Position numbers and translations under genes: made by a program. A stretch of 50,426 bases of DNA. Source: Mucilaginibacter rubeus. GTDB lineage: Bacteria > Bacteroidota > Bacteroidia > Sphingobacteriales > Sphingobacteriaceae. The notes beneath the pieces were generated by a model. It saw only the letters and a list, made by a program, of their open reading frames with translations. It was not told the DNA's origin and did not search any database. Below, piece after piece: positions 1 through 50,426 of the stretch (the first letter of the stretch is position 1; every line of letters begins with the position of its first letter). Location: the NCBI RefSeq assembly GCF_014643835.1, contig NZ_BMKD01000015.1, forward strand, positions 1-50,426, in the 5' to 3' direction.

Positions 1-130
1 TATCAAATAATTTAAACGCGATGCTGCGGCCCGTAATGGTGTCTGCTTATAGGAGATTGATTGGTATTTATCGGTGCATTAACGTAATTGAAAATCGGTG
101 AAGGTTTTCTTAGCCATAGGCGAAAAGATA

Positions 131-238
131 AAATAAAAAAGTCTCCTGTTATAGAGACTTCTTTTATCTGATTCGGCAGATCATATTGCTGGCAGGTTGC
201 TCCCCAGCAGAGCCTGTTTCCTCTTCTGATCTGCAAAG
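131..238 (-). ncRNA. Candidate small structured RNA with its own terminator
   Basis: On the minus strand a 7-bp stem (228-234 with 176-182, GCAGATC/GATCTGC) encloses a branched G-rich region. It is followed by a 7-bp hairpin (139-145 with 154-160, loop 146-153) that runs into a T-rich tract at 131-140, a good intrinsic terminator. A near-consensus -7 element (TTCCTTTG, one mismatch to TAnnTTTG) lies at the 5' edge. Together they would give a transcript of about 105 nt. No convincing ORF occupies it. It lies about 190 bp downstream of the rhamnose operon, so it could be that operon's 3' end or an independent sRNA. I cannot assign it to a known family. Confidence 0.4.
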
Positions 239-349
239 GAAAATTAAGAAAACATGGTCACGGTTTGCTTAGTCATTTATATATTATAACTTTATATAAT
301 CTATTACCACGCTTTTTAGGACTTTTTGCCTTTCTGTAGCAGATTTTCA

Positions 350-412
350 TCATAGGAGATTTCTCCTCACCCCAACCTTTAGCCCCCCGCCATTCGTTCG
401 AAATGACATCGG
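350..412. repeat. Partial copy of the 'GATTTCTCCTCA...GAAATGACA' intergenic repeat
   Basis: This stretch has GAGATTTCTCCTCAC, then a C-rich spacer, then TTCGAAATGACA. It matches the right half of the complete palindrome at 28476-28610. A diverged relative is at 11085-11150. The left arm is missing here. Apart from this repeat and the RNA candidate, I see nothing gene-like in 1-429. Confidence 0.6.
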
Positions 413-429
413 TTTTTACCGAAATAGAG

Positions 430-1818
430 CTATACTACCTCGCTCTGCACCCCCGAATAATATTTCAGCTCGATCAGGTCATGCGGCAACGTTTTGGTAT
501 TCCATGCATGATGGATAGCCAATGCCGTACCTACGGCAGTTGCCTGTGCCATCGACGCGGCGTATACTTCCAAATGGGGGAAGGCCAGCGCCAGCAGGTG
601 CATGAAAACGCTATTTTTACTAAAGCCGCCATCTACAAAAATGCGCTTTACTGTACAGCCGTTTAAAACATAATTGGTTGATATGGTTTGCTGGGCAACA
701 ATATCAATCATGAGTTGGTGGTAAGCTTCAACATCATCAGCAAAGCTGTTTAAGTCGCGCTGCTCAAATGCCGATTTCTGTAACTGGCCTTCATTTTCAT
801 TTGCCTGTAATGACGGCTGATTATTTAACCGGGCCGCGATGACCGGATCATAATTTATGGTACGGTACCTGATCTCGTCCTGGTTAAAATGGGCGGCAAT
901 CCGTTTTACCTGATGCTCATATTCATATCCTGTAAACAGGCGTGATGCTTTTACCGGACTGCCCTTATATTGCAGGTAGTTAAGGCAATCATGCTTCAGT
1001 TCATCAGCCGTAAGCGGTGTTTGGTTAAAAGGGTTAAGACTGATTGACCAGGTACCCGTTGAGATCAATACAAAGGGCATATTAAAGCTCACGAGGTAAG
1101 GGATGAGCGCTGCCGAACTATCATGCAACCCAATACCAACCTTATAAGTGCTGCCCGGAAATTCGGCCGGAAGCACACTATCCGCGGGATGCAGCGGAGC
1201 CATTTTGGGCAGGATCCCTTCATCATTAAGCCAGTTGTGATAGGTGTTCTTAGCAAAATCCCAAAGGGCAGTGTGGCAGCCGATACTGGTTAAGTCGCTC
1301 ACCATTTGCCCGCTAATAAGATAGCTCATATACTGGGGTAGGTGTAAGGCATACTTTATCCGCTTAAACACTTCGGGCTGTTGATATTTAAGCCTGTATA
1401 ACTGCAATCCCGAATTAAGGTTGCCCAAAACCGGCGAGGCGGTTTCTAAAGCAAACCTGGCTTCATCCCCATAGTTTTCATAAAACTGCCTGCCCAGTTC
1501 AGGCGAATATGGTTTGAGGTAATTATACAGTGGGGTAAGCGGCTTGCCATATTCATCAACATACACAAAGCTGGCCCCGTAAGTTGAAAAGTTGACCGCT
1601 TTAAGATCAAACTCCTTATGCTTAAAAATTTCGCGCAATGAGTCAAACACCGATAACCTGAGGCTGTCGAGGTTTTCACATGCGTCGCCATCTTCATCGT
1701 GGGTTTCCAAAAAACGGGCTGTCCGTTCAAAAACTATTTTGTAGTTCTCATCGAACAGGAACAGCTTCTTGTTGGTTTTACCCACATCAAAAACGGCTAT
1801 AACAGGTATCGGCTCCAT
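430..1818 (-). CDS. rhaB: Rhamnulokinase-like FGGY carbohydrate kinase
   Basis: Predicted to phosphorylate L-rhamnulose at O-1 with ATP, the second step of L-rhamnose breakdown, in the cytoplasm. The 462-residue protein starts with the FGGY phosphate-1 loop (VFDVGKTNKK). It keeps the catalytic region GLHDSSAALIPY, the phosphate-2 type ISTGTWS segment and a C-terminal VDGGFSKN adenosine motif. Length fits FGGY kinases (about 450-520). It begins 4 bp after the isomerase stop and is the last gene of the operon. The family also includes L-fuculokinases. The rhamnose assignment rests on the neighbouring isomerase, aldolase and RhaT. The ATG at 1818 is the first residue of the conserved domain, so the start is secure. 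Confidence 0.88.
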   Translation of the reverse strand: MEPIPVIAVFDVGKTNKKLFLFDENYKIVFERTARFLETHDEDGDACENLDSLRLSVFDSLREIFKHKEFDLKAVNFSTYGASFVYVDEYGKPLTPLYNYLKPYSPELGRQFYENYGDEARFALETASPVLGNLNSGLQLYRLKYQQPEVFKRIKYALHLPQYMSYLISGQMVSDLTSIGCHTALWDFAKNTYHNWLNDEGILPKMAPLHPADSVLPAEFPGSTYKVGIGLHDSSAALIPYLVSFNMPFVLISTGTWSISLNPFNQTPLTADELKHDCLNYLQYKGSPVKASRLFTGYEYEHQVKRIAAHFNQDEIRYRTINYDPVIAARLNNQPSLQANENEGQLQKSAFEQRDLNSFADDVEAYHQLMIDIVAQQTISTNYVLNGCTVKRIFVDGGFSKNSVFMHLLALAFPHLEVYAASMAQATAVGTALAIHHAWNTKTLPHDLIELKYYSGVQSEVV

Positions 1819-1822
1819 AGGC

Positions 1823-3097
1823 TTACAATCCGGTTGATACTGCTTTTGCTCCTCGTTCGTTTATCAGTTGCTGCCTGATAGTTTGCTGCCTGTAAACTGC
1901 CAGCGGGTTCAGCGCACCGCCTGCCCTTAAGCGGGCTTCGGCCAGTAACGAACGGACGTCAGTGCGGTAAGCCTGCTGCAATATTTCCTGGGCAAGTACT
2001 ACATCATTATCCTGTTGTGCCTGTACCAATGCTGGAGTATCTACTAACAATGCCTGTGCATAGGCTATCTTAATGGCTTCTACTGATTGTAACAGGTCTT
2101 CAATCGGGTCTTTTACATTGTGTGAAGCATCGATCATCCAGCCAATGGATGTAGCGTGTGCCATGCCGCGGGCATCCATACCTTCAACCAGTTCGTTAAA
2201 GATCAGGAACAACTGATATGGGTTGATGCTGCCAACGGTAAGGTCATCATCACCATATTTTGAATCGTTAAAGTGGAAACCGGCCAGCTTGCCTTCCATC
2301 AGCAGTAATGAAACTATCTGCTCAATGTTTACCCCCTGTAAGTGGTGACCAAGATCAACTAATGTTTGTGCTTTTTGTCCCAGTTTTGATGATAACAGGT
2401 ATGATTGCCCCCAATCGCCGATAGTGGTTGAATAGAAGTTAGGCTCATAAGGTTTGTACTCTACCCAAACTTTCCAGTCATCAGGCAAGGCCTCATAAAT
2501 TTCCTGTAAGCTTTCTAAAGTGCGTTCAAACGCGCCGCGCATGTTTAACTGCCCGGGGAAGTTTGATCCGTCCGACAGCCAAACAGATAATGCTTTGGAA
2601 TCAAGCTCAACGCCGTATTTGATCACCTCAATATTGTGGGCAACAGCCTGTTTGCGGACCGCTTTATCTACATGGTGCAATGAGCCAAATTTGTAGCTCA
2701 ATTCCTGATTAGGCTGATCCTGGAAGGTGTTGGAATTAACCGCGTCAAAATGCAAGCCCAATTGTGCTGCATGGGCTTTGATAGCTGAGGCGTTGGATGG
2801 GATATCCCAGGGAATATGCAGCGAAATAGAGTTGCTGCTACGGTTAATCGTGTGGATCAAACCTACATCTTCAATTTTTTCTTCCAGGCTACGCGGCTCA
2901 CCACCGCCCGAAAACCTGCCGAAACGTGTACCGCCGGTACCTAAAGCCCAGCTTGGTATAGCAATATTAAAATCAATTAATTTTTGCAGGATGGTATCCA
3001 GATTTTTCACATCGCCGGCAACAAAATCAAATTTGCGCTGATGATCATTCAGCTGCTGATGATTGGCTTCATCAATTTTATATTTTTCTAACTGCAT
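1823..3097 (-). CDS. rhaI: L-rhamnose isomerase, RhaI type
   Basis: Converts L-rhamnose to L-rhamnulose, a metal-dependent aldose-ketose isomerisation in the cytoplasm. The 424-residue protein resembles the Pseudomonas stutzeri-type TIM-barrel L-rhamnose isomerases rather than E. coli RhaA. Visible landmarks are WALGTGGTRFGRF near the N-terminus, VEYKPYEPNFYST, the metal-site segment LVDLGHHLQGVNIEQ and HFNDSKYGDDDL. A conserved tail carries the RAGGALNPLAVYR block. It sits between the bifunctional aldolase gene upstream and rhaB 4 bp downstream. The gap to the upstream gene is about 250 bp and is filled with repeats and a strong hairpin, so its expression may differ from that of rhaT and the aldolase. 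Confidence 0.9.
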   Translation of the reverse strand: MQLEKYKIDEANHQQLNDHQRKFDFVAGDVKNLDTILQKLIDFNIAIPSWALGTGGTRFGRFSGGGEPRSLEEKIEDVGLIHTINRSSNSISLHIPWDIPSNASAIKAHAAQLGLHFDAVNSNTFQDQPNQELSYKFGSLHHVDKAVRKQAVAHNIEVIKYGVELDSKALSVWLSDGSNFPGQLNMRGAFERTLESLQEIYEALPDDWKVWVEYKPYEPNFYSTTIGDWGQSYLLSSKLGQKAQTLVDLGHHLQGVNIEQIVSLLLMEGKLAGFHFNDSKYGDDDLTVGSINPYQLFLIFNELVEGMDARGMAHATSIGWMIDASHNVKDPIEDLLQSVEAIKIAYAQALLVDTPALVQAQQDNDVVLAQEILQQAYRTDVRSLLAEARLRAGGALNPLAVYRQQTIRQQLINERGAKAVSTGL

Positions 3098-3114
3098 AAT
3101 TGGTATTGGTTTAA

Positions 3115-3146
3115 AGCAAGTTCAAGCGTGGACGCTTAAACTTGCT
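3115..3146. repeat. Strong hairpin in the 5' leader of rhaI
   Basis: An almost perfect inverted repeat: 3115-3122 pairs with 3139-3146 and 3124-3129 with 3132-3137, with a single mismatch (3123/3138) and a 2-nt turn. It lies 18 bp before the rhaI start. It could be an intergenic palindrome of the kind common here, an mRNA-stability hairpin, or an attenuator. It has no U-tract on the minus strand, so an intrinsic terminator is unlikely. Confidence 0.7.
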
Positions 3147-3159
3147 AAGTTTATTTTGT

Positions 3160-3280
3160 TACCTCCTTCGGGAGGGGCGCGTAGGGCTGTGCATTGGCAG
3201 GGAGGGGTTATACGCCTTGCTTAATTAATAAGCTTATCGAAGAAACCCCTCCCTACACCCTCCCAAGGGAGGGAATCGCG
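3160..3280. repeat. REP-like GGGAGGGGTT palindrome
   Basis: Perfect 11-bp arms at 3199-3209 and 3244-3254 (AGGGAGGGGTT and its complement) are flanked by smaller hairpins (CTCCTTCGGGAG near 3163 and CCTCCCAAGGGAGG near 3260). The same family is present as a short hairpin at 48026-48058. It separates rhaI from the aldolase gene inside what is otherwise an operon. Confidence 0.7.
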
Positions 3281-3310
3281 CAACCCAACGCTTCTTAATT
3301 TATCTTAAGC

Positions 3311-3346
3311 GATGACCATGAACCATAATCTATCAACCATGAACTA
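3311..3346. repeat. Copy of the GTTCATGG repeat family
   Basis: Contains two inverted GAACCAT/CATGAAC units directly after the stop of the aldolase/dehydrogenase gene. The same family forms the mnmD-cstB junction (38238-38372) and the outer shell of the nested palindrome at 42898-43351. Confidence 0.7.
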
Positions 3347-3347
3347 A

Positions 3348-5468
3348 CTATCTCACAAACGCCATCGCCACACCGCCATCAACATTCAACACGTTACCGG
3401 TTGATTTGTTAAGCAAACCGCCGGTAAAGGCAAAGCAGGCATTAGCTATATCGGCAGGTAAAATCACCTCGTTTAATAAAGTACGTTTTGCGTAGTACGC
3501 TGGCAGTTCATCTACGGTAACGCCGTAAGCTTTAGCACGGCCTTCGGCCCATCCGCCGGCCCAAATGTTGCTGTCGCTGATTACGGCATCCGGGTTAACA
3601 ACGTTCACACGGATTTTATCGGTGCCAAGCTCGGCCGCGTTCAGTCTGCTCAGGTGTAACTGGGCAGATTTTGCCGAGCCGTAACCGGCGTTGTTCGGTC
3701 CGCTCACTAAGGCGTTTTTGCTTACAATGTTGATAATGTCGCCGCCAATGTCTTGTTTTTTCATCACAGCAACTGCCGCCTGGGTAATAAAGAACTGGCC
3801 TTTAACCAATACATCGTACAATAAGTCCCAGTCTTTTTCAGTATGGTCGGCAATTGATTTAGAGATGGATAAGCCGGCGTTGTTCACCACAATATCAACG
3901 CCGCCAAAAGCTAAAGCAGCAATTTCAAGCGCTTCGTTGATCTGATCGGCTTTGGTTACATCCAGTACGGCTGTGGTGTATGAATCTTTGCCGTATTGTT
4001 TTTTGAACTCTTCACCTGCACCTTCCAAACGCTCGGCGTTCATGTCATTCAGAATAACTACAGCGCCTTCATCAACAAATTTTTTGGCGATAGCTTTACC
4101 TATGCCGCCTGCGCTACCGGTGATCAGGGCAATTTTACCTGATAAGGCTTTTGGCTTAGGCATACGCTGTAGTTTGGCTTCTTCCAATAACCAGTACTCA
4201 ATATCAAACGCTTCCTGGCGTGGGAGGGAAGTATATTCTGAAATTGCTTCAGCACCTTTCATTACGTTGATGGCGTTGGTATAAAACTCGGCAGCAACAC
4301 GGGCGGTTTGTTTATCTTTTGAAAAAGAGAACAAGCCTACACCCGGATACAGGATGATCACCGGGTTGGTATCCCTGATAGCCGGGCTGTTATCATGTTT
4401 GCAGGTATTGTAATAATCAGTATACATCTGGCGGTAGGCCTCAAAGGCAGGAGCCAAACGTGCTTTTAAAGCGGTAACATCGCTCAGATCTTCACCTGGT
4501 GCAAGGTCAAGCACCAGCGGACTGATCTTTGTACGCAGGAAGTGATCAGGGCAACTGGTACCCAATGGAGCCAGGCGGTCAAGATCATTTGAGTTGATAA
4601 ATTCCAATACACGGGCATCATCAGTAAAATGGCCAACCATGTGCCTGTAGCTTGAGCAAAAACCACGTAATATAGGTGCAAGGGCAGCCGCCTGTTTTTT
4701 ACGGTTGGTCTCGTCTAGGCTTTCAACTTTTTGACCACCGAAAACAGGGCCTTTTTTTCCGTAGTTTTCTTCAAGGTATTCAGCACAGCGCTCAATAACC
4801 TCAAGTGTGTTCATGTAGCTTTCGTAAGCTGTATCGCCCCAGGTAAATAAACCATGCGAGCCCAGCATTATACCACGGATGCCGGGATTTTCGTCAAGGC
4901 ATTGTTTTAATTGCAGGCCGAGCTCAAAGCCTGGTTTTTTCCATTCAACCCAGCCGATGGTACCGTTAAAAAGCTCCCGGGTTATTTTTTTACCATCTTT
5001 TGCTGCCGCGATGGCGATGGCAGCATCAGGGTGCAGGTGATCGATGTGTTTGAATGGCAGGAAGCCGTGAAGCGGCGTATCAATAGATGGCGCTTTTGAG
5101 TTAAGATCGTAGATGCAGTGATTAAACAACTCAACCATTTCATCTTCAAATTCAACCCCGCGATAAATGTTTTTCAGGCTACGAAGGCGATCAACATACA
5201 GGGCAGCCAAGCCGCTCTTTTTCAGCGTACCAATGTCACCGCCCGAGCCTTTGATCCACATTACCTCAACATCATTGCCGGTAAGCGGGTCTTTACTCAT
5301 CAACTTGCATGAGGTGTTGCCGCCACCATAGTTGGTAAGGCGCAAATCGGCACCCAAAAGGTTGGAGCGGTATATGAGCAGGGCTACTTCATCGCCCGCC
5401 AGTTCGGCGGCTTTTGCTTCATCCCACAAATAGCTTACGTGTTTAAATTCAGTTGTTTTCGACGACAT
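3348..5468 (-). CDS. Bifunctional rhamnulose-1-phosphate aldolase / short-chain dehydrogenase
   Basis: A two-domain enzyme of 706 residues. The N-terminal half (about 1-400) is a class II aldolase/adducin-type domain expected to cleave L-rhamnulose-1-phosphate into DHAP and L-lactaldehyde; GSHGLFTWGD and PLHGFLPFKHIDHLHPDA hold likely metal-binding histidines. The C-terminal half (about 440-706) is a short-chain dehydrogenase with the NAD-binding TGSAGGIGKA loop, NNAGLS, and the catalytic Tyr-Lys in AGYGSAKSA. It is expected to oxidise lactaldehyde to lactate. This is the known RhaEW (YuxG-like) fusion architecture, so length and order are normal. It follows rhaT by 33 bp and probably shares its transcript. 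Confidence 0.92.
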   Translation of the reverse strand: MSSKTTEFKHVSYLWDEAKAAELAGDEVALLIYRSNLLGADLRLTNYGGGNTSCKLMSKDPLTGNDVEVMWIKGSGGDIGTLKKSGLAALYVDRLRSLKNIYRGVEFEDEMVELFNHCIYDLNSKAPSIDTPLHGFLPFKHIDHLHPDAAIAIAAAKDGKKITRELFNGTIGWVEWKKPGFELGLQLKQCLDENPGIRGIMLGSHGLFTWGDTAYESYMNTLEVIERCAEYLEENYGKKGPVFGGQKVESLDETNRKKQAAALAPILRGFCSSYRHMVGHFTDDARVLEFINSNDLDRLAPLGTSCPDHFLRTKISPLVLDLAPGEDLSDVTALKARLAPAFEAYRQMYTDYYNTCKHDNSPAIRDTNPVIILYPGVGLFSFSKDKQTARVAAEFYTNAINVMKGAEAISEYTSLPRQEAFDIEYWLLEEAKLQRMPKPKALSGKIALITGSAGGIGKAIAKKFVDEGAVVILNDMNAERLEGAGEEFKKQYGKDSYTTAVLDVTKADQINEALEIAALAFGGVDIVVNNAGLSISKSIADHTEKDWDLLYDVLVKGQFFITQAAVAVMKKQDIGGDIINIVSKNALVSGPNNAGYGSAKSAQLHLSRLNAAELGTDKIRVNVVNPDAVISDSNIWAGGWAEGRAKAYGVTVDELPAYYAKRTLLNEVILPADIANACFAFTGGLLNKSTGNVLNVDGGVAMAFVR

Positions 5469-5501
5469 ATATTTTAATTGTTGAATTATTGAGTTAATGA
5501 A

Positions 5502-6638
5502 TTATTGATTTGTTTTTATCGTTGGCTTATTTAGCTCGGCTTTTACTGTCGGTTTTTCGGGTTTTATCTTATTTCCATATCCCACAACCAGTACCGATAT
5601 TACAATTACCGCTATACCGGCTATTACCGTTGCGAATGCTTTTTTACTTACGCCTTTCCACTCTTTAAGTACCAGGCCCCACGTATTAGCAATCAGGATA
5701 ATGAAAGCCATGTGCAGGATCCAGGAGCTGGCGCCATTACCCATTTTGCTTTCGCCCATACCGTAAAAAAAGAACTGTAAAAACCAGGTTGTTCCGGCCA
5801 GTGCCGCAAACAGGTAGTTTTTAAGCAGCGGTGTTTTTTTATCGGTATAATTATCAAACGTTTTGTTGCGGGCATTTAGCACCATACACCATATAAAGTT
5901 AGTGGTTAAGCCACCCCATAGTATAATAATATAGGTTACATTGTTTGAAAACAGGAAATTACCTTGTCCCGGATGTGCCGCCTGCCAGATCTGGTTAGCG
6001 GTATCGGCCATTGGTTTTCCGGCTTCAATACCGAAGTTGAAACAAGCGCTCAGGATCCCCGAAACTACCGCCACCAGTATACCTAAACCAAAGCGGTAAT
6101 CCTTATTTTCCTGGGCTATGGTTTTATCGGCCGAGAGTTCTTTCTCTTTCATCATACCTGCTTTACCGCATATAATAATGCCCACTACACAAAGCACAAT
6201 GCCCAATAAAACCATCTGCCCCCATTCGCTGTGCAGCATCAGCGTAAAAGTATCTTTTCCCTCTTTCGGGAAAAGGTCATAATACACCGACGGAATTATC
6301 GACCCAAAAACCGAGCATAAGCCCAGTATAATGGTGCTACCCAGCGATACTCCCAAGTAACGTACCCCTAATCCATATGTTAAACCGCCAATGCCCCACA
6401 GCAGTCCCATAAGGTACGTCCAGCCAAGGGTAGCAGTATCCGTATGGCTTATAATATCGGCAAAGCCGGGAATAGTAAGCCATGCCGCCAGCGGCGGTAC
6501 AATGAGCCATGAAAAAATGCCGCCTACTATCCAGTAGCTTTCCCAGGCCCAACCTTTTATTTTTTTGTAGGGGATGTAAAAACTCCCCGAAGCAAAGCCA
6601 CCGATAAAATGGAAGATGACCCCTAAAATTACTTGCAT
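5502..6638 (-). CDS. rhaT: L-rhamnose/proton symporter RhaT
   Basis: Inner-membrane transporter that brings L-rhamnose into the cell, 378 residues with about ten hydrophobic segments (drug/metabolite transporter fold). I place the start at the ATG at 6638 (MQVILGVIFHFIGG). The reading frame is open 24 codons further upstream, but that part is not hydrophobic and does not resemble the family. Typical features are GGFASGSFYIPYKKIKGWAWE near the N-terminus and a Lys-rich cytoplasmic loop in the middle. It is the first gene of the rhamnose operon on the minus strand. Its upstream region holds a palindromic repeat, and no regulator gene (AraC or LacI type) lies next to it in this window. Confidence 0.9.
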   Translation of the reverse strand: MQVILGVIFHFIGGFASGSFYIPYKKIKGWAWESYWIVGGIFSWLIVPPLAAWLTIPGFADIISHTDTATLGWTYLMGLLWGIGGLTYGLGVRYLGVSLGSTIILGLCSVFGSIIPSVYYDLFPKEGKDTFTLMLHSEWGQMVLLGIVLCVVGIIICGKAGMMKEKELSADKTIAQENKDYRFGLGILVAVVSGILSACFNFGIEAGKPMADTANQIWQAAHPGQGNFLFSNNVTYIIILWGGLTTNFIWCMVLNARNKTFDNYTDKKTPLLKNYLFAALAGTTWFLQFFFYGMGESKMGNGASSWILHMAFIILIANTWGLVLKEWKGVSKKAFATVIAGIAVIVISVLVVGYGNKIKPEKPTVKAELNKPTIKTNQ

Positions 6639-6726
6639 ATTCTCTGATTGGTTTATATTGGTAAGGCTAATGTAGATAATATAAATGCCGGAACTGTCCT
6701 TTGCTGTCATGGGTGTGACCGGTAGC

Positions 6727-6815
6727 TGTCTGAACTCGAATTTGGGGGAATTAACGAATGAACAGAATGCTAATCAATTCAATAATTCTTTAATTCGTTT
6801 AATTCAGTTCAGACA
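6727..6815. repeat. TGTCTGAAC terminal-inverted-repeat element, copy A
   Basis: An 89-bp element with outward TGTCTGAAC(T)CGAATT and inward AATTCAGTTCAGACA ends and an AT-rich core containing AACAGAATGCTAA. The family also occurs at 43112-43203 and 50161-50240. This copy lies in the divergent promoter region between rhaT and the gluconokinase-like gene. Confidence 0.8.
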
Positions 6816-6856
6816 ATCCCGGTTCTGTTTATTATTTTGGCGTTAAATACATCACC

Positions 6857-8350
6857 ATGCAGGCATATATTTTAGGTATTGATATTGGCACCGGCAGTAC
6901 AAAGGCCGTAGCGGTAAGTTTAACGGGCGAACCATTAGGTACAGTATCCAATCATTACCCCATCGATAACCCTGAGCCCGGTTACAGCGAACAGGACCCG
7001 CTGTTGATTTGGGATGCTTTTGTAAAATGCCTTGCGGGTATTACTGCCAAATTGGGCGCCGCCCCGCAGGCCGTGAGCCTGAGTAGCGCCATGCATAGTA
7101 TTATTCCGGTTGATGAGCATGGCGAAGCGCTGCTGCCTATGATGACCTGGGCAGATGCGCGGAGCGAGAGCATCGCGCAGGCATTGCGTGCAACGGAAAA
7201 AGGTGAACGCCTTTATCATAACTGCGGCACTGCGATCCATGCCATGTCGCCCTTAAATAAGTTGCTGTGGCTGCGTGATAATCAAAGTAAGATCTTTGAA
7301 GCCGCCCATAAATTCATTTCGATAAAGGAGTTTATCTGGTTCAGGCTTTTTGGTGTTTTTGAGGTTGATTATTCCATTGCGTCGGCTGCAGGATTGTTTA
7401 ATATTGTAACCAAAGATTGGAATGATGAGGCTCTTACACTCACCGGTATTACTGCTTCAAAATTATCCATCCCGGTTAATACCACTTATTACCGTAACAA
7501 TATCAGGCCCGAAGTAGCTGCATTAACCGGGATAAATGCCGGTACCCCTTTTGTTATAGGGGCAAGTGATGGGGCATGTGCTAATTTAGGCAGCCACACT
7601 ACCGGCCCGGATGTAGCGGCGCTTACTATAGGTACCAGCGGCGCGGTGCGCATTACCAGCCCGAAGCCGGTTTACAATTACGAAGCCATGGTTTTTAATT
7701 ACCTGCTTGATGAACACACTTATGTATGCGGCGGAGCAGTAAATAACGGAGGTATAGGGGTAAACTGGCTGCTCAAAAACTTTTTGCAAAAGGATAACCT
7801 TACCGCTGCTGATTATGACGCTTTGTTTAATGAGATAGCAACCATACCCGCCGGCAGCAACGGACTTATATTTTTACCTTACCTGTACGGTGAACGTGCT
7901 CCGCTCTGGGATACCAAAGCCTGCGGCACATTTTTTAATATCAAGCCGGCACATACCCGGTCGCACTTTTTACGTGCGGGGCTTGAAGGCATTTGCTTTG
8001 CGCTGAATGATGTGCTTAAAACATTGGAAGATGCATCGGGCGGGATTACACAAGTTAATATCAGTGGTGGTTTTACCAGCTCGGCAGTGTGGACACAGGT
8101 CCTGGCAGATATCACCGGGAAAAGGCTCGCAGTGCTTCAGTCTGAAGATTCATCAGCGCTCGGCGCTATTTATCTCGCTGCACGGGTATTATATCCTGAA
8201 AGTTATGGCATGCTTACCCGTGTTGAACAACAGGATTTTATCGAACCAAATACTAAAAATCATGAAGTATACAGCAAAATGTTCCCGGTGTTTAAAAAGC
8301 TGTATGGTGATTTAAAGGACAGCATGCATTTGGTGGATGGATGGGAGTGA
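6857..8350 (+). CDS. gntK: FGGY carbohydrate kinase, gluconokinase-like
   Basis: Predicted ATP-dependent sugar kinase of 497 residues, most like FGGY-type gluconokinases (gluconate to 6-phosphogluconate) and second choice xylulokinase. Visible are the GIDIGTGSTKAV phosphate loop, SLSSAMHSIIPVD, the CGTAIHAMSPLNKLLWLR block typical of GntK proteins, GASDGACANLGS with the likely catalytic aspartate, IGTSGAVR, and C-terminal NISGGFTSS. It is divergent from the rhamnose operon across a repeat. No gluconate transporter or 6-phosphogluconate dehydrogenase gene lies nearby, so the substrate is inferred from sequence style only. Confidence 0.78.
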   Translation: MQAYILGIDIGTGSTKAVAVSLTGEPLGTVSNHYPIDNPEPGYSEQDPLLIWDAFVKCLAGITAKLGAAPQAVSLSSAMHSIIPVDEHGEALLPMMTWADARSESIAQALRATEKGERLYHNCGTAIHAMSPLNKLLWLRDNQSKIFEAAHKFISIKEFIWFRLFGVFEVDYSIASAAGLFNIVTKDWNDEALTLTGITASKLSIPVNTTYYRNNIRPEVAALTGINAGTPFVIGASDGACANLGSHTTGPDVAALTIGTSGAVRITSPKPVYNYEAMVFNYLLDEHTYVCGGAVNNGGIGVNWLLKNFLQKDNLTAADYDALFNEIATIPAGSNGLIFLPYLYGERAPLWDTKACGTFFNIKPAHTRSHFLRAGLEGICFALNDVLKTLEDASGGITQVNISGGFTSSAVWTQVLADITGKRLAVLQSEDSSALGAIYLAARVLYPESYGMLTRVEQQDFIEPNTKNHEVYSKMFPVFKKLYGDLKDSMHLVDGWE

Positions 8351-8369
8351 AGACGGATTAAAAAAGTTA

Positions 8370-9008
8370 TCATTCCAGCCCCAGCCACTTAACCAATCTC
8401 CAGCAACCATATACAAAAAACGGCGCGGCCACTACATCAATAGTGTAATGAATATGCTGTATCAACAGTAATACTACCAATACTATTGCGCAAATTAATG
8501 CGATCAGTTTGTCTGTTCGCTTTTGCAGGTGGAGGTACACAAGTACCATGGTTGCCGTGTGGCCCGAAAAAAACAGGTCTTTGGTGATAAACGTATGCCC
8601 GTAAAACACGCTTGTGCTTGGGTCAATAAGCGGGACAAGGCCCACTGGCGGATTGAGCTTGACCAGGCCGATAGTAATAAACCGGGCAATACATACAAAA
8701 TTCAGTGTCCAGATATAAGTGATACATACCCTCGGGTTATAAAGCGCCCGCCACATCATGAGCAGGCCCATGCTCCAGATGAGTATAAAAATCGGGACTG
8801 AGAAATCGTAAGAGGGTAAATGGGCCAATACCCAATCATTAAGTACAACGCCGTCTTGCCTTTTTTCAACATACTTAAAAAAAGACGGTAACAGGTTAAT
8901 GATGATGACTATGACTATAGTGGCGCCCAGTAACTTGAGCCTGCTGGCCCGGGTATTGTAGGCGCTCTGCCAAAGCTGTTTTATATGATAAATGGAGGCT
9001 AAATTCAA
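8370..9008 (-). CDS. PAP2-type membrane protein with sphingomyelin-synthase-like motifs
   Basis: A 212-residue integral membrane protein with about six hydrophobic segments. The pair of motifs FFSGHT (about residue 150) and HYTIDVVAA (about 185) matches the catalytic His/His/Asp arrangement of the lipid phosphatase superfamily. The HYTIDV form is characteristic of the sphingomyelin synthase-related C-terminal PAP2 domain. It could therefore transfer or remove a phospho-head group on a sphingolipid or phospholipid at the membrane. The start codon appears to be TTG at 9008, because no ATG occurs before the first membrane segment; a TATTTTTG element lies 23 bp upstream (9032-9039). It converges on the kinase gene with a 19-bp gap. 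The substrate is unknown. Confidence 0.72.
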   Translation of the reverse strand: MNLASIYHIKQLWQSAYNTRASRLKLLGATIVIVIIINLLPSFFKYVEKRQDGVVLNDWVLAHLPSYDFSVPIFILIWSMGLLMMWRALYNPRVCITYIWTLNFVCIARFITIGLVKLNPPVGLVPLIDPSTSVFYGHTFITKDLFFSGHTATMVLVYLHLQKRTDKLIALICAIVLVVLLLIQHIHYTIDVVAAPFFVYGCWRLVKWLGLE

Positions 9009-9031
9009 TCTGTGTTTTTTTATAAAGCCTG

Positions 9032-9039
9032 CAAAAATA
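9032..9039 (-). promoter_or_regulatory. -7 promoter element for the PAP2-type gene
   Basis: Minus-strand TATTTTTG, an exact match to the Bacteroidota TAnnTTTG consensus, 23 bp before the TTG start. Confidence 0.55.
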
Positions 9040-9113
9040 CAGTTTGCTGATTAATATTAAGTAATTGTCAGGTATTTGTTAATTTAATAACGAAAATATG
9101 GATAGTGAAAACA

Positions 9114-9132
9114 AATGCAATTGTGTTGCATT
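9114..9132. promoter_or_regulatory. 19-bp palindromic operator, candidate Zur/Fur box
   Basis: Perfect inverted repeat AATGCAA-N5-TTGCATT. It covers the -33 region (TTG at 9121-9123, 17 bp before TATATTTG) of the merC-like gene promoter. Size and symmetry fit a dimeric Fur-family repressor, and a Fur-family gene lies three genes downstream. That this regulator binds it is inference. Confidence 0.7.
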
Positions 9133-9140
9133 AACTTGTT

Positions 9141-9148
9141 TATATTTG
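9141..9148 (+). promoter_or_regulatory. -7 promoter element for the merC-like gene
   Basis: TATATTTG, an exact TAnnTTTG match, ends only 4 bp before the ATG at 9153. Transcription would begin at or very close to the start codon, which suggests a leaderless mRNA. Confidence 0.7.
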
Positions 9149-9152
9149 CGGC

Positions 9153-9572
9153 ATGGATTTTCAAAAGCTTTCGCCCCGGCTGGATAATATTGGTATCACC
9201 GCTTCAACGCTTTGTGCTATCCATTGTGCAGTAGTGCCTTTGCTGTTTACGAGTTTGCCCCTGGTGGGCCTTGGGTTTTTGGCTAACGCCTGGGTAGAGT
9301 GGGGGATGATCATTTTCGCCCTGGTTATAGGGGTTTATTCTATAGGCTTATCCTACTGGCGTACGCATCGCCGTTCAGTTCCACTATTTATGCTTGTATC
9401 AGGTTTTGTTATCATAATGGGAGGGCACGCGTTTACAACAACAGGAAAATCCGAGGCTATGATAGTTCCTGTTGGAGGCTTGTTGATAGCCGCCGCGCAT
9501 TATGTAAATTATAGGTATACCGGCGCCTGCAACCATGATCATAAAACATATAAACTTAAAAAGGTTGAATAA
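9153..9572 (+). CDS. MerC-domain membrane protein
   Basis: A 139-residue protein with four predicted membrane helices. The first helix carries the Cys pair of MerC proteins (STLCAIHCAVVPLL, about residues 20-30). A polar His/Cys-containing tail (CNHDH) follows the last helix. MerC proteins move Hg(II) across the inner membrane. In non-mercury contexts with a Fur-family gene, such proteins are plausible zinc or other soft-metal handling factors. No merA, merR or merT is present here. It is the first gene after the palindromic operator and overlaps the start of the next small gene by one base (TAATG). Confidence 0.82.
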   Translation: MDFQKLSPRLDNIGITASTLCAIHCAVVPLLFTSLPLVGLGFLANAWVEWGMIIFALVIGVYSIGLSYWRTHRRSVPLFMLVSGFVIIMGGHAFTTTGKSEAMIVPVGGLLIAAAHYVNYRYTGACNHDHKTYKLKKVE

Positions 9573-9724
9573 TGGACAAGCGCCACAGGAAATTCTTTTA
9601 TACGTTTTTGCTATTCAACTGCTTTTTGAGTCCGGCTTGTAACCATGAAAAGCATAGTGCCCGGGCTGTATCAAACCATCATACTAAGCCGATAAAAAAT
9701 ACCGTTATAAAAGCCGGCAACTAA
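9572..9724 (+). CDS. Small His-rich exported peptide (50 aa)
   Basis: A 50-residue ORF whose ATG overlaps the merC-like stop codon (TAATG), which implies coupled translation. Residues 1-7 are basic (MDKRHRK), 8-19 are hydrophobic (FFYTFLLFNCFL), then SPAC could serve as a relaxed lipobox. The mature part carries CNHEKH and NHH clusters, suitable for binding zinc or copper. I do not recognise the family. It may be a lipid-anchored metal-binding peptide working with the MerC-like protein under the same regulator. The absence of any competing ORF and the tight overlap support it; size keeps confidence moderate. Confidence 0.6.
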   Translation: MDKRHRKFFYTFLLFNCFLSPACNHEKHSARAVSNHHTKPIKNTVIKAGN

Positions 9725-9786
9725 TGGCGCATATTATACGTACCATTACTAAATTAGCGGCCTTATAATTATTACCCAATTAATAC

Positions 9787-10233
9787 ATGACACAAACCCG
9801 CGATATACATCATTTTGAGCACCTGCTTGATAAGCATCACCTGAAAAAAACCGCGCCCAGGCTGCGGGTTTTATCCATGATGTCGTCAAGGCATTCGGCT
9901 ACCTCGCAGCCCGACCTGGAGAACCTGATGCATGATATCGACAGGGTTACCCTTTACCGGATCCTTAATGCTTTTGAAGAAAAAGGGATCATCCATAAGA
10001 TATTTGATTTAAACGGTACGGCTAATTATGCCCTTTGCTCGTCGAGCTGTAATGAGCATGACCACCATGACGAGCACCTGCATTTTAATTGCACCCAGTG
10101 CAAAAATGTATATTGCCTTAATGATATGAACCTGCCCGCAATAGATCTTCCAGCGGGTTTTGAGTCGCATGGCTTTACCCTGTATGCTCATGGCTTATGC
10201 CCCAGGTGCAGTAAAAAGGCGGTGAAAAAATGA
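9787..10233 (+). CDS. Fur-family transcriptional regulator, Zur-like
   Basis: A 148-residue metal-dependent repressor. The N-terminal winged helix spans about 1-85 (KKTAPRLRVLSMM, RVTLYRILNAFEEKGII). It is followed by the dimerisation/metal domain with a His-rich sensor segment (CNEHDHHDEHLHF) and two structural-zinc pairs, CTQC and CPRC. The family senses iron, zinc, manganese or peroxide. The MerC-like neighbour, the His-rich peptide and a separate canonical Fur at 23028 favour a Zur role. It ends in an ATGA overlap with the amidase gene. It probably represses its own unit through the 9114-9132 palindrome. Confidence 0.85.
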   Translation: MTQTRDIHHFEHLLDKHHLKKTAPRLRVLSMMSSRHSATSQPDLENLMHDIDRVTLYRILNAFEEKGIIHKIFDLNGTANYALCSSSCNEHDHHDEHLHFNCTQCKNVYCLNDMNLPAIDLPAGFESHGFTLYAHGLCPRCSKKAVKK

Positions 10234-11039
10234 AATACATCGCTTTGCCCGGGATGATCATCCTGTTATTCCTGTTTCAAAATTCATTCGCGCAGCAAAA
10301 AGATACTATACCTGCTGTTACAACTTTTAGGTTTAAAACGGTTGTTATTGATGCCGGGCATGGCGGCAAGGATGCCGGGGCGCGTGGTTCACATTCGTTT
10401 GAGAAAAATGTAACACTGTCAATAGCCCTGAAGCTCAAGGCAGCTCTTGATACGGCCATTACTGATGTTAACGCTATCCTTACCCGTACCGATGATACCT
10501 TTATCCCGCTAAACCAGCGCTCGGCTATTGCTAATCAAAACCATGGCAACCTGTTTATTTCCATTCACTGCAATTCATCGCCCGAGGGCACTGCCGCACG
10601 TGCACACAAGCAAAAAGGGGTACTGATGTTGGTATACGGTTTCCATCGCCTTAAGGAGCAGGAAGAGGCCGTACGAGAGAATGCTTCTATTTTCCAGGAA
10701 AAGGATTACAAACAGAACTACGAGAGCTATGATGAAAGCGATCCTTCAAACCTGATCGTACTGAATGCTTATATTCAGAAATACCGCAAGCAAAGTATCC
10801 GTTTTGGCGACCTGCTTGACGATGAGTTTACCGGCGTAGATGGCCGCGAAAGTAATGGTGTGAAAGAACAGGGAGTATTGGTGCTGGCCCATAGCGCTAT
10901 GCCTGCGGTATTGATTGAAACCGGTTTCATTAATAACCCCGAAGAGGAGGAGTACCTTAACTCGGACGAAGGGCAGCACGAAATTGTAATGACGATCATC
11001 AGGGCACTTCGAAATTACAGGAAGGCAATAGGGGCATAA
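10230..11039 (+). CDS. N-acetylmuramoyl-L-alanine amidase (Amidase_3)
   Basis: Zinc-dependent hydrolase that cuts the bond between N-acetylmuramic acid and the stem peptide of peptidoglycan in the periplasm. The 269-residue protein has an N-terminal signal peptide (cleavage likely near FAQQ, residue 22). The zinc ligands are visible in VVIDAGHGGKDAGARG and NLFISIHCNS, and the catalytic glutamate in VLIETGFINNPEEE. There is no separate cell-wall-binding domain. It is translationally coupled to the Zur-like gene (4-bp overlap), an unusual pairing that may tie wall remodelling to zinc status, since the enzyme itself needs zinc. Confidence 0.9.
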   Translation: MKYIALPGMIILLFLFQNSFAQQKDTIPAVTTFRFKTVVIDAGHGGKDAGARGSHSFEKNVTLSIALKLKAALDTAITDVNAILTRTDDTFIPLNQRSAIANQNHGNLFISIHCNSSPEGTAARAHKQKGVLMLVYGFHRLKEQEEAVRENASIFQEKDYKQNYESYDESDPSNLIVLNAYIQKYRKQSIRFGDLLDDEFTGVDGRESNGVKEQGVLVLAHSAMPAVLIETGFINNPEEEEYLNSDEGQHEIVMTIIRALRNYRKAIGA

Positions 11040-11084
11040 AGAAGCTAAATGCCTAAAGCTGAAAGCCCAACCTTCCGTTACATG

Positions 11085-11150
11085 GGCTATAGGATTTTCT
11101 CCTCAATCCGGCGCTTTGCCCCTCGCTGTTCGTTGAAACGACGCTCTTAT
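11085..11150. repeat. Diverged copy of the 'GATTTCTCC...GAAATGACA' repeat
   Basis: Has AGGATTTTCTCCTCAAT, a C-rich middle and TTCGTTGAAACGACG, matching the right arm of the complete copy at 28476-28610 with several changes. It fills the gap between the converging amidase and aminotransferase genes. No clear terminator is visible there. Confidence 0.5.
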
Positions 11151-11156
11151 TAAAAA

Positions 11157-11993
11157 TTACAATTTATTCAACTCATCCATCAATACCTTGCTGTACTGAT
11201 TAAAATAGCGCCTTACCCCAAAACCCATAACGGTTTGAATGCCGCGGGTGGCGTTGGTTAAAAATACTTCATCGGCCTCGTATAAAATATCAGGATTGAT
11301 CTGGGCTTCGGTGATATCAATGTTGTTTTCTTTTGCCAGTTTGATCACTACCTGGCGCATTACACCTTCAACGCAGCCCTCGCTTAGCGCCGGGGTATAT
11401 AAATGGTTTTGGTAATTGATGAAAATATTGGAACTGCTGGCTTCGCACAGGTTACCGCTTTGGTTCAACAAAAAAACATCATCCAGCTTGTTTTGAGTTT
11501 TGTACAAACCCGCCATTACATAAATAAGCGAGTTGCAGGTTTTAATGTTTGATAGATAGTTGGACGGTTTAGGCAGTTCCGTAAACACATCCATGATCAG
11601 GCCCTTCTCATTCAAAAAATACCTGGGCTCTTCGGATGGGGTTAGCTCCAGGCAATAACCCATTTTATTTTGAGTAGGGGTATACAAGCCTTCGGCATCG
11701 CGGTAAACTGTCAGGCGCAGCCTGCCGTGTTTAACTTTATTTCTGCGGGCAAGCTCATTAACTATTTCGTTCAGAAACCAGGTATCCATTTGCGAATAAC
11801 CATCAATTTTAAGGGCTTTCATGCCCCGCTGTAGCCGGTCGGCATGCAGTTCGGCAAATTTCAGTTTCCCTTTCATTAGTCGCATGCTTTCAAACAGGCC
11901 GTCGCCATATTTAAAGCCCCTGTTACCAATGGTAAGCAATGGTGTGTTTTGGGGGAGATATTCGCCGTTAAAATTGATGAATACGGGCATCAT
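11157..11993 (-). CDS. Class IV PLP aminotransferase / aminodeoxychorismate lyase-like
   Basis: Fold-type IV PLP enzyme of 278 residues. The family comprises branched-chain aminotransferases, D-amino acid aminotransferases and 4-amino-4-deoxychorismate lyase (PabC). Seen are GDGLFESMR near the N-terminus, the likely PLP lysine in SNIKTCNSL, EASSSNIF and the C-terminal EVFLTNATRGIQTV block. The short length and the ATRGI motif fit PabC better than IlvE, and a pabB gene lies at 24991, but not in the same operon. Two adjacent ATGs (11993 and 11990) are possible starts. Confidence 0.75.
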   Translation of the reverse strand: MMPVFINFNGEYLPQNTPLLTIGNRGFKYGDGLFESMRLMKGKLKFAELHADRLQRGMKALKIDGYSQMDTWFLNEIVNELARRNKVKHGRLRLTVYRDAEGLYTPTQNKMGYCLELTPSEEPRYFLNEKGLIMDVFTELPKPSNYLSNIKTCNSLIYVMAGLYKTQNKLDDVFLLNQSGNLCEASSSNIFINYQNHLYTPALSEGCVEGVMRQVVIKLAKENNIDITEAQINPDILYEADEVFLTNATRGIQTVMGFGVRRYFNQYSKVLMDELNKL

Positions 11994-12068
11994 AGGACGG
12001 ATAGATGTTATAATTTGATCGTGTTGTTAATAATTACCGGGTATTGTTGCTCTTCTATCTAACGTCTG

Positions 12069-13103
12069 TTATTTCGTATCTGTATCGCTGTACTTTCGCC
12101 ATTTTGCAAGTACGGCCTCAAAATCAGCCGGCAGCGGCGATTCAAAATGCACCTGCTTTTTTAATGTAGGATGTAAAAAGCCCAGTGTTTGTGCATGCAG
12201 GGCTTGCCGCGGCATCAGCTCAAAACAATTTTCAACAAACTGTTTGTACTTGCTGAACATGGTGCCCTTTAAAATTTTATCACCGCCGTAAGTGGCGTCG
12301 CTAAACAGGGGGTGACCGATATGCTTCATATGCGCCCTGATCTGATGGGTACGGCCGGTTTCCAGCTGGCACTCAATCAGAGTAACGTAACCCATTCGCT
12401 CTAAAACTTTATAATGCGTTACAGACCATTTTCCTTTTTCAGGATCATCATATATCGACATTACCCGCCTGTCGGCCACACTGCGGCCAATATAGCCGGT
12501 AACGGTGCCATCTTCAGGTAAATCGCCCCAGGCAAGCGCTATATATTTACGGGTGATGGTATGCTCAAAAAACTGCTTAGCCAGCCAGTTCATGGCACGT
12601 TCATTTTTGCTGATAAGCAGCAGGCCTGAAGTATCCTTGTCAATGCGATGCACCAGCCCCGGCCTGCCGTCGTTGCCCGGCAGGGTTGGCAATTGCTGAA
12701 AATGGTAAACCAGCGCATTCACCAACGTGCCCGTGTAATTGTTATAGCCGGGGTGAACCACCATACCGGCTTCCTTATCAACCACCAATACATCATCATC
12801 TTCATAAATAATATTGATGGGGATGTTTTCGGGATATACTTCCGTATCGCGCGGCGGGTGCGGCAGCACTACCGAAATTATATCAAGCGGCTTTACCTTA
12901 TAGCTCGATTTGATGGTTTTATCGTTCACCAGCACATTGCCAAGCTCAATGGCATTTTGAATGCGGTTGCGCGAAGCATTCTCCACGCGGTGCATCAAAA
13001 ATTTATCAATCCGCAAAAGCGACTGGCCCTTGTCAACCACTACGCGTAAGTGTTCGTACAAGTCCTGTTCTTCCTGCTCAATAAGTTCGGGTTCGTGTGC
13101 CAT
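12069..13103 (-). CDS. RluD-type 23S rRNA pseudouridine synthase
   Basis: RluA/RluD-family enzyme, 344 residues, converting uridine to pseudouridine in structured RNA, probably 23S rRNA. An S4 RNA-binding domain occupies about residues 25-95 (RIDKFLMHRVENASRNRIQNAI). The catalytic domain follows, with the signature HRIDKDTSGLLLISKN whose Asp is the nucleophile, then GRTHQIRAHM. Both domain order and length match RluD. A minus-strand TACTTTTG promoter element lies 8 bp upstream of the ATG. The gene is divergent from the desulfhydrase-like gene at 13179. Confidence 0.9.
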   Translation of the reverse strand: MAHEPELIEQEEQDLYEHLRVVVDKGQSLLRIDKFLMHRVENASRNRIQNAIELGNVLVNDKTIKSSYKVKPLDIISVVLPHPPRDTEVYPENIPINIIYEDDDVLVVDKEAGMVVHPGYNNYTGTLVNALVYHFQQLPTLPGNDGRPGLVHRIDKDTSGLLLISKNERAMNWLAKQFFEHTITRKYIALAWGDLPEDGTVTGYIGRSVADRRVMSIYDDPEKGKWSVTHYKVLERMGYVTLIECQLETGRTHQIRAHMKHIGHPLFSDATYGGDKILKGTMFSKYKQFVENCFELMPRQALHAQTLGFLHPTLKKQVHFESPLPADFEAVLAKWRKYSDTDTK

Positions 13104-13111
13104 TTGAGGCG

Positions 13112-13119
13112 CAAAAGTA
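13112..13119 (-). promoter_or_regulatory. -7 promoter element for the RluD-type gene
   Basis: Minus-strand TACTTTTG, exact TAnnTTTG match, ending 8 bp before the start codon. Confidence 0.6.
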
Positions 13120-13178
13120 ATCGTTTTTTATGGTAGGTTAAACGTAATATTGCAATAGCATTAACGCCGTATTATTTT

Positions 13179-14075
13179 ATGAACATTGAGCTTGAAATTT
13201 TTAGCCCGGTACAGCAAATCAGTAACCCCCTGTTTGATGACTACGGCGTTAAAGTTTTCATTAAGCGCGATGACCTGATCCACCCCATGATATCGGGCAA
13301 TAAATGGCGTAAGCTTAAATATTTACTGAAACAGGCGCAAACTGCACAAAAAACACACCTCGTAACTTTTGGCGGCGCTTACTCCAACCACCTGATGGCC
13401 ACAGCCGCGGCTGCCGCAAAGTTTGGTTTTAAAGCTACCGGCATAGTTCGCGGCGAGAAGGTTGATAACGATACCTTGTTTTTATGCCGCCTGCATGGTA
13501 TGGAACTGCAGTTTACCGATCGCGAAAGCTATCGTGATAAACTTGCCCTGTTTAATCGGTATTTTGGTAATGATGAACAGGCTTTTTTTATTGATGAAGG
13601 CGGCGCATCTGCCGAAGGGGCCAAAGGCTGCAGCGAACTGGTTAACGAACTAACCGAAACCTACGACCATATTTTTTGTGCCTGCGGTACCGGTACAACA
13701 GCGGCGGGTATCATTAACGGATTAAATGGTCATCAGCTTAAAACAAAATTCAACGCGGTGCCGGTTTTTAAGAACGGTGGTTTTATTAAGGAGGAGATAG
13801 ACCGGTTTTTAACGACCCCGGCAGAATATAACATACATACCGATTACCACTTTGGCGGTTATGGCAAAACGAATGACGAGCTCATCAGTTTCATTAAACA
13901 ATTTGTTGCTGCAACAGGGATATTGATAGAACCTGTATATACCGGCAAAATGATGTATGCCCTATATGATTTAATAAGCAAAGGGCACTTTAAACCCGGC
14001 AGTAAAATCCTGGCTATTCATAGCGGGGGTATTTGGGGATTATTGGGGATGAAAGAAAAGTTTAATCAACACTAA
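13179..14075 (+). CDS. D-cysteine desulfhydrase / ACC deaminase-like PLP enzyme
   Basis: Tryptophan synthase beta-superfamily PLP enzyme of 298 residues. The PLP lysine lies in ISGNKWRKLKYLL (about residue 42), and the substrate loop is GGAYSNHLMATAAAA. CGTGTTAAGI binds the cofactor phosphate, and SGGIWGLLG closes the C-terminus. Members release pyruvate and ammonia, plus sulfide, from D-cysteine, or deaminate 1-aminocyclopropane-1-carboxylate. I cannot separate these by eye. The protein is about 30 residues shorter than typical ACC deaminases, which favours the desulfhydrase-like Bacteroidota branch. It is monocistronic and its end runs into an intergenic palindrome. Confidence 0.82.
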   Translation: MNIELEIFSPVQQISNPLFDDYGVKVFIKRDDLIHPMISGNKWRKLKYLLKQAQTAQKTHLVTFGGAYSNHLMATAAAAAKFGFKATGIVRGEKVDNDTLFLCRLHGMELQFTDRESYRDKLALFNRYFGNDEQAFFIDEGGASAEGAKGCSELVNELTETYDHIFCACGTGTTAAGIINGLNGHQLKTKFNAVPVFKNGGFIKEEIDRFLTTPAEYNIHTDYHFGGYGKTNDELISFIKQFVAATGILIEPVYTGKMMYALYDLISKGHFKPGSKILAIHSGGIWGLLGMKEKFNQH

Positions 14076-14226
14076 TTACACGAGTGAGGTCGAATTTTCG
14101 CGAATTGGAATTAAATAGCACTAATTTCACAAATGCGTCCGAATTTACACGAACCAACTAATTCGTGTAATTCGTTCTAATTGCTCAATAATACGCTAAG
14201 CATTCGTGCATAAATTTCAATTCGTG
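14076..14226. repeat. Palindromic 'ATTCGTGTAATTCG' repeat
   Basis: AT-rich repeat with several CACGAA/TTCGTG units (for example ACACGAACCAACTAATTCGTGT at 14147-14168). A cleaner member is at 39845-39957. Its right end overlaps the last codons of the histidine kinase gene: the kinase stop lies inside a CACGAATTGA unit. Confidence 0.7.
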
Positions 14227-16241
14227 TTTATCGGGATCTCAAAATGGAAGGTTGACCCTTCGCCGTAAGTGCTTTCAACCCAAAGCCTGCCCTGGTGACG
14301 GTTAACAATTTCCTGGCAAATGTACAGGCCAATTCCTAACCCCGACATGTGAGAGGCGAGGTTCTCAACGCGGTAAAAACGTGAAAACACCCGTTCCAGT
14401 TGATCGGGCTGGATGCCGATACCAAAATCCTGTACCGATACCCTGAATTTATTGTTGATAACAAGGGCCTCGATGATCACTTTATCTGCCTTTGGCGAAT
14501 ATTTAACGGCGTTGGTTACCAGGTTAATGACAACCTGCTCAATACGCTGGCTATCGGCATGGATAATTAATTCCCCGGCAGGTAAATTTAAAAGGAGCTG
14601 ATGGGAGGGGCCGGTTTGTTGCAGGATCTCCCTCAATTCGGTAAGCAGTTTGATCACATCAAAATCGGCATAAGTAAAAGGCAGTTTACCGGTCTGGATT
14701 TTGGTAACATCAAGCAAGTCTGATATCAGGATGGTTAATTTGCCCACCTGTTCCAATGCCCTGTTGGCCAGTACTTTGCTTTTATCATCCGGAGGGAGGT
14801 TACGGGCTATGATTTGGAGGTAGCCCTTTAAACTGGTGACCGGTGTTTTTAGCTCATGGCTTGCAAGCCCTATAAACTCGTCCTTTTTTTCATTAAGCTC
14901 TTTAATATTTTCATAAAGCTTGGCGTTATCAAGTGCTACCGCGGCCTGGGCGGCAACAGCCAAAACAAGCTGCTCATGTTCCCTGGTAAACCTGGCCGGT
15001 TGTTCGTGTCCAAAAAATAACCCGCCAATCACCTCGCCCGATTTGCCCCTTACCGGAACAGCGAGGTAGCTTACCACCGGCAGGTGCCCTTTAGGCTGGC
15101 CAAAATGTGGTGCATTTTTTCCGTAGCGTGGGTCTTTGGTTATATCATCAACCCTTACCGTTCCCTCACCACTGAAAGTAGGGTGAAAGACTGCCGTATT
15201 ACGTGGCATGCCAAATTTTTCAAATGCCTCACGCGGCGCGCCCGAAAGCGTGAATAGCATATATGATTCGCCCTGCTCGTTAACCTGGTTGTGAAAAAAA
15301 GCGCCAAACTGTGCGCCGCACAACTGGGTGGTGGCATCGGTAACTTTTTGCAGGATATTTTGAATATCCAACTCGGCCGAAATAACCTGTCCTATGGAGT
15401 TTAAAATCTCCAGGCGTTCGGCATACTGTTGTAATCTTTCTTCTGATTTTTTTTGCCTGCCTATATCGCGGATTATTTTTGAAGCCCCTATTACCTTATT
15501 GTTGTTGTTTCTTATGGGAGATATGGTAAGCGAAATTTGTATTTCCTCGCCGCTTTTTGTTTTACGTATGGTTTCAAAATGTTCTATCCGTTCGTTAGCC
15601 CGTATTTTATTAATAATCATTTCTTCCTCATCATAACGGTCTTCCGGTATCAAAACCGTGATATGTTTGCCTATGATCTCATCTTCGGTATAACCAAATA
15701 AACGTTGGGCCGCGCCGTTCCAGCTGGTAATTACACCATCAAGGTTTTTACTTACAATGGCATCTTCTGATGATTCGATGATAGAGGCCAGCATTCCTTG
15801 CTTCGATTCGGCATTTTTTTGTTCGGTAATATCTATCAGTGTATTGGCGGCGCCTGCCAGTTCGCCATTTTCATTAAAACGGGGCTTAGGGTTGGATAAT
15901 ATATAGCTTACACTTCCATCGGGACGTTTAATAAGTATTTCCTGCTGCTTTACAGCCTTGCCATATTTTAATACTTTACCCGTTGGTGTTTCATCGGGAG
16001 TTAATAGTATACCGTCGGAGGTAAATATCTCCCAGTTTACATACCACTTGTCTTTATTGGTTTCAGGCGTTTTTCCCCAAAGCTTTATTGCCGCCTTGTT
16101 AAAAGAGGTTATATAGCCCTCTTTATCGCAGGTATAAACTGCAACGGGCAGGTCTTCAAGTAAATCCCAGTCGGCACTATCGTTAAATGTTACTTTTGGG
16201 ACCGGTTTTGAGTGGCTGGCAGATAATGGTTCTTCTCCCAT
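14217..16241 (-). CDS. PAS-PAS-GAF sensor histidine kinase
   Basis: Cytoplasmic sensor kinase of 674 residues without membrane segments. Two PAS domains occupy about 20-140 and 148-265 (LFGYTEDEIIGKHI is typical of PAS). A GAF domain occupies about 290-430. The HisKA dimerisation helix carries the phospho-accepting His462 in GLASHELKTPVTS, and the HATPase domain shows VINLVTNAVKYS (N box), FGIGI (G1) and GLGIGLYI (G2). No response regulator gene is adjacent, so it is an orphan kinase. The PAS/GAF set suggests sensing of a small ligand, redox state or light; none can be named. The last two residues and stop come from an intergenic repeat. Confidence 0.88.
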   Translation of the reverse strand: MGEEPLSASHSKPVPKVTFNDSADWDLLEDLPVAVYTCDKEGYITSFNKAAIKLWGKTPETNKDKWYVNWEIFTSDGILLTPDETPTGKVLKYGKAVKQQEILIKRPDGSVSYILSNPKPRFNENGELAGAANTLIDITEQKNAESKQGMLASIIESSEDAIVSKNLDGVITSWNGAAQRLFGYTEDEIIGKHITVLIPEDRYDEEEMIINKIRANERIEHFETIRKTKSGEEIQISLTISPIRNNNNKVIGASKIIRDIGRQKKSEERLQQYAERLEILNSIGQVISAELDIQNILQKVTDATTQLCGAQFGAFFHNQVNEQGESYMLFTLSGAPREAFEKFGMPRNTAVFHPTFSGEGTVRVDDITKDPRYGKNAPHFGQPKGHLPVVSYLAVPVRGKSGEVIGGLFFGHEQPARFTREHEQLVLAVAAQAAVALDNAKLYENIKELNEKKDEFIGLASHELKTPVTSLKGYLQIIARNLPPDDKSKVLANRALEQVGKLTILISDLLDVTKIQTGKLPFTYADFDVIKLLTELREILQQTGPSHQLLLNLPAGELIIHADSQRIEQVVINLVTNAVKYSPKADKVIIEALVINNKFRVSVQDFGIGIQPDQLERVFSRFYRVENLASHMSGLGIGLYICQEIVNRHQGRLWVESTYGEGSTFHFEIPINTN

Positions 16242-16465
16242 GGTTATAAATATCCCCTTTGGTTGTATCTGGTACTAATTTAATATTAAAATAATCAATC
16301 TATGTTAAATTAATTAAAAAGAAAATTTTATTAAACTATCCCGTTACAATTCAGGTTCGCAGATGGAGGAATTTGATTGTTAACCGGGCGGAAAATGCAA
16401 ATTTCGGCTGCGTTTTTTTATGAATACGGTGGTTGAAGCAGGTGTACCGGTTTTGAGTTTGGTAC

Positions 16466-16500
16466 AAAAAGTAACTTTAAACAATTTAAAGTTACTTTTT
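16466..16500. terminator. Perfect 16-bp hairpin between divergent genes
   Basis: 16466-16481 pairs perfectly with 16485-16500 around a 3-nt loop. A-tract and T-tract flank it on both sides, so it could terminate in either direction. It lies between two genes that point away from each other, where a terminator is unexpected. A second hairpin follows at 16514-16548. Confidence 0.6.
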
Positions 16501-16513
16501 TGTCAATCGGTTC

Positions 16514-16548
16514 AAAAACCGCTTAAATTTTGATTTTAGGCGGTTTTT
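16514..16548. terminator. Second hairpin upstream of the lysine aminotransferase promoter
   Basis: AAAAACCGC (16514-16522) pairs with GCGGTTTTT (16540-16548), again terminator-like. It ends just before the -7 element at 16551. The pair of hairpins may insulate the promoter or end a small transcript starting in 16242-16460. In that stretch I find only an unconvincing 37-codon ORF (16420-16533, plus strand) and nothing else. Confidence 0.55.
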
Positions 16549-16550
16549 AC

Positions 16551-16558
16551 TAAATTTG
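16551..16558 (+). promoter_or_regulatory. -7 promoter element for the lysine aminotransferase gene
   Basis: TAAATTTG, an exact TAnnTTTG match, 17 bp before the ATG at 16576. Confidence 0.55.
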
Positions 16559-16575
16559 TAATAAACCAAATTAAT

Positions 16576-17907
16576 ATGTACAACCTACTTGTTTCTCCGC
16601 AGGATGTCCAGGCATCGCTTCAAAAGCATGTACTGGCCGATGGATTCGACCTCACTTTTGATATGGAAAAAAGTAAGGGTGTTTACATTTATGACGCAAA
16701 ATATAACCGTACGCTGCTTGATTTTTTTACCTGCTTTGCTTCGGTACCTTTGGGCTATAACCATCCCAAAATGCTGAATGATGAAGAGTTTAAGAAAAAC
16801 CTCATGCTTGCGGCATTAACCAATCCGTCAAATTCAGATATCTACACTACGCAATACGCCCAGTTTGTTGAAACATTTGACAGGATAGGAATTCCTGAAT
16901 ATTTGCCACACGCTTTTTTCATTGCCGGTGGTGCGCTGGCCATCGAAAACGCGCTGAAAGTAGCTATGGACTGGAAAGTGCAGAAAAACTTTGCCAGGGG
17001 TTATACTAAGGAAAAAGGTTTTAAAGTATTACACTTTGAGCATGCTTTTCATGGCCGCTCGGGCTATACACTGAGCCTTACCAATACGCTGCCAAATAAA
17101 ACCAAGTGGTTTGCCAAGTTTGACTGGCCGCGGGTATCTGTACCTTATATGAATTTCCCGTACAGCGATGCCAATCATGAGGACCTGCTAAGGAGGGAGC
17201 AATTATCGGTGGCACAAATCAGAAAAGCATTTGAAGATAATAAGGATGATATATGCGCCATAATTATTGAGCCTGTACAATCAGAAGGAGGCGATAACCA
17301 TGTACGCAAGGAGTTTTTGGAAAAACTGCGTGAGCTTGCCGATGAGTACGAGGCATTGCTGGTATATGATGAGGTGCAAACAGGTGTTGGTTTAACCGGA
17401 AAATTCTGGTGTCATGAGCATTTTGGTGAAAAGGCGCGCCCGGATATCATAGCTTTTGGCAAGAAGATGCAGGTTTGCGGCATATTGGCTGGCAGGCGCA
17501 TTGACGAGGTTGAAGATAATGTATTTAAAGTATCATCGCGTATCAACTCAACCTGGGGGGGCAGCTTGGTTGATATGGTACGCTCGTCGAAAATAATGGA
17601 GATTATTGAGGAGGATAACCTTTGTGATAATGCAGCACTGATGGGAGAGTACCTGCAAAACGGCTTGAGCGAAATTGCCGAAAGACATCCGGTTGTAAGT
17701 AATGTAAGGGGAAAAGGATTGCTTACAGCTTTTGATTTTCCGGACAAAGCAATAAGGGACAGCTTTATTAAAAAAGGTTTTGAAAATAATATTATGTACC
17801 TTGGCTGCGGCGAAAGGAGTGTGCGTTTCCGCCCCGCGCTGATCATTGAAAAAAGCCACATTGATATAGGCCTTGATATGCTTGAACAGCTTTCGGTCAC
17901 TTTATAA
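16576..17907 (+). CDS. lat: L-lysine 6-aminotransferase
   Basis: Class III PLP aminotransferase, 443 residues, expected to transfer the epsilon-amino group of L-lysine to 2-oxoglutarate, giving aminoadipate semialdehyde and glutamate. Seen are the N-terminal FFTCFASVPLGYNHP block typical of lysine 6-aminotransferases, FIAGGALAIENALK, HFEHAFHGRSGY, IIEPVQSEGGDNH, VYDEVQTGVGLTGK and the PLP lysine region IAFGKKMQVCG. Length and motifs fit LAT rather than ornithine or acetylornithine aminotransferase. It stands alone behind its own promoter. No semialdehyde dehydrogenase gene follows, so the next pathway step must be elsewhere. Confidence 0.88.
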   Translation: MYNLLVSPQDVQASLQKHVLADGFDLTFDMEKSKGVYIYDAKYNRTLLDFFTCFASVPLGYNHPKMLNDEEFKKNLMLAALTNPSNSDIYTTQYAQFVETFDRIGIPEYLPHAFFIAGGALAIENALKVAMDWKVQKNFARGYTKEKGFKVLHFEHAFHGRSGYTLSLTNTLPNKTKWFAKFDWPRVSVPYMNFPYSDANHEDLLRREQLSVAQIRKAFEDNKDDICAIIIEPVQSEGGDNHVRKEFLEKLRELADEYEALLVYDEVQTGVGLTGKFWCHEHFGEKARPDIIAFGKKMQVCGILAGRRIDEVEDNVFKVSSRINSTWGGSLVDMVRSSKIMEIIEEDNLCDNAALMGEYLQNGLSEIAERHPVVSNVRGKGLLTAFDFPDKAIRDSFIKKGFENNIMYLGCGERSVRFRPALIIEKSHIDIGLDMLEQLSVTL

Positions 17908-18031
17908 TACAGTAAATAAAGAAAATTAATCCCGGCTACAGCTAAATCCGCTCATGAAACGGATGAAATTAACTAATATTTAATAAGGTAAAATCGACAT
18001 CTATTATTTGCAAAAATGGAAAGATATTAAT

Positions 18032-18060
18032 ATACGCTACTTTTTTTCCAAAATACGCTA
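18032..18060 (+). promoter_or_regulatory. Direct repeat ATACGCTA spaced by 21 bp
   Basis: ATACGCTA occurs at 18032-18039 and again at 18053-18060, each followed by a T-run. The 21-bp period equals two helical turns, so both copies face the same side of the DNA, upstream of the promoter at 18083. It may be a regulator site for the unknown gene at 18132. Confidence 0.45.
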
Positions 18061-18082
18061 TATTTTTTGTTATTATTCCGAT

Positions 18083-18090
18083 TAGATTTG
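18083..18090 (+). promoter_or_regulatory. -7 promoter element for the gene at 18132
   Basis: TAGATTTG, exact TAnnTTTG match, 41 bp before the ATG. Confidence 0.5.
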
Positions 18091-18131
18091 TTGCAACCCT
18101 ATTAAAGTAACGTAGTTCTATTTCAAGCACC

Positions 18132-18569
18132 ATGAGCAAACACATAGAGAAATTAAAGAAACAACTGGTTGAAGTTGCCGAGGTTGTAAACTCATTCAAA
18201 TCTGAAGCTGTGCAGGTTCGAATAATTGACCGTTTACTGGAAGTTATGATCGAATCGGAGAAAGTAGATGCCGAGGGTGTTGAAATGTTTGGTAAAAAAG
18301 TAAGGAAATTACGCGTTGAAGATGAAGGCGGAGGTGTTTCAGGACGTAAAAAGCCCGGCGCTACCAAAATACTTAATCAATTGCTAAATACAGATTTCTT
18401 TGATAGTCAGCGGTCTATTTCATCAATTGCCAATTACTGTAAAGAACAGTATGATTCTGATTTTAAAACATCTGAACTTTCAGGGATTCTGTTAAAATTA
18501 GCTAATGAAAATAAGCTCAGGAGGGAGCGGAGTAATGAAAACAATCGCTTTGAATATATTAAAGCATAA
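18132..18569 (+). CDS. Hypothetical charged protein with winged-helix-like C-terminus
   Basis: A 145-residue soluble, highly charged protein that I do not recognise. Residues about 1-50 are a heptad-rich helix (likely coiled coil). A basic, glycine-rich linker (RKLRVEDEGGGVSGRKKPGATK) joins it to a C-terminal part of about 65 residues. The predicted helices there (ISSIANYCKEQY, KTSELSGILLKLANENKLRRE, then NNRFEYIKA) resemble a winged-helix DNA-binding fold. No signal peptide or membrane segment is present. It has its own promoter and a strong terminator, so it is monocistronic. A nucleic-acid-binding role is a guess from charge and helix pattern only. Confidence 0.75.
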   Translation: MSKHIEKLKKQLVEVAEVVNSFKSEAVQVRIIDRLLEVMIESEKVDAEGVEMFGKKVRKLRVEDEGGGVSGRKKPGATKILNQLLNTDFFDSQRSISSIANYCKEQYDSDFKTSELSGILLKLANENKLRRERSNENNRFEYIKA

Positions 18570-18585
18570 GTATCATCATACTTGC

Positions 18586-18630
18586 TAAAATAAACAGGGA
18601 GCCTGATTTTCAGGCTCCCTGTTTATTTTA
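18586..18630. terminator. Bidirectional terminator, 21-bp perfect stem
   Basis: 18586-18606 pairs perfectly with 18610-18630 around a TTT loop, with A/T-rich outer stem. It sits between the converging gene at 18132 and bshB1, so it can end both transcripts. Confidence 0.85.
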
Positions 18631-18672
18631 GGGTGAAATTTATTATATATAACTTATAGTTAAATATAAATA

Positions 18673-19398
18673 TTATTTAAGGTTAAATAAATTATCTACC
18701 CCTAAAATTTTTCTGCTTGTAAAGCCCTCGGCGTATTTTACCTGGATACTTTTGCCAAACTCGCGTGCGCGGCCGGTTACTATTTCAATAAAATTGGATG
18801 TTGAAATATAGGTTTGAGGTTCATCTTCCCAGCTTGGGTTATAAAACTGCGATCCGTAAGCATTAATACTCTCTATCTTTTTATCCCAATGTTCGGTTAC
18901 ATCAATTAATATATCAGGGGTAATATAATTATCCTGTATAAAATGCAGCACCATATCTGGCCGCCAGGCCTCTTGTGGTGTGCCATCAATATCAAATGTT
19001 TCTATTTTGCGAAGGCCAGCTAAAAATGCCGAGGCTTCAACAAGTTCATTTGCCCGGCCATGATCGGGGTGGCGGTCATGGTAAGCATTGGTTATTACAA
19101 TGGAAGGACGAAATTTGCGGATGGCTTCAATAACCTTTACCTGGTGTTCGCGGGTATTTTCAAAAAAGGCATCGGGCAGGCCAAGGTTTTCACGTACGGC
19201 TAAACCTAATATTTCGGCGGCTGCCGCAGCTTCCTGTTTACGGATTTCTGCCGAGCCGCGGGTGCCCAGTTCTCCGCGGGTAAGGTCAACAATACCAACT
19301 TTATAGCCAAGGGCAATATGTTTTAAAATTGTACCTGAGCAACCTAATTCAGCATCATCAGGATGTACCGATAAAACTAATATATCTAATTTAAGCAT
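18673..19398 (-). CDS. bshB1: Bacillithiol biosynthesis deacetylase BshB1
   Basis: Zinc-dependent de-N-acetylase of the PIG-L/LmbE family, 241 residues. It removes the acetyl group from GlcNAc-malate, the second step of bacillithiol synthesis, in the cytoplasm. Zinc and catalytic motifs are visible: HPDDAELGCSGT at the N-terminus and YHDRHPDHGRA near residue 110; TRGELGTRG is typical for BshB1. I start at the ATG at 19398. A TTG two codons upstream is in frame, but it overlaps the -7 element TACTTTTG (19402-19409). It follows the glutathione peroxidase gene by 13 bp. Confidence 0.92.
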   Translation of the reverse strand: MLKLDILVLSVHPDDAELGCSGTILKHIALGYKVGIVDLTRGELGTRGSAEIRKQEAAAAAEILGLAVRENLGLPDAFFENTREHQVKVIEAIRKFRPSIVITNAYHDRHPDHGRANELVEASAFLAGLRKIETFDIDGTPQEAWRPDMVLHFIQDNYITPDILIDVTEHWDKKIESINAYGSQFYNPSWEDEPQTYISTSNFIEIVTGRAREFGKSIQVKYAEGFTSRKILGVDNLFNLK

Positions 19399-19401
19399 GC
19401 G

Positions 19402-19409
19402 CAAAAGTA
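19402..19409 (-). promoter_or_regulatory. -7 promoter element directly before bshB1
   Basis: Minus-strand TACTTTTG ends 3 bp before the ATG. If it is used, the mRNA would be leaderless. It lies in the 13-bp gap after the peroxidase gene, so bshB1 may be both co-transcribed and independently transcribed. Confidence 0.55.
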
Positions 19410-19411
19410 AT

Positions 19412-19918
19412 TCATTGGTTAAATGCCGCTGTCAGCAGGCGGTCAATCTTTCGCCTGATTTTTGAGGAGTTAGGTTTGGTGAAAGGGTAGTAAAAATCAA
19501 CTACATACCCATTCTTATCAATCAAGAATTTATGAAAATTCCAGCGCGGAACCGACCGTACATTACCATTCTCCTTTTTATCGGCAAAAAATTGATACAA
19601 TGGGTCGGCATATGGGCCACGTACCCTTATTTTTTCAAATATGGGATAATTTGCTCCATTGGCTTCACAAAAAACAGCAATAGCTTCGCCATCTAAAGGT
19701 TCCTGGCCGCCAAAATCATTTGAAGGGAATGCGAGGATTTCAAAGTCCTTGCCGGCAAGCTGAGTTTTTAAAGCTGCCAATTCTTTTAGTTGAGGTGTAA
19801 AGCCGCATTGCGATGCCGTGTTTACAATTAAAAGAACTTTGTTTTTATATTCGGAAAGACTGATCTCTTCACCGTTTAACTTTTTAACGTTAAACTGGTA
19901 AATGCTTTTGTTATCCAT
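19412..19918 (-). CDS. Glutathione peroxidase-family thiol peroxidase
   Basis: A 168-residue peroxidase of the GPx fold, reducing hydroperoxides. The active site uses cysteine, not selenocysteine (NTASQCGFT, about residue 38). The conserved glutamine (FPSNDFGGQEP), tryptophan and asparagine (RWNFHKFL) complete the tetrad. A second cysteine (VFCEANG, about 85) may act as resolving residue, suggesting a thioredoxin-dependent enzyme. Bacteroidota usually lack glutathione, so thioredoxin or bacillithiol is the likely electron source. The neighbouring bshB1 supports a thiol-redox role. It lies 4 bp after the DUF4294 gene. Confidence 0.9.
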   Translation of the reverse strand: MDNKSIYQFNVKKLNGEEISLSEYKNKVLLIVNTASQCGFTPQLKELAALKTQLAGKDFEILAFPSNDFGGQEPLDGEAIAVFCEANGANYPIFEKIRVRGPYADPLYQFFADKKENGNVRSVPRWNFHKFLIDKNGYVVDFYYPFTKPNSSKIRRKIDRLLTAAFNQ

Positions 19919-19922
19919 TAAA

Positions 19923-20537
19923 CTAATTGCTGTATGAATTATATCCGGCCTGGTTTAATATGGCCTCGATATCCTTCTGTTCTTCAGGGTCGTAGGTTTC
20001 TTTGAGATTATGACCAAATATGCTGGCTACCGACTGGAACATGAAAGCCTTAAAGCCGCCTTTTAATTCTTTAACCATAGCAAAGCTGGTTTGCCCGGTT
20101 TCGCGGTCAATAAGCTTAATTAAAACCTCTCCCTGACTAATTGTCAGGTTTTTTATTTCTTTATTGAACAGGTTTTTTATTTCACCCTCGCAGGTGCTTA
20201 CCAGTTCTTTTTGTTTTTTCCTGTCGGCAGTAACGGCAAGGTCGCGCTGTAACTGGCGGTACCTTTGCCCTGCAAAACGTGCGTAGGGCAGTACTTTCAT
20301 TACATTATAACGCAAACGGCGGTAGTTTAGCCTGTCGGCCTCGCTCGCAAAAATACGGGTATCTACAATTCTAACCTCCGGCTCAACTATCCATGGTACA
20401 AGCTCACCATCAAGGTTGGTCATCGCTGTTTTGATGGTATCATTTTTGCCAAGAGTTACGGGTGCAGGCGTAGCTGTTTGGGCCTTTGCAGCACCCATTA
20501 AGCAACATAACAGCAGCGTAAAACCAATAAATTTCAT
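19923..20537 (-). CDS. DUF4294 family exported protein
   Basis: A 204-residue protein with a cleavable signal peptide (cleavage probably after AKAQ, residue 20). The body matches the Bacteroidota-specific DUF4294 family: DTRIFASEADRLNYRRLRYNVMKV, then a basic helix-rich region and an Ile/Leu-rich IKLIDRETGQTSF segment. Function is unknown. Co-orientation and 4-bp spacing with the peroxidase gene suggest one transcript (DUF4294, gpx, bshB1). A TATTTTTG promoter element lies at 20552-20559. Confidence 0.85.
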   Translation of the reverse strand: MKFIGFTLLLCCLMGAAKAQTATPAPVTLGKNDTIKTAMTNLDGELVPWIVEPEVRIVDTRIFASEADRLNYRRLRYNVMKVLPYARFAGQRYRQLQRDLAVTADRKKQKELVSTCEGEIKNLFNKEIKNLTISQGEVLIKLIDRETGQTSFAMVKELKGGFKAFMFQSVASIFGHNLKETYDPEEQKDIEAILNQAGYNSYSN

Positions 20538-20551
20538 ATTTTTACTTAATA

Positions 20552-20559
20552 CAAAAATA
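20552..20559 (-). promoter_or_regulatory. -7 promoter element of the DUF4294-gpx-bshB1 unit
   Basis: Minus-strand TATTTTTG, exact TAnnTTTG match, 14 bp before the DUF4294 start codon. Confidence 0.55.
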
Positions 20560-20646
20560 ATGTAATTTTTTTTGGTATTTTACTAATACCTGCAATAATA
20601 TTTATTTGCTGCATGTTTATGATTGAATACCGCTAATACCCCGTAC

Positions 20647-22869
20647 ATGAAAGACTTAGTGATAGACCTGGAAGCCGAGAAGAACGAGATACTAAAAAGA
20701 TACCGTGCTTTGTTGCGTGCCTGTAAATCAACCCTGCAAAAGGGCGATAAACGCATGATACGCAAGGCATTTGATATGGCCCTGGAAAGCCATAAGGACA
20801 TGCGCCGTAAAAGCGGCGAACCTTATATATACCACCCTATTGCCGTTGCCCAGATAGCCGCCGAAGAAATTGGCCTGGGTACCACCTCAATAGTGTGCGC
20901 CCTGCTACATGATGTGGTTGAAGATACCAACATGACGCTTGATGAAATTGAGATGGAATTTGGTAAAAAGGTAGCCAAAATTATTGACGGCCTTACCAAA
21001 ATATCAGGTGTATTTGATACCAACAGCTCATTGCAGGCCGAAAACTTCCGTAAAATGCTGCTTACCCTTGCCGATGACGTGAGGGTGATATTGATTAAGC
21101 TTGCCGACAGGCTGCATAACATGCGTACCATGGAGTTTATGCCCAGGGATAAGCAGCTTAAGTTATCGTCAGAAACGGTTTACCTGTACGCGCCCCTGGC
21201 ACACCGCCTGGGCTTGTATGCCATAAAATCTGAGCTGGAAGACCTTTCCATGAAATACATGGAGCGTGAAACCTACCAGTTCATCAAAAATAAACTGAAC
21301 GAGAAAAAGGCCGAACGCGAGCGTTTTATCCGTGATTTTATCGAGCCAATAAATAAATCATTACAAAGCCAGGGGCTTGAGGCCGATATATTCGGGCGAC
21401 CGAAATCTATCCACTCCATCTGGAATAAGATGAAAAAGAAATCGATACCTTTTGAAGAGGTATATGATCTTTTCGCCATCCGGATTATATTGGATAGCGC
21501 CCCTGAACATGAAAAGGCCGACTGCTGGAAAGCCTATTCTATAGTAACCGATCAATACCGCCCAAACCCGGACAGGTTGCGCGACTGGATTTCATCGCCC
21601 AAGGCCAACGGTTATGAGTCATTGCATACCACGGTAATGGGCCCGCGGGGGCAGTGGGTTGAAGTGCAGATCCGCACCAAGCGCATGAACGAGATTGCCG
21701 AAAAAGGTTTTGCCGCGCATTGGAAATACAAGGAAGCCAGCACCGACAGCGGGCTCGACCAATGGGTACACAAAGTGCGCGAAATGCTCAAAAACCCGGA
21801 TACCAACGCGCTCGACTTCATCGATGATTTTAAGATGAACCTCTTCAGCGATGAGATCTTCATTTTTACGCCAAAAGGAGCGCTGATCCAGTTGCCATTG
21901 AATGCTACGGCGCTCGACTTTGCCTTCGAGATCCATACCGATGTAGGTGCAAGCTGTATCGGTGCTAAAGTAAATCATAAACTGGTGCCGCTAAGCTACA
22001 AGCTCCAAAACGGCGACCAGGTAGAGATCATTACCTCAGGCAAGCAAACCCCTAAGGAAGACTGGCTTAATTTTGTAGTTACCGCAAAAGCTAAGGCTAA
22101 AATCAAATCGGCTTTAAAAGAGGAGAAACGCAAAATTGCCGAGGACGGTAAAGAGATCCTGGAGCGTAAAATGAAATCGCTCAAGATCACCTATAACTCC
22201 GAAAACCTGCAAAAGATCAGCTACTTTTTTAAGCTGCAGGCCACTCAGGATCTTTTTTACAATGTTGCCAAAGGCATTATTGATATGAAAGACCTGAAAG
22301 AGTACCAGGCGTCCGAAAAAGTGATTGACAATAAGCCGCAGGATAAAATTGACCAGGAGCAGGTTCAAAACCTCATCAAAAATATCAAGGCCAAAGACAG
22401 TGATATCCTGCTCATTGGCGAGGATATGCAAAAGATTGATTACAAGCTTGCCAATTGCTGTAACCCTATCCCCGGCGATGATGTTTTTGGTTTTGTTACC
22501 GTGAGCGACGGGATCAAGATCCACCGTACCAATTGCCCTAATGCGGCCAAGCTTATGGCCAACTACGGCTACAGGATAGTAAAAGCCCGCTGGACAAATC
22601 AGCAGGAGCTTGCCTTCCTTACCGGCCTGCGCATTACCGGTATTGATGAGGTTGGGTTAATCAACAAGCTCACTACCGTAATATCAAATGATTTTAAAAT
22701 AAATATCAGGTCTATTACAGTTGATAGTGATAATGGTATATTTGAAGGGTCGCTGATGTTGTATGTGAACGACACCAGCCACCTTGATACCCTGATTAAA
22801 AACCTAAAACAAGTAAAAGGCGTAACCGCAGTTAACCGTTTTGATTCGGCGATAGAAAAAGCGTCTTAG
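20647..22869 (+). CDS. Bifunctional (p)ppGpp synthetase/hydrolase, RelA/SpoT family
   Basis: Makes and degrades the stringent-response alarmone (p)ppGpp. The 740-residue protein has the HD hydrolase domain with the intact motif LLHDVVEDT (about residue 85), then the synthetase domain with the GTP-binding GYESLHTTVMGP segment (about 320). A TGS domain lies about 395-455 and an ACT domain at the C-terminus (about 660-740). With both catalytic sites present it is a long bifunctional RSH enzyme, usually the only long one in Bacteroidota. I start at the ATG at 20647. A TTG at 20623 is in frame but adds eight residues with no conserved character. Confidence 0.93.
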   Translation: MKDLVIDLEAEKNEILKRYRALLRACKSTLQKGDKRMIRKAFDMALESHKDMRRKSGEPYIYHPIAVAQIAAEEIGLGTTSIVCALLHDVVEDTNMTLDEIEMEFGKKVAKIIDGLTKISGVFDTNSSLQAENFRKMLLTLADDVRVILIKLADRLHNMRTMEFMPRDKQLKLSSETVYLYAPLAHRLGLYAIKSELEDLSMKYMERETYQFIKNKLNEKKAERERFIRDFIEPINKSLQSQGLEADIFGRPKSIHSIWNKMKKKSIPFEEVYDLFAIRIILDSAPEHEKADCWKAYSIVTDQYRPNPDRLRDWISSPKANGYESLHTTVMGPRGQWVEVQIRTKRMNEIAEKGFAAHWKYKEASTDSGLDQWVHKVREMLKNPDTNALDFIDDFKMNLFSDEIFIFTPKGALIQLPLNATALDFAFEIHTDVGASCIGAKVNHKLVPLSYKLQNGDQVEIITSGKQTPKEDWLNFVVTAKAKAKIKSALKEEKRKIAEDGKEILERKMKSLKITYNSENLQKISYFFKLQATQDLFYNVAKGIIDMKDLKEYQASEKVIDNKPQDKIDQEQVQNLIKNIKAKDSDILLIGEDMQKIDYKLANCCNPIPGDDVFGFVTVSDGIKIHRTNCPNAAKLMANYGYRIVKARWTNQQELAFLTGLRITGIDEVGLINKLTTVISNDFKINIRSITVDSDNGIFEGSLMLYVNDTSHLDTLIKNLKQVKGVTAVNRFDSAIEKAS

Positions 22870-22985
22870 GAGAGAAGCAGGAAGTCAAGAGTCAAGAAGC
22901 AAGAAAGAAGCAGGAAATTAAGAATTATGAGGCAAGACAGAATTCACCAATCTTGATTCTTGACTCTTGACCTCTTGTCTCTCTA
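22866..22985. repeat. Long imperfect hairpin of AAGTCAAGAGTC units
   Basis: The left arm (GTCAAGAGTCAAGAAGCAAG and similar) and the right arm (CTTGATTCTTGACTCTTGAC and similar) are reverse complements made of short AAGAGTC-type units. It begins at the rsh stop codon and ends before the fur promoter. The octamer-repeat hairpin inside valS (44030-44108) has the same architecture with a different unit. Confidence 0.75.
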
Positions 22986-23001
22986 ATCCATAATTTATTA
23001 A

Positions 23002-23009
23002 TAACTTTG
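23002..23009 (+). promoter_or_regulatory. -7 promoter element for fur
   Basis: TAACTTTG, exact TAnnTTTG match, 18 bp before the ATG at 23028. Confidence 0.6.
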
Positions 23010-23027
23010 CCCCGTTAATACATCATT

Positions 23028-23495
23028 ATGTCACAGCAGGATACCATACCAATGGTTAAAAAAATTTTTGAGGCCTACCTCGAAAATAAAAACCTCAGGA
23101 AAACCCCTGAACGTTTTGCTATACTCGAAGAGATATATTCCCGTACAGATCATTTTGATGTGGAGTCGTTGTACATCCACATGAAAAATAAAAAATATCG
23201 TGTAAGCCGTGCAACGGTTTACAATACGCTTGAGCTGTTGGTTTCGTGCGATCTGGTTACTAAACATCAGTTTGGCAAAAACATGGCCCAGTTCGAAAAA
23301 TCATACGGCTACAAACAGCATGACCACATCATCTGCATCGACTGTGGTAAAGTGGTTGAGTTTTGCGATCCGCGCATCCAGCAGATCCAGAGTATGATGG
23401 GCGATATATTGAAATTTGACATCAAACACCACTCATTAAATCTTTATGGTAATTGTACCAAATTAAGAGAGGGTTTTTGTGACAGAAAAATTTAA
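23028..23495 (+). CDS. fur: Fur-family transcriptional regulator (Fur-like)
   Basis: A 155-residue metal-dependent repressor. Its N-terminal winged helix (about 1-90) contains [14 protein letters not shown] and the recognition helix [13 protein letters not shown]. The metal-binding part shows [14 protein letters not shown] with a CxxC half site and a C-terminal GNC...GFC pair. The single HDHIIC sensor motif fits iron-responsive Fur or PerR better than Zur, in contrast to the His-rich paralogue at 9787. The purA -7 element overlaps its stop codon. Confidence 0.85.
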
Positions 23496-23500
23496 CTTTG
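23493..23500 (+). promoter_or_regulatory. -7 promoter element for purA
   Basis: TAACTTTG, exact match, overlapping the fur stop codon and 41 bp before the purA ATG. Confidence 0.55.
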
Positions 23501-23526
23501 CCCCCTTTCATAACACATATTCTTGA

Positions 23527-24819
<1,293 letters not shown>

Positions 24820-24826
24820 GAATAAA

Positions 24827-24922
24827 AAAGCGTCACGCCGAATTTATTTCGGCACCCCACCAGCAGGGTGTACTTCGTGTGTAACCTTCTTGTAGGATAC
24901 TGAAACGAGTTCAGGATGACAT
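24827..24922. repeat. GTCA...TTCAGGATGACA intergenic palindrome
   Basis: Short outer arms (GTCA near 24831, TGAC near 24918) enclose a CCGAATTTATTTCGG hairpin and a GAAACGAGTTCAGGATGACA end. It lies between purA and its terminator. Confidence 0.6.
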
Positions 24923-24937
24923 AGCTATAAATAAGAA

Positions 24938-24966
24938 TAAAAAGGCCGGACGTTCCGGCCTTTTTT
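24938..24966. terminator. Intrinsic terminator after purA
   Basis: GGCCGGA and TCCGGCC form a GC-rich stem around a 3-4 nt loop, followed by a run of six T on the plus strand and preceded by an A-run. Confidence 0.85.
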
Positions 24967-24990
24967 CATTTACTTGGTTATTTTTGCGGG

Positions 24991-26256
24991 GTGATAGTAC
25001 AGGTTAATGATCTGCCGGGATTCAGAAAGAAGGCGTTACAATGGGCCACAACTTTTGATACGCTGTGTTACCTTGATTCGAATGGATTTAATGATCCCTA
25101 CTCCAAATTTGATACGCTGATAGCGGTTGGCGCCCGTGCCGAACTTACTGCAGATGCAGGTAACGCTTTTGATCAGCTTGATGAGTTCAGGAAAAATAAT
25201 CCCGGCTGGATGACGGGTTTCCTGGGATATGACCTTAAAAATGAAATTGAAGCGCTTACATCAACTAATCACGATGGCTTAAAATTTCCAGATTTGTATT
25301 TCTTTGTTCCTCAGCATCTGATTTTGATAAGGGGGGAAGGGGCTGAAATTATTTCAGATAATCCCGAATTTGTTATAAGATCAATCATTGAACAGGGTTT
25401 AATCGAACCTGTACAGCAGGCTAATATCAACCTATCCCCACGCTTCAGCAGGCAGGAATACATTGACACGGTAAACAAAATAAAAGAGCACATTACCCGC
25501 GGCGATATTTATGTCACTAACTTTTGTCAGGAATTTTTTGCAGAGGATATACTTCTTGATCCGCTGGAGATTTTTACGAGACTGAACGAAGTTTCGCCCA
25601 ATCCGTTCTCTACTTTTTTTAAATGGAATGGTAATTATATTCTCGGCGCCTCGCCCGAACGATTTTTGGCTAAACGGGGAAGTAAACTCATCTCGCAACC
25701 CATAAAAGGTACGGCTAAAAGGATGGATGATATTGAAGCCGATGAACAGGCTAAACAGCGCCTGCGCAGCCATCCCAAAGAACTGCAGGAAAACGTAATG
25801 GTTGTTGACCTGGTAAGAAATGATTTAACCCGCTCGGCTAAACCCGGCACGGTTAAAACCGAAGAACTTTTTGGTATCTACAGCTTTAAGCAGGTGCACC
25901 AGATGATCTCGACCGTGGTTTGTGAAATACAGGAGGGCTTATCAAATGTGCAAGCCATCAAAAACACTTTTCCTATGGGCAGCATGACCGGTGCCCCGAA
26001 AGTGAGCTGTATGCAGCTGATGGAGCAATATGAGCGCAGTAAGCGTGGCGTATACTCAGGTGCAATAGGCTATTTTAGTCCGGATGATGATTTTGATTTT
26101 AACGTAGTGATCCGCTCATTGCTTTATAATTCCTCCAATAAATACCTTTCGTTTCACGCAGGTGGAGCTATAACTTATCACGCCATTGCCGAAAATGAAT
26201 ATGAAGAATGTTTGTTGAAGGCGCAGGCGGTTATGGAAGTTTTGGGAGGGAATTGA
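24991..26256 (+). CDS. pabB: Aminodeoxychorismate synthase component I
   Basis: Chorismate-binding enzyme of 421 residues making 4-amino-4-deoxychorismate, the precursor of p-aminobenzoate and folate. The chorismate-binding core (about 160-421) carries GDIYVTNFCQEF, SPERFL, PIKGTAKR, VDLVRNDL, PMGSMTGAPK and SGAIGYFSPDDDFDFNVVIRSL. The PIKGTAKR form, where anthranilate synthases have PIAGT, supports PabB. The start is GTG at 24991, 4 bp after a TATTTTTG element, so the mRNA may be leaderless. No glutamine amidotransferase partner is adjacent. Confidence 0.87.
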   Translation: MIVQVNDLPGFRKKALQWATTFDTLCYLDSNGFNDPYSKFDTLIAVGARAELTADAGNAFDQLDEFRKNNPGWMTGFLGYDLKNEIEALTSTNHDGLKFPDLYFFVPQHLILIRGEGAEIISDNPEFVIRSIIEQGLIEPVQQANINLSPRFSRQEYIDTVNKIKEHITRGDIYVTNFCQEFFAEDILLDPLEIFTRLNEVSPNPFSTFFKWNGNYILGASPERFLAKRGSKLISQPIKGTAKRMDDIEADEQAKQRLRSHPKELQENVMVVDLVRNDLTRSAKPGTVKTEELFGIYSFKQVHQMISTVVCEIQEGLSNVQAIKNTFPMGSMTGAPKVSCMQLMEQYERSKRGVYSGAIGYFSPDDDFDFNVVIRSLLYNSSNKYLSFHAGGAITYHAIAENEYEECLLKAQAVMEVLGGN

Positions 26257-26291
26257 AAAATCCAGAAAAATGAAAATAAGTAGTTCATTAT

Positions 26292-26375
26292 TGGCGCAAG
26301 TGTTGAGCGATGGCCAGTGTACATGCTCACTTGTGCCTGTAGAGTAGTAGCAGTTTTCTCCGTGACTTGTCCTGA
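26292..26375 (+). repeat. Fragment resembling the IS end at 50247
   Basis: Contains TGGCGCAAGTGTTG, a CACTTGTG complement and, further on, CTTGTCCTGA. The same three blocks appear in the same order at 50246-50313, just before the transposase gene. Spacing differs (73 versus 57 bp between first and last block). It may be a relic of an insertion-sequence end. The surrounding 26257-26493 gap also holds a 25-codon ORF (26271-26348) with a Cys-Thr-Cys motif, too short to call. Confidence 0.4.
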
Positions 26376-26493
26376 TACTGTTTGTCCTATGGGAGCCGCA
26401 TGTGATGTGCCTCCAAAACACGTTTTACAGATCATCAACTTTTATTATATTGAGCTGTAAAAATTTCAAATCTCCGTTTATTAAATTATTAAT

Positions 26494-28452
26494 ATGTTAA
26501 GACCCCTACAAAACATAAAGCTAATTATCGTTTCCCTGTGTTTATTAGCAACCGATATTTCTTCAGCCCAAACTAAGTATCGTCCTTCAGATTTATTCCC
26601 GGCACAACCCTTATTACCTCCGGGGAACCCCTATCGTACCGCTACCGGTGAACCCGGGCCTGCCTATTGGCAAAACAAGGCTGATTATGTAATTGATGTA
26701 GCACTTGACGATAAAACCAATATCATAACCGGTACAGCAACCATTACCTACACCAATAATAGCCCAAAGTCACTTTCCGCCTTGTGGTTGCAGCTGGAAC
26801 AAAACGTGTTTAAAAAAGATTCGCGGGGGATTCAATCCAAGCTGTTTCTTTACCAGGATCCGGAAAAAACTACTCCTGATGGGGGATACCAGGTAGAAGC
26901 TGTGCAGCTTGCAGGCGATAAGGCAGGAAGCGTCAAATATCATATTTATGATACCCGGATGCAACTTGAGCTGGCACAGCCGCTGTTAAGCGGGCAGGCC
27001 ATCAGTTTTAGTATTCGTTACCGTTATAACTTCCCGGTAAATTATAAAAATGCCGATTTCCTGGTTAACCGTACCGATATCCTCCCAACAAAAAATGGTA
27101 ATATTTATGCCGTAGCGCAATGGTACCCCAGGATGTGTGTGTTAGATGATGTAGAAGGATGGAACACACTGCCGTATTTGGGCAATGGCGAGTTTTACCT
27201 GGAATATGGCAATTTCAGGGTAAACATTACAGTGCCATCAGGACTTATCGTTGAAGGCTCGGGCGATTTACTTAATCCGGAAGAAGTGCTAACGCCAACT
27301 GCACTCAAACGCTGGCAGGCAGCTAAACAAAGTGATGTGCCGGTGCAGATCCGTACAGCAAAAGAAGTAACTGACCCTTCATCAAGGCCTGCAAAATCTA
27401 CCTGTACATGGAAATTTAAATTGGATAATGCAAGGGATTTCGCGTGGACGGCTTCCCGTTCGTTTATTTGGGAAGGCTTAAGTTTTAAACTTGCCGATGG
27501 CAGGCGGGTAATGGGCAGTTCGGTGTACCCGGTAGAATCGGAGAAGCAGGGCAGCTGGAAGCGTTCGTCAGAGTATATTAAATTTACCTTACAGCACTTT
27601 TCCGAAAAATGGTTCCCGTATCCTTATAACAAAGCGGTTAACGTAGCTTCGAATTTGGATGGAATGGAATATCCCGGCATGGTTTTTTGTTCGGCAAAGG
27701 ACACCGGCAATATGTATTTTGCAGTAGTAAACCACGAATTAGGGCATACCTGGTTCCCGATGGTGGTGGGGAGTAACGAGCGTAAATATGCCTGGATGGA
27801 TGAAGGGTTCAATATGTTTATTGATAAAATAGCTACAAAAGCTTTTAACAAGGGCGAGTTTATAGGTTATGTTGAGATCGATAGTCCGCTTGATTCCCTG
27901 TTTTCGGAGAAGCTGCTGCCTATTGTTACCCGCCCCGACGCCTTGCCCGGCAACCAGGTGTATCCGCTGCAGTACCAAAAAGTAGCTTATTCTTTAGCAC
28001 TTTTGCGTAATCAGATATTAGGCTCTGAACGTTTTGACCGTGCTTTCAGAAAATATATCCGTGATTGGGCTTATAAACACCCAACCCCATGGGACTTTTT
28101 TAGGAGTATGGATAGTTCGGCCGGCGAAGACCTAACCTGGTTTTGGAAATCGATGTTCCTCGAAAACTATCGCCTCGATCAAAAAATTGTTAAAGTAGAA
28201 AGTAAGGCTGGTTCCCAACCTATTATTACAGTCGAAAATATGGACAAAGCAGCGATGCCTTTGGTTGTTGAAATAACTTATGCTGATGGCTCAAAGGAGC
28301 ATCGTGAATTCTCGGTTGAGATTTGGGAGTACAGCAGTAGTTATTCCTTTACAGGCGATAAAAAGGTTGCGGTTGCCAAAGTGGTTATCGACCCTGAAAA
28401 AATTTATCCTGATGCGGATAGGGGGAATAATAGTTATGAAGTAAAAAATTAA
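26494..28452 (+). CDS. M1-family zinc metallopeptidase, exported
   Basis: Aminopeptidase-type gluzincin, 652 residues, with a signal peptide (about residues 1-26, cleavage near SSAQ). The zinc site HELGH lies at residues 414-418 with the third ligand Glu437 18 residues on (MDEGFN), exactly the M1 spacing. The N-terminal beta domain (about 60-290) and the helical C-terminal part are present. The GAMEN exopeptidase motif is replaced by DGMEYPGM, a change common in Bacteroidota M1 proteins of uncertain specificity. Probably acts in the periplasm on peptides. It is a single gene. Confidence 0.9.
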   Translation: MLRPLQNIKLIIVSLCLLATDISSAQTKYRPSDLFPAQPLLPPGNPYRTATGEPGPAYWQNKADYVIDVALDDKTNIITGTATITYTNNSPKSLSALWLQLEQNVFKKDSRGIQSKLFLYQDPEKTTPDGGYQVEAVQLAGDKAGSVKYHIYDTRMQLELAQPLLSGQAISFSIRYRYNFPVNYKNADFLVNRTDILPTKNGNIYAVAQWYPRMCVLDDVEGWNTLPYLGNGEFYLEYGNFRVNITVPSGLIVEGSGDLLNPEEVLTPTALKRWQAAKQSDVPVQIRTAKEVTDPSSRPAKSTCTWKFKLDNARDFAWTASRSFIWEGLSFKLADGRRVMGSSVYPVESEKQGSWKRSSEYIKFTLQHFSEKWFPYPYNKAVNVASNLDGMEYPGMVFCSAKDTGNMYFAVVNHELGHTWFPMVVGSNERKYAWMDEGFNMFIDKIATKAFNKGEFIGYVEIDSPLDSLFSEKLLPIVTRPDALPGNQVYPLQYQKVAYSLALLRNQILGSERFDRAFRKYIRDWAYKHPTPWDFFRSMDSSAGEDLTWFWKSMFLENYRLDQKIVKVESKAGSQPIITVENMDKAAMPLVVEITYADGSKEHREFSVEIWEYSSSYSFTGDKKVAVAKVVIDPEKIYPDADRGNNSYEVKN

Positions 28453-28475
28453 AAATCAACTCGTATAAACAAAAA

Positions 28476-28610
28476 TGTCATTTCGATAGAGCAAGCGGGG
28501 GAATAAACGCAGGAGCGAAAGAGAAATCTTATACGCCCTGCTTTGTTACAGGGTTTATAAGATTTCTCCTCACGCCCTGCAATACCCTTTCACTGTTCGT
28601 CGAAATGACA
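28476..28610. repeat. Complete two-shell palindrome of the GAAATGACA family
   Basis: The outer arms TGTCATTTCGA (28476-28486) and TCGAAATGACA (28600-28610) are perfect complements. The inner arms 28521-28540 and 28549-28568 match at 18 of 20 positions around an 8-nt loop. Partial copies occur at 350-412 and 11085-11150. Confidence 0.85.
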
Positions 28611-28627
28611 CTCGTAGATATTAACTT

Positions 28628-28755
28628 CCCGTCCCATCAGAATCACTTGCAGAGGAACCTGATGTTCCGCGGGGACGTTCTTATAACTTCACTCCCCTCA
28701 AAAAATCCTCAATACCCATCCGTTTCTTGCCTTCTAACTGAATATCTTTTAATAA
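28628..28755 (-). pseudogene. Duplicate fmt 3' end plus adjoining REP
   Basis: A 128-bp segment repeated head-to-tail with 28756-28883. On the minus strand 28682-28755 encodes the same last 24 residues as fmt (LLKDIQLEGKK to FLRGVKL and stop). It differs at 10 bases in this part, each at a third codon position and each synonymous. The non-coding part (28628-28681) also matches the copy beside fmt, including the palindromic GTCCC...GGGGAC element. The fragment has no start codon, so it is not a gene. The pattern suggests recombination between related strains rather than a simple recent duplication. Confidence 0.85.
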
Positions 28756-28808
28756 CCCGTCCCATCAGGGTCTCTCGAAGAGGACCCTGGTGTTCTGCGG
28801 GGACGTTC

Positions 28809-29726
28809 TTACAACTTCACGCCCCTTAAAAAGTCCTCAATACCCATGCGTTTCTTACCCTCTAACTGGATGTCTTTTAACAATACAAAGCCATCTTTGG
28901 CTGCAAATTTTAAATAGGTTTTATTGTCGGTTAAAAAGCCGCCGGGTTGTATGGCCGGTTCTGATAATTGATATTCAGATGCATAAACTTTTAGGCTTTT
29001 GCCGTTAAGCTCGGTGTATGCGGTGGGTACAGGGCTTAGGCCGCGAATTTTGTTATAGATTGACAGGGCAGGCTGTGTCCAATCTATCCGGCAATCATCC
29101 TTAAAAATCTTTGGTGCGTGTTTTAATTCTGTCCCCTCGGCCAATTGCGATTGCGGGTGTTCGTTGTAACGTCCGCTCTCAACCGCTTTAACTGTTTTAA
29201 CCAGCAGCCCTGCGCCTTTGTTCATGAGGCGGTCATGTAATTCGCCGGCATCTTCATGGCCGGTAAGGGTTATTTTTTCGGTGAACAGGATGTTACCGGT
29301 ATCAATATCATGTTTTAAAAAAAAGGTGGTTACGCCGCTTTCTTTTTCGCCGTTAATCAGCGCCCAGTTAATTGGCGCGGCGCCGCGGTATTGAGGTAAT
29401 AATGAGGCGTGTAAATTTATGGTACCTTTGGCAGGCATGTTCCAAACAGCTTCGGGCAGCATCCTGAAGGCTACAACAACCTGCAGATCGGCTTTCAATG
29501 CTTTCAATTCGGCAATAAAATCTTCATTCTTAAGTTTTTCGGGTTGCAGCACTTTTAAGCCGTTAGCTACGGCATATTGTTTAACAGCCGACTCACTAAC
29601 TTTTTGTCCCCTTCCGGCTGGTTTATCAGGCGCTGTAACAACAGCAACGATGTCACTACCGGCTTTAATTAAAGCGTCTAACGAGGCAACGGCAAACTGG
29701 GGGGTACCCATAAATATAATTCTCAT
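28809..29726 (-). CDS. fmt: Methionyl-tRNA formyltransferase
   Basis: Formylates Met-tRNA(fMet) with 10-formyl-tetrahydrofolate for translation initiation. The 305-residue protein has the Rossmann-like formyl transferase domain with FMGTPQFAVASL at the N-terminus, the catalytic Asn/His region INLHASLLPQYRGAAPI (about 105-121), HDIDTGNIL and the C-terminal OB-fold domain (about 205-305) with IYNKIRGLSPVPTAY. Complete and of normal length. A second copy of its final 24 codons lies just downstream at 28682-28755. Confidence 0.96.
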   Translation of the reverse strand: MRIIFMGTPQFAVASLDALIKAGSDIVAVVTAPDKPAGRGQKVSESAVKQYAVANGLKVLQPEKLKNEDFIAELKALKADLQVVVAFRMLPEAVWNMPAKGTINLHASLLPQYRGAAPINWALINGEKESGVTTFFLKHDIDTGNILFTEKITLTGHEDAGELHDRLMNKGAGLLVKTVKAVESGRYNEHPQSQLAEGTELKHAPKIFKDDCRIDWTQPALSIYNKIRGLSPVPTAYTELNGKSLKVYASEYQLSEPAIQPGGFLTDNKTYLKFAAKDGFVLLKDIQLEGKKRMGIEDFLRGVKL

Positions 29727-29759
29727 AGTATGTTTAGGTATTAGATGTGCTTTATTCTG

Positions 29760-31001
29760 TTATTCGTATAGTAAGTATTTTTTGCGTGTGGCTTTAAACT
29801 TAGTTAGTCCGGGTTGCCAGCCGACACGGATCTCTTCTTCGGTTTTACCGGTTTCAATTTGTTTCCTTAGTTCGGCTGTACCTGTAAGCTTTGTAAAATA
29901 GGCATTAAAGAAATGGTCTTTGTAGGGGAAGGCGTTATATAACTCCAGGAGCCATTTCAAATTAATAACACCCGTACCCGTGATGTCAGTTGGCGGAATA
30001 TTTTGCAGATTAATGCCAAAACATTCCTGGTCTTTCTGTGGCGGGTTCTCGCTCATACCCGGGATACTTTTGGGTGTAAACGAAAAACTGTATTTACCTT
30101 TCAACGCCGGGTGTCCCAGTACGGCAAATGGGAAGAGCGTACCCCTGCCCAAACTAAATGTTGTACCTTCAAATAAGCAGGTACTCGGATATAATAAAAT
30201 CGATATAGGCGTATTTAAGTTGGGCGAAGGGTTTACGGGTAAGGTATAAGGCAAATTATGCTTGTAATTAGCCACTTTAATAATCTTCAGTTTACATTTA
30301 ACCCCATTTTTTAACCAGCCTTCGCCATTTATCATTTGGGCATATTCGCCAATAGTCATACCGTGGGCGATGGGGATGGGGTGCATGCCCACAAATGAAC
30401 GGTTAACCGTATCCAGAACAGGGCCATCAATCAAATAACCGTTAGGGTTTGGACGGTCAAATATCATGAGCTCTACATTGTTTTCGGCACAGGCCTCCAT
30501 TAAGTAATGCAGGGTTGAAATATAAGTGTAAAAGCGTACGCCAACATCCTGTATATCAAATATCATGAGGTCGATACCCTTTAAATCGGCAGGGGTTGGT
30601 TTGTAATGCTTGTTACCGTACAGCGATATTACAGGCAAGCCGGTTTTAGGGTCTTTAGCGTCGCCAACGGTAGCGCCGTTACTGGCATTGCCCCTGAAAC
30701 CATGCTCGGGGCCAAAGATTTTTTTTACGCTTACGCCTAAATGCACCAAACTATCTACACTGGCAGTTAAATTTTTACCAATAACCGAAGTTTGATTAAT
30801 CACCATCCCTATATTTTTTCCCTTAAGATAGTTAATATACAGCGGAATTTGATCAGCGCCGGGAATAATAGGGCTGTTTTTTTTGTTTTTTGAGATGGAT
30901 GCCGTCTTGCAGCTTTTATAATTGGTTGCCTGGCTGCAGGCCGTGTTTGCAAGTAAAACTGTTATCAGGGCAAATCGTAAAAAAGCACAAATCTTATTCA
31001 T
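29760..31001 (-). CDS. namZ: DUF1343 protein, NamZ-like exo-beta-N-acetylmuramidase
   Basis: A 413-residue exported protein. The N-terminal signal (about 1-22) ends in NTACS, a relaxed lipobox, so it may be a periplasmic lipoprotein. The DUF1343 domain covers the rest: GMVINQTSV, FGPEHGFRGNASNGA, ISLYGNKHYKPT, MIFDIQDVGVRFYTYISTLH and FDRPNPNGYLIDGP. DUF1343 proteins are now known as NamZ exo-N-acetylmuramidases of peptidoglycan recycling, removing terminal MurNAc from muropeptides. Co-directional with fmt, 33 bp upstream of it. Divergent from the LolC/E-like gene. Confidence 0.87.
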   Translation of the reverse strand: MNKICAFLRFALITVLLANTACSQATNYKSCKTASISKNKKNSPIIPGADQIPLYINYLKGKNIGMVINQTSVIGKNLTASVDSLVHLGVSVKKIFGPEHGFRGNASNGATVGDAKDPKTGLPVISLYGNKHYKPTPADLKGIDLMIFDIQDVGVRFYTYISTLHYLMEACAENNVELMIFDRPNPNGYLIDGPVLDTVNRSFVGMHPIPIAHGMTIGEYAQMINGEGWLKNGVKCKLKIIKVANYKHNLPYTLPVNPSPNLNTPISILLYPSTCLFEGTTFSLGRGTLFPFAVLGHPALKGKYSFSFTPKSIPGMSENPPQKDQECFGINLQNIPPTDITGTGVINLKWLLELYNAFPYKDHFFNAYFTKLTGTAELRKQIETGKTEEEIRVGWQPGLTKFKATRKKYLLYE

Positions 31002-31087
31002 AAAATATTGAGTTGAAACAATTTTAAAAGTAGCAGGTTTAACAGCAAAACCGCATATTTGCGAAGGTACAAAAAATCAGTCTGCCA

Positions 31088-32308
31088 TTGAGTTTCGCCT
31101 CCTTTATATCAGCTCGTATAACATTTAAATCAAAACGCACATTTTCAAAACTGATAGTGCGTATTGCAATAATAGGCATTATGCTGGGCCTTGGTGTAAT
31201 GATACTGTCACTTGCTATCGTTAAAGGGTTTAAACACGAAATCCGCAATAAAGTTCGGGGCTTTGCCGGCGACATCCGTGTGGTTAAGTTCGACCTGAAT
31301 AACTCTTACCAAAGTTCCTCATTTCCTGCTGACAGTGAATTTGTTAAGCGCGCGCTTAAAAGCCCGTTTATTACCCATGTAATGCCGGTGGCCACCAAAC
31401 CGGGCATTGTTAAGGCTAATAATGAAATTGAAGGAGTGGTACTTAAAGGTGTTGACAAAAATTACGACTGGAGCTACTTTAAAAAAATGATGGTTGCCGG
31501 CGAGGTGATCAGCTTTGCCGATTCTGTTGAGGCGCAAAAGGAGATCATGATCTCGCAAACAACGGCCGACAGGCTTAAACTAAAGGTCGGGGATAAGCTG
31601 CTGATGTATTTTGTGGAAGATGATCTGCGTAAGCGCCAGTTTAAGATCAAAGGTATTTTCAATATCGGTGTTGAAGAGGTTGATAAAACCTTTGTGATCG
31701 GTGCCTTATCGCTCATTAACCGCCTTAATAACTGGAAGCTGAATGAGATAGGCCAATACGAACTACGCGTAGCCGACTTTGATCACATTAATGAAGCCGC
31801 CTATGCGCTCGAGACTGTTTTGCCGGTAAAATTGAAAGAGTATACCATTGAAGAAGATTATCCTACCATATTTGAATGGCTTAACCTTTTGGATGTAAAT
31901 TCGGTAGTGATGCTGGTATTGATGGTAGCGGTTGCTGTAATCAATATGATATCGGCTCTGCTGATCATGATCCTTGAACGAACCGCTATGATCGGGATGC
32001 TCAAAGCCATGGGGGCATCTAACTGGGCCATCCGCAAAATATTCCTGATCAATGCCAGTTACCTGATAGGATTTGGGCTGCTATTGGGCAATTTACTGGG
32101 GATAGGCCTCGGCTATTTCCAGATGTACACTCATTTTTTCCAACTGGACCAGGCTTCCTATTATATGACCTTTGTGCCGGTTGAGTTTAATATTTTTGAT
32201 ATTGTTGCCCTCAATATTGGTACGCTGATCATTTGCCTGCTGGTGCTTATTATACCATCAACGCTGGTAAGCCGGATCTCACCGGTGAAGGCTATCCAGT
32301 TTAAGTAA
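31088..32308 (+). CDS. LolC/LolE-type ABC transporter permease
   Basis: Inner-membrane FtsX/MacB-fold permease of 406 residues. It has an N-terminal membrane helix (about 22-47), a large periplasmic MacB-PCD-type domain (about 50-265) and three C-terminal helices (about 275-395). The N-terminal FISARITFKSKRTFSKL amphipathic stretch and the LERTAMIGMLKAMGA coupling-helix segment are typical of lipoprotein-release permeases that extract lipoproteins for the outer membrane. No LolD ATPase gene is adjacent. The start codon appears to be TTG at 31088: the open frame upstream contains no ATG or GTG. Confidence 0.88.
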   Translation: MSFASFISARITFKSKRTFSKLIVRIAIIGIMLGLGVMILSLAIVKGFKHEIRNKVRGFAGDIRVVKFDLNNSYQSSSFPADSEFVKRALKSPFITHVMPVATKPGIVKANNEIEGVVLKGVDKNYDWSYFKKMMVAGEVISFADSVEAQKEIMISQTTADRLKLKVGDKLLMYFVEDDLRKRQFKIKGIFNIGVEEVDKTFVIGALSLINRLNNWKLNEIGQYELRVADFDHINEAAYALETVLPVKLKEYTIEEDYPTIFEWLNLLDVNSVVMLVLMVAVAVINMISALLIMILERTAMIGMLKAMGASNWAIRKIFLINASYLIGFGLLLGNLLGIGLGYFQMYTHFFQLDQASYYMTFVPVEFNIFDIVALNIGTLIICLLVLIIPSTLVSRISPVKAIQFK

Positions 32309-32311
32309 GTT

Positions 32312-33058
32312 TTAAAGCAACCGGTAACTTAATCCCAACCTAAAATATTCGCTATGCGCGTTAAAGGAAGCATCGCCTACCATATCTTTCATATAGTTGG
32401 TCAGGCCGTGGACAAAGCTTGCATTTAAGCCATAGCGGCCGTAACTGGCGGCGGCGCCAAGGCGCAACCGAACATCGGTTGGGGCCTTGCTTCTTTTGTA
32501 GTTAACTTTATAAATCTTGCCTTCTTTATCCTTTACTTCGCCTTTATCCCTGGTATCCAGTATCAGGCCAATATCCATCCCCGGTAAAATATCAAGCTTA
32601 ACTTTATTGAGGGCAAACCGGTATCCGATATATGGATTAAGGTTAATACTTTGACTTTGTAAAGCAACATGGCCGGTTACAGCAAAACTTGCGTCATTTG
32701 CTACTATGTCGTATTCCGTTGGATTAAGAATGATAGGGGTATATTTATTAACTTCGGCTTTGCTCCTTAATAATTCATAACCACCCTGTAGCCCTACTAT
32801 AAACCCGCCTTTTGATACCGTTTGAACCTGGATATTGCCACCATAGCTAAAGCCATTTTTGCTGCCGTATGGGTTATTGGCACGGTTCATCGGATCGCCG
32901 GTGATTGAGCCTTGTAATACCTGGGTGGTAGCCGACGATGATTTACCCGCAAAATGAAATAAACCGGTGTTGGCCTGTACAGTAACTTCTAACTTTTGAG
33001 CGCGAAGCTGCAACCCACTAATCAACAGTGGGGCAAGGATAAGAATGTACTTTTTCAT
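32312..33058 (-). CDS. Outer-membrane beta-barrel protein of the sigma/anti-sigma unit
   Basis: A 248-residue protein with a signal peptide (about 1-20, cleavage after LRAQ). The body consists of alternating hydrophobic/aromatic strands (for example GFIVGLQGGYELL, INLNPYIGYRFAL, DVRLRLGAAASYGRYGLNASF), ending in FRLGLSYRLL, typical of small 8-10-stranded outer-membrane barrels. No enzyme motif is visible. Its start overlaps the preceding anti-sigma gene by 4 bp (ATGA), so the two are translationally coupled. It may be a partner, target or sensor element of that signalling unit. Confidence 0.8.
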   Translation of the reverse strand: MKKYILILAPLLISGLQLRAQKLEVTVQANTGLFHFAGKSSSATTQVLQGSITGDPMNRANNPYGSKNGFSYGGNIQVQTVSKGGFIVGLQGGYELLRSKAEVNKYTPIILNPTEYDIVANDASFAVTGHVALQSQSINLNPYIGYRFALNKVKLDILPGMDIGLILDTRDKGEVKDKEGKIYKVNYKRSKAPTDVRLRLGAAASYGRYGLNASFVHGLTNYMKDMVGDASFNAHSEYFRLGLSYRLL

Positions 33059-34575
33059 TTTTTATGTGTTGTAAAGTTCAGTTTCAGGTTTAAGCCGCCT
33101 GCCCCAAATTTTATTTGCTGCGAACCAAGGCCGTCAAGCGGGTATTTCAAAAATGGTTCAATAATTATCCTGTTGCTTTTGCCAAGCGGGTAGCCAACAC
33201 CAAATGCCACGTTCAGGGTTTTGGCAAAATAAAAGCTATTGAAGCTTTTGTGCGTTGTTTCATCGGATGTTTGCGGTTGTACACCTGCAGCCTGTGCCAG
33301 CCCGGGGTAACTGTAACTTGCCGTGTAGGCTTCATTTATAAACGTGCCCGAACTTAAACCTGCAGAAATATAAGTGTCATTTTTCTGCGGGTTAAATTCA
33401 TATTTAAGGTTAACAGGAATATCCAGACCGATCAGGTTAGCACTGTAGTTTTTAAATGAAGGTGTAGACGATACTTTACTAAAATCGGCCAGCGTGTTAT
33501 AGGCTGTGCTTAATGATGGCGAAAACGATACAGCAGCCGCAACATTTGAGGGTTGGTTTTTATTGTAATTAAGCGTGTTTTGGGCCAAAGCTAAACCGGT
33601 AGAAAGTTTGAGGTTTTTGCTTAGCTTAATATCAGATGTAAAGCCGGCGCCGGCATTTACCTGGTTTTGGCTGCCCTTGGCATAGTTAAAGAATGTAGCC
33701 GCGTAAACACTGAATTTTACCCTGCGTTCGTTCATGTCCATATCAGGTTTTTTAGGCTGGTCCTGATCGCTGGCAAGTAAAGATTCCATAGAGTTGATCT
33801 TTGGTTTTACTTTTACTACTGATGGAACAGCAGGCGGGTTTGCAGTAACAGGTTTGGTATTTGCCGGAGACTGTACAGCAGGGTTATTAGCATATTGCTG
33901 CGCGTTGGTTTGCTGCAATACATATTTTACACTATCAGCTTTTTTAGCCGGAGTTACGTTGATTACACTGTTATTCGCCGGTTGAACTGTAGGGGGCACG
34001 TTGGTTTTGGCAATACCGTTAACTGGGTTTGCAGTTACAGGATTTGCCGGCACAGGTGTAAACGCTGGTACGGTTGCAGCCGGTTGATTTACGATTGCGT
34101 TGCCCGCCGGTTTATTTAAAGCGCTATTGTTTGCAAGTACGTTTGATTTATTTGCCGGGGTGTTGCCTGCCGGATTCGGTTTTGTTGCTGAAGATTGGGT
34201 GCTATTGTTGCCCGCAAGGTTTGTTGCAGGTGATTGCTTAGTTGTTACAGGAGATCGTTCCGGGGTAGCGTTTTGAACATTGCTATCTGCCGTGTTGCTA
34301 TGCGGCAGCGCAGGTTTTACCGGTTTAGCCGAAAATGTTTGGCCATCATTATTAACATTATTTTTGTTCGATGCTATCCATAAGCCTATACTCAAAAACA
34401 ATAACAGGACAGCAGCGGCGCTTGCCCACCATAGGTAAACCGGGCGGCGCTGTTTTTCCTGAACAGGGAATCTCTCCCTGAGCAGCAGCCAGCCTTCATC
34501 AGCGGTAGTGTCTTCGTAATTATCAAACACTTCCCTGATGCGGTCTCTTAAGTCGTTATCCAACTGGTCATCCAT
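33055..34575 (-). CDS. Dual-membrane-spanning anti-sigma factor candidate
   Basis: A 506-residue protein with an unusual layout. Residues 1-45 are charged and cytoplasmic (DNDLRDRIREVFDNYEDTTADEGW), where a sigma-binding helix is expected. Residues about 46-68 form one membrane helix (LWWASAAAVLLLFLSIGLWI). Residues about 69-284 are a disordered Asn/Pro/Ala/Thr-rich linker. Residues about 285-506 are a beta-barrel-like domain ending in LNLKLNFTTHKK. The protein could thus cross inner membrane, periplasm and outer membrane in one chain. This matches the Dma anti-sigma factors described in Bacteroides thetaiotaomicron. It overlaps the ECF sigma gene by 8 bp and the following barrel gene by 4 bp. 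Confidence 0.83.
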   Translation of the reverse strand: MDDQLDNDLRDRIREVFDNYEDTTADEGWLLLRERFPVQEKQRRPVYLWWASAAAVLLLFLSIGLWIASNKNNVNNDGQTFSAKPVKPALPHSNTADSNVQNATPERSPVTTKQSPATNLAGNNSTQSSATKPNPAGNTPANKSNVLANNSALNKPAGNAIVNQPAATVPAFTPVPANPVTANPVNGIAKTNVPPTVQPANNSVINVTPAKKADSVKYVLQQTNAQQYANNPAVQSPANTKPVTANPPAVPSVVKVKPKINSMESLLASDQDQPKKPDMDMNERRVKFSVYAATFFNYAKGSQNQVNAGAGFTSDIKLSKNLKLSTGLALAQNTLNYNKNQPSNVAAAVSFSPSLSTAYNTLADFSKVSSTPSFKNYSANLIGLDIPVNLKYEFNPQKNDTYISAGLSSGTFINEAYTASYSYPGLAQAAGVQPQTSDETTHKSFNSFYFAKTLNVAFGVGYPLGKSNRIIIEPFLKYPLDGLGSQQIKFGAGGLNLKLNFTTHKK

Positions 34576-35122
34576 GGTTTTGTGCTTCTTTTCTTAATAT
34601 ACTTCTTAATCTTTCTTTCGCCCTGCTTAGGTAAACGCGCGATGAGCTTACCGGGATGCCGAGCGTTGTGGCTATTTCATCATGGTCATAGCCGTCTATC
34701 TCATACATGTTAAAAATAGTTCGTTGTATAGCCGGGAGTTCAACCATCAATTTTAAAATATCCTGTACGTTTAAATTATCAACCGGCCCCATATTACTCC
34801 TGATGGGGGCGGCATTTTCCAATTCAACATTAAGCTGGAATTTAAGGTCTTTGCGCCGGCGGTCAATGGCCGTGTTAACCAAAATGGTGCGGAGCCAGGC
34901 TTTAAACGGCTTATCGATATTGTAGCCGCCAATAGCGTTAAATACTTTTATAAAAGCGTCATTTACTGCTTCAAGGGCATCATCGCGGTTTAAACTGTAA
35001 CGCAAACTTATACCCATAGCATAGCCATAGAACTGCTTATACAGCAATTCCTGATGTTTTAAACTGCCTTTTTTGCATTGCCTTACGATCTCTTCTTCGG
35101 TAATGCGAGGGGGTGGATGCAT
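34568..35122 (-). CDS. ECF-type RNA polymerase sigma factor
   Basis: A sigma-70 family extracytoplasmic-function factor of 184 residues. Region 2 (about 20-90) includes the ALEAVNDAFIKVFNAI and FKAWLRTILVNTAIDRRR segments that bind the -10 element and core polymerase. Region 4 (about 125-180) includes LPAIQRTIFNMYEIDGYDHDEIATTLGIPVSSSRVYLSRAKERL, with a helix-turn-helix for the -35 element. The gene overlaps its putative anti-sigma gene by 8 bp, the usual arrangement for a cognate pair. Upstream (35123-35230) may hold a self-activated promoter that I cannot define. Confidence 0.93.
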   Translation of the reverse strand: MHPPPRITEEEIVRQCKKGSLKHQELLYKQFYGYAMGISLRYSLNRDDALEAVNDAFIKVFNAIGGYNIDKPFKAWLRTILVNTAIDRRRKDLKFQLNVELENAAPIRSNMGPVDNLNVQDILKLMVELPAIQRTIFNMYEIDGYDHDEIATTLGIPVSSSRVYLSRAKERLRSILRKEAQNHG

Positions 35123-35237
35123 TAAATGTACTTAGTTCCGCTAAATGTTGTTTTAAAGCCTTTACGCAGCAAAACAGTTAAATGATACAAAATAAAAAAA
35201 ATTCTGCCCGGATTATTTGCTGTAGTAATCAAAAAAA

Positions 35238-35264
35238 GCCGGTACCCTCAATGCGGGCACCGGC
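35238..35264 (-). terminator. Intrinsic terminator after the lipoprotein gene
   Basis: Minus-strand stem (35255-35264 with 35238-35247, one G-T/C-A mismatch) followed by seven T. Confidence 0.85.
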
Positions 35265-35289
35265 AACGTAATAAAACAATAAAAAGTAG

Positions 35290-35718
35290 TTAATTCGTTT
35301 TTTTTAAATTGTATTGAACAGTTAACGTATCGCCGTTGCTGTTGCGCTGCAGTTGAAATACGTTACCATCATAATAATATTGGTAAACACCTTTAAGATG
35401 AAATTTTTTGACACCTGGTACTACCGCCAATGAATCATTAAACTGGATGTAGTAACCGTTGTACACAAATGCTCCGTAGCTCGCCACGTGTTTCCTGGTG
35501 TCGGTAGCTACTTTAAATAATGATGCCGCGGTAAGTTTTAAAGCTATCGTATCACGAACGGTATCATAACCGGTACCGCTTGTTTTTTTAACCAGCGCAC
35601 CAAATGTACCGGTAAAATTGCCCTGGGGTTGAGCAACCGGAACAACCTCATTTTTAGGAGAGCAGGCTACGCCTAATGTTAACAATAATGGAAGCAGGTA
35701 AAATAAATTACGTTTCAT
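35290..35718 (-). CDS. Putative lipoprotein, unknown function
   Basis: A 142-residue secreted protein. The N-terminus (MKRNLFYLLPLLLTLGVACSPKNE) is a lipoprotein signal with cysteine at residue 19 and a relaxed lipobox. The mature part is rich in beta strands with aromatic/hydrophobic alternation (YNGYYIQFND, FHLKGVYQYYYDGNVFQLQRN), as in small lipocalin-like or META-like folds. I do not recognise a family. It is monocistronic, with a strong terminator. Confidence 0.8.
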   Translation of the reverse strand: MKRNLFYLLPLLLTLGVACSPKNEVVPVAQPQGNFTGTFGALVKKTSGTGYDTVRDTIALKLTAASLFKVATDTRKHVASYGAFVYNGYYIQFNDSLAVVPGVKKFHLKGVYQYYYDGNVFQLQRNSNGDTLTVQYNLKKTN

Positions 35719-35792
35719 ATAATCTTATCTCGTTATCAATTTTTAACCATTACGCACGTTTTTAACTAAACGCTACAGCCGGGATGCATTAT

Positions 35793-36596
35793 TTACAGTT
35801 TTTTTGCCTCGTCCCAAAAAATATCCATCTCAGCAAGGCTCATGTCATGCAGCTGTTTGCCATTTTCCTGTGCTTTAAGCTCCAGGTATTGAAAGCGCTT
35901 AATGAATTTTTTATTGGTTTTTTCGAGAGCGTTTTCCGGGTTAATATTAATAAAACGGGCGTAATTGATCAGCGAAAACAGCAGGTCGCCAAATTCGGCT
36001 TCGGCCCTTTCATGGTCGATAGTGCTTTCATCTTCGGCATTAAATTCGTTTTTAAACTCCTGCATCTCTTCCTCAACTTTTGCCCAAACCTGGCTTTTCT
36101 CCTCCCAGTCAAACCCAACGCCGCGCGCCTTTTCCTGTATGCGCGATGCTTTTACCAATGCCGGTAAGGAAGCCGGTACGCCACCCAAAACAGATTTGTT
36201 ACCCTCTTTAAGCTTGATCTGCTCCCAGTTACGTTTTACATCTTCCTCGTTCTGCACTTCTATGTCGCCATAAATATGCGGGTGGCGGTTGATGAGCTTA
36301 TCGCAAACGCTGTTCAAAACATCGGTAATGGTAAAGTCGTTGGTTTCGGAAGCTATTTTAGCGTAGAATACCAGGTGTAACATGATATCACCGAGTTCCT
36401 TTTTTATTTCGGGCATATCGCCGCCCAGTATGGCATCACTTAGCTCATAGGTTTCTTCAATGGTAAGATGGCGCAGGCTTTCGAGCGTTTGCTTTTTATC
36501 CCATGGGCAATTGGCCCGCAGGTCGTCCATAATAATGAGCAATCTATCGAACGCTATTGAGGCAGTAGGGGCGGTTTCAGGGGCTTTTAAAGGCAT
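35793..36596 (-). CDS. mazG: Nucleoside triphosphate pyrophosphohydrolase MazG
   Basis: All-alpha NTP pyrophosphatase, 267 residues, hydrolysing (d)NTPs to NMP and pyrophosphate, usually as a house-cleaning enzyme. Two MazG repeats are visible. The first (about 20-95) has CPWDKKQTLESLRH, ETYEL and KKELGDIMLHLVFYAKI with the metal-binding EExxE/ExxD pattern. The second (about 165-235) has KVEEEMQEFKNEF and EAEFGDLLFSLINYARF. Length and tandem arrangement match E. coli MazG. No mazEF genes are adjacent. A TACCTTTG promoter element lies 28 bp upstream. Confidence 0.95.
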   Translation of the reverse strand: MPLKAPETAPTASIAFDRLLIIMDDLRANCPWDKKQTLESLRHLTIEETYELSDAILGGDMPEIKKELGDIMLHLVFYAKIASETNDFTITDVLNSVCDKLINRHPHIYGDIEVQNEEDVKRNWEQIKLKEGNKSVLGGVPASLPALVKASRIQEKARGVGFDWEEKSQVWAKVEEEMQEFKNEFNAEDESTIDHERAEAEFGDLLFSLINYARFININPENALEKTNKKFIKRFQYLELKAQENGKQLHDMSLAEMDIFWDEAKKL

Positions 36597-36624
36597 AAAT
36601 TATTTATAATGAATACTTATGCTG

Positions 36625-36632
36625 CAAAGGTA
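36625..36632 (-). promoter_or_regulatory. -7 promoter element for mazG
   Basis: Minus-strand TACCTTTG, exact TAnnTTTG match, 28 bp before the start codon. Confidence 0.55.
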
Positions 36633-36734
36633 TGATAACATCTTTAATGAAAACTTACTGTATCATTAATTTTAAACTAACATTAATTAATTTTATTAGC
36701 CAATTGTTAATGCTACCTATAAGCACATTTTATC

Positions 36735-37565
36735 ATGAAAAAAACTTACCTGTTTATCCTCCTTTTCGTTTCGATAATTAAAGCTGGTTATGCTCAACAG
36801 CAGCCTGCCGGCGATGTGGCCAACAGTACTTTTAGCCAGCCTCAACCATTCCTGTTTACAGTCAGCACACTTAATCCGCAAGGCCGCAACTGGAGCCTAA
36901 ATTACTCGGGCGGATATGGTGAGCGCACTGTTACACCACTTGGGTTTGATGGCGTAGATCAAAACTTTTCGGCCAAAGGATACTTAGGTAATAAGTTTAC
37001 GTTGATGGCCATGCTGGGTACAGGTTTTAGTAATAATGGTGGTGTACGTACATTACAGCAGGCCGAAGTGCTTCGAGATTTTGTTGGTGGTAACCAGCCG
37101 ATGGGTTTCAGGGCAGGGGCAAGCCTTGGTTTCAGGAGGGAGTTTAACAGCGATGCCGTGGCATTCAGTCGTATAACTGCGGCGTATGAGGTATCAAAAT
37201 GGAAGCTTGGCGCTAATCTTCGCTTTGAAAAAGCGTTTTCAACCCACCGCGATGGTTTGGATTTGATAACCAGTGTTGGCGTGCATCGTCATATTTCAGG
37301 ACAGTTATTCGGCGGCTTTGAAGCAGTAGGGCAGGACCTGGAAGGTTTTTGGGAAGCCCACGAGGCCGAAGGCGGTGCCCGTTTATTGATTGGCCCATCG
37401 CTTAATTACGCTCCGGTTAATTCACGCCTGGCATTTTCACTTTGCGGCGGCCCCATCATTTATGCAACCCGCAGTGCAGCAACGCAAGGCCAGTTTGCTT
37501 ATCGCGAATTGCCAACTACCAATGGTTTTACACTGAAATTCAATGTAGGCTTCCGGTTTTTATAG
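36735..37565 (+). CDS. Predicted outer-membrane beta-barrel protein
   Basis: A 276-residue protein with signal peptide (about 1-20, cleavage after YAQ). The mature part is built of amphipathic strands (WSLNYSGGYGERTV, FTLMAMLGTGFSN, GFRAGASLGFRREF, AFSRITAAYEVSKWKLGANLRFEKAF) and ends in FTLKFNVGFRFL with the C-terminal aromatic expected for barrel assembly. I recognise no named family. A Gly/His-containing VGVHRHISGQLFGGFEAVGQD segment lies in the second half. It converges on mnmD with 8 bp between the stop codons. Confidence 0.8.
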   Translation: MKKTYLFILLFVSIIKAGYAQQQPAGDVANSTFSQPQPFLFTVSTLNPQGRNWSLNYSGGYGERTVTPLGFDGVDQNFSAKGYLGNKFTLMAMLGTGFSNNGGVRTLQQAEVLRDFVGGNQPMGFRAGASLGFRREFNSDAVAFSRITAAYEVSKWKLGANLRFEKAFSTHRDGLDLITSVGVHRHISGQLFGGFEAVGQDLEGFWEAHEAEGGARLLIGPSLNYAPVNSRLAFSLCGGPIIYATRSAATQGQFAYRELPTTNGFTLKFNVGFRFL

Positions 37566-37573
37566 CAGGAAGA

Positions 37574-38251
37574 TTAAAGTTTTACTGCCCTGAGCATTTC
37601 GCGTTTGCCGGGTGCTCCGGGTGCTTTCTCTATTTTAAAGCCCTGGCTTTTGAGCATGCGTTTCAGGTTGCCGGTAATGGCATAGGTAACAAACACACCA
37701 CCCGGTTTTAAAAAGCTAACGGTGTGACCGATGGCTTCTTCATCCCACATTTCGGGTTGATGGGCTGCGGCAAAGGCGTCGAAATAGATAATATCAAACT
37801 GCTCGTCTGTGTTAAAATCCAGCAGCTTGCTGTGAGCGATATGTAACTGTGTTGTGTTATTGATTTGAACTTTGGCCGTTAACGCAGCGGGATAACTGCT
37901 GTTGAATTGTTCCCATAACAGTTCCTGGATATATTGCTGGTAGCCGGTTTGCGCCATCATTTCGGCGCTTAAGGGGTAAGCTTCGATACCGGTGTAGTTA
38001 AGTTTTATTTGCGCGCCGGTACATGCATCGGCTGTTAACAGAAAGTTGAGCCCGGTGCCGAAACCAACTTCGAGGATACTAACCCCGCTGGTGTTATTCC
38101 GCTCCAGGAAATATTGTAAGCCTGATTTAACAAATACATGTAAGCTCTCCTGCAAAGCCCCGTGGCGCGAGTGGTAATGCTCACCAACTTCGGCATTGTA
38201 AATGGTATTGGAGCCGTCGGCTGTGGGGACTATGGTTAGTTCATGGTTCAT
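37574..38251 (-). CDS. mnmD: tRNA (mnm5s2U34)-methyltransferase MnmD
   Basis: SAM-dependent methyltransferase of 225 residues that completes the 5-methylaminomethyl-2-thiouridine modification at tRNA wobble position 34. Seen are ADGSNTIYNAEVGEHYHSRHGALQES near the N-terminus, the SAM motif ILEVGFGTGLNFLLT, the DIIYFDAFAAAHQPEMWDE catalytic block and the C-terminal KAPGAPGKREMLRA. It is the stand-alone methyltransferase, without the MnmC oxidase domain of enterobacteria. The first residues (MNHEL) are encoded by a GTTCATGG repeat that covers the start codon, so the true N-terminus could vary between strains. Confidence 0.93.
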   Translation of the reverse strand: MNHELTIVPTADGSNTIYNAEVGEHYHSRHGALQESLHVFVKSGLQYFLERNNTSGVSILEVGFGTGLNFLLTADACTGAQIKLNYTGIEAYPLSAEMMAQTGYQQYIQELLWEQFNSSYPAALTAKVQINNTTQLHIAHSKLLDFNTDEQFDIIYFDAFAAAHQPEMWDEEAIGHTVSFLKPGGVFVTYAITGNLKRMLKSQGFKIEKAPGAPGKREMLRAVKL

Positions 38252-38372
38252 GGATGATAGTTCATAGTTTTGGGTGGCATACTTAGTTCATGGTTTATGG
38301 ATGATGGTTCATAGTTTCCAAGACCTTATTGGCCATGAACCATGAACTATCATCCATGACCATTAGCCATGA
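38238..38372. repeat. GTTCATGG repeat cluster forming both flanking gene ends
   Basis: Two direct units (38238-38268 and 38285-38314, AGTTCATGG...GTTCATAG) are followed by an inverted unit (about 38332-38359). It spans the mnmD start (MNHEL) and the cstB-like stop (last residues VHG). The same family is at 3311-3346 and at the outer shell of 42898-43351. Confidence 0.8.
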
Positions 38373-39712
38373 ACCTCTTTCATCATCTCAGTCACCACCT
38401 CACCCAGGTCATAAACCGGTACGGCATTTATTGCAGCCGAAACAATGCTCACACCGGCAGCCGAACGATAGCCTGCAGCGCAATGCACTACGACAGGTTT
38501 ATCGGCAGGGATCTCACTAACGCGTTCGCGCAGTTCGGGCAAAGGTATACTAATGGCATTTTTAAAAACCCTGCCTGCCGCAACTTCTGCCTGATTACGT
38601 ACATCAACTATCGTGTAATCATTTTCATTTGCCCTGAAGGTGTCTAAATCAAGATCGGGGGATACTTCATTGGCGTTTACAGGAACTAACAATGCGCCTT
38701 TGATATTTTGTTCGTAGCCTATTTTGGCTGCTTTTTTAATCAGGGTGTCAAGCTTATCATCATTTTCGGCAATGAGGTAAAACTGCTCATCAGGGCCGAT
38801 AATGGAACCCAGCCATGTTTCAAATTTTTCACCATCCTGGAGGTTAATAGCGCCATGCAGGTGACCGCTCCTGAACTGTGCTTTGGGACGGCCATCAACT
38901 ACTAAAATGTCAGCTTCCAAAGCGCTGCCTTCCTCCATACGGGGTACAGCAGTAATGCTGTCCTCAAAACCTGGTACACCATTTTTATTCAACAGCACAT
39001 CACGGCCAAAGTATTTGGGCATAAAAGGCTGATCGGTGGTAAGCGTTTTAACAAATTCCAGTTCATCCATCAGTTGTAAGGCATAATTTTCACGCAGTTC
39101 GCGGCCAATGGTGCTTTCCAGCTCGGGGCTCATGTTTTTACCGCATAACGAACCCGGGCCGTGCGCCGGGTAAACCACTACGTTTTTGGGCAGGGTCATG
39201 AGTTTTTGCCGGGTGCTTTGAAACATCTGGCGGGCAAGTTCCTCTTTTTTTGCGGTAATGTTACCCACATTTTCCCGGAGGTCGGGTCGGCCTACATCCC
39301 CAACAAATAATGTATCGCCGGTAAAGACGGCGGTTTCGCGGCCTTCTTCATCTACCAGTAAAATACAGATAGAATCGGGCGAGTGACCGGGAGTATTGAT
39401 GGCTTTTAGTTTAATATCGTTAAGCTGGATAACGTCGCCGTCATCAAAAGTTTCGTGCGGATATGTTGCGCCGGTTAACTTGCTGCAATAAATTACAGCG
39501 CGTGTGGTTTCATGAATTTCGAGGTGCGAACTTACAAAATCCGCATGCGGGTGGGTTTCAATAACACCCACAATATCGGCGTCGTGCTGGGCCGCGAAAT
39601 CATAATAAGGCTGCGGGTTACGGGCCGGGTCAATAACTATCATTTTGCCCGTACGGATCACGGCATATGAACCATGCGCCAGGCCTTTATCGTAAAATTG
39701 TTGAATGATCAT
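38363..39712 (-). CDS. CstB-like persulfide dioxygenase-sulfurtransferase
   Basis: A 449-residue enzyme with three domains. A metallo-beta-lactamase fold (about 1-245) carries ETHPHADFVSSH, VVYPAHGPGS and FTGDTLFVGDVGR. A rhodanese-like domain without catalytic cysteine lies about 260-350. A C-terminal rhodanese domain (about 360-445) has the active Cys411 in HCAAGYRS. This order is that of Staphylococcus aureus CstB, which oxidises low-molecular-weight persulfides (including bacillithiol persulfide) to thiosulfate. It therefore likely detoxifies sulfide-derived persulfides in the cytoplasm. A TATCTTTG element lies 10 bp upstream (39723-39730). No CstR-like regulator gene is adjacent. Confidence 0.87.
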   Translation of the reverse strand: MIIQQFYDKGLAHGSYAVIRTGKMIVIDPARNPQPYYDFAAQHDADIVGVIETHPHADFVSSHLEIHETTRAVIYCSKLTGATYPHETFDDGDVIQLNDIKLKAINTPGHSPDSICILLVDEEGRETAVFTGDTLFVGDVGRPDLRENVGNITAKKEELARQMFQSTRQKLMTLPKNVVVYPAHGPGSLCGKNMSPELESTIGRELRENYALQLMDELEFVKTLTTDQPFMPKYFGRDVLLNKNGVPGFEDSITAVPRMEEGSALEADILVVDGRPKAQFRSGHLHGAINLQDGEKFETWLGSIIGPDEQFYLIAENDDKLDTLIKKAAKIGYEQNIKGALLVPVNANEVSPDLDLDTFRANENDYTIVDVRNQAEVAAGRVFKNAISIPLPELRERVSEIPADKPVVVHCAAGYRSAAGVSIVSAAINAVPVYDLGEVVTEMMKEVHG

Positions 39713-39722
39713 ATTTTGCCTG

Positions 39723-39730
39723 CAAAGATA
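39723..39730 (-). promoter_or_regulatory. -7 promoter element for the CstB-like gene
   Basis: Minus-strand TATCTTTG, exact consensus match, 10 bp before the ATG. Confidence 0.6.
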
Positions 39731-39844
39731 ATGCTTAGGCGGAATGTTTTATTTGTGCAATGTTTGAGTGGTGTAAATATTGATCCTTTTTGTGTAAACC
39801 TGTGAAGCCGGTTGTCTGCATAGATCAGAAAATTATTGAAAAAG

Positions 39845-39957
39845 AATTTTTACACGAATTTTTACGTATTAATCGAATTACACGAATTTTGAATTTGGTT
39901 AATTGACATTCGTGTAATTCGATTAATTGTGATGAGTTTAAAGAAATTCGTGTGGGA
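39845..39957. repeat. Palindromic 'ATTCGTGTAATTCG' repeat, clean copy
   Basis: Perfect 20-bp inverted arms at 39868-39887 and 39908-39927, plus outer AATTTTTACACGAATTT and AAATTCGTGTGGGAATTTTT units. Related to 14076-14226. Confidence 0.85.
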
Positions 39958-39978
39958 ATTTTTCAGTATGCTTTGACG

Positions 39979-40425
39979 TCAATTACTAAACTGCCTTAAA
40001 TGATGGTCAACATGTTTATAAGCTAACTGACCCATTTGTTCCCTGGTCATTTTGCCAAAAAAAGTATGCTCAAAGTCGGTTTTTGAAGTTTTGCCATATT
40101 CCTCAACCAGTTCAATCCATTGTTTTTTCTGAGCCTCTATGTCGCCTCCGGCTTCTGTTACTTTACATTGGGGAACTGTAGGATTATTCTTTGCCAGTGG
40201 AGCATCATCCTTCAGCATACCTTTCAGCGCCACTTTGCCAAACAATCGACCGATAAACGCTCGTTTATATGTTTTTTTGCCCAGGTACATTTCGTCCGAA
40301 AGGGTGCAATGTTTTAGCATTTGATAAACATTCATTTTTCCCCATTGTGGCTGGCTGTTTTCGTTAATTAAATTGATACGGGTTATGAGGCCATCGCGGG
40401 TTTCTTTATCAAATATTGTTTTCAT
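39979..40425 (-). CDS. DUF1569 family protein (DinB-like fold)
   Basis: A 148-residue soluble protein matching DUF1569, a family related to the DinB/YfiT four-helix bundle. Conserved histidines that could bind a metal are seen in MNVYQMLKHCTLSDEMYLG (about residue 39) and the C-terminal YKHVDHHLRQF. GKMTREQMGQLAYKH is the family signature. Function is unknown; DinB-like proteins include thiol transferases, which would suit a bacillithiol producer, but that is speculation. It is monocistronic. Confidence 0.82.
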   Translation of the reverse strand: MKTIFDKETRDGLITRINLINENSQPQWGKMNVYQMLKHCTLSDEMYLGKKTYKRAFIGRLFGKVALKGMLKDDAPLAKNNPTVPQCKVTEAGGDIEAQKKQWIELVEEYGKTSKTDFEHTFFGKMTREQMGQLAYKHVDHHLRQFSN

Positions 40426-40535
40426 TGTTTTAAAGCGTTTACGGTCATAAAGCTACTGCGAATTACAAAACAAGCACAGGGGTTTTTGAGCCATAAACGG
40501 GGAGGATTTACGCCAGTAGAATAACTTGTAAACCA

Positions 40536-40564
40536 AACAGGCCCGTTTTATAACCGGGCCTGTT
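40536..40564 (-). terminator. Terminator-like hairpin after the M13 peptidase
   Basis: Perfect 10-bp GC-rich stem (40536-40545 with 40555-40564) followed on the minus strand by TTTGGTTT, a weak T-tract. Confidence 0.65.
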
Positions 40565-40584
40565 ATAAAAAACAAAACTATTGC

Positions 40585-42660
40585 TTACCAGATCTTTGTC
40601 CTGTCTTCTGGTTTTTTATACATTTTATCGCCGGGTTTTACGTCAAATGCTTTGTACCATGCGTTGATATTGGTTATAGGCGCATTGGTGCGGAACTGCT
40701 CGGGCGAGTGCGGGTCGGTCAGGATCCTTTGCGCTGCCGATTCCGGAGTTTGTGATGAACGCCATACCTGTGCCCACGACAAAAAGAACCGCTGATCGGG
40801 TGTAAAGCCATCAATGGTATTGGCCGACTGGCCTTGTTTGGTTTTGCTGAATGCCTCGTAAGCAATGTTCAAACCACCAAGGTCGGCCAGGTTTTCGCCA
40901 AGGGTAAGTTTGCCGTTTACGTGCAGGGTATCAAGAACGGTAAAGGCATTGTATTGTTTCACCACCTGGTCGGCGCGCGATTTAAATTTATCGGCATCTT
41001 CTTTGGTCCACCAATCGCGCAGTGTGCCGTCGGCATCGTACTGGCGGCCCTGGTCGTCAAAGCCGTGGGTCATTTCATGGCCAATTACCGCTCCAATACC
41101 TCCGTAGTTAACGGCGTCATCGGCGTTAAAATCAAAGAACGGGAATTGAAGGATCCCGGCAGGGAACACAATTTCGTTATTAGTTGGGTTGTAATAAGCA
41201 TTAACGGTTGGCGGTGTCATTCCCCATCGGGTTTTATCAACCGGTTTACCTAATCGGCTTACATTAAAATTGTAGCGCCATTTGACTATTGCATGCAGGT
41301 TACTGAAGTAATCGTTACGGTTAATCACCATGCCATCGTATTTTTCCCAGTTGTCCGGATAGCCGATTTTTACGGTGAAAGCATTAAGTTTTTTAAGCGC
41401 GCGTTCTTTGGTTGCGGGGCTCATCCAGTCAAGGCGCTTAATCCTGTCGCCAAGAGTTTCTTTAAGGTTGTTTACTAAATCAACCATATATTGTTTGGCG
41501 GCCGGGGTAAAGTATTTTTCAACAAAAAGCTGGCCCAGTAATTCGCCAAGGTAGCTATCAACAAGGGCGCTCATGCGCTCAACGCGCGGTGTCTGTACTT
41601 TTTGACCGGTCAGCGCGCTGTTGTAAGCAAAGCTTGCGTTAGCAAAGTCGGAGCTTAAATAACTGGCTGTTCCTCTTAAAATATTCCATCGCAGGTATAT
41701 TCTCCAGTTAGCGATCGGGGTAGCTGCAAACAGCGAGTCGGTAGCCCTGAAAAACGAAGGCTGGCCAACAAGAATGCTGTCCTGTCCGCCTGCATTAAGC
41801 GCAGGAAGTATCTTTGACCATTTTAAATGTGGGGTTTGTTTTTCAAAATCTGCAATCAGGAACTTGTTGTAGGTTACATGCGGATCGCGCATGGCTACAC
41901 GGCTCAATTGCGCCTTAGCCCAGGTATATTCAAGGCCGTAAACTATAGCAGTGTTTTTGGCTGCTTCATCAGCACTGCTTCCGCTAAGGGTGAACAAAGT
42001 TGTGATCAGCTTTTTTAAGGCGTCCTGTGCTTTTTTTGAACGCGGATCGTTTTTGAGGTAATAATCCCTGTCGGGCAGGGTAGTGCCTCCCTGACCAAGG
42101 CTTATCACATATTTGTTTACATTCTTTTCATCCTGTTCAACCCCAAACCTGAAAATCGGCGCACTTATTCCGTTAACACGCTCGTAAATCAGTTCGTTAA
42201 TAAAGTCGTCAAGGGTTTTTAACCGGTTAATGCGCTCCAGGTCGGGTTTGATGGGGGCATAACCGTTTTTTTCGATGGTCAGGCTATCCATACCACTGGC
42301 GTACAAATCTCCTACAAGTTGTTTCAGGCTGCCTTTGGGTTGCGACGCTGATGTCTGGCTTACTTCATTCAGCAAGCCAATGAGCCTATCTGTATTTTCC
42401 TGGCGCAAAATATGGAAACTACCCCAGCGGGTTTCTTTAGCAGGGATGCCGTTTTGTTTTAGCCAGCCGCCATTGGCATATTCAAAAAAATCATCGCCGG
42501 GCTTTACGCTCAGGTCCATGTTGGCGGGATCGATAAATTTTTTAGGAGGGGCAGAGGTTTTGTGCCTGGATTTTGCGGGTTTGGGGCCATCTGCAGCAAA
42601 CACATTTACCGACATGCCAAGGCAGGCAGCCAGTAATAAACAGTTAAACTTTAATTTCAT
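40585..42660 (-). CDS. M13-family (neprilysin-like) zinc endopeptidase
   Basis: A 691-residue exported metallopeptidase of the M13 family (PepO/neprilysin). Signal peptide about 1-23 (cleavage after VFAA). An N-terminal M13 domain precedes the catalytic domain, with the zinc helix VIGHEMTHGFDDQG and the third ligand in GENLADLGG. NAYYNPTNNEIVFPAGILQFPFF is the substrate-binding NAYY motif, and CFDV-like WYKAFDVKPGDKMY closes the C-terminus. These enzymes cut oligopeptides, likely in the periplasm. It is monocistronic. Confidence 0.95.
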   Translation of the reverse strand: MKLKFNCLLLAACLGMSVNVFAADGPKPAKSRHKTSAPPKKFIDPANMDLSVKPGDDFFEYANGGWLKQNGIPAKETRWGSFHILRQENTDRLIGLLNEVSQTSASQPKGSLKQLVGDLYASGMDSLTIEKNGYAPIKPDLERINRLKTLDDFINELIYERVNGISAPIFRFGVEQDEKNVNKYVISLGQGGTTLPDRDYYLKNDPRSKKAQDALKKLITTLFTLSGSSADEAAKNTAIVYGLEYTWAKAQLSRVAMRDPHVTYNKFLIADFEKQTPHLKWSKILPALNAGGQDSILVGQPSFFRATDSLFAATPIANWRIYLRWNILRGTASYLSSDFANASFAYNSALTGQKVQTPRVERMSALVDSYLGELLGQLFVEKYFTPAAKQYMVDLVNNLKETLGDRIKRLDWMSPATKERALKKLNAFTVKIGYPDNWEKYDGMVINRNDYFSNLHAIVKWRYNFNVSRLGKPVDKTRWGMTPPTVNAYYNPTNNEIVFPAGILQFPFFDFNADDAVNYGGIGAVIGHEMTHGFDDQGRQYDADGTLRDWWTKEDADKFKSRADQVVKQYNAFTVLDTLHVNGKLTLGENLADLGGLNIAYEAFSKTKQGQSANTIDGFTPDQRFFLSWAQVWRSSQTPESAAQRILTDPHSPEQFRTNAPITNINAWYKAFDVKPGDKMYKKPEDRTKIW

Positions 42661-42726
42661 GTCAATACTTAAAAATTAAAGTTAATAAATAGCGGGTATT
42701 AAACACAAGTGGCCGGTGGCAGGCCT

Positions 42727-42813
42727 TTAGTGATTGAACCAGTTAATGATGGCTTCGAGTTTTGTTTTTTTCAAAATATCAAGCCAGAAACGGTGTAAGG
42801 GTAATGTTTTCAT
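42727..42813 (-). CDS. Possible 28-residue micro-ORF
   Basis: ATG at 42813 opens 28 codons ending in TAA at 42727. The product is basic and amphipathic (MKTLPLHRFW, LKKTKLEAIINWFNH) and lies upstream of the M13 peptidase gene on the same strand, with 66 bp between. It could be a leader peptide or chance. No family recognised. Confidence 0.25.
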   Translation of the reverse strand: MKTLPLHRFWLDILKKTKLEAIINWFNH

Positions 42814-42897
42814 GACAATTTGAATGTTACATATATAATAACTTGTTAATTGTAAAAATATTGTGGGAGTGGGGTTGTTCATGGTTGATAGATCATG

Positions 42898-43351
42898 GTT
42901 CATGGTTTATAGATGATTGATCATGATTACATGTTGTAGTGATAATCATTTTACAATGTACTGGTTTGCGTTAGGGATGGTAGCGGATACCGGCCAAGTG
43001 GCTAAGGCCTTGTGCTGTATGAGCGTACAGCCCGGGCCGCAGGCAACGCCATTATTCTGAACCGGGATTTGGGTGGATTTTTGGGATTAATGGGATTTTC
43101 TTTTATGTTGTTGTCTGAACTCGAATTTTTTGAATTAAAGAAATAACAGAATGCTAAGTAAATTCAATAAATTCTTAAAATTCGTTTAATTCGAGTTCAG
43201 ACAATGGCATTACCTGCGGCCCGGGCTGTACGCTCATACGCCTGCAGGCATTACGCTCGTTGGCCGGTATCCGCTCCCATCCCTAATGCGGCCTCCGCTC
43301 TTGACCGATCAAAAACTATCGGTTTAAAACCATCATCTATGAACCATGAAC
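42898..43351. repeat. 454-bp triple-shell nested palindrome
   Basis: Three different inverted repeats are stacked inside each other. Outer shell (GTTCATGG family): 42898-42919 with 43330-43351, 20 of 22 pairs. Middle shell: 42971-42997 with 43260-43286 (26 of 27) and 43018-43043 with 43213-43238 (26 of 26, GC-rich). Inner shell: the TGTCTGAAC element, copy B, 43112-43127 with 43188-43203 (16 of 16). It fills the gap between the M13 peptidase and valS. An open frame from 43204 into valS is an artefact of this repeat. Confidence 0.92.
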
Positions 43352-43402
43352 TATATTCCCAAAAAAATCCCCCAACCTTTGGCTATGAACCGTTAACTAT
43401 CG

Positions 43403-43410
43403 TATTTTTG
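43403..43410 (+). promoter_or_regulatory. Promoter of valS
   Basis: TATTTTTG, exact TAnnTTTG match, 6 bp before the ATG at 43417, with TTTG at 43378-43381 as a possible -33 element. It supports the short start for valS. Confidence 0.65.
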
Positions 43411-43416
43411 CGCGTT

Positions 43417-46113
43417 ATGAGTATTGCTAAAACATATATCCCAAAGGAAACCGAAGAAAAATGGTACAGTTACTGGTTGCAGCACGGCTTTTTTAAGTCG
43501 GTGCCTGATGAGCGTGAGCCTTATACCATAGTCATTCCGCCGCCAAACGTTACCGGGGTTTTACACATGGGCCACATGCTTAACAATACCATACAGGATG
43601 TGCTGGTTCGCCGCGCCCGGATGAAAGGCAAAAATGCCTGCTGGGTTCCCGGTACCGACCACGCCAGTATTGCTACCGAGGCCAAAGTTGTCGCTATGCT
43701 TAAAGAGCGCGGCATCAGCAAAAAAGACCTTACCCGCGAAGAGTTTTTAACTTACGCCTGGGAGTGGAAGGAAAAATACGGCGGCATTATCCTGGAGCAG
43801 CTTAAAAAATTAGGTGCCTCCTGCGATTGGGACCGTACCAAATTTACCATGGACGAGAGCCTATCGGAAGCGGTTATTGATACGTTTATCCACCTGTATA
43901 AAAAAGGTTTGATCTATCGCGGTATCCGCATGATCAACTGGGATCCGCAGGGCAAAACCGCGGTGAGTGATGAGGAAGTAATCCGTAAAGAGGTTAATCA
44001 GAAGCTTTATTATATCCGCTATTTTGTGCAGTCCGAAAGTCCAGAAGTCGGAAAGTCGGAAAGTGGTGAAGCTTCTTCGGACTTCCGGACTTCCGGACTT
44101 CCGGACTCTCCTGGCTTCCTAACCATCGCTACCACCCGCCCGGAAACCATTATGGCCGATGCGGCTATCTGTATCAATCCTAATGACGAGCGTTACCTGC
44201 ACCTGCACGGTAAAAAGGTTTACATCCCGCTTATTAACCGCGAGATCCCGGTGATACTGGATGATTACGTAACTATGGATTTTGGTACCGGCTGTTTGAA
44301 GGTTACCCCGGCACACGATTTAAATGACTACGAACTGGGCCAGCGTCATAACCTGCCAGTTATTGATATCCTGAATGACGATGGCACGCTGAACGAGAAA
44401 GCGCAGATACTGGTTGGTGAAGACCGTTTTGCCGCCCGTAAAAAAATAGCTGTGCTGCTGGAAGAAGCCGGCGTACTGGAAAAAGTTGAAGAATATAAAT
44501 CGCAGGTTGGTTTCAGTGAACGTACCAACGCGGTTATTGAGCCAAAACTATCCATGCAATGGTTTTGCAAAATGGGCGAAATGGCCAAACCTGCTTTGGA
44601 TTACGTACTGAACGGAGAGATCAAATTGATCCCCGAAAAGTTTGTAAACACCTACCGCCACTGGATGGAGAATGTAAGGGACTGGAACATCAGCCGCCAA
44701 TTGTGGTGGGGACAACAGATTCCGGCATGGTATTTACCTACAGGCGAGTTTGTAATTGCCAAAAACGCCGAAGAGGCGCTGAAAGAAGCACAGCTTAAAA
44801 ATCCGGAATATACCGCTGCCAACCTTACCCAGGACGAAGACGTAGTTGATACCTGGTTTTCATCATGGTTGTGGCCTATCTCGGTATTTGATGGTTTTAA
44901 AGATCCTGATAATGCCGATATTAATTATTATTACCCAACCAATGATTTGGTTACCGCGCCCGAAATTTTATTTTTCTGGGTAGCCAGGATGATCATGGCC
45001 GGTCATGAGTTCAGAGGCGAAGTACCATTCAGAAACGTATACCTTACCGGTATAGTAAGGGATAAGCAGGGTCGTAAAATGTCAAAGCAATTGGGCAACT
45101 CTCCCGACCCGCTTGACCTGATAGCTCAATATGGTGCAGATGGCGTGCGCGTAGGTATGCTGTTATGCTCGCCTGCAGGTAACGATTTGATGTTTGACGA
45201 AAGCTACTGTAAACAAGGCAGCGGCTTTGCCAACAAAATATGGAACGCCTTTAAACTGGTAAAAGGCTGGGAGGTTGATGAAAGCCTTTCCAACCCTAAC
45301 GGCGTAGCCATTGAATGGTTTGCCAACAGGTTTAACCAGGCGCTAACCGAAATTGAAGCTAACTTTGCCCAATATCGTTTATCAGAGGCCTTAATGGATA
45401 CCTATAAACTGGTATGGGACGATTTTTGCGCATGGTACCTGGAGATGATCAAACCGGCTTATCAGCATCCTATTGATAAGGCTACTTATGCAGCTACTAT
45501 TCAATTCTTTGAAAATATTTTGAAGGTATTGCACCCTTTTATGCCGTTCCTTACCGAAGAATTATGGCATGATGAACTGTTTGGCGAACGTTCTGAAACT
45601 GACTGCTGTATTGTAGCGCAATTGCCCGCTATTGGGGAAATTAATTCACGTCTATTAAATGAAACAGAGCTTGTTAAAGATGTGGTAACCAACATCAGAA
45701 ACACCCGCAAAACAAAACAAATTTCTGACAAAGAGCCGCTTGAGTTATTTGTTAAATCAAATTCAGGGATCAATTACGGCCAGTTCGAAGCTATCATTAC
45801 AAGGCTTGCCAACATCAGCAAATTTGAATCAGTAGCCGATAAAATTGAAGGGGCTATTAATTTCTTGGCCTCAACAGATGAGTTTTATATTCCTTTCAGC
45901 GAAGAAATTGACCCGGTTGCCGAATGTGTGAAACTGAAAAAAGAGCAGGAATACCTGTTAGGTTTCCTGAAATCGGTTAATGCAAAATTGGGTAACGAAC
46001 GGTTTATGGCTAATGCAAAACCCGAGATTATTGAGGTGGAGCAAAAGAAAAAGGCCGATGCCGAAGCTAAATTAACCATCATTGAAGAAAACTTAGCTGC
46101 TTTGGCTTGCTAA
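43417..46113 (+). CDS. valS: Valyl-tRNA synthetase
   Basis: Class Ia aminoacyl-tRNA synthetase of 898 residues charging tRNA-Val. The HIGH motif appears as GVLHMGHMLN (about residue 50), KMSKS as KMSKQLGNSPDP, and the CP1 editing domain has TTRPETIMADAA and GTGCLKVTPAHDLNDYE. The anticodon-binding helices and a C-terminal coiled coil are present. I take ATG at 43417. The open frame extends 71 codons upstream but only through the nested palindrome, and the promoter lies just before 43417. Odd: about residues 205-231 are encoded by a repeat hairpin (44030-44108), lengthening a loop before FLTIATTRPET. Confidence 0.95.
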   Translation: MSIAKTYIPKETEEKWYSYWLQHGFFKSVPDEREPYTIVIPPPNVTGVLHMGHMLNNTIQDVLVRRARMKGKNACWVPGTDHASIATEAKVVAMLKERGISKKDLTREEFLTYAWEWKEKYGGIILEQLKKLGASCDWDRTKFTMDESLSEAVIDTFIHLYKKGLIYRGIRMINWDPQGKTAVSDEEVIRKEVNQKLYYIRYFVQSESPEVGKSESGEASSDFRTSGLPDSPGFLTIATTRPETIMADAAICINPNDERYLHLHGKKVYIPLINREIPVILDDYVTMDFGTGCLKVTPAHDLNDYELGQRHNLPVIDILNDDGTLNEKAQILVGEDRFAARKKIAVLLEEAGVLEKVEEYKSQVGFSERTNAVIEPKLSMQWFCKMGEMAKPALDYVLNGEIKLIPEKFVNTYRHWMENVRDWNISRQLWWGQQIPAWYLPTGEFVIAKNAEEALKEAQLKNPEYTAANLTQDEDVVDTWFSSWLWPISVFDGFKDPDNADINYYYPTNDLVTAPEILFFWVARMIMAGHEFRGEVPFRNVYLTGIVRDKQGRKMSKQLGNSPDPLDLIAQYGADGVRVGMLLCSPAGNDLMFDESYCKQGSGFANKIWNAFKLVKGWEVDESLSNPNGVAIEWFANRFNQALTEIEANFAQYRLSEALMDTYKLVWDDFCAWYLEMIKPAYQHPIDKATYAATIQFFENILKVLHPFMPFLTEELWHDELFGERSETDCCIVAQLPAIGEINSRLLNETELVKDVVTNIRNTRKTKQISDKEPLELFVKSNSGINYGQFEAIITRLANISKFESVADKIEGAINFLASTDEFYIPFSEEIDPVAECVKLKKEQEYLLGFLKSVNAKLGNERFMANAKPEIIEVEQKKKADAEAKLTIIEENLAALAC
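44030..44108. repeat. Octamer-repeat hairpin inside the valS coding sequence
   Basis: The left arm contains degenerate units of GGAAGTCC (AGTCC, GAAAGTCC, AGAAGTCG, GAAAGTCG). The right arm has exact tandem GGACTTCC units (ending near 44106). Together they form an imperfect hairpin with a short GTGAAGCTTCTTC turn. It is in frame, translated as a Ser/Glu/Gly-rich loop in ValRS. Confidence 0.88.
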
Positions 46114-46143
46114 TTGCAGAACTTACCGGCTTTGCGTAACAAG

Positions 46144-46177
46144 CTACCGTACAGTATTTTGATTGCTGTACGGTGGC
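46144..46177. terminator. Inverted repeat after valS
   Basis: ACCGTACAG and CTGTACGGT form a 9-bp stem around a 12-nt loop in the 99-bp gap between valS and the kinase gene. There is no T-tract, so termination is uncertain. Confidence 0.45.
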
Positions 46178-46212
46178 CTGTTCAATTGCAGGGCCAATGT
46201 TAAGTTCTGAAT

Positions 46213-48024
46213 ATGAGTAATAAAGTAAGTTTTTTTAACTTATCAATTTATAAGATTTTGTCGAAGGAGCAATCGTTCCTTGACCAGGCCCGGATTCGTT
46301 TATTGTATTATGGGTTCTTCCTTATTTTTGTTGCCCTTGGGGCACTTTACCTGAACGTTTATTTCCAAAACCAAAAAATGCTTGCTGATACCGCCCTGTT
46401 TTTGATGGGAGCGGTAGTGGTGTTATTTAAGTATTTAACCTGGCGGCCCGACTGGCGCAGCGCAGCACATGCCCTGCTTATTGTGGGTACACTTGTTAAT
46501 ACCAGCCTGGTTTATGCCTCTATGCAAACGGTAAATATCATTACCGTGCAGGTTATTATAATCGTGATCGTATTCAGCTATTATATGCTCGGCCAGCAAT
46601 GGGGGCTCATGTACTCATTGCTTAATACAGTACCGGTTTTGGTATTTATGATCATTGAATACAACAGCGGGTACATTATTAGTATAAAGCCTAACAAAGT
46701 TGATCAGTCTACCATTATCATCAGCCTGTTTGCCAATTTTATATTGCTTATTTTTATCCATAGCCATTTTTATACTGCTTTCTTAAAAAACATCAGGCAC
46801 CTTAAAGATAGCAGCAGGGAGCAGGCCCAGCTTTACAATAAGATGGAAACAGCTATTGAAAAGGCAGAGAAATCAGCCCAGGCCAAATCAGAGTTCCTGT
46901 CAACCATGTCGCATGAAATCCGTACGCCGTTAAACGCGGTGATCGGGATGAGTAATTTGCTGATGATGAGCAATCCGCGGCCCGACCAGCGGGAGAACAT
47001 CGAAATCCTTAAATTTTCGGCCAATAACCTGTTAGCCATTGTTAATGACGTGCTTGATTTTAGCAAAATTGAATCGGGGAAGGTAGTATTTGAAAATATC
47101 CGCTTCAACCTTGTTGAGCTGATGAACAATATTTGCGGCGGGCAGATACTGAAGGCCGAAGAGAAAGGCTTGCTTTTTAAGCTTGATGTTGACAGCTCAT
47201 TGAGGGATAAGGTGCTTTTTGGCGATCCTACCCGCATAACCCAGATCATTTTTAACCTGGTTAGTAATGCTATAAAATTTACACCGCAGGGAAACATATG
47301 GGTAAGGGTTACTTGTGTGGAAGACCGGCATAATACCGTTACCGTTAACTTTTCGGTAAGGGACACCGGCATCGGTATCGAAAAAGAAAACCTTGAAAGT
47401 ATATTTGAACCATTTACGCAGGAATCATTAGCTACTACCCGCGAGTATGGCGGCACAGGGCTTGGCCTGGCCATAGTTAAGCGTTTGCTTGAGCTGCAGG
47501 AAGTGCAAATGACCGTTAACAGTACAATGGGGCGCGGATCAGAGTTTTCATTCCATATGGAATTTCCTGTATCTACAGAAGCATTGCCTGTTGCAGTAAC
47601 CACTGCTCCCGAAGCTAAACAATTTTCAGAAAACCCGCTGGCCTGTTTACGTGTACTTATTGCCGAAGATAATATGGTTAATGTGATGCTGATGAAGAAG
47701 CTGCTGAGCAAGTGGAGCATTAACCCAACCATTGCCGAAAACGGGGAACGGGCAGTTGAGTTTATGCAGTACGGCAATTTTGATATTATATTAATGGACC
47801 TCCAGATGCCGGTGATGAACGGCTTTGACGCAGCTAAAGAGATCCGTAAAATGGCCGATCCTAAAAAATCAGGCATACCGATCATCGCGCTTACAGCTTC
47901 CGCACTTTTTGATATCAAAGAACAGGTATACGAAGCCGGCATGAATGATTATGTATCCAAGCCATTTAAACCGGATGAACTGCTGGAGAAGCTTAATAAT
48001 TATACATTGAACAGGGTGGGGTGA
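46213..48024 (+). CDS. Hybrid sensor histidine kinase with receiver domain
   Basis: Membrane-bound hybrid kinase of 603 residues. The N-terminal part (about 30-200) has about five to six membrane helices with very short loops, so it senses within or at the membrane. The HisKA helix carries His234 in STMSHEIRTPLNAVIGMSNLL. The HATPase domain (about 345-460) shows IFNLVSNAIKFTP, DTGIGI and GGTGLGLAIVKRL. A C-terminal receiver domain (about 480-600) carries Asp529 in LMDLQMPVMNG and the conserved Lys in VSKPFKP. No separate output regulator or Hpt gene is adjacent, so the phosphorelay partner is elsewhere. Confidence 0.92.
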   Translation: MSNKVSFFNLSIYKILSKEQSFLDQARIRLLYYGFFLIFVALGALYLNVYFQNQKMLADTALFLMGAVVVLFKYLTWRPDWRSAAHALLIVGTLVNTSLVYASMQTVNIITVQVIIIVIVFSYYMLGQQWGLMYSLLNTVPVLVFMIIEYNSGYIISIKPNKVDQSTIIISLFANFILLIFIHSHFYTAFLKNIRHLKDSSREQAQLYNKMETAIEKAEKSAQAKSEFLSTMSHEIRTPLNAVIGMSNLLMMSNPRPDQRENIEILKFSANNLLAIVNDVLDFSKIESGKVVFENIRFNLVELMNNICGGQILKAEEKGLLFKLDVDSSLRDKVLFGDPTRITQIIFNLVSNAIKFTPQGNIWVRVTCVEDRHNTVTVNFSVRDTGIGIEKENLESIFEPFTQESLATTREYGGTGLGLAIVKRLLELQEVQMTVNSTMGRGSEFSFHMEFPVSTEALPVAVTTAPEAKQFSENPLACLRVLIAEDNMVNVMLMKKLLSKWSINPTIAENGERAVEFMQYGNFDIILMDLQMPVMNGFDAAKEIRKMADPKKSGIPIIALTASALFDIKEQVYEAGMNDYVSKPFKPDELLEKLNNYTLNRVG

Positions 48025-48025
48025 G

Positions 48026-48058
48026 CCCCACCCAAACCCTCCCCGGAAGGGAGGGCTA
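48026..48058. repeat. Short CCCTCCC/GGGAGGG REP hairpin
   Basis: ACCCTCCCCGGAAGGGAGGG forms a small hairpin just after the hybrid kinase stop. It belongs to the same family as 3160-3280 and could serve as the transcript end. Confidence 0.55.
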
Positions 48059-48059
48059 T

Positions 48060-48239
48060 GCCATTGTTGGTGTTGTCACCAACAATTCCTAATGCTCTTT
48101 TACGCCATTGTTGGTGTTGTCACCAACAATTCCCAATCCTCTTTTAATCACGTTATTTCATATGACCAGTTAAGCTCCCGGTTGCTTATTTAATGCTATA
48201 ACTGCGTGGAGTAGAGTTGTTGGTGACAACACCAACAAC
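48060..48239. repeat. Three copies of the TTGTTGGTG/CACCAACAA hairpin
   Basis: A perfect 9-bp stem with TTGT loop occurs at 48065-48086 and 48109-48130 as part of a 44-bp tandem repeat (units from 48060 and 48104). A third copy in inverted orientation is at 48217-48239. The array fills the gap between the converging kinase and GH2 genes. The third, inverted copy can also pair with either of the first two. Confidence 0.88.
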
Positions 48240-48260
48240 GGCCAGCGCTCACCTAATGGC

Positions 48261-50072
48261 CTATTTATTCAACTTATCCCCCTCCTTAATCACCGCCTGG
48301 TTTATTTCCCTTACTCTTTCGATCTCCATTTTTTCAACGGCCCTGTCGTAGGTTAAAACGCCGTTTACTTCGTGTTCAACGTCGGTGGTTTGGGTATATA
48401 TGGCAACGCTTAGTCCTTTATATTTCATTAATTGCTCTACCTCATCCAGCAAAAAAACATAACGATCGGTAAGCCTGGCTTTGGTTGGTTCGTAGTCATA
48501 AGCATCGTTTTGTACCGGCCACATATGGCCACGCACAAAGAGGCCAACACCGCCAAATTCGCCCAGTGAGGCAGCCCGGCGGCTATCAGGAACAGAAGCA
48601 CCATACGGGCCAATATAAATATGTGTGTCCACGTAATCGCCATTGCCCGGATCGCCGTAAGGTTTTTGATAGCTGGGATTATTGTTAAAGCCCGAATTGC
48701 CGTTAACTAATCGCGAGGGGTCATATTGTTTAACCCAATTGGTTATGTTTTTTACATCAAATGCGCCCCAGTTTTCATTGAAAGGCACCCATGTAATAAT
48801 GGAAGGCGAGTTATAATGATCGTCGATTATAGCTTTTAACTCCTGCCTATAAACGCGCCTGTTCTTAGTAGTATCTTCATTCTGATACCATATAGCGGGC
48901 ATATCCTGCCAAACCAATAAGCCCATTTTATCGGCCCAATAATAAAAACGCTGGGGCTCGGTTTTCATGTGCTTACGGATGAGGTTGTAGCCCGCTTTTT
49001 TGGTGTATTCTATATCAAATTTAAGTGCTTCTTCCGTAGGTGCGGTTAAAACCCCGTCGGGCCAGTACCCCTGGTCAAGCAGGCCAAGCTGCATGATGAA
49101 TTTACCGTTAATAAGCGGACGGATCATGCCGTTAAGCTTGCCCAATTTAATATCACGCATGCCGAAATAACTTTTAACCTCGTCGGCTTCGCTACCATCA
49201 GTATTGTATAGGGTAAGCTTCAGATCATACAAAAACGGAAAATTTGGTGTCCATAAAACCGGGTTATCTATTGGCAGATAGAAATATGATCCGGCGGCCG
49301 CATTAACCTGCGACACCTCTTTGCCGTTGTTTAAGGCAACTGCTTTGATCTTGCCCGCGCCTGCAGCGTTAACAAATACTTTTAAGCGTTTACCTTCCGG
49401 ATCAGGCAGGAGCCGGATATTTTTGATATAGGAGCTGTTGACAGGCTCCAGCCAAACGGTTTGCCATATACCCGACGAAAAGGTATAATCGCCACGAGGG
49501 CCGTTCTTGCCCGATGGTGTTTTACCGTCATTGGGGTCATGAGCAGCAACAATAAGGGTATTGCTGCCTTTTTTAAGATATGAGGTAATGTCAAAGCCGA
49601 AAGAATCGTACCCGCCCGAGTGCGAACCTACTTTTTTACCATTCACAAAAATAGTGGCATCATGATCAACTGCTCCGAAATGAATAATGACGTGTTTGTT
49701 TTGCCATTTTTCGGGTACTTCAAAACTTCGGCGGTACCACATATTAATCTCCTGTTTACGCTGCACGCCGGACAATACCGATTCAGGGCAATAAGGCACC
49801 AGTATTTTATCCGACTTGTCATTAAAAGATACGGGCGTTTGAGGGTTCAGGGCATTAGGCGCGTTTTTACCACCCTGGTAATCCCATTTACCATTTAAGC
49901 ACAACCAGTCATTACGCTGTAGCTGGGGACGGGGATATTCCGATAAAGGTATTTCGGCCTGCATGGCAGTGTTTGTCCATTGAGTTGGCAGTTTGGCTTC
50001 CTGGGCAAAGGCGGCGCATCCGTATAATACAGCGGCCAAAAACAGGGCTTTTGCTTTGAGATAGGCGTTCAT
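48261..50072 (-). CDS. Exported glycoside hydrolase family 2 enzyme
   Basis: A 603-residue GH2-type glycosidase (beta-galactosidase/glucuronidase/mannosidase family). The N-terminal signal contains LYGC, a canonical lipobox, followed by AFAQE, so lipid anchoring and plain export are both possible. The jelly-roll sugar-binding domain (about 50-215), an Ig-like domain (about 215-320) and a TIM barrel (about 325-595) are present. The acid/base is in [11 protein letters not shown] and the likely nucleophile in LGEFGG. The barrel is compact and the protein is shorter than LacZ. Specificity cannot be read. There are no SusCD neighbours, so it is not in a polysaccharide utilisation locus here. Confidence 0.9.
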
Positions 50073-50160
50073 AAGGTAATGTTACAATTGATGAGGTTAT
50101 GAAGGCCAAAATAGGGAATTGATAACTGTTATCATAACATTTTATTGGGAAATAGGATGT

Positions 50161-50240
50161 TGTCTGAACCCGAATTTATTGAATTTAGGGAACGAGCAGA
50201 AAATGCGATACACATTCCATGAATTCTTCAAATTCGTTTC
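50161..50240. repeat. TGTCTGAAC element, copy C, right end missing
   Basis: It keeps the left end TGTCTGAACCCGAATTT and the core up to AAATTCGTTT, but the expected AATTCG...GTTCAGACA end is replaced by CCCCCATGGCGCAAGTG. This suggests truncation by the sequence that leads into the insertion sequence. Confidence 0.75.
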
Positions 50241-50246
50241 CCCCAT

Positions 50247-50340
50247 GGCGCAAGTGTTGTGCGGCTGTTAGAAGGGCGGATCACTTGTGACTATAAAAAT
50301 TGTCTTGTCCTGAAATAGGTTTACACATCAGTAAACAAAA
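50247..50340 (+). mobile_element. Left end of an insertion sequence
   Basis: GCGCAAGTG...CACTTGTG (50249-50290) is followed by TTGTCCTGAAATAGGTTTAC and an AT-rich leader to the transposase ATG. The blocks GGCGCAAGTGTTG, CACTTGTG and CTTGTCCTGA recur at 26292-26375. The exact terminal inverted repeat cannot be fixed because the other end is outside the window. Confidence 0.45.
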
Positions 50341-50426
50341 ATGGAAAGATATTCAAAAGTGTATGGGGGTAAATGGCAGAGCCAGTACAGTGAGGAGTTT
50401 AAGCGAAAAATTTGCCAGGAATATTT
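50341..50426 (+). CDS. Transposase N-terminus, cut by window edge
   Basis: An open frame of 28 codons from ATG at 50341 to the window end. The peptide (MERYSKVYGGKWQSQYSEEF then KRKICQEY) has the SEEFKRK-type start of helix-turn-helix transposase subunits (IS3 OrfA-like) common in Bacteroidota. Only the N-terminus is visible, so family and integrity are not certain. Its position right after a truncated repeat fits an insertion. Confidence 0.6.
   Translation, partial: MERYSKVYGGKWQSQYSEEFKRKICQEY

Follow-up and report, generated by a model that had tools for sequence, protein, structure and literature searches.

Nested repeats between the M13 peptidase gene and valS

The window analyzed here is the whole 50,426-nucleotide stretch of Mucilaginibacter rubeus DNA. 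Between two divergent genes, for an M13-family metallopeptidase and for valyl-tRNA synthetase (valS), three unrelated inverted repeats lie one within the other at 42877 to 43354. The best relatives of this valS gene were found in Mucilaginibacter. The features of the locus, together with related features elsewhere in the window, are given in Table 1. The nest had been reported in an earlier note made from the sequence alone, and our analysis found it present and far beyond chance.

Table 1. Position of the genes, shells and related repeats in the window (G, genome; L, locus)
Feature	Position	Strand	Remark
Further P palindrome	6727..6817		Relatives carry other arm types here
Inverted 7-mer array (AAGTCAAG/CTTGACT)	22871..22984		Same class as outer shell
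Inverted GTTCATG/CATGAAC array	38237..38375		Class and unit of outer shell
M13-family metallopeptidase gene	40585..42660	-	Divergent neighbor of valS
TTAATTGTAAAAATATTGTG	42846..42865	-	Recognizable across many relatives; 5' anchor, located in 31/60 spacers; possible promoter region for the peptidase gene
5' arm of outer shell (GTTCATG heptamers in a degenerate array)	42877..42925	+	Also in G130 and G001; array without inner layers in L040 and L044
Middle shell, 5' copy of Flavo-1-like element R84	42966..43057 (ends approximate)	+	
Half P palindrome (TCTGAACCGGGATTT...)	43057..43102	+	Adjoins 5' R84; also in G130 and G001
P palindrome of the inner shell (TTGTCTGAAC...GTTCAGACAA)	43111..43204		Adjoins 3' R84; not in G130 and G001 at the valS site
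Middle shell, 3' copy of R84	43199..43291 (ends approximate)	-	Faces 5' copy
3' arm of outer shell (heptamer array, CCATGAAC)	43328..43354	-	
TATTTTTG, promoter-like box	43403..43410	+	6 nt upstream of valS ATG at 43417
valS, valyl-tRNA synthetase	43417..46113	+	Relatives searched from 43420
In-frame inverted octamer array (AGTCCGAA.../...CGGACTTC)	44030..44119	+	Inside valS; class of outer shell

The outer arms, 42877-42900 and 43328-43351, were 92% complementary over 24 nt, and the arrays to which they belong extended to 42925 and 43354. The middle arms were made of two parts, 42968-42997 / 43260-43289 (30 nt, 93%) and 43003-43053 / 43203-43253 (51 nt, 84%), and the inner arms were 43111-43136 / 43179-43204 (26 nt, 85%). 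The earlier note had described the middle shell as a GC-rich family of 26 to 27 bp. Middle arms of that family do exist, but the shell is larger, a single unit of about 90 bp, here called R84, present as two inverted copies. The three centers, said to be nearly coincident, lay within about 42 bp of each other, at about 43116, 43129 and 43158; this closeness is unremarkable because 149 nt separate the 51-nt middle arms and the inner palindrome is 94 bp long. Copies of the outer family were found elsewhere in the window as claimed, at about 3311-3346 and at 38237-38375, and so were copies of the inner family (P palindromes), at 6727-6817 and 50160-50239, the latter truncated. Two features went unmentioned in the earlier note: the half P palindrome (43057-43102) next to the 5' middle copy, and the contact of the inner palindrome with the 3' middle copy. 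In the segment from 50160 to 50426, the P palindrome was truncated near its right arm, and the reading frame that followed resembled, by eye, the start of a transposase. The window also contained tandem duplications at 28628-28880 (128 bp) and 48060-48146 (44 bp).

When the segment from 42871 to 43371 was folded alone, the nested layout was recovered both as DNA (-131.7 kcal/mol; shuffles -55.5, sd 4.6) and as RNA (-245.7 kcal/mol; shuffles -134.5, sd 6.3), and in neither case did any of 100 shuffles fold equally well. The stable fold that the earlier note had expected was therefore borne out by computation, but a folded valS leader RNA made from the nest is unlikely: the block would lie outside the valS transcript because it is upstream of the promoter-like box, 6 nt before the ATG. 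This box, TATTTTTG, matches what we take to be the Bacteroidota -7 box consensus, TAnnTTTG. An Rfam search of the whole window gave no match at gathering level. Matches to miRNA families on the nest, seen at relaxed thresholds, were far below cut-off and were taken as artefacts of a long hairpin.

The layers at valS spacers of relatives

The valS spacers of relatives were compared with that of the window. Sixty spacers were examined, including the window; 31 were anchored and classified, and the other 29, having no 5' anchor, were left unclassified. The layers occurred both separately and combined. Among the 31 spacers, 4 had the three shells together (window, G103, G044 and G014), 2 had the outer and middle shells with no inner one (G130 and G001), 11 had the array only, with no R84 or P match, 2 had only an inner-type palindrome (G081 and G040), 1 had a partial R84 (G086), and 11 had none of the three layers at the thresholds used. 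One of the array-only spacers, that of G129, keeps by eye an R84 remnant of about 10 bp. In L194 and L207, arrays visible by eye were below the period threshold. Over the 400 bp of valS that precede the in-frame array, G130 and the window shared 96% identity, and both G130 and G001 had about 115 bp of other DNA at the position of the P palindrome of the window.

These orthologous spacers support the claim of the earlier note that the layers are independent and were built stepwise, and the separate search for each shell in relatives did find sites with the outer shell only and with the outer plus middle shells. The mixed states refute a single element in which the three shells always occur together. 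The valS spacers compared showed neither a clean empty site nor a duplicated target.

Inverted arrays of 7- and 8-mers

In the outer shell, GT-units form the 5' arm and CATGAAC the 3' arm. Inverted heptamer arrays without inner layers were found at the same place upstream of valS in other Mucilaginibacter, some with a different unit. By eye, the unit was GTTCATG in L040 and L044, AGTCCAT in L041, L051 and L055, and GTCATTN in L047. A long, almost perfect array of the octamer GTCCGAAA was also seen in L044 of M. phenanthrenivorans, at 62-194.

Periodicity was scanned in 81 sequences of 601,486 bases in total, comprising the window and 80 valS-centered loci. There were 66 segments of period 7 and 17 of period 8, compared with 0 to 5 for each of the periods 4 to 6 and 9 to 13; period 14, a multiple of 7, had 56. 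A control in which single bases were shuffled within 60-base blocks gave 0 to 2 segments. An inverted partner was present within 500 bp for 29 of the 66 period-7 segments and 6 of the 17 period-8 segments. A stricter scan of the window alone gave no segment of period 7 and two of period 8, while the arrays are detected by the looser scan. A fixed 15-base pattern of the GTTCATG unit was present in 32 of 41 genomes of the genus, and the richest of them had 159 overlapping matches; the reversed pattern, used as a control, matched once in each of two genomes.

The arms of these arrays have a preferred orientation. The 5' arm was richer in RGT than in ACY in 35 of 35 inverted arrays, some of which were counted two or three times, and after deduplication (n = 14) the split was 13 versus 0. 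Among 246 inverted repeats without periodicity in these sequences, the corresponding split was 47 versus 40. We know of no mechanism for this rule. Judged from these sequences, the outer shell is a member of a class of inverted 7/8-mer arrays in which the unit at a given site varies from species to species. The arrays at 22871-22984 and 38237-38375 lie at or beside gene ends. Arrays of the CAGTTGGCAGT type were seen by eye to start about 10 bp or less from the 3' end of R84 in L008, L019, L112, L143, L146, L163 and L165. Among the open-licence papers listed, no title or abstract opening described these arrays, or R84, in Mucilaginibacter.

The in-frame array inside valS

A search for ungapped repeats found no inverted pair at 44010-44140 in valS; the in-frame array becomes visible with gapped arms and as two arrays. 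The same site in other Sphingobacteriaceae carried arrays of AGTATCA, AGTCTTA, AGTTGTC or GAGTG, or a short loop, in the 102 of 111 loci that were readable; the samples overlap in species (L033/L210, L032/L209 and L042/L218 carry identical inserts), and such counts are not of independent species. In most of the 13 inserts compared, the two arms resembled each other and not the arms of species with a different unit, as illustrated by the window, with an arm-arm score of 39 versus 10 against L041. Inserts with a common unit matched between species (window versus L200, 53), and the arm-arm scores were weak, 13 to 15, in L034, L060 and L201. In nine close relatives, the valS flanks were 88 to 96% identical to the window, and the insert matched over only 45 to 70% of the longer insert. 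A second site with a period-7 array was seen deeper in valS of other Sphingobacteriaceae (L036 4356, L038 4346, L041 4352, L051 4304 and L053 4352).

R84, a Flavo-1-like element

R84 is a dispersed element of about 90 nt with a fold of its own, and the middle shell consists of two facing copies. A DNA search found it in 17 of 19 genomes of the same genus and in 1 of 12 others. With a covariance model, among 150 candidates scored per genome, 82 (G001), 43, 44, 33, 1 and 68 (G039) copies were counted in six Mucilaginibacter genomes and none in two genomes of other families. At least four independent pairs of R84 copies were no more than 500 bp apart and faced each other, and no other orientation occurred among the matches listed; for 48 of 52 copies, there was no full-length partner in the locus examined.

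RNAalifold, applied to an alignment of the 52 copies, gave a stem of helices 5-3-2-2-4-3 and a small hairpin, and this fold covaries. As many as 98.6% of 1144 cells were paired, and 9 of 22 pairs had both sides changed, these values being for a structure derived from the same alignment and for copies that are related within one genome. One pair was A-U in 22 copies, G-C in 16, U-A in 8, C-G in 3 and other in 3. Cells with both sides changed numbered 57, compared with 11.0 in shuffles. None of 500 shuffles reached the double-change counts or the covariation score, 33 of 500 reached the number of pair types, and slid structures paired 26 to 41% of cells. The folding energy of single copies was ordinary (z of -0.8 for the window copy and -0.5 for an L003 copy), and the structure is seen through covariation alone. 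Strong covariation of this kind would also fit selection on an RNA.

The helix layout of R84, compared by eye, contains that of the Flavo-1 consensus (RF01705), 3-2-2-4. The Flavo-1 model gave no match to the R84 copies of the window, even at an E value of 10 or less, nor to 13 other R84 loci at an E value of 1 or less. R84-like copies scored 32.9 bits (E 1.2e-5) in L039, which is upstream of valS in M. rivuli, and 26.9 in L196. As the Rfam gathering cut-off is 42 bits, R84 is not a Flavo-1 member by the Rfam rule, hence the term Flavo-1-like. In genomes rich in R84, the model matched once in G001 (82 R84 copies) and not at all in G039 (68 copies). The reciprocal search with an R84 model, R1, gave a match at the same place in 2 of 5 Flavo-1 loci over the cut-off and 6 of 7 below it. 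Flavo-1 is an Rfam candidate RNA, and no stated function for it was found in the literature searched. A table of Weinberg et al. (2010) marks it as RNA and not as cis-regulatory (PMC2864571). According to a transcriptome study of F. psychrophilum, Flavo-1 matches seemed to occur on the sense and the antisense side of transcribed regions alike, with many beyond them (PMC9723704), a placement that fits a DNA repeat.

R84 cores at identical positions differed in subtype between relatives, by eye. The 16-bp palindrome CCCGTCAGCTGACGGG was present in both R84 arms in G103 and G014 versus the 3' arm only in G044, which indicates that the arms exchange sequence. About ten R84 copies of G001 were seen in a longer common context with TGACGT-type ends and partly alignable flanks. 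Loci with this context include L003, L004, L007, L009, L010, L016, L018 and L030, several beside a CGTCATTGCGAGG...GATTGCTTCGT palindrome.

P palindromes and their position relative to R84

P palindromes share conserved ends, TGTCTGAA and TTCAGACA, and their arms are variable. The end pattern was found at 67 places in 14 of 41 genomes, and the reversed pattern at none. At site 6727, seven relatives displayed at least three arm types: G018 was window-like, G001 and G081 shared another type, and G130 had no typical ends. The site in G044, G014 and G103 contained one P nested in another, as seen by eye. The window arms at 6727 scored 36 against G018 and 34 against G014, and 25 against each other. 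Because they match these relatives better than each other, a joint change of both arms is evident in no types other than those of G001/G081 and G130. An empty site at 6727 was sought in 10 relatives; most of them already had a palindrome there, and G086 and G040 were too divergent to read.

P ends adjoined R84 in 16 of 52 copies, a count that omits L001, L193 and L197 (5 of 57 copies), orthologues of the valS locus. P at R84 ends exceeded control positions. On the 5' side, 10 of 52 copies had a P end within 20 bp, and 0.09 was expected from 6149 control windows. On the 3' side, 7 of 52 had one within 22 bp, with 1.2 expected; L153 was not P on inspection, leaving 6, a modest excess in which two of the six are the window's own copies. 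From the P side, a pattern search located 11 P elements in G001, G014 and G039, and 4 of these were no more than 3 bp from an R84 copy among the matches listed. This proximity could partly reflect a shared confinement to spacers.

Origin of the nest

We consider it likely that the nest is a mosaic in which short, dispersed DNA repeats of three kinds, all able to form hairpins, accumulated successively in a permissive spacer between divergent genes. An inverted heptamer array would have come first, followed by two facing copies of the Flavo-1-like R84 and then by a P palindrome adjoining one of the two R84 copies at its end. The concentric look would come from outer arms at the spacer edges, R84 copies that face each other and a tendency of P toward R84 ends. 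The layers would have arrived, in this order, by insertion of non-autonomous elements, and the changes of arms and cores in place would reflect conversion among copies and template switching between arms. The nest as a unit would have no function.

The earlier note had proposed instead that palindromes were inserted, layer by layer, into the loops or centers of existing palindromes. The order of the layers fits such growth from the outside in, and the palindromes within palindromes at 6727 are a second case seen by eye. However, P adjoins the ends of R84, and 13 of the 16 copies that it adjoins had no second full-length R84 in the locus examined and so no loop of the size of the shell. No R84 lay between two P ends (0/52), and no complete P lay inside R84 (0/30, a small sample that includes some palindromes chosen for closeness to R84). 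In 5 of 52 R84 copies, an inward-type P end was the closest one within 150 bp, 1 upstream and 4 downstream, and never on both sides. At valS, P adjoins the 3' R84 in the window versus the 5' R84 in G103, G044 and G014, and G081 and G040 carry P with no older shell around it. Between two facing R84 copies, a P at either inner end is bound to look nested, and the concentric look at valS is accounted for without loop targeting. We therefore regard loop insertion as improbable.

The very stable fold, the covarying pairs of R84 and the location between divergent genes would suit a regulatory structure, either a cruciform or a leader RNA, kept by selection because it controls valS or the peptidase gene. 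Related genomes, however, lack one, two or all of the layers, the block should lie outside the valS transcript as argued above, and the F. psychrophilum matches are said to occur in either orientation, many outside transcribed regions (PMC9723704); such a role for the nest has a low probability. That the shells form one composite mobile element, like a large REPIN or a MITE, is in our opinion highly improbable. R84 and P are often neighbors, and the four R84 pairs among the matches listed are all facing, as in REPINs, but each family was found without the others at many loci, the states at the valS site are mixed, and a query of the middle and inner shells (42960-43300) was full-length in G001 only at valS among the best 40 of 125 candidates. 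Growth of the nest mostly in place, by slippage and template switching between imperfect arms with little insertion, agrees with the joint change of both arms at fixed sites in several species and with the arm-to-arm copying seen. Template switching is reported to homogenize arms (PMC8604942), and slippage of heptamers is a published proposal (PMC4679880). The outer arrays may still owe most to growth in place. As an origin of the whole nest, we find it quite improbable, R84 and P being recognizable genome-dispersed families that are not expected from growth in place.

For the mosaic that we prefer, template switching and 7-nt slippage are the proposed source of the changes in place, and the rule of arm orientation would be explained by neither. 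A broader reading is put forward tentatively. Mucilaginibacter and its relatives may hold an unnamed class of inverted 7/8-mer arrays, the units of which are swapped in place between species, both arms together, at fixed sites (upstream of valS and within its frame), always with RGT in the 5' arm. With the arms or cores of P and Flavo-1-like elements replaced too, a shared process might rewrite hairpins, either by copying templated on the hairpin or through an enzyme whose substrate is the single-stranded hairpin, and Flavo-1 might be one of them, dispersed DNA and not a regulatory RNA.

The nest can be read as a record of how spacer DNA grows in these Bacteroidota. Flavo-1 gains a testable alternative, as kin of a dispersed DNA hairpin that numbers 33 to 82 copies in all but one of the six genus genomes searched and has other repeats at its ends. 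The inverted 7/8-mer arrays, with sequences that switch in place, even inside an essential synthetase gene, and with a constant orientation of the arms, raise the questions of what copies one arm to the other and of why RGT is in the 5' arm.

Comparison with known systems

The palindromic elements of Rickettsia (RPEs) are sequence families. An RPE, like the valS array, is a palindrome inserted into a protein gene without loss of the reading frame, but the unit at the valS site varies with the species. R84 has nearly the same helices as Flavo-1 (RF01705), 3-2-2-4 bp with small internal loops, and differs by an extra outer stem, by a small hairpin and by the P elements that adjoin it. The TAACTGA heptanucleotide arrays of Beggiatoaceae, cyanobacteria and five Bacteroidetes share with the outer arrays a 7-nt period and an intergenic position near starts; they are nearly all direct repeats of one fixed heptamer (PMC4679880), whereas here there are inverted pairs, many units and one orientation of the arms.

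The earlier note had called a mechanism that targets hairpin loops new to its author. Mobile DNA entering palindromes is already established, since IS1397, IS621 and ISKpn1, and likewise ISPpu9, are described as targeting REP palindromes (PMC1525189). These IS bear a transposase, whereas at valS short repeats adjoin each other. In a comparison with MITEs, P has conserved inverted ends, and no empty site, duplication or parent transposon was found.

None of the seven Y1-transposase (PF01797) loci of G001 had R84 or P beside the gene; a 22-bp piece of R84 lay about 1.1 kb away in L135. The RAYT-type genes of this genome were flanked, by eye, by other short palindromes, and a RAYT/Y1 transposase found no support as a partner of R84 or P. 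R84 and P units are also longer than those of REPs and REPINs, and facing doublets are not the main form of R84, with its four independent pairs among the matches listed and the scarcity of full-length partners noted above. What they share with the REP, BIME and REPIN sequences that go with RAYT genes (PMC2817692, PMC3116915) is that they are short, dispersed and hairpin-forming, often mosaic, and found in facing pairs. Different palindromic families cluster in spacers, as in BIMEs, and the single locus at valS is an ordinary, BIME-like mosaic.
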